64,000 nt of DNA, taken from NCBI GenBank assembly GCA_024682655.1, contig JAIKYZ010000024.1, positions 1 to 64,000 on the forward strand, written 5' to 3'. The stretch comes from Treponema sp. GTDB taxonomy: Bacteria > Spirochaetota > Spirochaetia > Treponematales > Treponemataceae. Positions 1 to 64,000 of the stretch are shown piece after piece. A program made the translations under genes and the position numbers. Each line of letters starts with the position of its first letter. Position 1 is the stretch's first letter. The notes under the pieces are model-generated. The model was not told where the DNA came from. It did no database searches and saw nothing but the letters and a program-made list of their open reading frames with translations.

Positions 1-1
1 C

Positions 2-937
<936 letters not shown>

Positions 938-964
938 TTACTACTAGTTTAATTTGAGATATAG

Positions 965-1000
965 AAAGGCCTTCTAGTTTTACTAGGAGGCCTTTTTTTT
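965..1000 (+). terminator. intrinsic terminator of gap (first copy)
   Basis: AAAGGCCT...AGGCCTTT stem followed by a T run. Confidence 0.85.
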
Positions 1001-1190
1001 GAAATATTTAATTGTTCTTTCTATTTAAGAGGGGCTCTGTTCACCGCCACAGCGCCCCTACGGTTGCAAAATTAATTTTGCAACCGACGCCGCGGGTGCA
1101 TGCTGACGCATGCCTAGGGCAAATCCCGCGGCGGGTTCGAACAATTAAGTACTTCTCAGAGAACTGCTAAGTTAGTTTTCTAACTATAAG

Positions 1191-1223
1191 AGGCGTCTTA
1201 CGATAAGTGAGGCGCCTTTTTTT
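1191..1223 (+). terminator. intrinsic terminator in second tail cassette
   Basis: AGGCG-t-CTTA...TAAG...CGCCT stem followed by a T run. Confidence 0.7.
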
Positions 1224-1429
1224 ATTTTAAATGAAGTACTTAATAGTACGTTCGATATAAGCGGTTCGCTGTAACGGGGCACAGCGAACCTACGGTTGCA
1301 AACTATAATTTTGCAACCGACGCCGCGGGTGCATGCTGTCGCATGCTTAGGGCAAATCCCGCGGCGGGTAAGAACAATCAAATACTTCAGCGAAAACTGC
1401 TAAGTTTAAGTTGATTTGTTAGATAAAAG

Positions 1430-1464
1430 AGGCACTTCCCAGCAGGAGAGTGCCTTTTTTTTTT
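1430..1464 (+). terminator. intrinsic terminator in third tail cassette
   Basis: AGGCACT...AGTGCCT stem followed by a T run. Confidence 0.75.
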
Positions 1465-1521
1465 GTATTTGATAGTTCTTTCTATTTAAGCGGTTCGCTG
1501 TGGCGGGGCACAGCTCGCCTG

Positions 1522-1647
1522 GCAAAATCAGCGCAGCTGGTAAATGAATATAATCTGGCGGGACTTATGGCCTGGGAATATGGACAGGATATGACGGGCA
1601 GCCTTTTGAAAGAAATGTCCGGCCAACTTTTGCAAGTTTCTGATTAA
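1522..1647 (+). pseudogene. 3' remnant of a GH18-like (chitinase family) gene
   Basis: Frame reads KSAQLVNEYNLAGLMAWEYGQDMTGSLLKEM, resembling the C-terminal strand of GH18 barrels; no upstream coding region, joined directly to the truncated cassette core. Confidence 0.5.
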
Positions 1648-1795
1648 GAATTAAAAAATCTACTCTATTCGGGTAGATTTTTCTTTAAAATTATAAGAAA
1701 TTCTACTCAAAATTCAAAAATTCTACTAAATTCCACTCTCCGTCGGGTGACTTGCCCCCTTCATCATGCTAGGCTTTCAATAAAGGAGAAAAATC

Positions 1796-2785
1796 ATGGA
1801 TGCAGAAAAGACTGGAAACTTAATCAACTTTCTAAGAACAAAAATGGGAATTACCCAAAAAGAACTTGCAGCCAAAATTAATGTAAGCGATAAAGCTGTG
1901 AGCAAATGGGAAAGAGGTGATGGCTGCCCAGATGTAGGAATACTGCCTGTCCTGGCAAAAACTCTCGAATGCGATGTAGATTCCCTTATAAAAGGAGAAC
2001 TTCCTTCTACCACCCCAAGAAAGGAACTTACGGAGGAAGAAGTTCAGGCTCTTCTGGCTGCTTCTGGGGGAGAGGAAATGAAAAAGGATCTGTCCCTCTT
2101 AAAAAATCCAGGCCCAAGAATTAAGATTTACGATTTTAAGCGCCCTGATTTATTCAACAAATTACAGCTAAGAAAAATTGCCAATATTTTTGAAATGCTC
2201 TGTGAAAAAGTTGCAATGGAACTGGTTGGCAACCGAAAGGATCTTTTGGGGGTAAAACTTGTTTCCGTAGACCTGCTGACAAACGAAGAGTTTATACGCT
2301 CCCTTCCAGAAAGAACTTTCTTCTATTCCTATGATTATGATAATTCTGGTTTTGCCCTTGAAATTGACCCGGAAATTGGAAAGGTTCTCCTCAAGCATGA
2401 TTTAAAAAAGTATCCCGAGCTTACTCAAACTGATGCTGACTGTCTTAATCTTTCTTATATAAATAATTTTTCTTCTATGCTGCAAGAGATGATTTATGAA
2501 AATACAAATAAAAGTATTTCTTATCAGGATTTTTCAAAAGCCCTGACGGCTTGCAGCATTCTTCCCCGCAGCCTTGGACAGACTCCAACTTCAATGTGCC
2601 TCCTTGTTACCCTGGCCCTGGAATCGGATGCTGCCTCCGGAATGATAAATATTCAGTTTAATTACACTTATTTTTTTCAAAACTCTGTAATAAGCTGGGA
2701 CTTTTTGGAGATCCAATGCAGGGACCTAAAATCTGCCAGCTTTCGGATATTAAAAATAAGCCGGTGGAAAACAATGTTTTTGTAG
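1796..2785 (+). CDS. XRE-family HTH domain fused to FliM-like domain (N-terminal part of a frameshifted gene)
   Basis: HTH: TQKELAAKINVSDKAVSKWERGDGCPD; FliM-like: RIKIYDFKRPDLFNKLQLRKIANIFEML, TNEEFIRSLPERTFF, FALEIDPEIG. Confidence 0.8.
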   Translation: MDAEKTGNLINFLRTKMGITQKELAAKINVSDKAVSKWERGDGCPDVGILPVLAKTLECDVDSLIKGELPSTTPRKELTEEEVQALLAASGGEEMKKDLSLLKNPGPRIKIYDFKRPDLFNKLQLRKIANIFEMLCEKVAMELVGNRKDLLGVKLVSVDLLTNEEFIRSLPERTFFYSYDYDNSGFALEIDPEIGKVLLKHDLKKYPELTQTDADCLNLSYINNFSSMLQEMIYENTNKSISYQDFSKALTACSILPRSLGQTPTSMCLLVTLALESDAASGMINIQFNYTYFFQNSVISWDFLEIQCRDLKSASFRILKISRWKTMFL

Positions 2786-3171
2786 AATTCGGCCGTTTTT
2801 CTCCAGAAGGCCTTCTTCTTGAACCTGGCTCAATTCTTTTAAGTTCAAAAAGAGCAGGGGAGCCCCTTAATGTTCTTGTGGGAAATGAATGTCGCTTTAT
2901 AGGAGAGGTTGTTGCGGTCGAGGAGAACTTTGGAGTCAGGATTATTTCTGCTTCTAATATCATTAAATATGATGAAGAACATTATCTGGCCCTTCGTCTA
3001 GGGGCCTGCTACCACGACCAGGAGGAACTTGCAAAAATACAAGAAGGAACTGTCTTAGATTTGGATAGTCTTGCGGGAGATCCAATTTCTATAATCCAGG
3101 ATGGAAAAACCGTCGCTCGCGGCGAAGTTGTAATTGTAGATGATTTTTATGGTGTAAGAATTTGTGATTAA
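2716..3171 (+). CDS. two SpoA/FliN-like domains (C-terminal part of the same gene, -1 frame)
   Basis: GSILLSSKRAGEPLNVLVGNECRFIGEVVAVEENFGVRI and GTVLDLDSLAGDPISIIQDGKTVARGEVVIVDDFYGVRI match SpoA/FliN C-terminal pattern; frame continues upstream to the T7 tract at 2671-2677. Confidence 0.75.
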   Translation: MQGPKICQLSDIKNKPVENNVFVEFGRFSPEGLLLEPGSILLSSKRAGEPLNVLVGNECRFIGEVVAVEENFGVRIISASNIIKYDEEHYLALRLGACYHDQEELAKIQEGTVLDLDSLAGDPISIIQDGKTVARGEVVIVDDFYGVRICD

Positions 3172-3247
3172 GTAGTGGGGCCGGGGGGGGGACCGCCAAT
3201 TAAAGCCGCCCCGATATGAAGTGCACCCAAGAAATTAGACACTTTAA

Positions 3248-4171
3248 CTAGGCTGATTTTAAGGACTGATTCCTAAATTGTAAAGGGGTCAGTCCTTTGA
3301 ATTTAACCTTAATTCTTTTTTCGTTGTACCAAGTAAGATACTCTATTAGTTCTTTCTTGAAATGATCTACAGATTCAAAATCCTGCAAATATAAAAGTTC
3401 TGATTTTAATAGTCCAAAGAAATTTTCCATTACAGAATTATCAAGACAGTTTCCTTTTCTGGACATACTTTGTCTTATTCCTTTCTTTTTCAAACGTTCC
3501 CTGTAATTGTACATCTGGTACTGCCATCCTTGATCTGAATGTAAAATCAAATTTGTACCGTCTGGTATCTTTTCAAAAGCCTTGTCTAGCATATCTGTTA
3601 TCTGTGAATAATTTGGGCTCTCTGACAAATTCCAGCTGACCAAAGATTCATCATGTAAATCTAAAATTGGTGAAAGATATAATTTCGTTCCAAAGAGATT
3701 GAACTGAGTAACATCTGTAACCCATTTCTGATTTGAAGCAGTAGTAGAAAAATCTCTTTTTTCTTTTCCATTTTCAGTTATGAGCAAAAGATTTTTTGCA
3801 ATTCTTCCAACTTGTCCTTTATATGAATTGTATCTGTGAACTCTTACCTTGCAGACTATGTGTTCTTCATGCATCAGTTTCTGAATTACTTTATGATTTA
3901 TCTTATATCCACGATTCCTAAACGCTGATGTAATACGTCTGTAACCATAACGTTCCTTGCTTTCATTAAAAATATCATGAAGAAGTTTTCGTTCTTCCTG
4001 ATATTTTTCCTGTTTAGGATGTTTTTCAGAATAATAAAAAGAACTTCTGGGTAATTTTGATAGTATTAATAAATCATGAACAGAAATTTCTGACCTTAAT
4101 TCGCTACAGGCTCTGAGTTTTCTTTCTCTTTCGCCTTTGTCTGTTCCTGTTCTTCTTGAATTAAGGCCCAT
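3248..4171 (-). CDS. IS3-family transposase OrfB (DDE integrase core)
   Basis: WVTDVTQF, LILHSDQGWQY, NCLDNSVMENFFGLLKSE rve/DDE motifs. Confidence 0.93.
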   Translation of the reverse strand: MGLNSRRTGTDKGERERKLRACSELRSEISVHDLLILSKLPRSSFYYSEKHPKQEKYQEERKLLHDIFNESKERYGYRRITSAFRNRGYKINHKVIQKLMHEEHIVCKVRVHRYNSYKGQVGRIAKNLLLITENGKEKRDFSTTASNQKWVTDVTQFNLFGTKLYLSPILDLHDESLVSWNLSESPNYSQITDMLDKAFEKIPDGTNLILHSDQGWQYQMYNYRERLKKKGIRQSMSRKGNCLDNSVMENFFGLLKSELLYLQDFESVDHFKKELIEYLTWYNEKRIKVKFKGLTPLQFRNQSLKSA

Positions 4172-4620
4172 AATTTTTTTAGGTATAGATTCTCCGCTTT
4201 TAATGCAGCTAATTCTTCATCCTTTGTCCATTCTTTTCTTGGCTTGTCTGGTATTACACTTTTTGGCATTTTTGAAGGCCTTCCTCTCATATCTTTTAGA
4301 GCTGAAATGCCTCCTGTTATATATTTTCGTCGCCAGGCACCTACAGTTCCATGTTCAGCTATTCCAAATTTTATTGCTGTCTCTCTGTCAGATAGACTAT
4401 ATTCTTGTTGATAGTTTAATACTTTTAGCTTGAATTCTGAACTAAAAACTGTAGTTTTTGATTTTTTATTAATGAATCCGTTCGTGTTGTATTTCTTTAC
4501 CCATAATTTTATCAAACTGATATTAATTTCTAAATCTCTTGATAATTGCCTTACAGGTATTTCTTCTTCAAGATGTTTTTTTATAACTGACATCTTAAAA
4601 GCTTCTGTGTATTTGGACAT
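4096..4620 (-). CDS. IS3-family OrfA, HTH protein
   Basis: Two helix-turn-helix-like segments; overlaps orfB in the -1 frame. Confidence 0.9.
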   Translation of the reverse strand: MSKYTEAFKMSVIKKHLEEEIPVRQLSRDLEINISLIKLWVKKYNTNGFINKKSKTTVFSSEFKLKVLNYQQEYSLSDRETAIKFGIAEHGTVGAWRRKYITGGISALKDMRGRPSKMPKSVIPDKPRKEWTKDEELAALKAENLYLKKLWALIQEEQEQTKAKEKENSEPVAN

Positions 4621-4674
4621 AAAAAATGCACCTCCAAAATTAAACTTTATGTCTAACTTTTGGGGTGCACTTCA

Positions 4675-4978
4675 ATAATTTCCCGGGGCCACAGCAAATT
4701 AAAGCCGCCCCCGAAAATCCCGGGGGTACCGCAAATTACCACCGACCCAACAAATCCCGGGGGTAGAGCAAATTAAAGCCGCCCCAACAAATCCCGGGGG
4801 GTACTGCCAATTACCACCGCCCCAGCAAATCCCGGGGTCCACAGCCAATTACCACCGCCCCCGATAATTTCCCGGGGGTACCGCCAATTAAAGCCGCCCC
4901 AACAAATCCCCGGGGTCACAGCAAATTACCACCGCCCCCGAAAATCCCCGGGGCCACAGCCAATTACCCCCGCTAATT
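4675..4978. repeat. GC-rich tandem array, ~37-38 bp unit, about 8 copies, interrupted on its left by the IS
   Basis: Units of form cccgggggtaccgc(a/c)aatta(ccacc/aaagc)cgcccc(aac/gaa)aat; the flanking part left of the IS (3175-3216) has the same sequence. Confidence 0.9.
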
Positions 4979-4979
4979 C

Positions 4980-5288
4980 CTAGTTCAAAAGTGCAAGAAT
5001 ATCTTCTTTTGGCTGGAAACCTACAGAAGATTTTACAATCTTTCCTTCCTTAAAAACTGCTACGAATGGGATACTCATAATTCCAAACTGACTTGCAAGA
5101 TCCTGTTCTTCATCAACGTTTACTTTTCCAACTTTGATGTCAGCTCTTTCTTCTGCAATTTCTGAAATTACTGGGCCTAACATTCTGCAAGGGCCACACC
5201 AGGTTGCCCAGAAGTCTACTAAAACTGGTTTATCTGAATTTAAAACTTCACTTTCGAAGTTTGATTTTGTAATCTTTAATTCTGCCAT
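4980..5288 (-). CDS. trxA: thioredoxin
   Basis: WATWCGPCRMLGPV active site. Confidence 0.96.
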   Translation of the reverse strand: MAELKITKSNFESEVLNSDKPVLVDFWATWCGPCRMLGPVISEIAEERADIKVGKVNVDEEQDLASQFGIMSIPFVAVFKEGKIVKSSVGFQPKEDILALLN

Positions 5289-5409
5289 ATTCGGCCTCCT
5301 AAGGATTTTATTTTTAGGTCTTCTTAAAAACCTTTCTCTTTGAATATAATATAAATATATATTTTATACAACATAATCTTTTGCAATAAATAATTTTTAT
5401 ATTTAACCT

Positions 5410-6351
5410 TTAGTTTTCATTCTTTTCTTCCATAATTTGGCAGACATAATCACAAAAAGAACAGATGTCGCTGCATTTTCCAGGCATTTTGATTTTCTTT
5501 TTTTTCAATATTTTCTTAAAGCCTCTTTTTCTATAATGGCCCAGTCCTTCCTGGTAGCAGATTTTTACCAGTTCATTATTTTCTGCCTTTTCCATTATTT
5601 CCTGGTAACTGTCTTCTATTCTTCCTATAAACAATTGTGGATTTTCGTTTGCAAAACCACAGCAAGGGGCAATATTTCCATCGGTATGTACGTAAAGTAT
5701 CTGGCCCGGTCCCTGACAATAATCATCTTTAAACCACTTTTTAGCCTGCCAGGCCCTTTTATCTTTAGATGGGAAAGTTTGTTCCAAGCTATAGACTTTT
5801 ATTCCAGGGGGCGTTGCGGGGGAAGTACTGCCCCCGCTTGAAGGGGTAGCGAGCGACAAAGTGCGAGCGAGGGGAAGGCTTTCCCCGCCTTTATCTAAAA
5901 CTCTCTGAATATTTATTGACTCGGGGCCAAAAAGTTCCTGGACAGCGCTTATAAAAATCTCCATTCTTTCGCTTTTTTGGCCGTGGAAAGTATCCCAGCT
6001 GAGGGCGAATTTTCCATCATAGCCGGCATCGTAAAGTTTCTGCAGTTTTTGGCAAAGATCTTCTTCCTCCTGCCACCAGTCGCCGTTTGTAACTATCTGA
6101 TCAAAAATAAAATCGTGTTCTACTGCAAATTTTGTAATTTCGATTAAAAATTCAAGGTTTAAAAAGGGTTCCCCGCCGCTAAATCCTATTCTTTGGACTG
6201 GGCTTTGGATGCAAGTGGTCAAAAAATCTTTTGCCTTTTGAATATCCAGATTTTTTGGGCTTTTACTTACAAAACAATGGCCGCAACGTAAATTACAAGC
6301 CTGAGTTACCGAAAAAATTACTTCTTCTGGAGAGAATTTTACACCTTTCAT
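5410..6351 (-). CDS. radical SAM protein with C-terminal Cys cluster
   Basis: CNLRCGHC radical SAM motif; FSGGEPFLN; C-terminal Cys-rich segment CSDICSFCDYVC. Confidence 0.9.
   Translation of the reverse strand: MKGVKFSPEEVIFSVTQACNLRCGHCFVSKSPKNLDIQKAKDFLTTCIQSPVQRIGFSGGEPFLNLEFLIEITKFAVEHDFIFDQIVTNGDWWQEEEDLCQKLQKLYDAGYDGKFALSWDTFHGQKSERMEIFISAVQELFGPESINIQRVLDKGGESLPLARTLSLATPSSGGSTSPATPPGIKVYSLEQTFPSKDKRAWQAKKWFKDDYCQGPGQILYVHTDGNIAPCCGFANENPQLFIGRIEDSYQEIMEKAENNELVKICYQEGLGHYRKRGFKKILKKKKIKMPGKCSDICSFCDYVCQIMEEKNEN
5805..5892 (-). repeat. GC-rich palindromic element embedded in frame in the radical SAM CDS
   Basis: Consecutive palindromes GCGGGGG...CCCCCGC, CTCGCTCGC...GCTCGC and GGGGAA...TTCCCC in an AT-rich gene; encodes GGESLPLARTLSLATPSSGGSTSPATPPG. 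Confidence 0.65.
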
Positions 6352-6514
6352 ATTTTTCTATTCTATCAAAATCTTTGCAAAAAGGGGTAATAATATTTAC
6401 TCATTAAAAAGTGAAAATGAATATTTTTAAATATAAATATAATTTTTTATCAGAAAAATTGAGTTAATCTTTGATTTAAGATAGAATATCATATCGTTCA
6501 ACCTGGTATAATAA

Positions 6515-8815
6515 ATGTTTGTGTATATTAATAAAATTGTTTTTACAGTTCTATGCGCAATTATTCTGTTTTTTATTACTGGCTGTATAATTGAAGCTTT
6601 ACGAAAACAGGTTAAATTTGCAAAGTCATTATTAATACTTCTCGTAACAACCTTTTTTATTGTAGTAGTCTATCTGCTAATTCTGTATAGCAAAAAGTCC
6701 ATTGTTGCTCTGGCTCTGTTTGGAATTTATTTTGCCCTTTTAGATTATCAGATGTATGCCATTTTAAATTTTGAACATGATATGCTCTTAAAAAGAAGGG
6801 TTTCTTCAAAATATACGGGGTTTTTACACGCTTTTCAGGTTCTTGTTTTAATTGATATCAGTTTGTTTTTGTTTGGTAATTTACCCGGTCAGACTTTTTA
6901 TAGCGTTTTCCCTCTGTATTATGGCGATAAAATAAGCTGCTGGAAAATTGATTATCATCATTTTTTCTATGTTCATATTCTGATAAATTTTACTCTTGCT
7001 GTTTTAGTTTTGAATAGAATTCTTATTGATATTAAAAATACTAAAAAGATTTTCCAGCCTAAATTTATCATGCTTGAAGTTTTATTTTTCTTACAGATGC
7101 TTTTTAATATTCTTTTTGTAATTCTTTCTAACTATATTCCTTCGGTTGGTATTGATAATTCTGTTTTATTGACCGGTTTTTTGTCTATTATTGCCTTTTC
7201 TTTTACTCTTTATTCAGAAAATAAAAACCTTTTACGAAAGATGATGGCCAATTCTTCTGATTTGATTTCGGATGCCGTAATTTGTTTTGATAATCAAAAA
7301 CAGGTAATTTTTATCAATAAGCTTGGTAAATTAATTTATGAAGAAAACGATAAAGAATGGCTGGATAAATATTTTCTTAAAAAAGATGATAATGTTTTTT
7401 CTAACGAAGAATTGAGGGAGTACGGGGAATTAAGATATTTTACCAGTGAATTCCACAAGATTCGTGATGAAAAAAACAGATATTCTGGGGCCTTTATAAA
7501 ATTAGACGACAGAACAGAAATTGTAAGAAATATGCAGAAAGAAGAGTACAGGGCAAAGCACGATGAATTAACTGGTCTTTACAATCGTAATTTCTTTTTT
7601 GCAGAAATGGAAAGAATCTTAACTGAATCTCCTCAGGTTCCAAGGTATCTGGTTTGTTCAAATATTAAAAACTTTAAACTTGTAAATAATTTATTTGGTA
7701 CAAGAACCGGTGATTTGATTTTAAGAAAACAGGCGCAAATGTATTCTTTTGCAAGATATGAGGATTGTATTAAAGGCCGTATTTCCGGAGATAAATTTGC
7801 AATGCTTATTCGTAAAGAGCATTTTAATCCTCAGACAGCAATTAATAATACAAATAGGGTTTGTGAAATTCTGGAAAATACAAATTACAAGATTCAAATT
7901 AGACTTGGAATTTACGAAATTGCAAATCCTTTTGAAAATGTTCACACTATGTACGACAAGGCAAATCTTGCTATTAAAAATGCCGTTGACGATTATAATT
8001 CGACTCTGGTTTTTTATGACACTTCCCTTATGCAAAAAATGATGGCAGAAAAAAATGTAATCAGTGAATTTAAATACGCTCTTTCTTCAAAACAATTTAT
8101 TATGTTTTTACAGCCTCAAATCAACAGTAAAAACGGAAAGTGCCTTGGGGCAGAAGCTTTAGTTCGCTGGTACGAAATGGATAAAGGTTATCGCCAGCCT
8201 TCAGATTTTATTCCTATCCTGGAAAAATCCGGTTTAATTTATGAACTTGATTATTACATTTGGGAAGCCGCTGCTAAACAGATAAAACACTGGGAAGAAA
8301 TGGGCCTGGATGATTTTTATATTTCTGTAAATATTTCTCCAAAAGATTTTTATTATGCAGATATATATGAAGTTTTTACCCAGCTTGTTCAAAAATATAG
8401 AATCTCTCCTAAAAAATTAAATCTTGAGATTACTGAATCTTTTGTTTTTGATAACGATAGAATTCATAAGCAGGTTTTTACTGAATTAAAAAATTATGGT
8501 TTTAATATAGAAATGGATGATTTTGGTTCCGGTTATTCTTCTTTGAATGCCGTAAAAGAACTTGATGTTGATGTAATTAAAATTGATATGAACTTTTTAC
8601 GAAAAAGCGAAAATCAGGAAAGAGGTCGCTTAATTATTTCTGCTATTGTTCAGATGGCAAAAAAATTAAATAAGACTGTTATTACCGAAGGTGTAGAAAC
8701 TCAGGAACAGGCTGATTTTCTTAAAGAAATTGGTGTTGATAAATTTCAGGGTTTCCTTTATTCCAAGCCAATGCCGGTTTCTGATTTTGAAGAAAAATTT
8801 ATGGGGGTTAAATAA
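6515..8815 (+). CDS. membrane GGDEF-EAL protein; GGDEF degenerate, EAL motifs intact
   Basis: N-terminal TM helices; SGDKF in place of GGDEF; EALVRW, ITES, MDDFGSGYSSL, ITEGVET. Confidence 0.93.
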   Translation: MFVYINKIVFTVLCAIILFFITGCIIEALRKQVKFAKSLLILLVTTFFIVVVYLLILYSKKSIVALALFGIYFALLDYQMYAILNFEHDMLLKRRVSSKYTGFLHAFQVLVLIDISLFLFGNLPGQTFYSVFPLYYGDKISCWKIDYHHFFYVHILINFTLAVLVLNRILIDIKNTKKIFQPKFIMLEVLFFLQMLFNILFVILSNYIPSVGIDNSVLLTGFLSIIAFSFTLYSENKNLLRKMMANSSDLISDAVICFDNQKQVIFINKLGKLIYEENDKEWLDKYFLKKDDNVFSNEELREYGELRYFTSEFHKIRDEKNRYSGAFIKLDDRTEIVRNMQKEEYRAKHDELTGLYNRNFFFAEMERILTESPQVPRYLVCSNIKNFKLVNNLFGTRTGDLILRKQAQMYSFARYEDCIKGRISGDKFAMLIRKEHFNPQTAINNTNRVCEILENTNYKIQIRLGIYEIANPFENVHTMYDKANLAIKNAVDDYNSTLVFYDTSLMQKMMAEKNVISEFKYALSSKQFIMFLQPQINSKNGKCLGAEALVRWYEMDKGYRQPSDFIPILEKSGLIYELDYYIWEAAAKQIKHWEEMGLDDFYISVNISPKDFYYADIYEVFTQLVQKYRISPKKLNLEITESFVFDNDRIHKQVFTELKNYGFNIEMDDFGSGYSSLNAVKELDVDVIKIDMNFLRKSENQERGRLIISAIVQMAKKLNKTVITEGVETQEQADFLKEIGVDKFQGFLYSKPMPVSDFEEKFMGVK

Positions 8816-11217
8816 TGTTGAATACTAACCCTTTTAATATATTTTTTATTGTAATTTCTGGAATTATCATAGTTTTTCTTATTTTATTTCTTTTCTTTAT
8901 GTATAGAAGAAAGAATCCTTATCGTAAGATTTTAACTGCTTCCTTCATTACCGGAATTATTTCTATAATTACTTATTGCGGCTACCTGCTTTTTACAGAA
9001 TATAATTATGCCATGGGGTTTTACTCCCTATATTTGATAGTAACTAACTGGATGCAGCTTTCAATCCTTGTCTTTGCTATTGAATACACTGGGGTGGCTA
9101 AAGAATATAAGTCAATTTTTATAATTGTCTTAGCAGTTTTATGTTCAATAGATTCTTTTTCTTTGATTTCAAATGTATGGACAAATCATCTTTTCTTCCT
9201 TCATACAGAACAAGGCTATAATGGATATCTTTATAACCGTCAGGTATTTAGATTGTTTGACGGCTTTTTTATGTTTAAAGGGCCAACTATAGATATAGGG
9301 CAGCATTTACTTGTTATACTTTACAAATTCCTGGAAGTGCTGCATATGGTTTTGTCTTATCTGATGATTACCATTTCTTTTGTTTTATTTCTGGTAAAAA
9401 CTATTTCTTCTCCAACTTTGTATAAGACTCGTTACCGTGGAATTTTATATGCCTTTTTAATTGTTATATTAAATGAAATCCTTTTTGTAGTAGTATTCAT
9501 TCCTTTTGACTATATAATTATTTTTTACACAATTCTTGCGGCTTTTATTAGTAATTATTCAACTTTTTCGGTGCCTACAACTCTTTACAATAAGGCTCTT
9601 TTTACAATTAATGAATCTATTTCCGATTCTCTTATGTATTTTGATATTAATGGAGAATTTACTTTTGCTAATAAATCGGCCAAAGAAATATTTTCTGATA
9701 AGGGAGTTTTTAATATTACAAAGGTCGAAAGTTATCACGCCCAGTTGATGAGAATCCTCGGCGAAAATGACAGCCTTATTTTTACCGATAAAATGACTCT
9801 TGCGGGAAAACTTTATCATTTTGAAGTAGAAATCCATAAGGAATATCACAAATCTTATGAAGTAGGTTCTTATCTTAAGTTTGTAGATAAAACCGAAACC
9901 ATTAATCTTTACGAAAAAGAAAAATTCGAAGCCCTTCACGATGAATTAACTGGAATCTTTAACCGACAGGGTTTTATTGAAGCTGTTGATAAAGACATAA
10001 AGAAAAAAGGCATAAAAGACAGAATTCTGCTGGTTTCTAATATTAAGGATTTTAAACTCATTAATGAACTTTTTGGCGATAAGGCAGGGGATGAGGTTCT
10101 TAAAAAAGAAGCCTTAATTCTTAATCAGAAAAAAGATGATGGTTGTATTGTGGGCCGTATTGGGGACGATAAATTTGCCCTCTACTGTTACAAAGATTTT
10201 TGTGATGAAGAAGATTTAAACAGATTTGCAAGTAATATTCAGCAGATAACCGAAAGTAATGTCTACCGCATGCATGTTTATATTGGTTATTATGATCCTG
10301 ATGGCAGAAATGAATCGGCTCTTTCTATGATTGATAAAGCCACTATGGCAATTAAAGAAATTTCCGATACAAATGAATATAAAAAGAGTATTTCTTATTA
10401 TGATTCCACTTTGATGGAAAAAATCTTAAACGAAAAAAATATTGTTCAGGATTTTGAACATGCTTTAGATACAAATCAGATTCTTATGTATCTGCAGCCA
10501 ATTATTGATACAAAGACTAATTCTTTTGGGGCAGAAGCCTTATGTCGCTGGCAGCATCCTTTAAGGGGACTTATTTATCCTTTGGAATTTATTCCAATTT
10601 TAGAAAAGAACGGTTTGATTTTCCAGCTGGATGAATTTATCTGGAAGTCTGCGGCAAAAAAACTTGAAGAGTGGGCTAAAAAAGGTTGCAGTGACTGTTA
10701 TATTTCTGTAAATGTTTCTGTAAAAGACTTTTTCTACACAGATATTTACAAAACTTTCTCCCGACTGGTAGAAGATTACGATATTAATCCATCTTCCCTG
10801 CATATAGAAATTACAGAACTGGTTTTGATGTCTGATTTTGAAAAAGCTTCTGAACTTGCCGAAAAATTACAAAAAGCAGGTTTTGTTGTTGCAATCGATA
10901 ACTTTGGAAATGGATATTCCTCATTAAATATGCTCAAAGATTTTAAGGCTGATATTCTTAAAATGGATATGGTTTTCTTAAAAGATGCAGATAGTCAGGG
11001 CAAAAATAAAATCATTCTGGAAACTATTATAAATATGGCTAACTCTCTTAAAATGGATATAGTAGGTGAGGGAGTTGAAAATAAAGAGCAGTACGATACC
11101 CTTAGACAGCTAAATTGTCAGATATATCAGGGAAATTATCTTTCTGAACCTTTAACAATAGAAGATTATGAAGATAAATTTGTAAAATTCTTCTTTAAGG
11201 AAGAAGGTTTAAATTGA
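8815..11217 (+). CDS. 7TM-like membrane GGDEF-EAL protein; GGDEF degenerate and EAL DDFG motif altered
   Basis: N-terminal multi-TM region; IGDDKF; EALCRW; IDNFGNGYSSL. Confidence 0.92.
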   Translation: MLNTNPFNIFFIVISGIIIVFLILFLFFMYRRKNPYRKILTASFITGIISIITYCGYLLFTEYNYAMGFYSLYLIVTNWMQLSILVFAIEYTGVAKEYKSIFIIVLAVLCSIDSFSLISNVWTNHLFFLHTEQGYNGYLYNRQVFRLFDGFFMFKGPTIDIGQHLLVILYKFLEVLHMVLSYLMITISFVLFLVKTISSPTLYKTRYRGILYAFLIVILNEILFVVVFIPFDYIIIFYTILAAFISNYSTFSVPTTLYNKALFTINESISDSLMYFDINGEFTFANKSAKEIFSDKGVFNITKVESYHAQLMRILGENDSLIFTDKMTLAGKLYHFEVEIHKEYHKSYEVGSYLKFVDKTETINLYEKEKFEALHDELTGIFNRQGFIEAVDKDIKKKGIKDRILLVSNIKDFKLINELFGDKAGDEVLKKEALILNQKKDDGCIVGRIGDDKFALYCYKDFCDEEDLNRFASNIQQITESNVYRMHVYIGYYDPDGRNESALSMIDKATMAIKEISDTNEYKKSISYYDSTLMEKILNEKNIVQDFEHALDTNQILMYLQPIIDTKTNSFGAEALCRWQHPLRGLIYPLEFIPILEKNGLIFQLDEFIWKSAAKKLEEWAKKGCSDCYISVNVSVKDFFYTDIYKTFSRLVEDYDINPSSLHIEITELVLMSDFEKASELAEKLQKAGFVVAIDNFGNGYSSLNMLKDFKADILKMDMVFLKDADSQGKNKIILETIINMANSLKMDIVGEGVENKEQYDTLRQLNCQIYQGNYLSEPLTIEDYEDKFVKFFFKEEGLN

Positions 11218-11321
11218 ATGGCTAAAATATCGCCATTCAATTTAACTTAGAGTTTCTTGCGAAACTCTTATATTGTTAATCAAATATCCTCGGTTGTTGA
11301 AACAACCTGCGGTATTTGATT
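11209..11321. repeat. three consecutive hairpins after the second GGDEF-EAL gene
   Basis: 11209-11222/11232-11245 perfect 14-bp stem; 11249-11256/11261-11268; 11278-11286/11313-11321 enclosing 11292-11298/11301-11307. Confidence 0.8.
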
Positions 11322-11466
11322 TTAAGGAAGAAATTTAGGATATTAATTTTCAATTTTCTCAGTCATAAAAGAACATTGAATTTGACCCTAAAACTTAGTA
11401 TAGTTAATTTATAAATTGTTAATTAAATCTGCGGAATCAATCTGTGGATACAGATAGGAGTCATTT

Positions 11467-12738
11467 ATGATTAAAACAGTAAAAGACGTTGAATTAAAGG
11501 GAAAACGCATTATTATGCGTGTAGATTTCAACGTACCAATGAAGGATGGAGTTGTACAGGACGATACTCGTATCATGGCTGCTCTCCCAACAATTAAATA
11601 TATTCTTGAACAGAATCCACGTTCTTTGGTTCTTATGAGCCACTTAGGCGATCCTAAAAAGGATGTAAAAAAGGCTAAGGAAAAGGCAGAAAAAGCTGGA
11701 AAGACTTGGACAGATGCTGATTCAGAAAAATTCATCAACGGTAAAAACCGCATGAAGCCAGTTGTAGAATACTTTGCTGCAAAACTCGGTAAAGAAGTTA
11801 CTTTCTTGCCAGATGCACTTGGACAGAAGGCTGCTATTGATGCTCTTCCTCAAGGTGCTGTTGCAATGCTCGAAAACGTTCGTTTCCACCCAGAAGAGAC
11901 TTCTAAAGTAGATGCAGAACGCGAAACAATGGCAAAAGAATTAGCTACTTATGGTGATATCTTTGTAAACGATGCCTTTGGTACAGCTCACCGTGATCAG
12001 GCTTCTACTGCTACAATCGCTAAATTTATGTCTACACAGCCGGTTGGCGGCTTCCTTATGGAAAAAGAAGTTAAATACATCCAGCCAATGGTAGAAAATC
12101 CTCCAAAACCACAGGTTGCAATTATTGGTGGTGCTAAAGTTTCTTCTAAGATTGCCGTTTTGGAATCACTTTTGAAGAATGCTTCTGCCCTCGTAATTGG
12201 TGGTGGTATGGCTTATACCTTCCTTAAAGCTCAGGGACATTCAGTAGGTATTTCTTTAGTTGAAGATGATTTTATCGATACAGCTAAAAAACTTCTTGCT
12301 GATGCTGAAGCTAAGGGAGTTAAAATCGTTCTTCCTGTTGACCATGTTGCAGCAGATAAGTTCGATGCTAACGCTACTCCAGTAGCAGTTGATGGAGTTT
12401 GCATCCCAGATAACCTTATGGCTATGGATGTTGGTCCAAAAACAATTGAACTCTACAAAGAAGTTCTTTCTACAGCTAAATCAGTTGTATGGAACGGACC
12501 AGTTGGAGTATTTGAATTTGATGCCTTTGCAAAAGGAACTGCAACAGTTGCTCAGTTAGTAGCAGATGCTACAGCTCGTGGAGCAATGACAGTAGTTGGT
12601 GGTGGTGATTCAGTTGCCGCTGTAAACAAGTTCAACCTTGCCGACAAGATGAGCCACGTTTCAACAGGTGGTGGAGCTTCCCTCGAATTCCTCGAAGGAA
12701 AAACTTTACCAGGTATAGCCATATTAGCTACAAAATAG
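11467..12738 (+). CDS. pgk: phosphoglycerate kinase
   Basis: [43 protein letters not shown]. Confidence 0.98.
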
Positions 12739-12758
12739 ATAACTTTATATAGTTAGTC

Positions 12759-12792
12759 AAAGGCTGTTTTCGCTAGAAAACAGCCTTTTTTA
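12759..12792 (+). terminator. intrinsic terminator of pgk
   Basis: AAAGGCTGTTTT-cgct-AGAAAACAGCCTTTTTT. Confidence 0.92.
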
Positions 12793-13069
12793 TTTTTCTT
12801 AACCTTCGCTTAAATCCCTTAAATATAATTAAATTTTATACTTTGGTTATTTTTAAAATCAAAAAAAATCAAAGAAAAAAACTCAAGTTCTTTGAAAATA
12901 ACAATTTGTTGTTGCACTTTTGTTCGCTTTATATTGGATAATGTGGAATTGGATAATGAGGGTGAAGTGTGCATTTTTTAAATCTAAGCCTTTCTTAAGC
13001 CTTCAATAAGAGTTTATCATTTATAATATTATTTACAAGGGTATTTTTATGTAGCTGGAAAGAGTAGTA

Positions 13070-15028
13070 ATGAAAAAAAGTATTAAAAAAGTAATATTAT
13101 TTTTAGCTCTATTTTCAATTCAGGTGGGACTGTTTTCAATCGAATTATCTTTTAAATTGTCCCCTGATTTATTATTTCCTTTTCTGACAAATGGTGACGA
13201 AAAATATGGAACTTTAAGTTTTGGCGGCTTCTTCGACACCGGAGTAAATCTTTTTGATTTTCTGAATGTTGGAACTTCACTTGGTTTTTACGGTGTTCCT
13301 ATTGCATCAAAAGAAAGCCTTTTAAGTGATCAGGATCAATACATGTTCTTAGTTCCAATTGGAGCTAGTGTAGGAGCTTATTATTATCCAATTTCCCGAT
13401 TAGAAGTTGGAGCCAATTTTGCAGCCGGTTCAAGTATTGCTTACCGGGGTAGTAATCCTCAGGATAAGTTTCATTATTCGCCTTGGTATAGGGCTAGTGT
13501 AGAAACTGCTTTCCGTATTACACCAGACCTTTCTCTTGCAATGACCGGTTCCTGGTTTGACAGTCAGTATGATACTTACTTTGGCGGTAAAAATGTTTTA
13601 CAGGGCCTTTCTGCAGGAATCTCAATCAAATATAATTTTGATACAGAAAAAACTCTTGGCGCTGTTGATGCAAGTGTTCAGCAGGACGAAAGTGTTTTCC
13701 CACTTTTCTATACAATTTATAAAAACAATTATTTTGGAACAATCACCTTAAAAAATAACGAAAGTGCCGAAATCCGAGATGTTACAGTTTCCTTCAGATC
13801 AGAAGGTTATACAAATGCCGAAATCGAATGTGGAAATATTAAAATCTTAAGAAAACACAGAACAGAAGAAATCCCACTTTGCGCCGACTTTAGCGAAAAT
13901 ATTCTTCAGTTTACAGAAAATGGTAAAATCCCTGGAGAAATTGTTGTCCGCTATGAATTACTTGGCCAGAAGCGTGAATCTGTATCACAGGTAATTATTC
14001 CAGTTTACAACCGTAACCAGGTTAGATGGACAGACCCGGCTGTTATTGCTTCTTACATTTCAAGTTCTGCCCAGGAAATCCTTGAGTTCTCAAAATATCT
14101 TGTTGGGGTAGCAAGAACTTATTTGCGTTCCGGCTTAAACAGAAATATGCAGTTTGCCATGTACGTTTTTGAAGGAATCAGACTTGCAGGAATTAAATGC
14201 GAAACAGATGTTTCAAGTCCTTATGATCAGTATCACTTAGATCCTACTGCTTTGGATTATATTCAGTACCCATACCAGACCATGCTTTACAAAACTGGAG
14301 ATAAAGATGACCTTGGAATTCTTTTAATGGCTCTTTTCCAGTCGGTAGGTATTACTTCATCTTTTATTACAACAAGTGATGATTTTATTGTTCTTTTTGA
14401 TACAGGAATTAATGTTTCAAAAGCAGGTTCTTTATTTGATGGCTTAGATAGAGTTCTTGTTTTTGATAATAATATTTGGATTCCTCTTTCAATGGCTGCC
14501 TTGAACGAAGGTTTTATCAACTCCTGGTATGGAGCTGTTGTCGAAGTTCAGGAATCTAACGAAAAGGGAGAAGAAATTGGTTTTGTAAATCTTTCAGAAG
14601 CCTGGCAGTATTATCCACCAGCAGGATTTTCAAGTGGAGAAAATGTTTCACTTGCTACTTCAGAATCTCAACTTGCATCTGCTGTTGAAACTGATATTGC
14701 CCGCTACATCACAGCTGAATTTGGTCCACAGATTGCTGCTGTTCAAACAAGAATTGTGCAGGAAGGTGCTTCTGTAGATTTATATAACAAACTGGGTATG
14801 CTTTACGTTCGTGCCGGAATGTATACAAGTGCAATTCCAGTTTATCAGATGTCTGCAAAAATGGGTTCTGTAACTGCTATGAACAATCTGGGTAATATTG
14901 CATCTTTGCAGAAAAAATACGCAGAAGCTCTAGCCTGGTATCAAAAAGCCCTGGAATTAGAGCCAGATAACAAAACAGCGCTAAAAAACTTGAATCGAAT
15001 TCAAGCGGATATAGAAAATACAAAATAA
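13070..15028 (+). CDS. secreted beta-barrel / transglutaminase-like (catalytic residues lost) / TPR protein
   Basis: Signal peptide; barrel-like N-terminus; YKTGDKDDLGILLMALFQSVGI aligned with paralogue; C-terminal TPR (NLGNIASLQKKYAEALAWYQKALELEPDN). Confidence 0.75.
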   Translation: MKKSIKKVILFLALFSIQVGLFSIELSFKLSPDLLFPFLTNGDEKYGTLSFGGFFDTGVNLFDFLNVGTSLGFYGVPIASKESLLSDQDQYMFLVPIGASVGAYYYPISRLEVGANFAAGSSIAYRGSNPQDKFHYSPWYRASVETAFRITPDLSLAMTGSWFDSQYDTYFGGKNVLQGLSAGISIKYNFDTEKTLGAVDASVQQDESVFPLFYTIYKNNYFGTITLKNNESAEIRDVTVSFRSEGYTNAEIECGNIKILRKHRTEEIPLCADFSENILQFTENGKIPGEIVVRYELLGQKRESVSQVIIPVYNRNQVRWTDPAVIASYISSSAQEILEFSKYLVGVARTYLRSGLNRNMQFAMYVFEGIRLAGIKCETDVSSPYDQYHLDPTALDYIQYPYQTMLYKTGDKDDLGILLMALFQSVGITSSFITTSDDFIVLFDTGINVSKAGSLFDGLDRVLVFDNNIWIPLSMAALNEGFINSWYGAVVEVQESNEKGEEIGFVNLSEAWQYYPPAGFSSGENVSLATSESQLASAVETDIARYITAEFGPQIAAVQTRIVQEGASVDLYNKLGMLYVRAGMYTSAIPVYQMSAKMGSVTAMNNLGNIASLQKKYAEALAWYQKALELEPDNKTALKNLNRIQADIENTK

Positions 15029-15058
15029 TAAAAAGTAAATATTAAAGAAGAGAAAAAA

Positions 15059-18000
15059 ATGTCAGGTAAAAAAGCAAGAAAGTTAAGAAAAAGTAAAAAA
15101 ATCTCAAAGATATCAATCGCAGCCTTAACAGGGCTTTGTATTGCTGCTGCCCCCTTATCAGCAGGCGGGGAAGTTCTGTTAGGTCTTTATCCTCATGTAA
15201 CTTTCCCAGTGTTAAAGTTTGACGATTCACTTAAAACCGGTTTTGGTGGTGGACTTGAACTTACTTACAGACCTTTTACTTATTTTGACCTTTCTCTTTT
15301 AGGAGATTATCAGTACTACCTTTTTGATACTTCCGATAGTGTTGGTAGCTTAAGTCTTTTTAGCGGAGGACTTGGAGCTGCTTATCATTTACCTCTGTCA
15401 GATAGATTAAGTCTTAATATTGGTGCTGATGTTCAGGCCTATAAAGCAAAATATCAGAAATCAGAAGATGATTATTATAATCTGCCTGGAGTAAAAGCAG
15501 GTGCTACACTTTCGCTTTCTTATAAAATTAATCCTTCTGTTGCAGTTTCATCAAAAGCAGGCGCTTCCCACTACAAGGCAGGAAATACAGGTTTAATAAC
15601 AGGATTGGATGTCCAGCCGGGAATTACCTTCAATTTTACAAAAGCCTTTATGAGACCTAAAAATCTTGATATGTCCATGAATGCTTTGGAACCAGTTTTC
15701 CCAGTTTTATATTCCTGGTACGATAACAATTCTTTTGGCTCAGTTTCAATTCAAAATAAAGAAGATGCAACTATTACAGATGTAAAAGTAAGTTTCTTCC
15801 AGCCACAGTACATGGGACAGCCTCAGGAATGTGGAAGTGTAGAAAGTCTTAAGAGGGGTGAATCTCTGGATGTAAATCTTAAGGCCTTCTTTAATGAACA
15901 AATGCTTGAGTTAATAGAAAGAACTGAATGTCAGGCAAGTGTAATCGTTGAATATAAATATCTTGGTCAAAAAAGAGAGCAATCTTTTGCCATGCTGGTT
16001 CCTGTTTATGGACGTAATAATATGTCTTGGGCAGATGACCGCTGTGCTTCAGTATTTGTTTCTTCAAAAGACCCTGCCGCCATGTGGTTTGCAAAATATA
16101 TAACTTCAGTTGTACGCGATAATGTACGTTCCGGAGTTGCCTTAAATATTCAGTATGCAATGGGAATCTTCGAAGCTTTGGACCAGTTTGGATTAAATTA
16201 TGTAATTGACCCAACTTCTGCCTTTGCCGATAACGTAGGTACCGCTTCTATTGACTTCCTTCAGTTCCCTTACCAGACCCTTATGTATCGTGGTGGTGAC
16301 TGTGACGACCTTTCAATCTTAGTTTGTTCACTTTTTGAAGCAATTGGAATTAAAACAGCCTTTATTACAATTCCTGGCCATATTTTTATGGCTTTTGATT
16401 CAGGATTAACAATTGACCAGGCAAAAAATGAATTCCTTTCTTTAGATGAACTTATTCTTGATTACGATAATAATGAAGTTTGGGTTCCTCTTGAAATCAC
16501 TCTTACAGATGAAGGTTTTAACAAAGCCTGGAAAGTTGGTGCCCGTGAGTGGAATCAGTCAGATAAAGATGGAACTGCCATGCTTTATAAAATGGAAGAT
16601 TCCTGGAAAATCTATAAACCTGTAAATGTTCCAGGAGCCAGTTCTCACTTTACACTTCCAGACGAAAAACTTGTAGGAAAACTTTTCTCACACTCTGTTG
16701 ATGAATATATCTTAAAACAGATTACTCCTCAGGTTGTTGCCTTTGAAAGTAAACTTAAAAATAATCAGTCACCAGAACTTTATAATGATTTTGGTGTACT
16801 TTATGCCCGTTACGGACTCTTTAAAAAAGCCGAAGCCCAGTTCAGAGTTGCCCGAAGACAGGATTATTTACCTGCAATTTTAAACACAGCAAATCTCTTC
16901 TATTCTATGAAGGATTTTGGACGTGCTCAAAAATGGTATGAAGAAGTTCTTACCCGCGATGAAGATAATATTCTTGCAATTTTAGGTGTTGCAAGATGTG
17001 CTTATGAAATTGGAAATTATGATGTTTGTGATAAATATTTTGAAATTGTATATAACACAAATCCACAATTAGCAGCAGAGTTTGCCTATTTGAGTGCCTT
17101 TGAAAGCAGTCAGGGCCGAAGTTTTACTTTAGCAGACCGACTTATGAATACAACCTGGCTTGAAAGTAACGATAAACTTCCACAAAATAATCAGGCTCTT
17201 GCCGTAAAAGATTCTTTAACTTCAGAGTCAGATACACTTTTGACAGTAGATTCTGCAAATCCAGTCGATGATTTAGAATTGCCAGACTTTAATCAGGCTC
17301 TTGCCGTTCTTGCACCAGATTCTGCAAATAAACGTTTTGATGACGATGATGATTTCCCACCAGACGATGGTCCTGATGGAGATGGACCAGATCCAGATGA
17401 TGATATTACTTTTGACGAACCTTTACAGGTAGAAAAATCTTATAAGGGTATTCTTTCGCAACTTGAATTTGAAGTTTTATCAACCGAAGAAATTCAGGCA
17501 ATTGCAGAAAAAACTTTTGAAGAAAATCCAGATTTGATTAAAACTCCATTACTTCAGGCTGATGCCCCAGAAAAAATTGCCCAGCTTGAAGAAGATAAAT
17601 CTTTTGAAGAAAAACTTGATTCTGCTGTCCAAAACGCCGAATCATTTGTTTATCCGGAAGAAGTTATCCAGGTTGCAGATTTAACCTTAAATACAGAAAA
17701 TCCAACAGAAAAGGCAAATCTTGAAAACGCTGAATCTTTTGTATATCCAGAAGAAGTTATTGATATTGGTGATTTGACTTTAAGTGATAAAACTCAGGGA
17801 ATTGCCACTGCCCAGCCAACCCTAGAGCCAATTGCCACCCCAACTCAGGAAATTGCCGCCGCACAGCCAACCGTAGAGCCAATTGCCACCCCTAGTCAGG
17901 AAATTGCAGTTGTAGAACAAACCGTAGAGGAAACTGCCACAACAACTCAGGAAATTGCCGCCGCACAGCCAGATTTCCAAGACTCAGATTTCTTGGCAGA

Positions 18001-19003
18001 AGAGTTAACAACAGAAGAATCTACAGATATAGAATTCAAAGTAGCTGACACCGGTCTTTCTCAAACGCCAATGCTTTCAAAGCCAGAAGAAGAAATCAAA
18101 GACCGCGCTGTCCCAAGATTTACAAAACAGCCTTCAGAAGAATGGGCTCCTCAAGAAGCTTATACTGCTGAATCAATTCCAGGTATGAGATCTTTTGAAG
18201 AAGAAATGGGTGAATATCAAAACGAAAAAGCCTTCCTCTACCAGGATGAATTAGACTTTGCCTTAAATCCAGAAGAAGATACAGAAGAACACGACCAGGA
18301 ACTTCAAGTTTCAGAGCAAATTGCAATGGCAGATTTACCAGTTGTAAATCCATTCTCAAGCTTCCTTTCAGAAGAAGCTGCTCAAAAGGTGGAAGAAATT
18401 ACAAATTACTCTTTGGAGAAAGAAGAAGCTAAAGCAGAAGAAGAAAAGTCAATAATTTTGGCTTCGGTAAAAGAAACAGAGCCAGCAGAAAAGGCCGCCA
18501 CCTCAGTTAATACTGCCGCCCCAGCTAATTCAAGCGCAGCCACAGAAAATACTGCAGCTACAGTAAACACTGCCGCCCCAGCTAATTTAAGCGCAGCCAC
18601 AGGAAATACCGCCGCCGCCACAGTTAATACTGCTGCCCCTGCTAATTCAAGCGCAGCTACAGTAAAAACTACCGCCCCAGCTGATTCTGCCTCAGTTGAT
18701 AAAAACCTGGCCCTCGCAGATAAGGCAGAGTCAGAAAATAAAGCTACTCAAAGTACAAATGATTCAGATTTAATTGAATCTAAAAATACAGAAAACAAAA
18801 CTAATACTGAAAGTTTAGTTAAAAATACAATTAAAAATGCACAAAAATCTGAAGGCGAAAGCAAGGTAAAAGAAGCAAAATCTAAAAAAATTACCTTAAT
18901 TTCAATTTTAGTGGGAGTTGTTGCGGGAGCAGTCCTAGCTTTTTCTGCTTCAAAAAAAACAAAAAAAAAGGCAAAAACAATAGAAGGTGAGAAAGATGAA
19001 TAG
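15059..19003 (+). CDS. beta-barrel / transglutaminase-like / TPR protein with repeat-rich region and C-terminal TM helix
   Basis: Barrel-like N-terminus; YRGGDCDDLSILVCSLFEAIG...PGHIFMAFD transglutaminase-like core; TPR; acidic DDDDDFPPDDGPDGDGPDPDDD linker; C-terminal ITLISILVGVVAGAVLAF followed by lysines. Confidence 0.8.
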   Translation: MSGKKARKLRKSKKISKISIAALTGLCIAAAPLSAGGEVLLGLYPHVTFPVLKFDDSLKTGFGGGLELTYRPFTYFDLSLLGDYQYYLFDTSDSVGSLSLFSGGLGAAYHLPLSDRLSLNIGADVQAYKAKYQKSEDDYYNLPGVKAGATLSLSYKINPSVAVSSKAGASHYKAGNTGLITGLDVQPGITFNFTKAFMRPKNLDMSMNALEPVFPVLYSWYDNNSFGSVSIQNKEDATITDVKVSFFQPQYMGQPQECGSVESLKRGESLDVNLKAFFNEQMLELIERTECQASVIVEYKYLGQKREQSFAMLVPVYGRNNMSWADDRCASVFVSSKDPAAMWFAKYITSVVRDNVRSGVALNIQYAMGIFEALDQFGLNYVIDPTSAFADNVGTASIDFLQFPYQTLMYRGGDCDDLSILVCSLFEAIGIKTAFITIPGHIFMAFDSGLTIDQAKNEFLSLDELILDYDNNEVWVPLEITLTDEGFNKAWKVGAREWNQSDKDGTAMLYKMEDSWKIYKPVNVPGASSHFTLPDEKLVGKLFSHSVDEYILKQITPQVVAFESKLKNNQSPELYNDFGVLYARYGLFKKAEAQFRVARRQDYLPAILNTANLFYSMKDFGRAQKWYEEVLTRDEDNILAILGVARCAYEIGNYDVCDKYFEIVYNTNPQLAAEFAYLSAFESSQGRSFTLADRLMNTTWLESNDKLPQNNQALAVKDSLTSESDTLLTVDSANPVDDLELPDFNQALAVLAPDSANKRFDDDDDFPPDDGPDGDGPDPDDDITFDEPLQVEKSYKGILSQLEFEVLSTEEIQAIAEKTFEENPDLIKTPLLQADAPEKIAQLEEDKSFEEKLDSAVQNAESFVYPEEVIQVADLTLNTENPTEKANLENAESFVYPEEVIDIGDLTLSDKTQGIATAQPTLEPIATPTQEIAAAQPTVEPIATPSQEIAVVEQTVEETATTTQEIAAAQPDFQDSDFLAEELTTEESTDIEFKVADTGLSQTPMLSKPEEEIKDRAVPRFTKQPSEEWAPQEAYTAESIPGMRSFEEEMGEYQNEKAFLYQDELDFALNPEEDTEEHDQELQVSEQIAMADLPVVNPFSSFLSEEAAQKVEEITNYSLEKEEAKAEEEKSIILASVKETEPAEKAATSVNTAAPANSSAATENTAATVNTAAPANLSAATGNTAAATVNTAAPANSSAATVKTTAPADSASVDKNLALADKAESENKATQSTNDSDLIESKNTENKTNTESLVKNTIKNAQKSEGESKVKEAKSKKITLISILVGVVAGAVLAFSASKKTKKKAKTIEGEKDE

Positions 19004-22000
19004 AATTGTTAAAAAATTAATTGTAAGTTTAGGTGGGATCCTCTTATTAACTTCTTTAGCAACTTCCTGTAAAAACTGGATGGCAAGCGATCAATTTTTG
19101 TCTGCCATTGAAAGTGATGTTAGCGTTGCTAATGCACAAAAGATAAACGTATATCTTCGTTATGCAAATACTAAAATGGGTACAACCGCCCCAGTTAACT
19201 CTGACTGGCTGGAAGAAAAAGTTGGTGTTTCTTTTAGTATTTCTGCAACAACCAATGATGATTACGCCTTTGTAAAATGGGCTGCCTTTAGTGTAGAAGA
19301 CTTCCCAACTTCAAAACAGTATTCAAATTTCATCTATTCTTCTTATGATGATTACAAAAAAAATTACAGTGGATATGAATATTCAAGCGAAGAGGTAAAA
19401 TTTACCGACCCTTATTCAAACTCAACTACAGTTACTGTAAATGTAGAAAGCGATAGAACAGTCTTTATTATGCCAATTGTTTCTGCCCGTCCTGTTTATG
19501 TAACTTCAAACCCAGAAGACAATGCCACTAACGTAGTAAAGAACATGACTGTTCGTATTCTTTTCTCAAAACCTCTTGATGAATCTTCTTTGACCGGTGC
19601 TTTTACAGTAAGTCAGGGACCAATCGTACTGTCAGAATCAAACAGTGATTATGTTGATATTACAGACAATTTCCAGGAACCAATTTTAAGTAAAAGTAAA
19701 AAAATGGTTACCTTACAGCAAAAAGAAGGTCCTGAATCAAATCCTCAGCTTTATTATTTTGATGCCTTCCAAAAAATTCTTATTAATATTTCAAACGAAA
19801 TTAGAGACAGCGATGGAAATGCCATGGCCGAAGGTGCAACAATCACATTTAAAACAAACGATAAGACCGATACCGTTGCTCCAAAAATCACAGTTTTAAA
19901 AGCAAGTACAATACTTGAAGACGATTCTAGTGTAGACTTCTCAAGTGCTTATGATTATGCAGATTCTGTAAATGGTGGTTCAACAAGAATTCAACCTTCT
20001 GCAATTTCTGATTTTGATGCCGCTCTTCAAACTTACTTTAAAGATGCAAACAATAAAGAAACAAGAATTGCTGCAATGTACTCACAAAGAACAACAGGTC
20101 ATGTTTACCTGGACATTGAAGCAACAGAATATACAGAAGATTCTGGTACCGCTACTGGTGATGATGCTTCTGGTTCTACAATTACAATTAATTCAACTCT
20201 TGTTGTTAATGCAGACGGAACAATTGCAGATAATGGTTCTAATAAAGAATCAATCTACACTTATTCAGATGCTTCTTCATATACCTTTATTAGTGGAAAT
20301 AATAATGCCGTTACTTCTGATGTTACTTATAAAGAAGAAGTTGACGAATTCGGTAATGTAAAATCTGTTAAGGGTATTCTTGTAGATTACGATTTGAACT
20401 TCCAGGATAAACTTAACGACGGTCAGGAAGTTCCAGACGGTCTTTATAGAATTGATATTTGGGCAGTTGATGCAAACGGTAACGATGGTTCTACACAAAA
20501 TCGTATTACTTCAATGTACGTAATTAAAGATACAACTCCACCAGATGTTACAACAGAAGCTAAAAAGGTTGAAACTTATTCAGATTCAGCACCATACGCA
20601 TATTATAATGCAGAAACTTTAGCCACCCTTAAATTTAAAGTAGGCGAAAATAAAGAAATTGTAGATTCAACAACTGAAAAACTTGCCTGCGATGTTTCAA
20701 AAATCAAATGGCTCTTTAGTACTTCTTCTACAAGTCCTAAGGCAAGTGATTCTAACTGGTCTTACATTACTCAGGATACAAGTGGTAAAGTATTCTCTAC
20801 CGCAAAAGCTCCAGAAAGTGATGGTCCTGCATCTGTTTACGTATTCTTAATGGATGATATGAATAATATTTCTCAGGCCCAGGAACTTGATTCTGTTTAT
20901 TACGATAATACAGTTCCAGAAATTGGAACAATTGAATGGATTTCTGCTTCAACATTAACAGCCGATGCTCCAATTACAGTAAACTCTACACAAAATCAAT
21001 ATATGGAAAAGGCTTTAAGAATTCCATTTACCGAAGCTTATTCAGGACTTAAACGCCTTACTCTGGAAATTAAAAACGAAAGTGGTACTTCAGTTTCTAC
21101 AAATCCAATTGCCAGCGGAGAAAATGCCACAGAAATTTACTATCTTAACTCAGATCTTCAGGAAGCCCTAAAACTTGACTGGGAATCAAAGACCGATAGC
21201 GATGGAAATACCTTTGTTGAATTACAGATTCCTTCTTCTTCAGAATTAACAAATCTTACAAGCGGATATCTTTTCATTGCAAATTTACATTTCAGCCAGA
21301 ATCTTGATGCAATTCTTAATTTAAAATTTAATCTTTATGATGCAGCCTTAAATAAGACCGCAGATATGAAAACTACTTTCTCTTATGATAATACTGCTCC
21401 ACTTGTTGAAAGTATTACACTAAATGATTTAGTAGAAAGCACTCCTTATGATGGTTCTGCTTCTAAACAATTCCTTTCTAAGAAAGGCTTTACAATTGAT
21501 TCTTCTTCAAGGATTCAAAATACCGCAAGCATTACCTTAGAAATCAAAGAAAGTGGTTCTGGTGTAAATGTAATTACTCTTAAAGATGACATTAATCTTA
21601 CAAGTAATACAATTGTTTTACTTGGCCAGGAAGAAATTGATTCAAGCCAATATCAGCTTGATACAAGTAAAAATACAATTACCTTTACAGACTTTATTGA
21701 ACCTGTTTTACAGTCAGATTCAAGCTTTGAAGTTACAATTAAAAATCTCCACTACGCAAATACTGGTTCAACAAAAAATAAAGCAAATATTCAACTTACA
21801 GACTTTATCCTAAAATCAAGTACTACAAGCGATAGCGACACCCCAGATCTTTATGTTGATAATTCAAATCCAGTTTTTGAATCAATCACAATTAAAGATT
21901 TAGATTCAACAAATACAGAAACAAATACAAAATATACAAATCAAGATACAGTAAATCTTATAGTAAAGCTTAAGTCCGAAAGTGATTCTGGTCTTAAGAC

Positions 22001-25000
22001 AATTACACTCACAAACGCCAAATTTACTGACGATTCAAAAATCTATCTTGGAAATGATGCTACAGGAACAGAAATTGCTTCTACTATTTCCAGCGATAAA
22101 ACTACATTAACTTTAACAAAGGTGGCTTCTGAAACTTCTAGTCAAACTTACTTTATTACAAACCTTAAATTTACAGATTCAAGTAACGGAAAGAAAACAA
22201 TTTCTCTTACAGCAAAAGATTTAGTTGGCTGGGAAAGTGAATCTACAAGTGCAAGTATTACATTAGATAACGTAGCTCCAGAACTTTCTGGCGATTTAAG
22301 TTGGGTAGTTACAGATGGAAAGAGCACCGCAGGAATTACAAATCAAAATATTATAAGTGGACAAAAACTGCTTGTTCCATTTACCGAAGTTACATCCGGA
22401 ATTTCTTCTATTAAATTTGTAGTTACAGATAATACAGATACTGTTTACCAGACCCCTGTGGTTTACGATAGTGCCGAAAAATACTTTACGCTAACTTATG
22501 TTAATGGTGACGATACTTCTTCTTATGGTACAACAAGTTCTTCTGAACCTGGCGATAGCTTTACTTGTAATGGCGAAAAAACTGGTACTTATGAAATTCA
22601 AAATATTGCCATTGCAGATAACGTAACCGAAGGAACTTATACAATTAAAGTAATTCTTACCGATATTGCAGAAAATGTTCAGACTGTAGAAAAAACAATT
22701 GAAATTTCAAATGATTCAACAAAACCTGTAGTTTCTAAGATTGAAATAGAAGAACTTATAAAAGCAGGAGAATTAGGAATTACAGCTGGCTCTAATTTAT
22801 CTGATACTTATTGGGTAACAAGTGATTATTTAGACTTAGATTCAGGTACAACAAAACTTTCTTTATATATCACAATAAACGAAACAAATTCTGGTCTTAA
22901 AACACTAACTCTTGGAAGTCCTTCAACAAATACTAATTATGGTAGTCCATGTCTTTCTACTAATTCTGCTATTTACTTAGTTGGAGAATCAGGCCTAACT
23001 GAAATATCTAGTTCTACTTACAGCCTTTCTTCTAACAAGAAAATAATAACCTTTACAAGTGGAAATTCAAATTTAAAGGGCGAAAATTTAAAATTTAAGA
23101 TTACTAATGTTGCTTTTAATAAGCAAGAGAATATAAATTTAATTTCTGTAAAGGCTAGCGATCTTGCTTTGAATGAATCTGAATCAGTGGATGAAGTTTA
23201 CTTAAAAGATAGTCAAACTAGTATTCAAAGTGGTACAACAGGAGGTTTCTACTTTAATACAACAAGTCCACAAATTTCTACTCTTACTTTGGTAGATAGA
23301 GAAACTACTAATGGAATTGCAGCCCAGACAGGTTATACTAACGAACAAATTGTAGACCTTAAAATGGAATTATATATGCCATCGGATTCTATGAATGGAT
23401 ATAATTCCTTTACTTTGGATGGTGCAAAATTTATAAAAGATGGTAGTGATGCAAGTATAATTACAATTGGCACTACAGAAATAACTTCAGATAGTTATGA
23501 AATTTCAGATGACTTAAAGACAATTACCTTTAAAAATTCAGATGGACCTAAAGTATTGCGTAGTTCTTCATGTAAAAATCTTACTTTTGAAAATATCTTA
23601 CTTGATTCAGACGAAAATACCTCGCAAACTATTGGCGTAACTACTAAAGATTTAAGTGGCATGGAAAGTGCTAAAAAAACATACAATATTACTCTTGATA
23701 CAGAAGAACCATTGTGGGATGGTGCCACAAAAGAAGATCCTACTAGTGGTTATGGACCTTATGTTTATGGTAATGGTGCTACAGACCTTAATTTTGTATA
23801 TCCAAGACCTACAGGTGGAACAAGTGATAAGTCTGCTATTGGGGTTCATTTTAATACTAAAAATTCTGCTGGAACATACATTCGTTATTTCTATAAATAT
23901 CCTAATAAAACTTTCCGTTTTGGTATGGATTTTACAGACAATGTTGCCTTGAGGGATAATTCTACAAGTGGATCTGAAAGTTTACTTTATATTAAATCTT
24001 CTGATTCCTCGGACTATACTAATTTAGCAGTAAATACTACAAGTACAACAAGCCTACTTAAAGTATCAGGTAGTTCAGATACAAGTAAGCAAGTTGTAGC
24101 TAATTTAGCTTCCGGTACTTATGTAGTAGCCGATAAAGCCGGTAATATTTCTAAAGAATATACCTTTAATATTGTAGAAGATTATACAAGACCAATATCT
24201 TCTGCTGGATATAACGCTATAAGATATGCTACTTTGGCCTTACCTGATGATGGTGCAAATGTTTACAGACCAGATTCTGTAACTTCAACGTCTTATGTAG
24301 ACTCTACAACTGAAGATGTAGACTCTACAACTGAAGATAATTATGACTTTAAGGATGCTGGTAAAAATTCTTGTGGCGATTCACTTTACTCATATCATTA
24401 TGTAAAAAGAGCAGGTAAGTATAAAATAGTTGTAAAATATGCAACTGGTTTAACTACTGCTGATATTCAGATAAGTGGCAACAATACCCCTTCGCGTTTT
24501 GGTGCTTTGTCTGATGATGTTGTAGGATCTACAACTAGTGCACCTCTAGATTACTATTCAGTTACTCATTGGTATGGAGTATACCCATACATAAATTCCA
24601 ATACAATAAAATACCAGCCAGCCTTCCCAAATAACACTACAACTCCAAGTGGACAGACCATTCAAAAATATTTTGGTTTTGAAGCAAATGAAACATTAGG
24701 TGATGCTGACTGGGATACTGAACATTCTACTTGGCATAAATACAAAAAAGATAGTGGTGACTATACAGATGGTGATAATCATGACACCATTGTTAGTAGA
24801 GTAAATTCTGAAGGAAATATCGAAATTGATATTCCAGATACCAACATTCCTCCATTAACACTTTTATTAAAAGATGGTTGCGGTAACTTAAACTATATGG
24901 TCCTAACTTTCTATGATGACCGTGTTACAAAGGCAAATTCTGATGGCCAAGGTGAATCCTTTACTGCATACTACGGTGTTTCTTTCTACACTGATCCAAA

Positions 25001-28000
25001 ATTAGGTAATTCATCAGATACAAGAAAAGTATTGCAAAATGTTGCCGCTTATACCGGTGGTGGTGCCTCTGAATATACTTTTGGTGATACAAGCTATAAA
25101 TGGGGAAATCAGACTTCCTCTTACACGGATGCTGATGGAAAGGGTGGAACTTCTGAACTTGGTTATTTAATGAGAGATAATGTAGAGAAGTTAACATATT
25201 ACAATCCTAGTAATAGTCACATTGGTACTAAACTTTATAAAATTGCCCTTACTGTAAATGGCGAAACAGGTAAAACTTTTGATTCTTGTGTACCTACAAC
25301 AGATACCTCAGAATATACCGCAAGGGCTAAAATTCTTTGGACTACTGAATCAGGCACACCTTCTTACAGTGATTTTTCGGGTACAAATACTTCCGATTGG
25401 TTATATTGTCAAGCATCATCCAATGGAGATGTACACTTCTTCTTTGATTATCCAACTAGTCTTACCCAAGGAACTCCTTATTATTTCTGGTACTTAGTAG
25501 AAGACCGTGTAGGTAATTATGATATTAATACAATTGTTAATGACCTAGATGATGAATATAACCGCTGGGTTTATGATGCAAAGGCACCGACTATAAAAGT
25601 AAGATATGATGGTCGTTCTCCATGGTATTATAGTTTAAGTGAAGTTGATAAATTAGTTCCTGCTAATAATGGTTATAAATCATATCAGAACGGTAAAAAT
25701 GCTTATGTTTGGGGACCAGTTTCAAGAAGAAGTAGTGCTGAATTTAATCGAATGGAAGGTAATGGACTTTTAACAAGAGACACAACCCTTGATAAAACAG
25801 GTTTCGATAGCATATTTAGTCAAGTAGAATATTCTGGCGGCACATTTAATTATGAATATCTACCAGCCTTTGATCTTGATATAACTGATACGACTGGTAT
25901 TTATGCTTATTTTTATGTTGTACTCCCACCTAGTGAAGATTTGCGCTGGCCTTCAGTTGTTTCTCCAAAAACTATTGATTCATATAATAGTGTTACATCA
26001 GATACTTCTTCTAGTCCTTGGTTTTATGGTAAGGGTGTTGAAGGTTGTTTAAGAGAAATTGGCTCTGCTATAAGTGATACAAACTATAAGGTTTATGCTT
26101 ATCGTTCATCTGGCAAATACGAGGGAACCTTTACTGGTACCAAGATTTTGCCTCAAGTACCTGTATTAAATTTAAATGAAAGTTCATCTTCAACTACAGG
26201 AAGTAGAATTGCATTATTCGTAATGGATTGGGTAGGAAATATTGATTCATGTCCTTTGGGATCTTTTGGTACTAGTGGCCCAATTTGGTTTAAAGATTCT
26301 ACTGCTCCAACTGGTTATTCATATAGTGATACTGATATACAATATCTTGATTCATATGTAGAAGGTAGTCACTATATTAAACGTGAGTATAGTGAATCTA
26401 ATGGTTATTATATAAATTATTTACGTATTGCTGGCAGTGGCAAGGATGAAAATAGCCCAAATTTGAAGATTTATATTCCAATTTCTCCATTATCAACATC
26501 TACAGATGTAGCGTCAGGATGGTATTATGACAAGTCAGGCTCTGGAATTGCAGGATTCGATTTAAGAAGATATGATGATTCTGGAAATCCTTTATTAATA
26601 GATATAGGAAATGCTTGTTGTGATGATAACGGACCTTATTTAGAACTTTCTTATAGTGATTATAGTTTTTTGACTTCTTTGGCAGAAAATGAAAAAAAAT
26701 TTATCGCTTTTAATATATATGACAATGTAGGAAATTGTAGTTATGGCAATTTCACTTCTTGCATTGATTCTACTCCACCAGATTTGTCACCAACAATTTC
26801 TCTTTCAAATAGTGATTATCTTCATAAAAAAGGTCACACCGGTAAATATACAAAATCCTTCTCTCTAAGTTCAACAGAAGAAAATGGAAAAATAGATTCA
26901 TCTAAAATTATAACTTCTTCTAAAACTCCAGAAGATGATGATTGGACTACTTACAGTGATATTTACTATGTAGACCCAACCGGTGCTTCAAGTCTTCGTA
27001 TTCAGTGTACTAATGGTGCTGAATGGGCTTCTGACACAAGAGCTCTTTATTTAAAGAAATGGTCTGGTTCAGCTTGGGATGCGGCTTCTGCTGCTTATTC
27101 TTCTTCAAGTGCAACAACTTCTCTTTCTTTAAGTTATGCATCTGAGGCATATTACCAATTCTCAATTAGTGATATGACAGGTAATACTACTTATTATCAT
27201 TTTAAGACAGTTTCAGATACAACTATGCCAGCATTTAAAGACGGTTATCCAAAAGTCGTGCCTACGAAAGGTATTGCTCAAGTAAATGGTGATACTCTCT
27301 ACTACAATCAGATTGATGTTCAAGTTTCTGGAACCGATGAAGGTAGTGGTGTAAGGTCTTGTTTATATAGGACTAACATCTCTAGAACAAATAAATTCAT
27401 TACTGACTCTAACAAGTATGATTTTACTGATTTGACATTCTCTAGTGATTTTTATACTAGTGGTTGGTATACAAAAGAGGATCCTACTACAATCCCTCTT
27501 AATCCAGAAGTTGAAGGTACAAAGGAATGCCTTTGGGTAGGAATAAGAGATGGTGTACTTTCTTATGGGGACTCTTCTTATGATTACAATTGTTTCACAC
27601 CAAAGATGTTAGCTAGTACATACAATGCAACATATATTTGTCACGATGAAACTGCCCCTACAGTAAAAGAAGGTACCTTTACTGCAAAGTATCAACCTCA
27701 TTATATAGAGTGGGATTCAGATAAGTTCAACACTACTTATGATTCAGATGCTTCTACACTTCTCATGGAAATTACTGATTCTAGAACAACTAAGGTTACC
27801 TATACCCCTGCTGCCCAAGATTCAAGTGGAATTTTAGGTTGGATAGTACAAGATAATGAAGAAAAACCAACTGTTGATTCTTCTACAGATTTGGCTGATC
27901 TTAAAACATCATTTACTTATACTTGTGGAACTGGTAATGATATTCCTCTTGATACTAGTGAAGTCGTAAAATATTATTTTGCAGTCGATTATGCAGGAAA

Positions 28001-30857
28001 TGTTTCTGACCCTATTGCTGTAACTTATAAATACTCAAATAAATATATTCCAGAAATTACTGATATTTCTTATGAGGGTATAGTTCAGGTTGATAGTGTT
28101 AACTATTACAAATCACCAGTTCTTACCTTTACTGTATCTTCTGGTGTTAAATCTACTCCTCAAAGTATTTTGATTACTTGGTCAGACTCAGATTATGAAG
28201 AATATGATTTTGATGATAATACAGTTACTGGCCCAATAAGCTCAGATGGTAAATACATTTACACTTGTAAATTAAGCAAATTACCAAGTGGTTTAAGTGG
28301 AAATACTCTTTCTGCTTGGGTTTCAAATAAATATTCATATTCTGCACAAGAAAAAGAATTAACTTATAGTGGCGTTAATAGTTATACAGAAGAAACTGAT
28401 GTACCAAATGTTACAAAAGCTGAAATTTCTGCTAATTCGGAAGAAAAAACTTATTACGATTCAGATTCAGATCCAGATAAGGCAACACTTTATTTCAATC
28501 CAGATCAAACAAGTATTTCCTTAACTGTTACAGGAATTACAGATGCTACTTCTGGTTACTATAATTCTTCTCTTGTAACAGATGAAGCAGATCTTGTAAT
28601 GCCTGAATCTGAAAGTACTGCAATTTCTATTACCGCTCCAAGTTCGGATTCTGCTGTTTACAAACTTTATGCCTGGGATAAGGTAGGAAATTATAAGTTT
28701 GTAAAAGATATAACCTTTGTAAAAGATTCTACTGCTACTGAAATTCAAAAAGTTACCCCTTCAAGTAATGTGATGACAGGTTTCTATTATAATTCAGATT
28801 CAGATGCCAAAAAGTTCTTCTGGAATGGTGAGCAATCAATCACCTTTACTTCTTATGTAAATGATTCAGATAATGATATTTCTTACTATTATTATAATGA
28901 CGATAAAGAAGATAATCGTTCTACAAGTGGAGAATTTACAATTACACCATCAGCTGAAGTAACAGAATATAATTTCTATGCAGTAGATAGAGTTGGTAAT
29001 GTAAGCCAAGCCTATACAATTACTTCGGTAAATGATACAAGTGCTCCAGAAATTCCAACTGTAACATTTGGCTCTGTAGATGATATTTATCCTGTAGATA
29101 ATAATTCTACTGCCCTTACTTCTGGAAAGGTTTACTATATTAAATCTTCTACTTATTCAGAAAATGGTATTGGAATTAATATTTCTTCTAGTGATACAGG
29201 ATCAGGACTTTCTAGTGTTGGAATTGAAGGCCAGACAGCAGCCGCAACTTACACTCTTAAACCAAGTGAACAAACAACTTACACAATAAAAGCAACTGAC
29301 AAGCTTGGTAATTCAAGTACATTCACTCTTATCATCAGTCCAGATTCAATAGGCCCTCAGCCAACCGGAACAAGTTCTCATGCTCCAAATTATGGAGGTG
29401 GAACAACACCTAAGTTTGATTCTGATGGCGATGGTGTCGCAGAAGCTGTATTAGGTGTTGTAGGAACTGATGGTTCTTATACAGCTACTGGTACAATTAA
29501 CCCAGTCTATGGTTCTGGATTAGAAAATGGTTCAGAATATTCTACCAACTTTTATGATGAAGGCTTACAATTAAATGTACCTGTTGCAAGTGATGATATT
29601 GTGGCCTTTGGTCTTGTTACTGGCCCATCATCTTCAGAAGATCCAACTAAACCTACAGAATGGACAGAAATTTCAGAGAGTAATTATTCTGAAGGTATAT
29701 TAACTGTTACTGTTCCAGAAATAACAGATGAATATTCATTTATCTTCCTTTGGATGAAAGATAGAGTAAATAATTTGTCTGTATTCAATCTTGGAAATCC
29801 TTCTAATTGCTGGAGTAACTGGTGGATTCAGAATACTCCTTCTACAAGTGCTAGTTATTCGGTAAGTGCGGGAAGTTATTCTAATAGTAATGGCACACCT
29901 GTTGCAAATGTTGCAGTTTCAATTTCTGGACTTTCGAGTGCAGGTGCTATTTCTCAAATTACACTTGAAGGTTTAAGTACAACACAATCTTATGAAGCTT
30001 ATTCACAAAGTAGTACTGCAACTTTAACTTGGGCTGTAACATCGATTGTAGTAACAACTTCAGAAACAACTTATACAGTAGATTCAACTAATGCAGTTCT
30101 AAATTGTGAAAATAATGATGGAACATTAACATTCAAAGATTCTGCTGGAAATGCTCATCCATATCTTCATACTGGTGGAATTGTTACAGTAAATCTTACT
30201 TGTTCTGGTTCTAATTCTGATTATAATTTAATTAATGCAGGTGCCTCTGCTCCAACTCCAACTCTAACTTCTGTTACAGACTTTGGTGGAAACGCTGTTA
30301 CTCCAAGTATTGCAAACGGTAGTTTAAGAAGTCGTATTGCCAGAGGTCTTACAAGCTTTACTTCAAAAGTAAAATCAAGTGTTGGCTTTACAAGTAGAAC
30401 TAGAGTAGAAAAAGTAGCTTCTAATAAGACAAGTTCTGTAAGAAAGCAGAAAACTCCTGTAAAAGTTGCAGAAGTTAAAGAGCTCCCAACTTCAACTATC
30501 CAGGATATCCCTGAATTCCAGTCAGAAGATATTAAGGCTCAGTTGAATAGAAGTTTCCAGGCTGGAACTATTGCTTTGGATCAAATTACTTCAGATAATA
30601 ACCAGGGTACATCAGATAGTCTAAAAAAGAACCAGGGTTCTATTCAAAATGTTGCACCTTTGTTCGTAGATGATGCTAATAATAAGGTTAAACTCGAAAA
30701 TAGAGTAACTTTATCTAAGGCAGATGGAATTTTGGAAGTAAGTGAACCTGTTGCTAATATCGATTGGGTATTAATTATCACAGTTTTAGTGGGTGTTGTA
30801 ATCTTTGCAATTTGTGCTGTCAGTATGATAAGAAGACTTACTAAAAAAGGTGAGTAA
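18996..30857 (+). CDS. giant (~3,950 aa) Ig-like-repeat surface/periplasmic lipoprotein with C-terminal TM helix
   Basis: ATG at 18996 preceded by gaaggtgag and overlapping upstream stop; lipobox LATSC; recurrent D-x-GN / DTTPP / DSTAPT Ig-like linkers; C-terminal WVLIITVLVGVVIFAICAVSMIRRLTKKGE. Confidence 0.85.
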   Translation: MNRIVKKLIVSLGGILLLTSLATSCKNWMASDQFLSAIESDVSVANAQKINVYLRYANTKMGTTAPVNSDWLEEKVGVSFSISATTNDDYAFVKWAAFSVEDFPTSKQYSNFIYSSYDDYKKNYSGYEYSSEEVKFTDPYSNSTTVTVNVESDRTVFIMPIVSARPVYVTSNPEDNATNVVKNMTVRILFSKPLDESSLTGAFTVSQGPIVLSESNSDYVDITDNFQEPILSKSKKMVTLQQKEGPESNPQLYYFDAFQKILINISNEIRDSDGNAMAEGATITFKTNDKTDTVAPKITVLKASTILEDDSSVDFSSAYDYADSVNGGSTRIQPSAISDFDAALQTYFKDANNKETRIAAMYSQRTTGHVYLDIEATEYTEDSGTATGDDASGSTITINSTLVVNADGTIADNGSNKESIYTYSDASSYTFISGNNNAVTSDVTYKEEVDEFGNVKSVKGILVDYDLNFQDKLNDGQEVPDGLYRIDIWAVDANGNDGSTQNRITSMYVIKDTTPPDVTTEAKKVETYSDSAPYAYYNAETLATLKFKVGENKEIVDSTTEKLACDVSKIKWLFSTSSTSPKASDSNWSYITQDTSGKVFSTAKAPESDGPASVYVFLMDDMNNISQAQELDSVYYDNTVPEIGTIEWISASTLTADAPITVNSTQNQYMEKALRIPFTEAYSGLKRLTLEIKNESGTSVSTNPIASGENATEIYYLNSDLQEALKLDWESKTDSDGNTFVELQIPSSSELTNLTSGYLFIANLHFSQNLDAILNLKFNLYDAALNKTADMKTTFSYDNTAPLVESITLNDLVESTPYDGSASKQFLSKKGFTIDSSSRIQNTASITLEIKESGSGVNVITLKDDINLTSNTIVLLGQEEIDSSQYQLDTSKNTITFTDFIEPVLQSDSSFEVTIKNLHYANTGSTKNKANIQLTDFILKSSTTSDSDTPDLYVDNSNPVFESITIKDLDSTNTETNTKYTNQDTVNLIVKLKSESDSGLKTITLTNAKFTDDSKIYLGNDATGTEIASTISSDKTTLTLTKVASETSSQTYFITNLKFTDSSNGKKTISLTAKDLVGWESESTSASITLDNVAPELSGDLSWVVTDGKSTAGITNQNIISGQKLLVPFTEVTSGISSIKFVVTDNTDTVYQTPVVYDSAEKYFTLTYVNGDDTSSYGTTSSSEPGDSFTCNGEKTGTYEIQNIAIADNVTEGTYTIKVILTDIAENVQTVEKTIEISNDSTKPVVSKIEIEELIKAGELGITAGSNLSDTYWVTSDYLDLDSGTTKLSLYITINETNSGLKTLTLGSPSTNTNYGSPCLSTNSAIYLVGESGLTEISSSTYSLSSNKKIITFTSGNSNLKGENLKFKITNVAFNKQENINLISVKASDLALNESESVDEVYLKDSQTSIQSGTTGGFYFNTTSPQISTLTLVDRETTNGIAAQTGYTNEQIVDLKMELYMPSDSMNGYNSFTLDGAKFIKDGSDASIITIGTTEITSDSYEISDDLKTITFKNSDGPKVLRSSSCKNLTFENILLDSDENTSQTIGVTTKDLSGMESAKKTYNITLDTEEPLWDGATKEDPTSGYGPYVYGNGATDLNFVYPRPTGGTSDKSAIGVHFNTKNSAGTYIRYFYKYPNKTFRFGMDFTDNVALRDNSTSGSESLLYIKSSDSSDYTNLAVNTTSTTSLLKVSGSSDTSKQVVANLASGTYVVADKAGNISKEYTFNIVEDYTRPISSAGYNAIRYATLALPDDGANVYRPDSVTSTSYVDSTTEDVDSTTEDNYDFKDAGKNSCGDSLYSYHYVKRAGKYKIVVKYATGLTTADIQISGNNTPSRFGALSDDVVGSTTSAPLDYYSVTHWYGVYPYINSNTIKYQPAFPNNTTTPSGQTIQKYFGFEANETLGDADWDTEHSTWHKYKKDSGDYTDGDNHDTIVSRVNSEGNIEIDIPDTNIPPLTLLLKDGCGNLNYMVLTFYDDRVTKANSDGQGESFTAYYGVSFYTDPKLGNSSDTRKVLQNVAAYTGGGASEYTFGDTSYKWGNQTSSYTDADGKGGTSELGYLMRDNVEKLTYYNPSNSHIGTKLYKIALTVNGETGKTFDSCVPTTDTSEYTARAKILWTTESGTPSYSDFSGTNTSDWLYCQASSNGDVHFFFDYPTSLTQGTPYYFWYLVEDRVGNYDINTIVNDLDDEYNRWVYDAKAPTIKVRYDGRSPWYYSLSEVDKLVPANNGYKSYQNGKNAYVWGPVSRRSSAEFNRMEGNGLLTRDTTLDKTGFDSIFSQVEYSGGTFNYEYLPAFDLDITDTTGIYAYFYVVLPPSEDLRWPSVVSPKTIDSYNSVTSDTSSSPWFYGKGVEGCLREIGSAISDTNYKVYAYRSSGKYEGTFTGTKILPQVPVLNLNESSSSTTGSRIALFVMDWVGNIDSCPLGSFGTSGPIWFKDSTAPTGYSYSDTDIQYLDSYVEGSHYIKREYSESNGYYINYLRIAGSGKDENSPNLKIYIPISPLSTSTDVASGWYYDKSGSGIAGFDLRRYDDSGNPLLIDIGNACCDDNGPYLELSYSDYSFLTSLAENEKKFIAFNIYDNVGNCSYGNFTSCIDSTPPDLSPTISLSNSDYLHKKGHTGKYTKSFSLSSTEENGKIDSSKIITSSKTPEDDDWTTYSDIYYVDPTGASSLRIQCTNGAEWASDTRALYLKKWSGSAWDAASAAYSSSSATTSLSLSYASEAYYQFSISDMTGNTTYYHFKTVSDTTMPAFKDGYPKVVPTKGIAQVNGDTLYYNQIDVQVSGTDEGSGVRSCLYRTNISRTNKFITDSNKYDFTDLTFSSDFYTSGWYTKEDPTTIPLNPEVEGTKECLWVGIRDGVLSYGDSSYDYNCFTPKMLASTYNATYICHDETAPTVKEGTFTAKYQPHYIEWDSDKFNTTYDSDASTLLMEITDSRTTKVTYTPAAQDSSGILGWIVQDNEEKPTVDSSTDLADLKTSFTYTCGTGNDIPLDTSEVVKYYFAVDYAGNVSDPIAVTYKYSNKYIPEITDISYEGIVQVDSVNYYKSPVLTFTVSSGVKSTPQSILITWSDSDYEEYDFDDNTVTGPISSDGKYIYTCKLSKLPSGLSGNTLSAWVSNKYSYSAQEKELTYSGVNSYTEETDVPNVTKAEISANSEEKTYYDSDSDPDKATLYFNPDQTSISLTVTGITDATSGYYNSSLVTDEADLVMPESESTAISITAPSSDSAVYKLYAWDKVGNYKFVKDITFVKDSTATEIQKVTPSSNVMTGFYYNSDSDAKKFFWNGEQSITFTSYVNDSDNDISYYYYNDDKEDNRSTSGEFTITPSAEVTEYNFYAVDRVGNVSQAYTITSVNDTSAPEIPTVTFGSVDDIYPVDNNSTALTSGKVYYIKSSTYSENGIGINISSSDTGSGLSSVGIEGQTAAATYTLKPSEQTTYTIKATDKLGNSSTFTLIISPDSIGPQPTGTSSHAPNYGGGTTPKFDSDGDGVAEAVLGVVGTDGSYTATGTINPVYGSGLENGSEYSTNFYDEGLQLNVPVASDDIVAFGLVTGPSSSEDPTKPTEWTEISESNYSEGILTVTVPEITDEYSFIFLWMKDRVNNLSVFNLGNPSNCWSNWWIQNTPSTSASYSVSAGSYSNSNGTPVANVAVSISGLSSAGAISQITLEGLSTTQSYEAYSQSSTATLTWAVTSIVVTTSETTYTVDSTNAVLNCENNDGTLTFKDSAGNAHPYLHTGGIVTVNLTCSGSNSDYNLINAGASAPTPTLTSVTDFGGNAVTPSIANGSLRSRIARGLTSFTSKVKSSVGFTSRTRVEKVASNKTSSVRKQKTPVKVAEVKELPTSTIQDIPEFQSEDIKAQLNRSFQAGTIALDQITSDNNQGTSDSLKKNQGSIQNVAPLFVDDANNKVKLENRVTLSKADGILEVSEPVANIDWVLIITVLVGVVIFAICAVSMIRRLTKKGE

Positions 30858-30880
30858 TTGAATTGGTAAAAATTGTCTGA

Positions 30881-30926
30881 ATTATATTTTTGAAGATTGA
30901 CAAAATAAATCTTTTAAAAATATAAT
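30881..30926 (+). promoter_or_regulatory. sigma70-type promoter with consensus boxes inside an inverted repeat
   Basis: TTGACA 30897-30902, 18-bp spacer, TATAAT 30921-30926; arms ATTATATTTTT and AAAAATATAAT. Confidence 0.65.
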
Positions 30927-31070
30927 TTAGTGGTTTGGGTTTTGGAAAATCAAGAGGATTTTTCAATATAATTAAAAATAGGTTTGTATTACGTCGATAC
31001 GTATTACATAGAAATTATTTGTATTTGCATTTTAGTATTGTTAATAAAATACAATAATGGGGGTATAAAA

Positions 31071-31490
31071 ATGAAAAAATGGGGATTGTTTCTTGTTTTA
31101 GCTCTTATGGCAGCAAGTTCAGTTTTTGCTGCAGGTTTAGGTAGCTACAAGGTAGAATCAATTACTGGTAAAGTTCAGTACGAAGCTGCACCAGGAACAT
31201 GGAAGAGCATTTCTGTAGGACAGGAATTATCTGCTTCAACAGTAGTTAATACAAGTCTTAATTCAAGTCTTGTTATTAATGTAAATGGTAAGTCTGTTAC
31301 TATCAAGGCTATGCAGAAGGGAACAGTAGAAAGTCTTACTGCTGTTGCATCTACAGGTTCTTTTGGAATCAAAAAAGGTGCTACTTTAAGTAATTCTGCA
31401 AACGATAAACTTGAAGGTTCAGCAAAATCAGTTCAGACTGCTTCTTCTCGTGCTTCTGAAGCAAAAGAAGATATCGACTGGGACGAGTAA
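31071..31490 (+). CDS. secreted FecR-like domain protein 1
   Basis: Signal peptide MKKWGLFLVLALMAASSVFAA; VESITGKVQYE...ELSASTVVNTSLNSSLVI FecR-like pattern. Confidence 0.75.
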   Translation: MKKWGLFLVLALMAASSVFAAGLGSYKVESITGKVQYEAAPGTWKSISVGQELSASTVVNTSLNSSLVINVNGKSVTIKAMQKGTVESLTAVASTGSFGIKKGATLSNSANDKLEGSAKSVQTASSRASEAKEDIDWDE

Positions 31491-31534
31491 TAATTAATTC
31501 AAATTAAATTAAAGAAAATTAAAGGAAAAAAGTA

Positions 31535-31957
31535 ATGAAAAAGATTTTTGCAGTTATCGCAATTTTATTAGTAGCTGCTACTGCACTTTTTGCAGAAAAA
31601 AGAGCTACAATGAAAGTAGAATCTTTAGTAGGTAAAGTAACTTACGAAGTTTCTTATGGTCAGTGGGCTGAATTAAAAGAAGGTATGGTTATTGATGCAG
31701 AATCTGTAATCAATACTGGTCTTAATTCAACTTTAACAGTTTTACTTTCTGATGGAAAAACTGTTAGTGTAAAACCTATGAAAAAGGGTAAGATTGCAGA
31801 AATTGCTTCTACATCAAATAATCAGTTGGGTGTAAAAATTGGTTCAAAAATTACTTCATCTGATTTAAATGATGCTCTTGAAAGTAGTAAAAAAGCAATT
31901 CAAACCGCTTCTTCTCGTGCTTCTGAAGCTAAAGAAGATGTTGAGTGGGAAGAATAA
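31535..31957 (+). CDS. secreted FecR-like domain protein 2
   Basis: Signal peptide; VESLVGKVTYE...ESVINTGLNSTLTV; shares C-terminal QTASSRASEAKED with the preceding protein. Confidence 0.75.
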   Translation: MKKIFAVIAILLVAATALFAEKRATMKVESLVGKVTYEVSYGQWAELKEGMVIDAESVINTGLNSTLTVLLSDGKTVSVKPMKKGKIAEIASTSNNQLGVKIGSKITSSDLNDALESSKKAIQTASSRASEAKEDVEWEE

Positions 31958-31976
31958 TATTTTGTAGCTTTCTTAT

Positions 31977-32021
31977 AAAATCCTGTGTTTGGTAAAAAAT
32001 TACCTGATACAGGATTTTTTT
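31977..32021 (+). terminator. intrinsic terminator after FecR-like gene 2
   Basis: AAATCCTGT...GGTAAaaaaTTACC...ACAGGATTTTTTT. Confidence 0.85.
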
Positions 32022-32073
32022 ATTTAAATCAAAATACAAATCATTAAAAAAATTATAAAAATTAGGAGAAATT

Positions 32074-34878
32074 ATGAAAAAGTATTTTTATTTGTTTATA
32101 CCATTAATAACAGTAGTACTTTGTTCACTTTTAGCTTTTACAAGTTTAGACAATAAGATTGCAGATTTATTTCAGAGATGTTTAAAACCAACAGAACAAT
32201 CTGATTCTGTACTTATGATCAACATTGATGACATTGCCGTAGAAGAAATTGGTTCCTGGCCATTTTCCCGCGATGTTTATTCTAACGCACTTATAACTCT
32301 TAAAGAACTCGGCGCTGAAGCCGCTGTATTCGATTTAAGTTTTATCGATAAATCTCAGTCAAAGGTAGATAAAGATTACGTTCAGTATGATTTGCCTTCT
32401 TACGTTGACCAGAACTTTTCCGAAATTGATGATGCCGCTCTGCAGATTTTAGGCGGTTTTCAGGATGGTTCTTTTTCCCGCAATGATGCTAACGACCTTG
32501 CCGAATATTTTATTGCTACCAGCGATGCTTCAAAAAATCGTATTAAAACTAATATTTCTTATGCAATCAAAGATACCGACGGTATTCTTGCCAATAACCT
32601 TAAGTTCTTTGATAATTCTTTCTTAACTTTGACTTTTAATGACGATGCCCAGGTAGATGAAGATGTAGAAGAATATCTTTCATCTTATATCGCCCTTGAT
32701 AATATTAAAGTTGCCAAAAATGCAAAAATTCCTTCACCTAAAGGGATAAGTCCTGCAATTGAAGAATTCCTTGTAAAATGTAAAAAAGCAGGTTTTGTAA
32801 ATGCCGATGCCGATGACGACGGTTATTTAAGACGTCTTTTTATGGTAATGGAATACAATGGTAAATATTACGGTCAGCTTCTTTTTGTTCCAATCCTTGA
32901 ACATTTTGGAAATCCAGAAATCGAAGTTGGTAAAAATTATATCACTCTTAAGGACTGTAAATTAGATGACGGTTCTACAAAAGATATAAAAATCCCTTTG
33001 GATAAAAATGGTTCTGTAATCATCAAATATCCTCCAATTTCTTTCTATGATTACAACAATATTTCTTTTAAGAATATTTATAGAATTTCAGTTTTGGAAG
33101 AAGATTTTATTTCGGCTTTAACTCTTTTACAGGACAATGGATTTTTCTCTCTTTGGGAAGAAGAAAATCCAATCACAATGTATAACAACGCAAATTATGT
33201 TCGTGAACAGATGTACGAAGGTATAAGCGAAGATTACAATTACGAACTTTATTCTCAGTTCAAGGAAGAATTCTATAATCTTTCTAGAAAATTCCTTGAA
33301 GGAGATACTCAAGCCCAGTTTGATCAATTATACAGGGAAGATGAAGAAACAAGAGCCTATATTGACGACTGTTTTAAAAAGACAAGAGATAAATTCCAAA
33401 ATCTTTTTAAACTTAGAAATGCCGTTAAATTTAAAGTTCAAGATGCCTTCTGTATTTTTGGTACTTGTGCTACTTCAACAACTGATTTTGGTTTAATTCA
33501 ATACGAAGAAAAATATCCAAACCCAGGTGTTCACTATACAGTTGCAAATCAGCTCCTTTCTCAGGATTTTGTTGATGATTCTTCTGTTTGGATTTCTATT
33601 GCCCTTGCTTTTATTCTCTGTTTTGCTTATGTATTGCTTTCTAAAAAAATTAAATCAACCGGCCGCCAGATGATTTTTGGTTTGGGACTTGTTGTAGTTT
33701 CTACAGTTTTACTTTTACTTTTCTTTATCATAACAAGAATTTACATTGGAACTGCAATTCCTATTATTTCTCTGGCAATTTGTTTTATTGCTCAGACCGT
33801 TATTAATCTTATTCTTACTTCAAGAGATAAAAAGTTTATTCAGGGAGCCTTCAGTCAGTGTTTGTCTCCAGATGTAGTAGGACAGTTAGTTGCCCACCCA
33901 GAATCATTTAAACTTGGGGGATCTACTTATCAGATGTCGGCTATCTTTACCGATATTCAGAAATTCTCTGGCTTTAGTGAATTGCTTACTGCAGAACAGT
34001 TAGTTGCCCTCTTAAACTATTATTTAACTATGATGTCAGATATTATCATGGACGAAAGAGGTACAGTAGATAAATACGAAGGAGATGCTATTATCGCCCT
34101 TGTTGGAGCTCCTTTACAGATGGATGACCACGCTGACCGTGCCTGTGCCGCCGCAATTAAAATGAAGGCTGCCGAAGTTGAATTGAATAAAAAGATTCAG
34201 CAAATTGTTGATACTGGTGATATGCCTGAATTACTTGCAGACCCAGTTCAGAATGCTACTTTATTCGAAGCCTTTAAGATTATGGTAAGTAATAATAGAA
34301 GTATCTTTACTAGAATTGGTATTAACTCTGGAGATATCGTTGCCGGTTACATGGGTTCTGATAAAAAGAAGAACTATACTATGATGGGTAACAATGTAAA
34401 CCTTGCCAGCCGTCTTGAAGGTGTAAACAAACAGTATAGAACTGGTGGTATTCTTATTAGTGAAGCAACTCGTCAGGAATTGTCAGAAGATTTCCTTGTT
34501 CGTAGTCTTGATAGAGTACAGGTAGTTAACGTAACAACTCCAATCCGTTTGTATGAAGTTCTTGGATTTAAATCTCAGTCAAGCGAAAATCAACTCAAAT
34601 ATGTTGATTTCTGGGAAAAAGCCATGGCCTTATTCGAAAAAGGTGATTATCAGGCCGCTCTTGAAGGCTTTAAGAAACTTTCACAGGCAAAAGAATCTGA
34701 TAATGTTGCAAAATACTATATTGAATTGATTGAAAGCTTCTTTATCAAAGGTAGTTACCCAACTGTTGGTGATGACTTTGGTGTTGCATACAATACAGAA
34801 AACCCAGAAGGTATGAATCCTGATTGGGTGGGAACTAAGTACGAAATTAAAGGTACTTTCAAACTGCTGCAGAAATAA
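32074..34878 (+). CDS. CHASE2-domain class III adenylate/guanylate cyclase
   Basis: Extracytoplasmic CHASE2-like N-terminus (INIDDIAVEEIGSWPFSRDVY...FDLSF), three TM helices, cyclase core SAIFTDIQKFSGFSE...DKYEGDAIIALVGAP. Confidence 0.92.
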   Translation: MKKYFYLFIPLITVVLCSLLAFTSLDNKIADLFQRCLKPTEQSDSVLMINIDDIAVEEIGSWPFSRDVYSNALITLKELGAEAAVFDLSFIDKSQSKVDKDYVQYDLPSYVDQNFSEIDDAALQILGGFQDGSFSRNDANDLAEYFIATSDASKNRIKTNISYAIKDTDGILANNLKFFDNSFLTLTFNDDAQVDEDVEEYLSSYIALDNIKVAKNAKIPSPKGISPAIEEFLVKCKKAGFVNADADDDGYLRRLFMVMEYNGKYYGQLLFVPILEHFGNPEIEVGKNYITLKDCKLDDGSTKDIKIPLDKNGSVIIKYPPISFYDYNNISFKNIYRISVLEEDFISALTLLQDNGFFSLWEEENPITMYNNANYVREQMYEGISEDYNYELYSQFKEEFYNLSRKFLEGDTQAQFDQLYREDEETRAYIDDCFKKTRDKFQNLFKLRNAVKFKVQDAFCIFGTCATSTTDFGLIQYEEKYPNPGVHYTVANQLLSQDFVDDSSVWISIALAFILCFAYVLLSKKIKSTGRQMIFGLGLVVVSTVLLLLFFIITRIYIGTAIPIISLAICFIAQTVINLILTSRDKKFIQGAFSQCLSPDVVGQLVAHPESFKLGGSTYQMSAIFTDIQKFSGFSELLTAEQLVALLNYYLTMMSDIIMDERGTVDKYEGDAIIALVGAPLQMDDHADRACAAAIKMKAAEVELNKKIQQIVDTGDMPELLADPVQNATLFEAFKIMVSNNRSIFTRIGINSGDIVAGYMGSDKKKNYTMMGNNVNLASRLEGVNKQYRTGGILISEATRQELSEDFLVRSLDRVQVVNVTTPIRLYEVLGFKSQSSENQLKYVDFWEKAMALFEKGDYQAALEGFKKLSQAKESDNVAKYYIELIESFFIKGSYPTVGDDFGVAYNTENPEGMNPDWVGTKYEIKGTFKLLQK

Positions 34879-34902
34879 AAACTGACAGCAAGTTATTAAC
34901 TG

Positions 34903-34934
34903 GCCTGCGTATATTGTGCGCAGGTCTTTTTTTT
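34903..34934 (+). terminator. intrinsic terminator after the cyclase gene
   Basis: CCTGCG-tatattgtg-CGCAGG followed by a T run. Confidence 0.85.
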
Positions 34935-34952
34935 TGTAAAATATATAAAGTT

Positions 34953-35690
34953 ATGAAAAAGTTATTTGGTATTCTTTTTACATTGCTTCTATCTTTCTCT
35001 TTTACGTCTTGTAATTTCTGGACCGATGCCGATCTTGTAATCAGAAGAATTCGTGATCATTTAGATTTACCTTTAGATTCAACTTCTAATACCTATCAAT
35101 ATAAGTGGTATATTTTAAAATATGATGATGCCTATGTAACTGCAGGAACAAATCTTTCTATTAAATTAACTGGTATTCCTTATAAAGATTTACCAGCCTT
35201 TCATATTTATCTTGCAGAATACAAAGATCCAAACTTAACTTCTTATGCCTATGCCCAATCTGTAGAAGATGATGATTCTTATGTTGCGGCTGATTCAGAA
35301 TGGGTTACTATATCTGATGAAATTGATTTATTTTCCAGTGCAAGTCAGGGACAGGAACTTACTGCTGAACAAGATATAACTTTTAATGCAGATGTAATTG
35401 ATAATGCTAAAGTGGTTTTACTTCTTTATGTAAATCCAGAGCAGTTGTCAGATGATTATTTTGATTATTATGACGAACTTTTAGCCCAGGCCCAGGAAGA
35501 AGCTCTTGCTAAGGCTCAGGCAAAAGCAGATAAATACAATGAAAAAGAAAATCTAAGCGAAGACGACGAAGATTATCACACCTACGATGAATATTATGAT
35601 GATATTTATGAAGATTTGGTGGACGAAATTGGCGAAAAAAGACTGATTATAAACGATGTAAAATTACGCCTTGAATTAAAGTATTATTAA
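34953..35690 (+). CDS. putative lipoprotein of unknown function
   Basis: ATG at 34953; MKKLFGILFTLLLSFSFTSC lipobox. Confidence 0.75.
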   Translation: MKKLFGILFTLLLSFSFTSCNFWTDADLVIRRIRDHLDLPLDSTSNTYQYKWYILKYDDAYVTAGTNLSIKLTGIPYKDLPAFHIYLAEYKDPNLTSYAYAQSVEDDDSYVAADSEWVTISDEIDLFSSASQGQELTAEQDITFNADVIDNAKVVLLLYVNPEQLSDDYFDYYDELLAQAQEEALAKAQAKADKYNEKENLSEDDEDYHTYDEYYDDIYEDLVDEIGEKRLIINDVKLRLELKYY

Positions 35691-35795
35691 AAGCCCAATA
35701 AAAAAACATTATCTATAATCTCTATATTTTGACTTCTTCACACAAGAAGTCATTTTTATTATAATTTAATTATTGAAATTTTTAAGGAGTCTTAA

Positions 35796-36545
35796 ATGGC
35801 ACGTACACATTATATCGCTGGAAACTGGAAAATGAACACAAGTAAGGCAGAAGCTGTTGCTTTGGCTAAAGACTTGGTAGAACAGTTAAAAGGTAAAACA
35901 AACAAATACATGATTGGTGTTCCATTTGTATATCTTGATGCAGTTGCTCAGGTTGTAAAAGGTTCAAATATCATTCTTGCTGCTCAGGATTGTGCTGCAA
36001 CAGATAACGGAGCTCACACAGGTGAAGTTTCTACTACAATGTTAAAAGACATTGGTTGTCAGTGTGTAATTCTTGGACACTCAGAAAGACGTCACGAAAT
36101 TGGTGAATCTGATGAATTAATCAACAAAAAAGTTCGCAAGGCTTTAAACGATGGTCTTGAAGTTGATCTTTGTATTGGTGAACTTTTAGCAGAACGCGAA
36201 GCAGGAGAAGCAGAACAGGTTTGTGCTTTCCAGCTTTCTGCAGGTTTGGCAGGGGTTACTGCTGAACAGATGAAAAAGGTAACAATTGCTTACGAACCAG
36301 TTTGGGCTATTGGTACAGGTAAAACTGCTACTCCAGAAGATGCTCAGGCAATTCATAAATTTATCCGTGGATATATTGCAAAACTTTACAATCAGAAAGT
36401 TGCAGACGAAGTTATTATCCAGTACGGTGGATCTATGAAAGCTTCTAACGCTCCAGAACTTTTGGCTCAGCCAGATATCGACGGTGGTTTGATTGGTGGA
36501 GCAAGTCTTAAAGCTGAAACATTTGTACCAATCTGTGTACTTTAA
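35796..36545 (+). CDS. tpiA: triosephosphate isomerase
   Basis: GNWKMN, ILGHSERR, AYEPVWAIGTGKTATPE, GGSMKASN. Confidence 0.98.
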   Translation: MARTHYIAGNWKMNTSKAEAVALAKDLVEQLKGKTNKYMIGVPFVYLDAVAQVVKGSNIILAAQDCAATDNGAHTGEVSTTMLKDIGCQCVILGHSERRHEIGESDELINKKVRKALNDGLEVDLCIGELLAEREAGEAEQVCAFQLSAGLAGVTAEQMKKVTIAYEPVWAIGTGKTATPEDAQAIHKFIRGYIAKLYNQKVADEVIIQYGGSMKASNAPELLAQPDIDGGLIGGASLKAETFVPICVL

Positions 36546-36764
36546 TTTACAATTGATAGACCCTTTTGCGGGGGCAAAAGGGCAGACGTCGTGATTGCTC
36601 ACCAGTTCGCAATCTTAGGGCAAATCGCCGCCTGTGTTCCAATCTGTGTATTATAATTTACAATTGATTGACCCCTTTGCGGGGGCAAAAGGGCAGGCGT
36701 CGTGATTGCTCACCAGTTCGCAATCCTGGGGTAGATCGCCGCCTGTGTACTTTAATTTACAATT
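36525..36764 (+). repeat. tandem ~111-bp cassettes repeating the tpiA C-terminal tail
   Basis: Tails ccaatctgtgta at 36528 and 36639, partial third tail (tgtgtactttaatttacaatt) at 36744; structured cores between. Confidence 0.88.
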
Positions 36765-36767
36765 ACC

Positions 36768-36802
36768 TAAAAGGCTGTCTTTTTATTAAGATGGCCTTTA
36801 AT
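36768..36802 (+). terminator. terminator after tpiA cassettes
   Basis: AAGGCtgTCTT...AAGAtgGCCTT. Confidence 0.6.
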
Positions 36803-36889
36803 TCTTTTAAATGGCTAATTGACGAAAGGCTGTATTTCCAATAAAATATTAAAACATTTAAATTGAATATTAAAAATTGGGGTAAATAG

Positions 36890-37264
36890 ATGAGCGCAAT
36901 TGGTATTGTTCTTTTAGTATTTTTTATCATTGTTTGTGTTTTATTAGTTCTTTTAGTTGCAATTCAAGATGATGGCGAAAACGGAATGGGTGGACTTTTA
37001 GGTGGTCGTGGAACTGCTGCATTTGGTTCACATTCTGCAAGTGTTCTTACTAAGACAACATTTGTTTTGGTAATTCTTTTCTTTGTTCTTGCCTTAGGTT
37101 TAGCTTTGGTAAACAAAAAAGGTAAAGTTGCTGAAGATATCGCTGATCCTACAAGTGTTGAAGCAGAAGCTGAAGAAGAAAAATCAACAGAATGGTGGTC
37201 AGAAGCTGAAACTACAGAAGAATCTTTAGAAGCTGCTCCAGTAGCTGAAGAAAGTGCTGAGTAA
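36890..37264 (+). CDS. secG: preprotein translocase subunit SecG
   Basis: Two TM helices separated by GGLLGGRGTAAFGSHSASVLTKTT. Confidence 0.92.
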   Translation: MSAIGIVLLVFFIIVCVLLVLLVAIQDDGENGMGGLLGGRGTAAFGSHSASVLTKTTFVLVILFFVLALGLALVNKKGKVAEDIADPTSVEAEAEEEKSTEWWSEAETTEESLEAAPVAEESAE

Positions 37265-37290
37265 TTAATAGATATTTTTATATTATCTGC

Positions 37291-37320
37291 AAACCGGAGG
37301 CTTGGACTTCCGGTTTTTTT
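37291..37320 (+). terminator. intrinsic terminator of secG
   Basis: AAACCGGAggcttggacTTCCGGTTTTTTT. Confidence 0.92.
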
Positions 37321-37417
37321 GTTTAACATAAAATTATGAAATCAAATTCAAAAGTCAATTGAATTTTATAACAAATGGGAATATATTGGTTGCAAATTAA
37401 TTTTAGAGAGGTGGATT

Positions 37418-37882
37418 ATGCTTAGCGATTATATTACTTCAGATAAAATCAAAATTAATTTAGAAAGTTGCGAAAGAGATGAATGTCTTGCAGAATTACT
37501 GGAAGTTATGATTCAGCAGAGACCAGAAATCAATAGAAAAGAAGCTCTTCAGGCTTTAATCGACCGCGAAGATAAAAAATCAACAGCTATTTGCCCGGGA
37601 ATTGCGGTTCCTCATGCTATCTGCAGATCAATTAAAAAATCCTGCCTTGTTATTGGTGTTTCAAAAAATAAAATAGATTTTGGATCAACTCAAAGTGACC
37701 CCGAAGTTATGAATGTTAAAATCATTTTTGAAATCCTTTTTGAAGAAAATGATGCTGAAACTCACTTAAAAATGTTAAAAGATATAGTCCAACTCATTCA
37801 AAGCCCTAATTTTGAAAAAAATGTTATAGAGGCTCAATCTGCGGCTCAGGTTTTTGACATAATAATTAAGTCTGAAATATAA
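37418..37882 (+). CDS. PTS EIIA (fructose/Ntr-type) domain protein
   Basis: CPGIAVPHAICRSIKKSCLVIGVSKNKIDFGS EIIA-2 pattern. Confidence 0.85.
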   Translation: MLSDYITSDKIKINLESCERDECLAELLEVMIQQRPEINRKEALQALIDREDKKSTAICPGIAVPHAICRSIKKSCLVIGVSKNKIDFGSTQSDPEVMNVKIIFEILFEENDAETHLKMLKDIVQLIQSPNFEKNVIEAQSAAQVFDIIIKSEI

Positions 37883-37906
37883 TTAAAAATGTTGGAGTAG
37901 TGTAAA

Positions 37907-38227
37907 ATGAATGAGAATAATCCCGAAAGCGATATAATTAATCATCTTTTGGAAGTTGAAAAAAATGCTTCTATCTTAATTGATGACGCTTTAAAAGAAG
38001 CAGAAAGAAATAAAGCAAAGGCTCTTTCTGAATTTAATAAAATCTACAAAGAAAAATTCGATAAAGAGATAAATGAAAAATCTCAATATTATGAAAATTT
38101 AATTCAGGAAACAAAAGATAATCATCAGAAAGAACTGAACCAATATAAAGAAATTCTTTCTTCAAAAAGTTTAAACATAGCGGCTTTTAATAAAGAAGTT
38201 GAATCTTTACTCTTTTCAAAAAATTAA
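37907..38227 (+). CDS. V-type ATPase small coiled-coil subunit (G/H-like)
   Basis: Short charged coiled coil at the start of the V-ATPase cluster. Confidence 0.6.
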   Translation: MNENNPESDIINHLLEVEKNASILIDDALKEAERNKAKALSEFNKIYKEKFDKEINEKSQYYENLIQETKDNHQKELNQYKEILSSKSLNIAAFNKEVESLLFSKN

Positions 38228-38247
38228 AAAATGGAGATGGGTAAAGG

Positions 38248-39270
38248 ATGGATAAAACTGCAAGTCAGGCCTTTGTTTATGCAAAAGCCAGTGGAATTTT
38301 AGGAAAATCATTTATAAACGATAAGGTCTCTAATCTATTTGAAGTAAAATCTTTAAGTGAACTCTGGACGCTTTTATTTAAAAGTCAGGTTCCAGTCCTT
38401 CCAGAAAAACTCCTTGCAGATCAAATTGAAAAAGAAGCTTTTAAGAGATTTATAAATCAATATATAAATTTTATTTCTTCTTACGATTCATTAAAAGGAA
38501 GTCAGGAGATTCTTTTACAAGTTCTTTACATTTACGAGTCGGAAAATCTAAAAGAAATTACAGATTCCCTTTGTGCTAACGAAATTGAAATGCCTTCTAT
38601 TATTGATTTGGGAATATACAATCGCTTAAATTATTCTGCCTGGCCTGATATTAAAGCCATTACAGAAAAATCTCCTTACAAGTGGTGTAATTCTCTGCCA
38701 GATATTCACGAAAAACAAAAAATTGAATATAAGATTGACCTTCAGACCCTTGCCGATTTATGGTCTGCTCTTGAAAAAACAAAAGGGGAAGATAGAAAAG
38801 CTCTTTTTGAACTTTATGAAAATGAATATATAATTAAAAATATAGTATGGGCCTTAAGATTGAAAATCTTTTATAAAATGAGAAACGAAGAGATTTTAAA
38901 AAATCTTATTTACGTAAAAGAAGCAGGAAATCCGGAAGACCCTTTACTTGCTCCAGTTCTTAAAATTTTAAATAAAGAAGTGGATTCTTACCAGGATTGG
39001 GAAGACTGGAAATATTCAGATTTAATTAATCCTCATATTAGCGGGGAAGTATGGGCAATAGATCCAAATTGGATAGAAAAATCTAACCGCGTTAAAATGA
39101 ATAAAATGGCCCTGAGGATATTTCATCAAAATAATATGTCTACGGCTTCTTTAATTGCATGGTTTAAAATTAAAAGTTTTGAACTTTCCTGCATTAGAAC
39201 TGCGGTAGAAAGTTTTAGATTGGGAATTAATTCAAGCCAGGCCTTGGATTTACTTGGAATTAATAAATAA
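38248..39270 (+). CDS. V-type ATPase subunit C-like
   Basis: Position in cluster and AC39-like helical composition (YAKASGILGKSF). Confidence 0.7.
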   Translation: MDKTASQAFVYAKASGILGKSFINDKVSNLFEVKSLSELWTLLFKSQVPVLPEKLLADQIEKEAFKRFINQYINFISSYDSLKGSQEILLQVLYIYESENLKEITDSLCANEIEMPSIIDLGIYNRLNYSAWPDIKAITEKSPYKWCNSLPDIHEKQKIEYKIDLQTLADLWSALEKTKGEDRKALFELYENEYIIKNIVWALRLKIFYKMRNEEILKNLIYVKEAGNPEDPLLAPVLKILNKEVDSYQDWEDWKYSDLINPHISGEVWAIDPNWIEKSNRVKMNKMALRIFHQNNMSTASLIAWFKIKSFELSCIRTAVESFRLGINSSQALDLLGINK

Positions 39271-39299
39271 AAAATTAAAAAATTGAGAGGTAAGGAATT

Positions 39300-41300
39300 A
39301 TGGCAAAAACAGCTCCTATGAGATTACTTGAACTTATGGTTCTAAAAGAAGATATTTCTTCTGTAATCGAATTTATTGGAAAAAAAGAGTCTTTCCAGTT
39401 CTATACCAAAAAGAAAATTGAAAAAAAAGAAGACGATCAGGAAGCTCAATTTACCCTTGATGTTGACCGTCATCTTTACGACGAAATCAAAAATATAGCA
39501 ATTGATTTGAATATATCAAGTGATTCTATAGATATTACTTCTGCTCGTTCTCCATCCGAAGATGACAGGACTAAACTTACTCAAATCCTTGCCGCTTATA
39601 ATGACTTGGAAAACAACCTTGAAAACGCCAGGGAAGCTGCCGAAAAAGTTTCATCTGCTGTAAAAGAAGCAAATGCTTTTTCAAACCTTAAAGTTTCTTA
39701 TTCAGAATTAGATCACCTTTCTTTCTTATCTTTAAAAATTGGTCGTATTCCTGCAGAAAATTATGACCAGTTAAAAGAAAATCTAGAAGACGATGCTGTT
39801 CTTGTTCCTCTTGGTGATGATAAAAGTCATGTTTTGCTTGCTTCTTCTAAAAAAGGTCGTTTTGCCCTTGAATCAATTTTAAAAGAATATGGTTTTGTTG
39901 AACTTGAAATCCCAAAAGATTTTATGGGAGTTCCAGAAGATGTTCTTGATGGATTAAAAAGAGAAGAACGTCAGTCTTTAGATTTAATTAAAGAACTTGA
40001 ACATCAAAAGAAAAACTTTAAAGAAACTAACGAAAATGAAATCTTAAGACTTCTTGCTTCTTTAACAATCGCTGTTCAAATAGAAGATATTAAAAATAAT
40101 CTGCAGTCAACAGAGTTAGTTTATAGAATTACCGGCTGGATTCCAAAATCAGAAACCGATTCTTACATGAAAGAATTAGACGAAATTACAGAAGGTAGAA
40201 TTGCCATCCGTGAATTTGAACCTTACGAAGTTCCTGCTGTTATGTCTGGAAAAGAACAGGTTCCTGTAAAAATGAACCACGGAAAAGTAATTAAAAGTTT
40301 TGAGCGAATGATTTTTAGTTACGGTGCCCCTTTGTACGGTACAATTGATCCAACTCCATTTGTAGCAATTTTCTTTACCATTCTTTTTGGTTTTATGTTT
40401 GGAGATTTGGGCCAGGGACTTGTATTCCTTTTGGTGGGTTTTTTAATGGCTGCCAAAATAATTAAGTTTGGTGGCTGGGAAAAATTCGGCCCTGTATTTA
40501 TTGCAATTGGTATAACTTCTTCAATTATGGGTCTTTTAACCGGAGAATTTTTTAGTAACGAAACTTTACTTGAACCTTTTTCTTACTGGATTACCGGTTT
40601 ATTTGGAAATGCCCATGCTCCAATCTTAAAACTTATGCCTTCCCAGGATCCTAATTCCATTAAGGTTATGTTTGCAGTTTTTGGAGTTGCCGTTGGAATT
40701 GGTTTTATTATTAATTCAATTGGTTTACTTTTGAATTTTATAAACAATTTAATCTTAAAACGCTGGGGCGAAGCCTTCTTTGGAAAAAATGGAATGGCCG
40801 GCTTTGTTTTCTACTGGTATGTAGTGGCAACCGTTATAAGAGTAGTTGTTTTTAAACATCAGATTGCAATTTACGACTGGGTAATAATTGGACTTTCCCT
40901 TTTCCTTGCTTCTTTTGCAGAACCTTTTGAAAGAGCTTTAGCCCATGAAAAACCATTATTAAAGGATGGAGTTTTAGCTTACTTAATTGGCGGAGTAGTA
41001 GAAGTGATCGAAGTTCTTTCTGGTTATTTATCTAACACTGTAAGTTTTATTCGTGTTGGCGCCTTTGCCCTTTCTCATGCCGTTCTTGATTATATGATTA
41101 TGATTTTAACAAATCTTTGCGGTGGACCGGCAAGTGTGGGTGGAATCTTCGTTTTGATTTTTGGAAATGTAATTGTTGTAGTTCTTGAAGGTATGATTGT
41201 TGCCATTCAGGTAATTCGATTGCAGTATTATGAATTCTTTAGCAAATTCTTCCACGAAACTGGAAAAGAATTCAAACCATTTAAATTTGAACTTAAATAG
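39300..41300 (+). CDS. V-type ATP synthase subunit I
   Basis: Large N-terminal cytoplasmic region plus multi-TM region; FGFMFGDLGQGL, LSNTVSFIRVGAFALSHAVL. Confidence 0.95.
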   Translation: MAKTAPMRLLELMVLKEDISSVIEFIGKKESFQFYTKKKIEKKEDDQEAQFTLDVDRHLYDEIKNIAIDLNISSDSIDITSARSPSEDDRTKLTQILAAYNDLENNLENAREAAEKVSSAVKEANAFSNLKVSYSELDHLSFLSLKIGRIPAENYDQLKENLEDDAVLVPLGDDKSHVLLASSKKGRFALESILKEYGFVELEIPKDFMGVPEDVLDGLKREERQSLDLIKELEHQKKNFKETNENEILRLLASLTIAVQIEDIKNNLQSTELVYRITGWIPKSETDSYMKELDEITEGRIAIREFEPYEVPAVMSGKEQVPVKMNHGKVIKSFERMIFSYGAPLYGTIDPTPFVAIFFTILFGFMFGDLGQGLVFLLVGFLMAAKIIKFGGWEKFGPVFIAIGITSSIMGLLTGEFFSNETLLEPFSYWITGLFGNAHAPILKLMPSQDPNSIKVMFAVFGVAVGIGFIINSIGLLLNFINNLILKRWGEAFFGKNGMAGFVFYWYVVATVIRVVVFKHQIAIYDWVIIGLSLFLASFAEPFERALAHEKPLLKDGVLAYLIGGVVEVIEVLSGYLSNTVSFIRVGAFALSHAVLDYMIMILTNLCGGPASVGGIFVLIFGNVIVVVLEGMIVAIQVIRLQYYEFFSKFFHETGKEFKPFKFELK

Positions 41301-41339
41301 AGTTATATATATTTTTCTATATTTATAAGGAGTAAAAAT

Positions 41340-41657
41340 ATGAAAAAGAGACTTTTTGCTGTATTAGCTGTATTTGCTTTATTTGCAACTGCACTTTTTG
41401 CACAGGAAAGTGGAGAAGCAGAAGCTGCTAAAACTGTTACTGATCTTTCTGGAGCAATTAAATATATTGCTGCCGCATTAGCTGTAGGTTTAGCATGTAT
41501 TGCTGGTGGTTCTGCCGTTGGTAAAATTGGTTCTGCTGCTATGGGTGCAATGAGCGAAAATTCTGAACTTTCAGGTAAAGCTTTACCTTTCGTAGGTCTT
41601 GCCGAAGGTATTTGTCTTTGGGGAATGCTTGTTGCTGTATTGATTCTGATTATGTAG
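41340..41657 (+). CDS. V-type ATP synthase subunit K (proteolipid)
   Basis: AGGSAVGKIGSAAMGAMSENSEL...GLAEGICLWGMLVAVLIL. Confidence 0.93.
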   Translation: MKKRLFAVLAVFALFATALFAQESGEAEAAKTVTDLSGAIKYIAAALAVGLACIAGGSAVGKIGSAAMGAMSENSELSGKALPFVGLAEGICLWGMLVAVLILIM

Positions 41658-41669
41658 AAAATTTAGGCA

Positions 41670-42002
41670 ATGAAGTTTTATATAATTGGATGCCGGGAAT
41701 TGGTCCTAGCCTTCAAATTAGTTGGGGTAGATGGAGTTGCCGCCGATAGCCGTGATGAAGTTCTAGAAGCTTTTAACAGGGTTACCGGGGCAGGTGGTTT
41801 TGCCGCCCTCCCAATAGAGCAGCTTCCTAATGTTTTAATTTTAACTCAAGATGCTGCTGCTCAAATTGAAGACGAAGAAATTGCCTGGCAAAAGACAGGA
41901 AAATTTCCTCTTATTGTTGAAATTCCAGGTTTGAATGGACCTGTAAAGGGTAAAAAATCTCTTTCAGATGCTATTCGCGAAGCCATTGGAGTTCAGATTT
42001 AA
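41670..42002 (+). CDS. V-type ATP synthase subunit F
   Basis: Small protein with IGCRELVLAFKLVGVDG start, typical of subunit F. Confidence 0.85.
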   Translation: MKFYIIGCRELVLAFKLVGVDGVAADSRDEVLEAFNRVTGAGGFAALPIEQLPNVLILTQDAAAQIEDEEIAWQKTGKFPLIVEIPGLNGPVKGKKSLSDAIREAIGVQI

Positions 42003-42067
42003 TTATATCTTTTCTACCTTTTTCAATTTTTTGGAATTTGTGAAGAAAAGGTAAGGGTGTTTGTTAT

Positions 42068-42709
42068 ATGCAGGAATTACGTTCAACAGAAATTTTGGAT
42101 AAAGAAATTCTAGAAGATGCTCAAAAGAAAGTTCAGAAAATCTTAAAAAATTCTGAAGCTGAGTGTCGTTCTATTTTGTCTTCGGTGGATGATAAAGTTT
42201 CAAAAACAGTAAAAGAAAAGGAAGCCGCTTTGATTTCTAAATTAGAATCAATAAGAACTAATCTAAACGCTTCTTTACCACTTGAAAAAGAAAGGTTTCA
42301 GGTTTCTTTTGTTGAAAATTTAATCATCAGTAAGATTCAAGAATACTTAAAATCCTTAAGTCAGGAAAAACGTATCCAGCTTGTTTTAGAAAAAATTAAA
42401 AATAAAAAGGCTGATGCTTATCTTTCTTCTCTTTTAAAGGAAAAGACTTTTACAGCCTATGTTTATGGTTTTGATATTAAAAAAGTAGAAAAAGCCCTGG
42501 AAGAAATTCTGGGTAAAAATTTAAAGGCATCTTTGCCTACCGATTTTGGAAAATTAATTCTAGAAGATGAAATCCTTGATATAAATGAAGGAATCATCCT
42601 GGAATCTCAAGATAAAGAAGTAAGATTTAGAATGACTTTAATAGAAGTTGTTGAAGAACTTTTAAATAATAATAGGGCAGAGCTGGCAGAAACTCTGTTT
42701 ACAGCATAG
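42068..42709 (+). CDS. V-type ATP synthase subunit E-like
   Basis: Coiled-coil N-terminus, position before subunit A. Confidence 0.75.
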
Positions 42710-42717
42710 AGGTAATT

Positions 42718-44481
42718 ATGATTGAAGGAAAAATAACTAGAATATCAGGCCCTATTGTATATGCTCAGGGGCTGGATGCCTGTGGTCTTTATGATGTAGT
42801 AAACGTTGGTAAGAGCAAATTAATTGGCGAAATTATCCGTCAAAACAAGGGCAATTCAACCATTCAGGTTTACGAGGAAGATACTGGAATGTACATTGGT
42901 GAAAAAGTTGAATGTACAGAATTACCTCTTTCTTTACGTTTGGGTCCTGGCCTTGTTGGTAACATTTATGATGGTATTCAAAGACCTCTTAAAAGAATGT
43001 ATGAAAATTCCGGTTCATTTTTACTGCCAGGAGAAAGAACTGAACCTTTAGATTCAAAAAAAGTCTGGCATTTTGAAGCAGCTGATGGAATAAAAGAAGG
43101 TTGTAAAATAAAAGCCGGTTGTCTTTTGGGAAGTGTAAAAGAAACTGAATCTATTACTCAGAAGATTATGCTCCCCACAAATCTTCGTGGTAAAATCTTA
43201 AAATCTTTTAAGGGAAGCGGCGATTACACAGTTGATGATGTAATTGGTCTTACAGACTTAGATGAAGAAATCAGACTTGCTCACTACTGGCCGGTTCGCA
43301 AACCTCGACCTTACGAAAAAAAACTTGGCGTTACAGAACCTTTAGTTACAGGTCAGAGAGTAATTGATGTTTTCTTCCCACTTTCAAAAGGTGGTACTGC
43401 GGCAATTCCAGGCGGATTTGGAACTGGAAAAACCATGACCCAGCATGCTATTGCAAAATGGTGCGATGCCGATTTAATTGTTTACATTGGTTGTGGTGAA
43501 CGTGGAAACGAAATGACAGAAGTTCTTTCTGAATTCCCAGAGTTGATTGACCCTCGTACAGGGCGTTCAATCATGGAAAGAACAATTCTTATTGCAAATA
43601 CTTCAAATATGCCGGTTGCAGCCCGTGAAGTTTCTCTTTATTCGGGAATTACTCTGGCAGAATATTTTAGAGATATGGGAATGCATGTTGCAATTATGGC
43701 AGATTCAACTTCCCGCTGGGCAGAAGCTCTCCGTGAACTTTCTGGTCGTATGGAAGAAATGCCTGCGGAAGAAGGATTCCCTGCCTACCTGCCAACAAGA
43801 CTGGCTTCTTTTTACGAAAGGGCCGGAAGAATTATTTCTTTGGAAGGACAGGAAGGTTCTGTTTCTGTAATTGGAGCAGTTTCTCCTCCAGGTGGCGACT
43901 TTTCTGAGCCTGTTACCCAGCACACAAAAAGATTTATCCGTTGTTTCTGGGCTTTGGACCGGGAATTGGCAAACGCCCGCCATTATCCTGCAATTGGCTG
44001 GATAGATTCTTATTCAGAATATGCAGATGAAGTTAGAGACTGGTGGGAATTACATAATCCCCTTTGGGCAAGTTTAAGACAGGAATCTCTGGATCTTCTA
44101 AAAGAGGAAAATAAATTACAGCAGATTGTAAGACTTATTGGACCAGATGCACTTCCAGATTCCCAGCGTTTAATTCTAAAGGTAGCCGATATGATTAAAA
44201 ATGGTTTCCTTCAGCAAAATGCTTTTGATGATATTGATAAATATTGTTCAACAGATAAACAGATTGCAATTCTGGATTTGATTTTGGAATATTATAAAAG
44301 AGCTGCGGCCTGTATAAAAAAAGGTGCTCTTTTACAAAATCTTGTAAGTCTTCCTGTTTGTGATGAAATTGTCCGTATTAAAATGGTCTACAAAAATGAA
44401 GAAATTGATAAAATCAATGAAATTCGCCAGAGATTAGACAGTCAGATTGGCGAAATCGAAAGAGTTTATTCGGTGGAGTAA
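42718..44481 (+). CDS. V-type ATP synthase subunit A
   Basis: Walker [50 protein letters not shown]. Confidence 0.98.
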
Positions 44482-44484
44482 ATT

Positions 44485-45861
44485 ATGCATGGTACAGAAT
44501 ATAGAGGAATAAAATCAGTTGACGGACCAATTATCGTATTAAAAAAGACCGAAAGAGTTTTTTATAATGAAACTGTTTATGTTCGCGATAGAAATGGTGA
44601 AAAGAAAACTGGAAAAATTGTAGATATCTCAGATGATGCTGTTGTTGTACAGGTTTTTGGTTCTACTACAGGAATTGACCTGGACGAAGCAAGCTTTGAA
44701 TTTCTTGATACTCCACTTGAATTAAGAGTTGGAGAAGGACTTCTTGGCCGTGTATTTAATGGATTGGGAGAACCTATTGATGGTTATCCTCAGATTATTT
44801 CTTCTGAAAAAAGAAATGTAAACGGAAATCCTATAAATCCTTTTGCCAGAGTTTACCCAAGAGACTTTATTCAGACAGGAATTTCTGCAATTGACGGTAT
44901 GAATTCTTTGGTAAGAGGTCAGAAACTTCCTATTTTTTCTGGAAATGGTTTGGCTCATAATAAATTAGCAGCGCAAATTATCCGCCAGGCAAAACTTAGA
45001 AACAGCGATGAAAAATTCGTAATGGTTTTTGCCGGAATGGGTATTAAATATGACGTTGCAAAATTCTTTGTTGATACCTTTGAAAAATCCGGTGTTTTAT
45101 CAAATGTAGTAATGTTCCAGTCTCTTGCAGATGCTCCTTCAATCGAAAGAATTATTACTCCCCGCTGTGCATTAACAGCTGCAGAATATCTTGCTTTTGA
45201 AAAAGGTATGCATGTTCTTGTAGTTATGACAGATATGACTAACTATTGTGAGGCCCTTCGAGAAATATCTACTACACGCGGTGAAGTTCCGGGCCGTAAA
45301 GGTTATCCAGGCTACTTATATTCAGATTTGGCTGAACTTTACGAAAGGGCAGGAAAAATTAAAGGAAGTCAGGGGTCAATCACTCAGATTCCAATTTTAA
45401 CAATGCCTAATGATGATATTTCTCATCCAATTCCAGATTTGACCGGTTATATTACAGAAGGTCAGATTGTACTTGGACGTGAACTTTCCCAGGCCGGTAT
45501 TTATCCACCGGTAAGTGCTTTACCTTCCCTGTCTCGTCTTATGAAAGATGGAATTGGCCCTGATATGACCAGAGAGGACCATGCAAATGTTTCTTCCCAG
45601 CTTTTTGCTTCTTATTCAAAGGTAAAATCTATAAGAAACCTTGCCGCAATCATCGGTGAAGAAGAATTAAGCGAAGTAGATAGAATGTACTTAAAATTTG
45701 GCGAAAGACTGGAAAAAGAATTCTTTGGCCAGGGCGAATACGAAGACCGTACAATCGAAGAAACTCTGGACTTAGGCTGGAAAATCTTAAAAGAACTTCC
45801 ACAAGAAGAACTTACAAGAATTAAACCAGAATTGATGGAAAAGTATTATTCTGAAGAATAG
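44485..45861 (+). CDS. V-type ATP synthase subunit B
   Basis: [57 protein letters not shown]. Confidence 0.98.
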
Positions 45862-45878
45862 GAAAAACTGGTAGAAGA

Positions 45879-46502
45879 ATGGCAAAGTTAAATATTGCTC
45901 CAACAAAATCAAATCTCCTCTCCATGAAAGAACAACTGGCAGTTTCTACAAATGGTTATGAACTTCTGGAAGAAAAAAGAGAGATTCTTGTACGCGAGCT
46001 TATGCATCTTGTAGAAAAAGTAAAAGTTCTGGAAGAGGAAATTAATAAAGTTATTTCTCAGGCATATCCGGCTTTTACAAAAATGCTTATGCTTGAAGGT
46101 AGTGACCAGATAGAAAGAATTGCTCATTCTGTAAATTATGAATTTGAAATGACAGAAAAGCATGTTAATATTGGAGGGATGAATTTTACTTCTATGGATG
46201 TAATTCTTCCTAAAAAAGAATTATTTTATTCCTTTTTGGGAACTTACGCCGACACCGATGCAACTATTGATAAATTCTTTGAATTGCTAAAGTTGCTCAC
46301 TCAGATGGCTTCTATTAGAACCATTGTCTGGCGTCTGGCTGCAGAAGTAAAGAAAACTCAAAGGCGTGTAAATGCCCTTGATAAAATGATTATTCCTCAA
46401 ACAAAGGAAACAAAAGCTTATATCGAAAGTGTTCTGGAGGAAAGAGAAAGAGAAAATGTCTTTGTCCTTAAGGCACTTAAAAAAAGAGGTACTGGCAAAT
46501 AA
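45879..46502 (+). CDS. V-type ATP synthase subunit D
   Basis: IAPTKSNLLSMKEQLAVSTNGYELLEEKREIL; TQRRVNALDKMIIPQTKETKAYIESVLEERERENVFVLK. Confidence 0.95.
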   Translation: MAKLNIAPTKSNLLSMKEQLAVSTNGYELLEEKREILVRELMHLVEKVKVLEEEINKVISQAYPAFTKMLMLEGSDQIERIAHSVNYEFEMTEKHVNIGGMNFTSMDVILPKKELFYSFLGTYADTDATIDKFFELLKLLTQMASIRTIVWRLAAEVKKTQRRVNALDKMIIPQTKETKAYIESVLEERERENVFVLKALKKRGTGK

Positions 46503-46505
46503 AAA

Positions 46506-47003
46506 ATGGCAAAAGGTTTTATTAAGAAAGTTCTGGTTGCAATTAATGGTCGTCAGTCTTCCATTCAGGCTGCAATGTATGCAATCATGATGGCCAAAAC
46601 TTATAATATTTCCCTTAAGTTTGTTTATGTTGTTGATACAGCAACAATAAAATTCCTGTCTATGAATAAACTTCTTGTTACAGAAGAAAAAGGCGATTTT
46701 GAAGAGAAATTAAGAGAAGGTGGAAAACATTATCTTAATTATGTTTCAATGCTGGCTTCTACAAAAGGTTTAACCTGTCAGACAGAATTAAGAGAAGGCG
46801 GTGTTTTCTCAGAAATTTTAAAGGCCTCTCAGGATTTCCAGGCCGATATGATAATTCTTGGTGGAAATTCTGATGGAAAGTCAAAACATTCCTATAAAGA
46901 ACAGGTTATGTCCAAGGACGAAAATGCGGTTTTATCTCATGCAAATTGTCCTGTTCTTGTAGTTCAAAAACCAGATATCGAAAAATTATTTAAAATCTTT
47001 TAA
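46506..47003 (+). CDS. universal stress protein family
   Basis: UspA-like fold: VLVAINGRQSSIQAAMYAI ... MIILGGNSDGKSKH ... ANCPVLVVQKP. Confidence 0.85.
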   Translation: MAKGFIKKVLVAINGRQSSIQAAMYAIMMAKTYNISLKFVYVVDTATIKFLSMNKLLVTEEKGDFEEKLREGGKHYLNYVSMLASTKGLTCQTELREGGVFSEILKASQDFQADMIILGGNSDGKSKHSYKEQVMSKDENAVLSHANCPVLVVQKPDIEKLFKIF

Positions 47004-47015
47004 TGAGGTTCTTTT

Positions 47016-47759
47016 GTGAAAAATTGCTATAAAATATTGGGCGTTTCTTCTAGTGCTAGTCTTGCAGAAATTAAAAGAGCCTATAGGGAAAAAGTAAAAT
47101 TATTACATCCTGATTTGACCGGAGATGTAAGCCGACAGGATGAATTTAACGAAGTTGTTCAGGCTTACAGGGTACTTTCAGATTCCCGCCAGAGATCAAT
47201 ATTTGATGAAAGTTTTTTTACAAGTATTAACAGATCTGCTTCTGAATATAAAAGTTTTAATTATTATGAATGGCTTAGTAACCGGGAAGATGAAGAAAGC
47301 CGGTCTAAATTGATTTTTTATACCCTTATGCATCAAAAAGAAGACGAAGCTGTTGCTGAATTTAAAAGAATGCAGACAAATCATGCAGATTTTTCTCTAA
47401 AAAAATGGTTTACCCGCGAAGATTTTATGGATTACGGTTATATTCTGGCCGAAGAACTTGTAATTCGCGGTGAATATTATGATGCAATAATTCTTCTGGA
47501 ACAGATAATTCAGATGGAATATTCTTTTAATTATTTCCGTTTGTTTTTCCCAGAGGTATTGGATTTTACCCTTTCAATTTTAAAGAAAAATATTTTTGAT
47601 ATTATCCCCGATGAACTTGCTCTGGATGTTTACGAAAGGGCCTTAGATTTAAAATTTGGAAAAGCCGCCGATAATTTTTTCTTAAAAAGAATGGCAGAAC
47701 TTTATCAAAGAATAGGAGATTCTGCCACTGCGCAAATCTGCTTAAATGCCATCCAATAA
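47016..47759 (+). CDS. J-domain (DnaJ-like) protein
   Basis: GTG start; NCYKILGVSSSASLAEIKRAYREKVKLLHPDLTGD with HPD. Confidence 0.9.
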   Translation: MKNCYKILGVSSSASLAEIKRAYREKVKLLHPDLTGDVSRQDEFNEVVQAYRVLSDSRQRSIFDESFFTSINRSASEYKSFNYYEWLSNREDEESRSKLIFYTLMHQKEDEAVAEFKRMQTNHADFSLKKWFTREDFMDYGYILAEELVIRGEYYDAIILLEQIIQMEYSFNYFRLFFPEVLDFTLSILKKNIFDIIPDELALDVYERALDLKFGKAADNFFLKRMAELYQRIGDSATAQICLNAIQ

Positions 47760-47896
47760 TAGTTTAAATTAACTATTACCTGGTTAGAGAAAACTAACGT
47801 AATATATAGCATATTTTTCTTAAAAACATTAAATTAATAATAAGGAGCCCAATTGAATGTTCAGTCAAGTATTGGCATTTAATTGAGATTAATAGA

Positions 47897-48670
47897 ATGA
47901 TACACTTAAAGACAAAAGAACAAATTGATGGTATTAGAAAAGCCTGTCATTTGACAGCAGATATGTTTAATGAACTTATTCCAAAAATTCATGCAGGAAT
48001 GAGTACTTGGGAAATTGATCAGCTTTTTAAGAACTATATTGAAGGTCATGGTGGAACTCCAGCCTGGTATCATGAAGATTATCCGGGTGCTGTTTGTATC
48101 AGCGTAAATGAAGAAGTAATTCACGGACTTCCTTCTAAGAAAAAGTTTATAAAAGAGGGAGACCTTGTAAGTCTTGATGTTGGAATTGATTTAAACGGTT
48201 ATATCAGCGATACAACTCACTCACTTTTAATTGGTAAAGTTGATCCAAAAGTAAAGGAACTTCAGCAGGTTACCGCAGAATGTTTAAAAGCCGGAATTGA
48301 AGCTTGCAAAGTTGGAAATAGAATTTCAGATATTGCTGATGCAGTTTATTCAATTGCCTCTGCCCATAATTATGGGGTTGTTTACGATTACTGTGGTCAT
48401 GGGGTAGGACTTGATGTTCACGAAGATCCAAATATTCCTAATTGTCCTTTCCGTGGTCCTAATCCAAGAATTAAAGCCGGAATGGTTTTGGCAATTGAAC
48501 CAATGATTAATCTTGGTACAGCAGATGTTGAAACTCTGGATGATGGCTGGACTGTTGTTACCTGTGACCGTAAAACAAGCTGCCATGAAGAACATACAGT
48601 TGCCGTTTTTGACGATCACACAGAATGTCTTACAGATTTAGACTACAATGGACAATCTGTATTAAAATAA
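47897..48670 (+). CDS. map: type I methionine aminopeptidase
   Basis: SVNEEVIHGLP, LDVGIDLNGYISDTTHS, YCGHGVGLDVHEDPNIPN, LAIEPMI. Confidence 0.97.
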   Translation: MIHLKTKEQIDGIRKACHLTADMFNELIPKIHAGMSTWEIDQLFKNYIEGHGGTPAWYHEDYPGAVCISVNEEVIHGLPSKKKFIKEGDLVSLDVGIDLNGYISDTTHSLLIGKVDPKVKELQQVTAECLKAGIEACKVGNRISDIADAVYSIASAHNYGVVYDYCGHGVGLDVHEDPNIPNCPFRGPNPRIKAGMVLAIEPMINLGTADVETLDDGWTVVTCDRKTSCHEEHTVAVFDDHTECLTDLDYNGQSVLK

Positions 48671-48700
48671 TCTTTTTGTAAGATATAATTAAAAGGATGA

Positions 48701-48737
48701 AACTTGAATTTACCTTTGTAGATTCAAGTTTTTTTTT
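48701..48737 (+). terminator. intrinsic terminator of map
   Basis: AACTTGAAT...ATTCAAGTT followed by a T run. Confidence 0.85.
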
Positions 48738-48802
48738 ATTTAGGGGTTAATACAACCCCTGAAAACGAGCGAGTCAAGGCCTTGAGCGAAGCGTGCCTTG
48801 AC
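48735..48802. repeat. dispersed palindromic repeat
   Basis: AGGGGTT-aatac-AACCCCT (48742-48760) and GTCAAGGC...GCCTTGAC (48773-48802); first part recurs at 63969-64000. Confidence 0.75.
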
Positions 48803-48920
48803 CGGTCGTATTTATTATCTAAAGGACAATTATTAAGAAATCTTAATCTTTTGTTTTTTTTGTAACCTAAGGCCCCTTTTTTTATTATATTTTAAAAAGA
48901 TGAAAATAGGAGATTTTAGA

Positions 48921-50384
48921 ATGAATAAATCAATTAAAATTCTTGGCGCAACAGCCTTACTTTTCTTGTTATCAACAAGTTTATTTGCACAGACTTCTAA
49001 AAAATCAAACTCAAGTGAATCAGCACAGGCACTTTCTGTAGTGGAATCTTTTCAAACTGTATTCCGCGACATTTCTGATATGCTCCTTCCTTCTGTTGTA
49101 GAAGTAGATGTTACAGAAACTAAAACAGTTACATACACAAATCCATTTGAAAGTTTTGGTTTCCCCTTTGGAGATTTCTTTGGTTTCCCAGAAGAAGAGG
49201 ATGAAGGAAAATCTAAAAAGAATCAGCGTGAATATGAACAAAAGGGCTTGGGTTCTGGAGTTATCGTAAGACGCGTAAACAATACTTATTATGTTCTTAC
49301 AAATAATCACGTTGCAGGTTCGGCCAGTAAAATTACAGTAAAATTAAATGATGGCCGCGAATACGAAGGTAAACTGGTAGGAACAGATGAAAGAATTGAT
49401 ATTGCTCTTGTTTCTTTTGAAGCAAAGAAAGATAAATCTATTCCAGTTGCTAATTTAGGCGATTCAGATAATGTAAAACCTGGTGATATTTGTATGGCTT
49501 TTGGTGCTCCACTGGGCTTTAGTCAGTCGGTAACTCAGGGTATTATCAGTGCGGTAAATCGTTCTGAAAGTTCAATGTCTTCAATTAGCGATTATATTCA
49601 GACAGATGCCGCAATCAACCAGGGAAACTCAGGTGGTCCACTTGTAAATATTTATGGCCAAGTTATTGGTATTAATACCTGGATTGCTTCTTCATCTGGT
49701 GGTTCTGTAGGTCTTGGTTTTGCAATTCCAATCAACAATATCAAAAAATCAATTGATTCTTTAATTGATCACGGAAAAATCATTTATGGTTGGGTAGGTG
49801 TTTCTTTAATCGAAATAAATGATGATTACAAAGAAGATCTTAAAGTTGATAATCTTGATGGTGCCTTTGCTGTAGAAGTATTTACAAATTCTCCTGCTTT
49901 CAAAGGTGGATTAAAACCTGGAGATTTTATTGTTACTATAAACGGAAAACTTGTAAATAATGTAAGTCAACTTGTAAGAGAAGTTGGAAGTCTGGAAGCC
50001 GGAACAATTGCCAAGTTTGGTGTTATTCGTGGCGGAATAAGAATCCCTGATATTTCTGTAAAAGTAGAAGAAAGGGCAAAAGATTCTGAAATCCAAAATA
50101 ATAAAATGTGGCCTGGATTTATTGCTTATCCTCTTACAGATGAAGTAAGAAAACAGTATAGTATTGATAAAAATATTAAGGGTGTAATTGCTACTAACGT
50201 TGAAGCAAAATCTCCTGCAGCCAGTCTTGGAATTGGAAAGGGAAATATTATTACTGCTGTAAACGGAGTAAAAGTTACAAATCTTTCTGAATTCTACGGT
50301 GAACTTGCTAAGGCTACTAAGGGTGTAAATTTTGACCTTTACGTTGATGGCAACACAATTCAGACAGGAACTTATATTTTTTAA
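48921..50384 (+). CDS. HtrA/DegP-type periplasmic serine protease with two PDZ-like regions
   Basis: Signal peptide; NNHVAGS, DERIDIALV, QGNSGGPLVN; two PDZ-like regions. Confidence 0.95.
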   Translation: MNKSIKILGATALLFLLSTSLFAQTSKKSNSSESAQALSVVESFQTVFRDISDMLLPSVVEVDVTETKTVTYTNPFESFGFPFGDFFGFPEEEDEGKSKKNQREYEQKGLGSGVIVRRVNNTYYVLTNNHVAGSASKITVKLNDGREYEGKLVGTDERIDIALVSFEAKKDKSIPVANLGDSDNVKPGDICMAFGAPLGFSQSVTQGIISAVNRSESSMSSISDYIQTDAAINQGNSGGPLVNIYGQVIGINTWIASSSGGSVGLGFAIPINNIKKSIDSLIDHGKIIYGWVGVSLIEINDDYKEDLKVDNLDGAFAVEVFTNSPAFKGGLKPGDFIVTINGKLVNNVSQLVREVGSLEAGTIAKFGVIRGGIRIPDISVKVEERAKDSEIQNNKMWPGFIAYPLTDEVRKQYSIDKNIKGVIATNVEAKSPAASLGIGKGNIITAVNGVKVTNLSEFYGELAKATKGVNFDLYVDGNTIQTGTYIF

Positions 50385-50412
50385 TTAGCTTTGAAGAATA
50401 AAGAGGAAAAAA

Positions 50413-50907
50413 ATGAAAGTAGCAATCTTTTTTGGGTCTAAATCAGACAAAGATGTAATGAAAAAAGCCGCAGATGTATTAACAGAATTTGGAGTTGAAT
50501 ACAAGGCTTTTATAATCTCCGCACATCGCGCTGGCGCATTACTTCAGAAAACTATTAAAGAAGTCGAGGCTGACGGTTTTGAAGTTATTATTGCCGGGGC
50601 TGGATTAGCTGCCGCTTTACCGGGCGTAATTGCTGGAAGTACAACTTTGCCAGTTATAGGCGTTCCTCTTGAATGCATTTCTGAAAAGTCAAATGGTCTT
50701 GGAGGTATGGACGCACTTTTATCAATTGTACAGATGCCTCCTCAGATTCCTGTTGCAACTGTTGGAATTAACAGCAGTAAAAATGCCGCTTATCTGGCAC
50801 TTCAGATACTTGCAATAAAATATCCTGACTTAAAGGAAAAACTTCAGGCCTTCCGTGCTAAACTTGCAAAAGATGCCGAAGCCTCTGGACTGGATGTTAA
50901 GTTCTAA
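50413..50907 (+). CDS. purE: N5-carboxyaminoimidazole ribonucleotide mutase (PurE)
   Basis: FGSKSDKDVMKKA, SAHRAG, AGAGLAAALPGV, SIVQMP. Confidence 0.95.
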   Translation: MKVAIFFGSKSDKDVMKKAADVLTEFGVEYKAFIISAHRAGALLQKTIKEVEADGFEVIIAGAGLAAALPGVIAGSTTLPVIGVPLECISEKSNGLGGMDALLSIVQMPPQIPVATVGINSSKNAAYLALQILAIKYPDLKEKLQAFRAKLAKDAEASGLDVKF

Positions 50908-50910
50908 TAT

Positions 50911-51040
50911 AAAAAGGGGATGTCCAATAAGTAAATAATGCGGTGGTTGAGCTTGTCGAAACCACCACATATAGTGTAAATGGTCATTTCGACAAGCTCA
51001 ATGACCACAGTGCCAAATCTTATTGGACATCCCCTTTTTT
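50911..51040. repeat. long hairpin with two nested palindromes and terminal T run
   Basis: Outer AAAAGGGGATGTCCAATAAG / CTTATTGGACATCCCCTTTTTT; inner ggtggttgagcttgtcgaaaccacc (50942-50966) and ggtcatttcgacaagctcaatgacc (50982-51006). Confidence 0.9.
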
Positions 51041-51071
51041 GTACAGCTTAATTATTTGGGTCGCCTTTTAT

Positions 51072-52325
51072 TTAGATTTCTATATATTGTTCTGCAATAT
51101 TTACGGGGCCGTGCATTTCGTAATGAATATCAGAATCAATCATTTCAATCATTTTACTGGCAATAAGGGCATCAAATTGAGTTCCCCGTCCTTTTACAAT
51201 TTCCTGGCGAACAACTTCTTGTGGAAGCAATTCACGGTAACTTCTGTTAGAAGTCATAGCGTCGTAAGCATCGGCAACAGAAATAATTCTAACCAGTTCA
51301 GGAATTTCTTCTCCCTTTAAGCCGTCAGGATAGCCTTTACCGTCCCAGCGTTCATGATGCCATCTTGCACCGTCAACAATATAACTTGGTAAACCACCCA
51401 ATTTCTTTAAGATTTCATATCCAATAGAAGGATGTTCTTTTAATGCATTAAATTCTTCATCAGTAAGTCTACCAATTTTATTAATGATTTCGTCTTTTAC
51501 ACCAATTTTTCCAATATCATGTAAAAGTCCCATCATGTAGATATCTTCCTGTTCTTCTTTTGATTTACCCATTCTTTTGGCAATTTCCTGAGAATATTTT
51601 GCAACTCGCAGGGAATGACCGCTTGTGTATTTGTCCCTTGCATCAATTGTAGCCGCAAGAGTTTCCATCATACCTTTAATCTGAGATTCAAGAATTATAT
51701 TTTTGTGGTTAAGTTCTTTATTTTTTTCCTGAATCTTTTCTTCAAGGTTGATATTAAAATCTACAAGGTCATTAAAAATTTTGATATAAGATTTTTCTGT
51801 TCTACTCAAACGTAATTTAATAGCCGAAGAAAAAACTATTTCAATCAAAAATAAAAGTGGAAAACGGATTCTCATTGTGGCAGAAAACTGGTAGCAATAC
51901 TGATGTAATGGAGTCCAAAGCCAGATAATCATGTAAAGAAGGATAATTGAATTAAATAACAAAAACCTTTTTGTACTTGTAATCATATAAATTGTAAAAA
52001 TTGGAAATATAGTAAGCCAGATAATTCCAAAGCCTTCATGACCGCCAACTTGTATGTACATTATTTCCAGGGCATAGGCAACGCCAAAGGCTATTACATA
52101 GAAAAAAGTTAAGTTCTGGCTGAAGTTAAGCTGAATAAAAGCAAGTAAAAATAAAAGTGAATAGACAATGCTTATATAGGTCTGAACTTTATTACCTTGA
52201 ATATAACAGACCGTCATCATTGTGGTACCTAGTAAAAAGACCAAGAATGAAACAATCTTGGCCATAAAGCATTTGTCTTGATTCTCTTTCAGATTAGGAT
52301 TTTCCTTTAATGTATTCTCTCTCAT
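51072..52325 (-). CDS. membrane HD-GYP domain protein (putative c-di-GMP phosphodiesterase)
   Basis: HDIGKIGV, HHERWDGKGYPDGLKGEEIP; N-terminal TM region. Confidence 0.95.
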   Translation of the reverse strand: MRENTLKENPNLKENQDKCFMAKIVSFLVFLLGTTMMTVCYIQGNKVQTYISIVYSLLFLLAFIQLNFSQNLTFFYVIAFGVAYALEIMYIQVGGHEGFGIIWLTIFPIFTIYMITSTKRFLLFNSIILLYMIIWLWTPLHQYCYQFSATMRIRFPLLFLIEIVFSSAIKLRLSRTEKSYIKIFNDLVDFNINLEEKIQEKNKELNHKNIILESQIKGMMETLAATIDARDKYTSGHSLRVAKYSQEIAKRMGKSKEEQEDIYMMGLLHDIGKIGVKDEIINKIGRLTDEEFNALKEHPSIGYEILKKLGGLPSYIVDGARWHHERWDGKGYPDGLKGEEIPELVRIISVADAYDAMTSNRSYRELLPQEVVRQEIVKGRGTQFDALIASKMIEMIDSDIHYEMHGPVNIAEQYIEI

Positions 52326-52444
52326 AGGTGAACATTATAAGTAAAAGGAAAATGTTTTTAAAGTGTAAAAGATTAATATTTTGTTAATAACTATCTTACT
52401 CCCACTAACTTCCACAGTCTTAAGAAATTTTGTATAATCGAAGA

Positions 52445-55400
52445 ATGTATAGACTTTTTGTTGAGAGAAAGCCAGGTTTTGAAAACGAGGCTAAAAGTTA
52501 TTTATCACAGATTAATGGTTTTTTGGGAATTTCCAGCGTAACTGGAGTTCGTTATTTCAATCGCTATGACATTGAAAATGTAAGTGAAGAAGTTGCAAAA
52601 ATTTCGGCAACAAGAATCTTCTCTGAACCTCAAAGTGATTATGTTACTTTTGAAGAATTGCCAGCAAGTGATGATCACCAAATTGTCTGGGAATTTCTTC
52701 CAGGACAGTATGATCAGAGGGCAGATAGCGCAGAACAGTGTATATCTTTACTTAGAGCAGGACTCAAAAATGTAAAGACAAATAGCGAAGAGCCTATTGT
52801 TCGTTGTGCAAAAATTGTACGTCTTTCTGGAAATGTAACAGAAGAAGAAATTAAAAAGATTCAGTCTTATTTAATTAACCCTGTTGATTCCCGCCTTACA
52901 GATACAAGTAAACCAGAAACACTTAAAATAAAATCAGAAGAACCTGCAGATATTCCTCTTGTAGAAGGTTTTATTAAATTTGATGACAAGGAATTGGAAG
53001 CCTATCGTAATAAGATGGGACTTGCAATGGACTTTGCAGATATTAAATTCCTTCAGAATTATTTCAAAGGGGAAGGCAGAGATCCAGTTGAAACAGAAAT
53101 CAGAGTATTGGATACTTACTGGTCTGACCACTGCCGTCATACAACTTTCCTTACAGAACTTAAAGATATTAAAATCGCAGATGGTCCTTATGCTCCTCTC
53201 TTCAAAAAATCTTTAGAAAATTATAATAATATGCGTACAGATTTGTATGCAGGCCGTAAAGATAAACCTGTTTGTCTTATGGATATGGCTGTAATTGGAA
53301 TGAAATATCTCAAGAAACATGGAAAACTTGAAGATATGGAAGTTTCAGAAGAAAATAATGCCTGTTCAGTTTATATTGATGTTCACTATACTACAGACGA
53401 AAATGGAAAAGCTTTAGATAAAGATGATCCAAAGGCTACAGAACGCTGGCTCATGATGTTCAAAAACGAAACTCACAATCACCCAACAGAAATTGAACCA
53501 TTTGGTGGTGCTGCTACTTGTTTAGGTGGAGCAATTCGTGATCCACTTTCCGGCCGTTCCTGGGTTTATCAATCTATGCGTATTACCGGAGCGGCAGATC
53601 CAACTTTGCCACTTTCCGCTACAATGAAGGGAAAACTTCCACAGGTAAAACTTTGCCGAGAAGCTGCCCAGGGCTTTTCTTCTTATGGAAATCAGATCGG
53701 ACTTACAACAGGTCAGGTAGAAGAAATCTATCACCCTGGCTACGCCGCAAAACGTATGGAATTAGGAGCTGTAATTGCAGCTGCCCCAGTGGATACAGTT
53801 ATTCGCGAACGTCCAGAAGCCGGAGATATAATTATTCTTCTTGGAGGTGGTACTGGTCGCGATGGAATTGGTGGAGCCACAGGTTCCTCAAAAGTTCACA
53901 CAGAAAAATCAGTAACAACTGCCGCTGCCGAAGTTCAAAAGGGTAATGCAGTAGAAGAGCGAAAAATTCAACGTTTGTTTAGAAATAAAGAAGTCAGCCT
54001 GATGATTCGTCGCTGTAACGATTTCGGGGCTGGTGGAGTTTCTGTTGCAATCGGTGAATTGGCGCCTGGACTTGAAATTGATTTGGATAAAGTTCCAAAG
54101 AAGTACGAGGGTTTGAACGGAACTGAACTTGCAATTTCTGAATCTCAGGAACGTATGGCTGTAGTAGTTCGTAAAGCTGATGTAGATAGATTTATTAAGG
54201 CTGCTCAAAATGAAAACCTTAACGCTGTGGTTGTCGCTACAGTTACCGATACAAACCGCCTTGTAATGAAATGGCGTGGAAAGACAATTGTAGATATTGG
54301 CCGTGAATTCTTAGATGCCGCAGGTGCTCCACATCAGGCTGTAGCAAGTATTGAAAATCCTGAAGAACCTGCTAAATCTCCTTTATTAAATCCTTTGGCT
54401 TCTGTTGCAGAAGAATTAAATAAAGACGTTAAATGTCCAAATTGTGTAAAAAATCATCTTACCGATGCCTGGCTTAAAAATATGAATGATTTGGCCTGTT
54501 GTTCTCAAAGAGGTTTGGGAGAACGTTTTGATGGTTCAATTGGTTCTTCTACAGTTCTTTTCCCTTATGGAGGAAAATATCAGAATACTCCAGAAGCCGC
54601 TATGTCTGCAAAAATCCCTGTTGTAAGTCCAAGAGAAACTTCTACTGTTTCTATGATGGCTTACGGCTTTGATCCTCGTGTTGGCGAATGGTCTCCTTGG
54701 CATGGTGCAAAAACAGCAGTTCTTTCTTCACTTGCAAAAATTACTTGTATTGGTGGAAAGGCTAGAACTTCTCGTTTATCATTCCAGGAATTCTTTGGCC
54801 GCGCTCATGATGAAAAAACTTGGGGTTATCCTGCCGCTGCATTACTTGGTTCTGTTCAGGCTCAGTTAGATTCTTCTTGTGCCTCAATTGGTGGTAAAGA
54901 TTCTATGTCTGGAACTTTTGAAAATCTTAATGTTCCACACACCCTTGTTTCATTTGCTGTAACTCATGATCAGGCCCAGAATGTAACAAGTGGTTCTTTC
55001 AAGAAGGCAGGGGATGATATCTATATGATTTCTGTTCCTTACTCAGAATTACTTGACCCAGATTACGATACCTTCCTTGAAAATTCTGACCTTATTTACG
55101 ATTTGAATAAAGCTGGAAAAATTTCTGCAATGTATCCTGTAGGCCCTGGTGGTATTGCCGAAGCCCTTACAAAAATGGCAATGGGAAATATGATTGGTGC
55201 AGAGATTCAGGGAGAAAATCTAAAAGAACTCTTTATTCCTACATACGGAAATATAATTGTAGAAAGTAAAGAAGATCTTACAAAAGCAGGCTTTAAGGCT
55301 GGAACTGTAAGAAAACTTGGTAAAACTCTTGAAGAAAGAAATATCAAGATTCTAAATGCAAAACTCAAGGATATTACAAATGAATGTGTAAGTATTTCCC

Positions 55401-56410
55401 TTGAAGATGCACTTAAGACTTGGGAAGATAAACTTAAAGATGTATTCCCACCAGTTTCTGGATATCCACTTCAGAAGGAACTTCCAGATTGGGCAAAATC
55501 AGTTCATAAATCCCTCAGTCAGGTAAGAAAGGCTCCTGCTTTTGTTCAGTCAAAATCAAAGCCTAAAGTATTACTTCCTGTATTCCCTGGTACAAACTGT
55601 GAATATGATATGGCCCGTGCTTTTAATCTTGCCGGAGCAAATACAAAGATTCTTGTACTTAGAAATAAAAATCCACAGATGCTGGCCGAAAGTCTTGCTG
55701 AACTTGAAAAAGAACTCAAAGATTCTCAGATTTTAGCCCTTTCTGGTGGATTCTCTGCCGGTGATGAACCAGACGGTTCTGCTAAATTTATTGCAAATGT
55801 ATTAAAGGCTGGAAATATCAGTAATGAAGTTATGAATCTCCTTAAAAAGCGAGATGGTCTTGTACTTGGTATTTGTAACGGATTCCAGGCTCTTGTAAAA
55901 ACCGGTCTTGCAGTTTACGGTGAAATCTGCGATATGAAAGAAGATATGCCAACTTTAACTTACAATAGAATTGGCCGTCATATTTCAAGAATTGTTCGTA
56001 CAAGAATAGTTTCTGCTACTTCACCTTGGGCAATGCATCCTTCTGTAATTGACGAAAGAAATCACTTGATTGCAGTTTCACACGGAGAAGGCCGCTTTGT
56101 TGTAGATGAAGAAACCGCAAAAAAACTCTTCGAAAATGGACAGGTATTCACCCAGTATGTAGATGAATTTGGCCTTCCTGCAATTGCCGAACCAGATAAT
56201 CCAAACGGCTCTGCTTTTGCTATTGAAGGTATTACTTCTCCAGACGGAAGAGTTCTTGGTAAAATGGGACATTCAGAACGCGGTGTAGGTATGGAAGAAA
56301 ACGGTTCAAGTTTTGATTTGTTCAAGAATGTTGGAGCAAATCCAATTACAAATCCAAACGAAACAACTTGCGAAAATATCTTCGCTGCCGGAGTTTCATA
56401 CTTTAAATAA
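52445..56410 (+). CDS. purL: phosphoribosylformylglycinamidine synthase (fused synthetase + glutaminase)
   Basis: ATG at 52445; WSDHCRHTTF, NETHNHPTEIEPFGGAATCLGG, LGICNGFQALVKTG glutaminase Cys. Confidence 0.97.
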   Translation: MYRLFVERKPGFENEAKSYLSQINGFLGISSVTGVRYFNRYDIENVSEEVAKISATRIFSEPQSDYVTFEELPASDDHQIVWEFLPGQYDQRADSAEQCISLLRAGLKNVKTNSEEPIVRCAKIVRLSGNVTEEEIKKIQSYLINPVDSRLTDTSKPETLKIKSEEPADIPLVEGFIKFDDKELEAYRNKMGLAMDFADIKFLQNYFKGEGRDPVETEIRVLDTYWSDHCRHTTFLTELKDIKIADGPYAPLFKKSLENYNNMRTDLYAGRKDKPVCLMDMAVIGMKYLKKHGKLEDMEVSEENNACSVYIDVHYTTDENGKALDKDDPKATERWLMMFKNETHNHPTEIEPFGGAATCLGGAIRDPLSGRSWVYQSMRITGAADPTLPLSATMKGKLPQVKLCREAAQGFSSYGNQIGLTTGQVEEIYHPGYAAKRMELGAVIAAAPVDTVIRERPEAGDIIILLGGGTGRDGIGGATGSSKVHTEKSVTTAAAEVQKGNAVEERKIQRLFRNKEVSLMIRRCNDFGAGGVSVAIGELAPGLEIDLDKVPKKYEGLNGTELAISESQERMAVVVRKADVDRFIKAAQNENLNAVVVATVTDTNRLVMKWRGKTIVDIGREFLDAAGAPHQAVASIENPEEPAKSPLLNPLASVAEELNKDVKCPNCVKNHLTDAWLKNMNDLACCSQRGLGERFDGSIGSSTVLFPYGGKYQNTPEAAMSAKIPVVSPRETSTVSMMAYGFDPRVGEWSPWHGAKTAVLSSLAKITCIGGKARTSRLSFQEFFGRAHDEKTWGYPAAALLGSVQAQLDSSCASIGGKDSMSGTFENLNVPHTLVSFAVTHDQAQNVTSGSFKKAGDDIYMISVPYSELLDPDYDTFLENSDLIYDLNKAGKISAMYPVGPGGIAEALTKMAMGNMIGAEIQGENLKELFIPTYGNIIVESKEDLTKAGFKAGTVRKLGKTLEERNIKILNAKLKDITNECVSISLEDALKTWEDKLKDVFPPVSGYPLQKELPDWAKSVHKSLSQVRKAPAFVQSKSKPKVLLPVFPGTNCEYDMARAFNLAGANTKILVLRNKNPQMLAESLAELEKELKDSQILALSGGFSAGDEPDGSAKFIANVLKAGNISNEVMNLLKKRDGLVLGICNGFQALVKTGLAVYGEICDMKEDMPTLTYNRIGRHISRIVRTRIVSATSPWAMHPSVIDERNHLIAVSHGEGRFVVDEETAKKLFENGQVFTQYVDEFGLPAIAEPDNPNGSAFAIEGITSPDGRVLGKMGHSERGVGMEENGSSFDLFKNVGANPITNPNETTCENIFAAGVSYFK

Positions 56411-56488
56411 TTCTCTAAAATAAAAAAATTGCCGGGAGTTTTTAAGAATCCCTTAAGAACTTCCGGCTAAAACTTAATTGGAAAAAAA

Positions 56489-57481
56489 ATGAAAAAAAAT
56501 ACTATTTTTATTACAGGCATTTTATTAATCTCAACTTTTTTAATTTCCTGCCAGAAAAAAGAGGAAATTTCTATCAATGAATATGGCTTTTACACAAATG
56601 TAAGTCAGGCCGAAAGAATAGCCGAAGAAGAAAAGAAAGATATTATTGTAATTGTAACTATGGAAGGGGACGATGCTTACAGCGCTCCTTTTTTGGAATT
56701 TACAAAAGGCCAGGATTTTAAAGAGCAGGTTACAAATAATTATGTTGTATTAAATTTAGATTTTTCAGAAAAATCCTACAGACAGACCGTAGTTCGCCAG
56801 ACAGATTCAAAAGAAGATCAGAAAAAAGCGGCCGCCAAAGCCAGCGAAATGCAGGAAAGCCTACAGTATGCAAATCTTTTAAATGTAGAGGCAACTCCGG
56901 CTTTTTATCTTCTGACATCTCAGGAATATTTTGTAGCAGAATTCGATACCACTTACGTCCCTGCTAATACAGCCCAATTCACAGAGTTACTTTACGCTCA
57001 ACAGGACAAAAAAAATAAGGTTAAAGAGCTGGTTGCCAATATCGCTACACCAATTCCAAGTAAAATCTTAAAGGCAATAGACGAATTATATGAATACACA
57101 GAATATAATTACCGGGTTTTCCTTGCCGATTTAGTTGAAATCTATATAAAAATGGATGCAAATAATTCAACAGGACTTCTTGGAAAATATCTTTATGCCG
57201 ACGGAGAAAATACAGCCTTAAATTATCTTGCAGCCCACGATTATTCTGCAACTGTAAAAACTTATGTTGACCTTGCAAATGATAAAAGACTGGACCCTGA
57301 ATATAAACAAAAGGCCTGGTTTATGGCAGCCAATGTTTTAATATCAACAGGAAATACAGATTTATCTCAGGTAGTGCAATATTTAAATTATGCTTATGAT
57401 GCTGACCCTGACGGCGAATTAATTCCTGCAATTCAGGCTATAATAGATTCAATAATTAAATTCAGAAACACAGGATTTTGA
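56489..57481 (+). CDS. putative lipoprotein, thioredoxin-fold-like
   Basis: Lipobox FLISC; VSQAERIAEEEKKDIIVIVTMEGDD...YVVLNLDF and VEATPAFYLL, resembling thioredoxin-like folds. Confidence 0.65.
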   Translation: MKKNTIFITGILLISTFLISCQKKEEISINEYGFYTNVSQAERIAEEEKKDIIVIVTMEGDDAYSAPFLEFTKGQDFKEQVTNNYVVLNLDFSEKSYRQTVVRQTDSKEDQKKAAAKASEMQESLQYANLLNVEATPAFYLLTSQEYFVAEFDTTYVPANTAQFTELLYAQQDKKNKVKELVANIATPIPSKILKAIDELYEYTEYNYRVFLADLVEIYIKMDANNSTGLLGKYLYADGENTALNYLAAHDYSATVKTYVDLANDKRLDPEYKQKAWFMAANVLISTGNTDLSQVVQYLNYAYDADPDGELIPAIQAIIDSIIKFRNTGF

Positions 57482-57484
57482 TTA

Positions 57485-58777
57485 ATGGACGACCACCCCT
57501 CGTATATTTTAATAATTGTTTTAGTAATTTTAATAACCCTATCTATGTTGTTTTCCATTTCCGAAAGTTCAATTTTGGGAATGAATAAATTAAAGCTTAG
57601 AATTTTAAGAAAGAAAAAAGATAAAAAAGCAATCAGAATTTCTAAATTGCTTGAACATAAAGAAAAACTCATAAATACACTTTTGGTATCAAATGATCTG
57701 GTAAATATTTTTGTTTCTTCTTTGATAACCTCAGTAGCCCTTTCCCTTTTTGGAGAAGCCGGAGTAGGTTATGCAACAATTATAGCCACAGTTTTATTAC
57801 TTCTTTTTGGAGAAATTACTCCAAAGACAATTTCAACCCGCTGCCCAGATAAAATTGCTTATGCTTTGAGTGGTTTTGTAAAAGTTGTTTACATTATTAT
57901 GAGGCCTATTGTTTTTGTAGTTACTCATATTTCCAGATTTTTTCTTAGATTTGTTGGTATAAAAACAAAAAATAAAAAACCATCTTACACCGAAGAAGAT
58001 ATCATGACCTTTTTTGATTTAAGTTCCGAAACAGGATTAATCGAAGAAGACGAAAACCGAATGCTCAATAAAGTATTTAAATTTACAGATTTGGAAGCTC
58101 AGGATGTAATGGTTCCCCGTACAAAAATTCGTGCCCTCCCAGAAGATATTACTTACCGCCAAGTTGTAGAACTTTCCCAGCGTTTAGGTTTTACCCGTTT
58201 TCCAGTTTATAAAAAATCAATTGATGACATAATTGGAATACTTTATCTAAAAGATTTGCTCCAGTATAAAAATCATCCTCAGGATTTTGATATAAAAAGA
58301 ATTGTAAGACCTCCGCTATTTATTATTGGAACAAAAAAGATTTCTTCAGTTCAAAATATGTTATTCGAAAATCATCAGTCAATGGCAATTATTGTAGATG
58401 AATATTCAGGAACCGACGGCCTTATTACCGAAAAAGATATTTCCCGCCAGATTTTTTCATTACCCGGCGATAAAAGTTTACGTGGAAAAGTTTTTGAATA
58501 TGATTCCATGGAAAATAAAAATGATTTTGAAATCAACGGCCTTGTTTTACTGAGCGTTCTTAAAAAAGATTTACACATTGATTTAGATTCTAAAATAAAC
58601 GAAACAATTGGCGGATGGTTCACAGAACAGATAAATAGAATGCCTCTTGCCGGAGATTCAGTAACTTTCCAGGGCTGGACCTTTACTGTACAAAAAATTC
58701 AATCAAACCGCATAGAAAGAATAAAAATACAAAAAGTAAATTCAGATAATGAAGAAAATGATAAGGAGGAAAAATAA
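57485..58777 (+). CDS. CNNM/CorC (DUF21-CBS-CorC_HlyC) membrane protein 1
   Basis: DUF21-like TM region; MVPRTKIRALPED; IVDEYSGTDGLITEKDI CBS. Confidence 0.93.
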   Translation: MDDHPSYILIIVLVILITLSMLFSISESSILGMNKLKLRILRKKKDKKAIRISKLLEHKEKLINTLLVSNDLVNIFVSSLITSVALSLFGEAGVGYATIIATVLLLLFGEITPKTISTRCPDKIAYALSGFVKVVYIIMRPIVFVVTHISRFFLRFVGIKTKNKKPSYTEEDIMTFFDLSSETGLIEEDENRMLNKVFKFTDLEAQDVMVPRTKIRALPEDITYRQVVELSQRLGFTRFPVYKKSIDDIIGILYLKDLLQYKNHPQDFDIKRIVRPPLFIIGTKKISSVQNMLFENHQSMAIIVDEYSGTDGLITEKDISRQIFSLPGDKSLRGKVFEYDSMENKNDFEINGLVLLSVLKKDLHIDLDSKINETIGGWFTEQINRMPLAGDSVTFQGWTFTVQKIQSNRIERIKIQKVNSDNEENDKEEK

Positions 58778-60042
58778 TGAATGCACTTGCAACAATTATC
58801 CTCTTTGTGATTTTAATTCTCTGTATTGGATTTTTTACTTCTTCCGAAACCGCCTTTCTTTCTCTGTCCAAGTTAAAAATCCGCAGCATGGTAGAAAGCC
58901 GTAAGAGAAATGCAAAATTAATTTTTAATCTTAAAAATAAAATTGACCAGTTATTAACAACAGTTTTAATTGGCACAAATCTGCTTAATTCCCTGGCTTC
59001 TGCAATTGCAACCGCCTTTGCCGTAAGATTATTAAATGGCAGTTCCTATGTTAATCTTACGCCTTTTATTACCGCCTTTTTTATTACAACTTTTGGCCAG
59101 ATAATTCCAAAAACTGTAGCGGGAATTCATCCCGACAAGGTTGCTCAAAATTCCTCGGTAATTTTAAGAATACTGGAAATAATATTTTTCCCAATTGTAT
59201 GGATTTTCAGCCAGATTTCTCATTTTGTCGTACTTCTTGTAGAAAAAATAATAAAAAATGATTCAACAATAATCAGCGAAGAAGAATTACAAACTTTAAT
59301 TACAGTTGGCGAAACCGAAGGAACTTTAGAAAAGGCCGAAAGTAAAATGCTCAACCGTCTTATAAAATTCAACGATCTTACGGTGAATGATATTATGAAG
59401 CACCGTACTTTTGTAAAGATGGTTAATATAAAACTTTCCTACCAGGAATTGATTCAGGAATTTTTAGACAGCCGTTATTCCACTCTGGCAGTTTATAAAG
59501 AAAGTACAGATAATGTTGTTGGCGTAGTTCATTATCAGGATGTAATTTATTCAGACGAAAAAGAAGATTTAGGCCCCGGCTATGTAGAAAGAATCATGAC
59601 CGATGTTATTTATGTTCCGGGAACTTTTACCGTACTTGAGATTTTAAACAGGCTCAGACAGGAAGAATATAAATTTGCCGTGGTTTTAAATGAACAGGGC
59701 GAAACTGCTGGAATTATCACAATGGAAGATATTATCCGTGTAGTTTTTGACCGTATGACCAATGAAAATATTTACGAAGATATTCCGCCAGAAGATAAAA
59801 TCCAACTTGTTTCTCTTAATACTTTTTTAGTCCCAGGTGATTTACGCTTAGACGATATTAATGAGATTTTAAATATGAATCTGGAAAGTGAATCTTTTAT
59901 GACAATTGGTGGCTGGCTTTTGGAACAGTTTGGATTTTTACCTTCAATTGGCGAAGTTTTCATAAAAGACCACACAATTTTTATTGTAGAAGATATTGTT
60001 CAAAGAAGAATCACTTCAATCAGAATAAAAACAAAGGCATAA
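58777..60042 (+). CDS. CNNM/CorC (DUF21-CBS-CorC_HlyC) membrane protein 2
   Basis: SSETAFLSLSKLKIRSM; VVLNEQGETAGIITMEDIIRVVFD; adjacent paralogue of the preceding gene. Confidence 0.93.
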   Translation: MNALATIILFVILILCIGFFTSSETAFLSLSKLKIRSMVESRKRNAKLIFNLKNKIDQLLTTVLIGTNLLNSLASAIATAFAVRLLNGSSYVNLTPFITAFFITTFGQIIPKTVAGIHPDKVAQNSSVILRILEIIFFPIVWIFSQISHFVVLLVEKIIKNDSTIISEEELQTLITVGETEGTLEKAESKMLNRLIKFNDLTVNDIMKHRTFVKMVNIKLSYQELIQEFLDSRYSTLAVYKESTDNVVGVVHYQDVIYSDEKEDLGPGYVERIMTDVIYVPGTFTVLEILNRLRQEEYKFAVVLNEQGETAGIITMEDIIRVVFDRMTNENIYEDIPPEDKIQLVSLNTFLVPGDLRLDDINEILNMNLESESFMTIGGWLLEQFGFLPSIGEVFIKDHTIFIVEDIVQRRITSIRIKTKA

Positions 60043-60043
60043 A

Positions 60044-60970
60044 TTAAAATCTTAGGCTGGCATTAAGCTGAGCATAATAAAAAATCCTATTAGTGCCGCC
60101 TTCGCAAGAATTATCTTTATACCAATTAGTGGATTTTGTAGAAGTATACCAGGTAGTTCCATAAGAATTTGGAAGATATTGAATATAAAATTTTCCACCA
60201 AATCCAAAATTTTGGGTAAAAAAGAATTCTCCGCTTACACTCGATTCATAATAAAGGCAGCTGTAGATTTTATCGTTATAAATTGCATCTTTATTTATAT
60301 GATAGTCATAGGTTTCAATGTTAGTGTTTGGCCCTATAGAAAAATTAATCAGCCCATAATATTTATCATATTTCCCAAAAATAGCGCTCAAGCTCAGAAG
60401 AATATTTTCTGTTCTCTGTTCATAAGAAATTACGTCGCCTTCAAAATATTTTACTTCCCAGTTTTCATCTTGGTAAGTTTTATAACCATCTGACCCGGTG
60501 AATTTAAAATATTCTTCATTGATAAAAAGACCCGGACAAAGAATCACATATTTTCCAATAAAAATATTTCCACTTAGTCCAATTCTGATTTTGGAAAATT
60601 TATTCATGGTATTTGTGTGGCAGGAATAATTTGTAAGTTCCTCTGGATCCGTAGATAACCAGTCGTAATCCTGAATATTTCCAGAAATACAGGAAATCCC
60701 CTGAATAAGATTAAATTCAAAGTTTACATATTTAGAAATAGTCGCTTTTATGTCAGCACCCCAATAGGGAATATTTTTTACATCCCAATCAAGGCGGCTG
60801 TAATAAATTCTTTCTCCATCGCTATTACTTTTGTAAACCGCTTCTTCTATGCTTCCGTTAATAATTCCAAATAGAGGTTGGATTTTAAAAACTATCTGTT
60901 CAAAATCAGCAGAAAAAAGATTAGAAAAAGAAAAAATTAATAAAAAAATAAAAAGTGATTTCTTATTCAT
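60044..60970 (-). CDS. secreted protein, probably outer-membrane beta-barrel
   Basis: Signal peptide; alternating aromatic/polar strands; C-terminal AQLNASLRF. Confidence 0.6.
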   Translation of the reverse strand: MNKKSLFIFLLIFSFSNLFSADFEQIVFKIQPLFGIINGSIEEAVYKSNSDGERIYYSRLDWDVKNIPYWGADIKATISKYVNFEFNLIQGISCISGNIQDYDWLSTDPEELTNYSCHTNTMNKFSKIRIGLSGNIFIGKYVILCPGLFINEEYFKFTGSDGYKTYQDENWEVKYFEGDVISYEQRTENILLSLSAIFGKYDKYYGLINFSIGPNTNIETYDYHINKDAIYNDKIYSCLYYESSVSGEFFFTQNFGFGGKFYIQYLPNSYGTTWYTSTKSTNWYKDNSCEGGTNRIFYYAQLNASLRF

Positions 60971-60979
60971 AAAAGCTAT

Positions 60980-61741
60980 TTATTCTTCTATTGGGGCTAT
61001 CGGATCTACATCAAAAATCTTTGCAATTTGTTTTCTTGTGGCTTCCATATCTTTAGGGTAGGGTGCAGTAAAAGTCATCTTTTCCCCAGAGCTAGGATGT
61101 GTAATTTCTATTTTGTAGGCGTGTAAGGCAAGTCTGGAAAGTAAAGGTCTTTCTTCATCTTCATTTCCGTTCCACTTTTTTTTGATTTCGCTAAGACGAA
61201 CAGGCTTTTGATTTCCACTGTAGAGGGGGTCGCAAACTATAGACAAACCATTAGCCGCAAGATGAACTCTGATTTGATGAGTTCTACCGGTTTTAGGTTT
61301 TGCTTCAATCCATGAATAAGGGCCGCAGGAACCAAAATTATGAAAATCAGTTATACTTGGCTTTCCGAATTTTTTATCTACAACAGTACGATGACGATTA
61401 TCTCCATCTGGCTTTAATTTTAAGTCAACATGCAAATCTTCCCATAAAGGATGGCCATAAACCAAAGCGTGATAAGTTTTATTTACCTGACGATTTTCAA
61501 ACTGCATAGAAAGATTTCTTTGAGCCTGGGCATTTCGGGCGTAAATAATAATTCCACTGGTATCTTTATCAATTCTGTGAACTGCATAGAGTTTTCCAAA
61601 TTCTTTTTCGGCAAGTAAATCCAGGCGAGGGGCATCTGGATTGTAACGGTCAGCAGCAATTAAGATTCCGCTTCTTTTATTTAAGACGATAATATCTTCA
61701 TCTGAATATAAAACTGAATAATCAAAATTTTTATTAGCCAT
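60980..61741 (-). CDS. RluA-family pseudouridine synthase
   Basis: VHRIDKDTSGIIIYARN; EAKPKTGRTHQIRVHLAANGLSIVCDPLY. Confidence 0.96.
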   Translation of the reverse strand: MANKNFDYSVLYSDEDIIVLNKRSGILIAADRYNPDAPRLDLLAEKEFGKLYAVHRIDKDTSGIIIYARNAQAQRNLSMQFENRQVNKTYHALVYGHPLWEDLHVDLKLKPDGDNRHRTVVDKKFGKPSITDFHNFGSCGPYSWIEAKPKTGRTHQIRVHLAANGLSIVCDPLYSGNQKPVRLSEIKKKWNGNEDEERPLLSRLALHAYKIEITHPSSGEKMTFTAPYPKDMEATRKQIAKIFDVDPIAPIEE

Positions 61742-61881
61742 AAAAAAAATATATCAGAATTCCATTATTAAAAAAAGAGAAATAAATTTGGAATAACAGT
61801 GATTTTTTTTTAAGTAAAATAACTTTGGTTACCTCTTAAAAAATATTTAAAAGTAAATATCTAACAACTTGTTTTTTTTTC

Positions 61882-61909
61882 TTGACAACTAAAATTGGAG
61901 TGTTATCAT
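61882..61909 (+). promoter_or_regulatory. sigma70-type promoter
   Basis: TTGACA 61882-61887, 16-bp spacer, TATCAT 61904-61909. Confidence 0.6.
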
Positions 61910-61982
61910 TATTGTAAAAGGAGCTTACGACAAAGGTCGTTGACCTGTAAGTTTCTATAAAAAAAAAGGAGGATTTTTTCAA

Positions 61983-63233
61983 ATGAAAAAAATCGTAATG
62001 GGAATTGTAGCACTTGCTTGTGCTGCTTCTATGTTTGCCGTAGATATCGCTGCCCGTGTTGTACTCGATGGTACAATTGCTGATGGAACAATCGATATCA
62101 ATGGTGATGAAACTAAAGAAAGCACTCTTAACTTCTGGAAACTTAGTAAATATGATCAGAAAGATAGCGATGCTTTGGTAATGTCAGTTAATGGCGATAA
62201 ATCTGGAGCTCAGTTCCAGATGTGGTACAAGTATGATGGTTCTGGTTCAGCAGCCCCTTCTATTCGTTCAACAAGCCTTTGGTTCAAACCAATTGATATG
62301 CTCAAAGTAACAGTTGGTGATGTTTCTGTTGGAACATATAAAGAATCAATCGACTGGTGGAAAGCTCCAGCTGGTGAAGCTGCAAGTGCTCACGCAACAT
62401 ACACATGGTCTTCTTATGCAACTGTTGAAGGTTCTGGTATCAGCTTAGAACTTACTCCAATTGATGGATTATGGCTTAATGCTGGTATTGCTGCAGGTGC
62501 AGATAATGAATTTGCAACAATTTCATTTGATGAAACAGAAAATGAAACTTACAAGGCATGGGGTGCTGCTGCAAAATATGACTTCGCTGGACTTCTTGGT
62601 TTACCTTTAAGTGCTGCTGTTTCTTATCGTGATGCAGGAAAAGATGATGTAAAAATTGCTGCTATCGGTGCTGAATATGGTAACCGCTGGGGTGATGGTT
62701 TCTACGGATTCTTAAATGCTCGTACAAGATTCGAAAACTTTACTTACACATATACAGATACAAGTACAGCAACACCTGCTTACATTGGTACAAAACACAC
62801 ATTAACACAGGAAAATGCTCTTCAGGCTGTTATGATCGACAATATGGTTAAATATCAGGCTGGTGCTTTCCAGGTAATGGGACGTTTCCCTGTAACAATC
62901 AGAACTGTAAAAGATGTAGCTGGTCTTGCAGCTGCTAACGGATACGTAGATCCTTCATGGATGGCTTATGAAATTAAAGCTTCTTATGCATTCAGTGGAT
63001 TTGGTGTATACGGTGATGTTGAAAACGATCACGCAGTTACATTCGATGAAAACTTCCTTCCTGTTTTCTTAAACATGACAGTTAAAGCTGGTGTTACAGC
63101 AAACTTCGGTTCAGTTGCATTGGACTCAGGTGTTCAGGTTGCTCTTCCTACATTTGCTAAGAACGATGGAAAACTTGAATCAACAAGTAACATGACATGG
63201 TCTGTTCCATTCAATGTTTCAATTGGATTCTAA
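61983..63233 (+). CDS. outer-membrane porin-like beta-barrel
   Basis: Signal peptide MKKIVMGIVALACAASMFA; amphipathic strand pattern; terminates VPFNVSIGF. Confidence 0.7.
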   Translation: MKKIVMGIVALACAASMFAVDIAARVVLDGTIADGTIDINGDETKESTLNFWKLSKYDQKDSDALVMSVNGDKSGAQFQMWYKYDGSGSAAPSIRSTSLWFKPIDMLKVTVGDVSVGTYKESIDWWKAPAGEAASAHATYTWSSYATVEGSGISLELTPIDGLWLNAGIAAGADNEFATISFDETENETYKAWGAAAKYDFAGLLGLPLSAAVSYRDAGKDDVKIAAIGAEYGNRWGDGFYGFLNARTRFENFTYTYTDTSTATPAYIGTKHTLTQENALQAVMIDNMVKYQAGAFQVMGRFPVTIRTVKDVAGLAAANGYVDPSWMAYEIKASYAFSGFGVYGDVENDHAVTFDENFLPVFLNMTVKAGVTANFGSVALDSGVQVALPTFAKNDGKLESTSNMTWSVPFNVSIGF

Positions 63234-63256
63234 TGTAAAAAAAGGAGAAACGAACG

Positions 63257-63898
63257 ATGAAAAAGACATTTAAAATTTTAGCAGGTCTTGCACTTGCTAC
63301 AGCAATGATTTTCACCTCTTGTTCATATACAGGTGAAGATACTACAGAATTAGTTCCAGATGTAACTGGTTTTGTAAATGGAGATACAACAACTGCTTTC
63401 GGTGGATTAAAAATTTCCGATGCATATTGTGGAACATATGATGGAACTGCTGATGAACCAGCTACTGTCAAAAACGATGCTGGACAGGTAGTTCTTAATG
63501 TAGAAAATGGAATTATTGAATTAGGATTCTTTTCATGGGATAATTTCGTTATTGACTTAGGAAAAACTGTTGACCTTAGTGAAGCAAAAAAACTTAAGAT
63601 TGCTGTTTACGTTAAAGATTATACACCTGGAGATGCTATTGTTTTCGAAGTTGCTGATAAAGACAAGAATGCTGTAGGAATTAATTCTTGGACTGATGCT
63701 ACATTATTCAAAGATCTTAGCGACACTGTAAAAGAATATGTAGTTGATTTATCTACACTCTCTGATCAGGCAGGTAATGGAAAATTCGCTGGTGCTGCTG
63801 CTGATTATGATGCTTCTAAAGTTCAGTACTTTGGTATTAACCCACGTGGAGCTGCTGGACAGTTCTATATTAAATCAATCACAGTTGTAACTGAATAA
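63257..63898 (+). CDS. putative lipoprotein with carbohydrate-binding-like beta fold
   Basis: Lipobox IFTSC; FFSWDNFVIDLGKTVDLSEAKKLKIAVYV beta-sandwich-like pattern. Confidence 0.6.
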   Translation: MKKTFKILAGLALATAMIFTSCSYTGEDTTELVPDVTGFVNGDTTTAFGGLKISDAYCGTYDGTADEPATVKNDAGQVVLNVENGIIELGFFSWDNFVIDLGKTVDLSEAKKLKIAVYVKDYTPGDAIVFEVADKDKNAVGINSWTDATLFKDLSDTVKEYVVDLSTLSDQAGNGKFAGAAADYDASKVQYFGINPRGAAGQFYIKSITVVTE

Positions 63899-63932
63899 GT
63901 TCAACAATAAGTTGATTTAATTAAAAACATAA

Positions 63933-63972
63933 GCTCGATGAAATATTATAAATATTTCGTCGGGCTTTTTTA
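63933..63972 (+). terminator. intrinsic terminator
   Basis: AGCTCGATGAAATATT...AATATTTCGTCGGGCTTTTTT. Confidence 0.85.
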
Positions 63973-64000
63973 TTTAGGGGTTAATACAACCCCTAAAAAC
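63969..64000. repeat. second copy of the dispersed AGGGGTTaatacAACCCCT repeat, cut by window end
   Basis: tttatttaggggttaatacaacccctaaaaac matches 48735-48766 except one base. Confidence 0.85.

Follow-up and report, generated by a model that had tools for sequence, protein, structure and literature searches.

What are the folded sequences that stand directly behind the stop codons of the sugar-metabolism genes gap and tpiA in this gut Treponema genome, and do they belong to one family? The window considered here is the whole stretch of DNA analysed (64,000 nucleotides), and all features below lie on its forward strand. A sequence-only reading had described these structures as multi-stem cores sharing a conserved unpaired string, TAGGGCAAAT, and had passed over the gene-tail copy and the inverted tail copy that belong to the unit of each core. 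The existence of the folded cores is confirmed, yet each forms only a part of a larger repeated unit. Moreover, TAGGGCAAAT is not the defining feature of the family, because the majority of gap units in the genus contain hairpin cores of another kind, in which it is missing (covariance model R1, below); what gap units have in common is a tail copy, a stop codon, an inverted tail and a GGT junction.

On the 3' side of gap (type I GAPDH, 5-937, with its 5' end beyond the window; Pfam Gp_dh_N/Gp_dh_C, NCBIfam TIGR01534), tandem units span positions 904-1540, each built in the same order from last codons and stop, terminator, an inverse of the first ~19 nt of the tail (hereafter INV), a multi-hairpin core and GGT. 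The active gap tail, delimited from the sequence and from its copies, consists of the last codons (10 residues) and the stop (904-937), is directly preceded by GGT at 901-903 and opens unit 1. This unit reads ..CAGATGGT up to the junction and AAGAACAATTAAATATTTC..TAA beyond it, followed by an intrinsic-terminator-like hairpin with a T-run (968-1000), by INV1 (1001-1019), the exact inverse of AAGAACAATTAAATATTTC (904-922), and by core 1 (1020-1136), whose stems I, II and III are supported by folding and covariation, whose unpaired TAGGGCAAAT lies at 1115-1124 and which closes on GGGT (GGT at 1134-1136). INV1 matches its own tail at 19/19 positions and the next tail at 15/19. Displaced gap tail 2 (1137-1170), a synonymous variant of the active tail that starts TCGAACAATTAAGTACTTC and ends TAA, opens unit 2, which has its own terminator (1188-1223), unrelated in sequence to terminator 1, its own INV2 (1233-1253), nearest to tail 2, and a core 2 (1254-1369) that is 86% identical to core 1, bears TAGGGCAAAT at 1348-1357 and ends GGT. 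Displaced tail 3 (1370-1403), again a synonymous variant, opens unit 3, in which INV3 (1464-1482) agrees with tail 3 and a truncated core 3 (1483-1540) runs into the 3' fragment of an unrelated gene, which ends near 1647. All gap tail variants of the window code for one peptide. The orphan fragment itself (..GLMAWEYGQD.., 1535-1647) adjoins the truncated core directly and has no Pfam match; we take it to be reminiscent of GH18 chitinases. Elsewhere in the window, an in-frame fusion links an HTH_3 domain to the beginning of a FliM-like protein (1796-3171) that apparently continues in another frame (ORF 2716-3171), that is, a fusion plus a frameshift, and a single open reading frame of 3956 aa occupies 18987-30857.

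The second target gene, tpiA (35796-36545; Pfam TIM, NCBIfam TIGR00419), has two units (36527-36746), which are shorter than the gap units, have no T-run terminator and show a weak INV. Unit 1 (36527-36637) comprises the tail PICVL-stop, a hairpin (36561-36582) and a stem III (36583-36634) with TTAGGGCAAAT at 36615-36625; unit 2 (36638-36746) comprises a synonymous tail, a hairpin (36672-36693) and a stem III (36694-36745) with the altered motif CTGGGGTAGAT. The last displaced tpiA tail (TGTGTACTTTAA) lies at 36743-36764, and the DNA 3' of it matches the flank on the secG side in a relative that lacks the unit.

With regard to structure, gap cores 1 and 2 fold as the earlier reading had described, with stem I at 1030-1059 and 1263-1290, stem II at 1061-1086 and 1293-1319, and stem III at 1088-1133 and 1321-1366, respectively, the last enclosing a GCATGC hairpin and the 11-nt unpaired YTAGGGCAAAT. 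Taken with their flanks, their energies reach z = -6.5 and -6.9 against dinucleotide shuffles, none of which equalled them. The proposed likeness of the tpiA layout proved partial: the architecture of stem III is common to both (a 9-bp outer stem, T, a 6-bp hairpin, the 11-nt bulge, the outer stem), but tpiA cores have one other hairpin instead of two. The support for the tpiA cores (36561-36634 and 36672-36745) is comparative, because alone they fold no better, in terms of significance, than shuffles (z -0.6 and -1.5). In a comparison of seven sequences (the two complete gap cores and the two tpiA cores of the window, and three other Treponema tpiA loci), standard pairs fill 97% of pair cells, as against 75% after shuffling and 29-43% after a slide of 1-3 columns, and 8 of 15 pairs are altered on both sides. 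In the 9-bp outer stem, gap (CGCCGCGGG) and tpiA (CAGGCTGCG, from other species) differ throughout, and the 11-nt bulge is kept. In folding energy, the minus strand is more stable by 2.2 kcal/mol on average (p 0.0007), but G-U counts are 25 versus 30, so that this gives no clear strand preference. As for the string said to be conserved in all four cores of the window, it is intact in three and changed in the second tpiA copy; the 2.74-Mb genome contains six occurrences of TAGGGCAAAT, of which three lie within the window cores, and no surrounding structure was seen at the remaining sites.

Beyond the window, copies of the gap tail were counted with a degenerate pattern for RTIKYF. In at least 26 of 98 genomes of Treponema, extra forward or inverted copies lie no more than about 0.6 kb from where gap ends; a reversed control pattern gave no such clusters at gap in the same set. 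Model R1, which describes the commonest gap core, matches 28 of the 98 genomes, nearly all at gap, with compensatory change in 11 of 12 pairs; at two of its loci, no recognisable tail was present in the stretch examined. Model R2, built on the cores with TAGGGCAAAT, matches 10 of 196 genomes, nine at tpiA and one elsewhere, the window genome being one of the nine and having two gap cores that match as well. R2 bears out the idea of a conserved unpaired string within covarying stems, a string that may, as proposed, be a recognition signal for a structured RNA or folded-DNA substrate. The distribution of R2 matches agrees with the predicted clustering at stop codons, 12 of 13 in the 196 genomes being located where gap or tpiA ends; the match in G190 lies away from both genes, between short direct repeats. 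Comparison with Rfam, also proposed earlier, placed the cores in no family: nothing exceeded the gathering score except an unrelated tmRNA in L082. In a limited reading of the literature, we found no published description of gap/tpiA tail units. Order-wide, a single genome outside the genus has an array (G330, L327), and it belongs to a sister genus of the same family; BLASTn with the core in 97 relatives matched the window genome alone. At genes other than gap and tpiA, a scan of 400 kb of G001 for repeated C-terminal peptides revealed smaller units at fliG and ilvC, and tail units were also seen at a solute-binding protein gene and, in another genome, at a further gene. Two matches filed as bacteriophage (MT836613.1 and MT835787.1; L011, L012) were considered as phage att sites and rejected, since they carry gap-pgk-tpiA-gpmI and other chromosomal genes and look like bacterial gap-pgk-tpiA DNA; a plasmid match was a chance terminator.

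The junctions are precise. Two target points are distinguished at gap, namely A (ATGGT) and B (TGGT within Trp-Tyr); the junction ends in GGT at gap and in GT at tpiA, with variable bases next, and INV inverts the ~19 nt beginning there. When 26 intact displaced tails are compared with the active gap tail, all 60 codon changes are synonymous, a count that omits the junction codon, which does vary, and nine further displaced copies with insertions or truncations. Five tpiA cases show 22 synonymous codon changes and one nonsynonymous change; several active tpiA tails end TAG, and the displaced ones end TAA. The supplied tail hence preserves the encoded C-terminus, in all 26 intact gap pairs and, but for that one change, at tpiA. 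INV is nearer to the left tail, that of its own unit, in 36 of 44 units, to the right tail in 6, with 2 ties. It also tracks the synonymous variants of its own tail, none of 20000 shuffles being as good for types A and B each, a test inflated by shared ancestry, yet one in which tail variants recur across distant cores; Ser TCA/AGC variants are matched by INV without exception in 20 type B units. Most type B units then have a gap stretch (11 residues) with a third structured insert (coreY or coreX) at A, a further insert in displaced type B tails for which the cassette model set out below does not account. CoreY, a structured insert of ~65 nt (..GTCAATAACTTCCTNNNGGCAAACG..CGACGTA), lies at GA/ sites and almost exclusively within displaced gap tails, in more than 10 species (L085, L070, L052, L091, L092 and others), and is tandem in L079; another structured insert (CATTTTCGG..GGTTGCGAGTGACGCAGCAACC..CCGAAAATG..GCGCCCC..GGGGT) takes the same position in the gap arrays of L080, L082, L093, L331, L332 and L336.

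Cores can be alike inside one genome (0.86 in the window genome and 0.97 in G001, hence 86-97%) though UTR and terminator are unrelated; they diverge fast between genomes, similar cores being found mainly in related species. Some arrays consist of near-identical units (identical in L092, 0.99 in L082, and also L132). The DNA beyond the last displaced tpiA tail matches, in three cases out of six, the native flank of a relative without units; in none of the six did unit DNA match the native tpiA flanks of relatives.

On this basis, our leading interpretation, to which we give a probability of roughly 40%, is that the cores belong to non-autonomous, site-specific mini-cassettes (about 100-280 bp) inserted a few codons before the stop. 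Such cassettes would insert into particular genes, in gap after ..ATGGT and in tpiA after ..TTYGT, and each would supply its own last codons and stop, plus a terminator in gap; a cassette that brings its own gene end would therefore leave the protein unchanged and displace the old tail downstream. INV, core and GGT may together form a recombination site acting as a folded single strand, a role suggested by the pairing of INV with the start of its own unit, which resembles an integron cassette, in which the 5' arm of the site pairs with the leading bases (R'' with R'). Were a unit free (circular), its first ~19 nt, next to the crossover, would find a perfect pairing partner in INV, and insertion of units at the gene-proximal site would be the work of a trans-acting enzyme. 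The repeated units, the precise junctions, the synonymous-only differences among intact gap tails and the covarying stems, all of which we count as observed, fit units that would be mobile in one piece and provide the end of the gene; against this stands that no enzyme was found among the candidates examined and that neither a free circle nor a recent insertion was seen. A further step, which we regard as rather unlikely, would make this an integron-like system without integron parts, in which ~19 nt of the target gene serve as pairing arm, the recombinase is an unrecognised one and tails spread between Treponema species.

The main rival, and a serious one, is duplication and transfer without an enzyme. 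Here, a 3'-end structure (the tail-INV stem and hairpins) would be kept for an RNA or DNA role at highly expressed genes, arrays would arise by tandem duplication, and tail variants would be acquired through transformation and interspecies homologous recombination. The covariation of tail-INV pairing at synonymous sites speaks for this explanation, as do the near-perfect tandem repeats of some arrays (L092, L082, L132), which tandem duplication can explain, the resemblance of other genes (ilvC, L191) to a duplicated tail with hairpins, and the synonymous-only differences, which also fit ordinary interspecies recombination at gap. We nonetheless consider it possible rather than probable: it sits poorly with precise junctions and with similar cores among unrelated UTRs and terminators in one array, INV is expected to be seldom transcribed with the gene because the gap terminator sits between tail and INV, and the structure is not required, since most genomes of the genus are without it.

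An enzymatic rival would see in the units single-strand elements of REP/RAYT or IS200/IS605 type moved by a Y1 (HUH) transposase. Hairpin cores fit this proposal, and like REP/RAYT palindromes and MITEs, the units are short, non-coding and hairpin-rich. In G001, a REP-like palindrome, ACATTCGCACGCACCTGCTACGAATGTGT, is scattered through the genome (L111-L118) and is related to the 3' hairpin of the gap core, and the window genome encodes one Y1 protein. Unlike such elements, the units are gene-specific in location and carry a coding tail, no MITE-typical terminal inverted repeats were seen in them, and gene tails are not known as cargo of IS200-type elements. Y1 genes, present in 21 of 98 genomes, show no association with units: they occur in 5 of the 28 genomes with cores, against 6 expected, and two unit-bearing genomes, G043 and G001, have none, which makes this rival improbable. 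Group IIC introns, found at terminators and attC sites, share an association with terminators, and a role in cassette formation has been proposed for them (PMC7923331), but no intron was matched by Rfam here and reverse transcriptases do not track units as would be expected of retroelements such as group II introns, retrons or DGRs (10 of 28 core-bearing genomes, 8 expected; none in G000 and G043). A model in which the units are themselves introns to be spliced out was also rejected: the displaced tails are in frame, yet terminators lie inside the units.

Slightly less probable still is that the units are cassettes of Treponema chromosomal integrons that IntI captured at secondary sites. Treponema is known to harbour integrons (PMC3607928), and the topology is cassette-like: an array of units, a folded site whose 5' arm is complementary to the unit start (INV against its own tail), and similar sites but unrelated payloads within one genome. 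The differences are as clear. The junctions show GGT and variable bases, not G/TTRRRY, so that no R' box GTTRRRY with crossover G/TT is seen, the R' box of T. brennaborense being reported as GTTAGGT (PMC3607928). The complementarity here is ~19 nt long and gene-specific, the payload is a gene 3' end, and the target, where the arrays begin, is the end of the gap or tpiA coding sequence, with neither intI nor attI nearby. Tyrosine recombinases occur in 15 of 15 genomes tested, and G001 has an integrase with a long insert of the kind that we ascribe to IntI, which we counted in favour. In the short array flanks (0.5-1.5 kb), however, no integrase was seen. The complete genome G043, with two units and no Y1 or RT match, has one intact tyrosine recombinase match and one IntI-like gene with internal stops; it is also without either of two XerC/XerD-like matches seen in most other genomes. 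Finally, that INV and core form a guide RNA (19-nt guide, hairpin scaffold) that leads a nuclease to the gap tail, the unit being copied by repair, is very improbable: complementarity of guide length starts exactly at the junction and gap is specifically targeted, but the guide would target itself because INV matches its unit's own gene best, and a promoter scan found nothing upstream of INV.

The mini-cassette interpretation also recalls integrative elements that rebuild the 3' end of the tRNA or protein gene they enter, likewise inserting inside that end and supplying what is missing; the units differ in being only 100-280 bp long, with no integrase or other gene, and in having an inverted tail copy and tandem stacking. 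If it is true, they would be among the smallest self-contained mobile units, harmless in that they bring the ends of essential genes with them, and would resemble an integron cassette composed of gene tail, terminator and folded site. As regards how genes come by attC sites, units in which the pairing arm follows synonymous variants of the gene itself would provide natural intermediates for a test.
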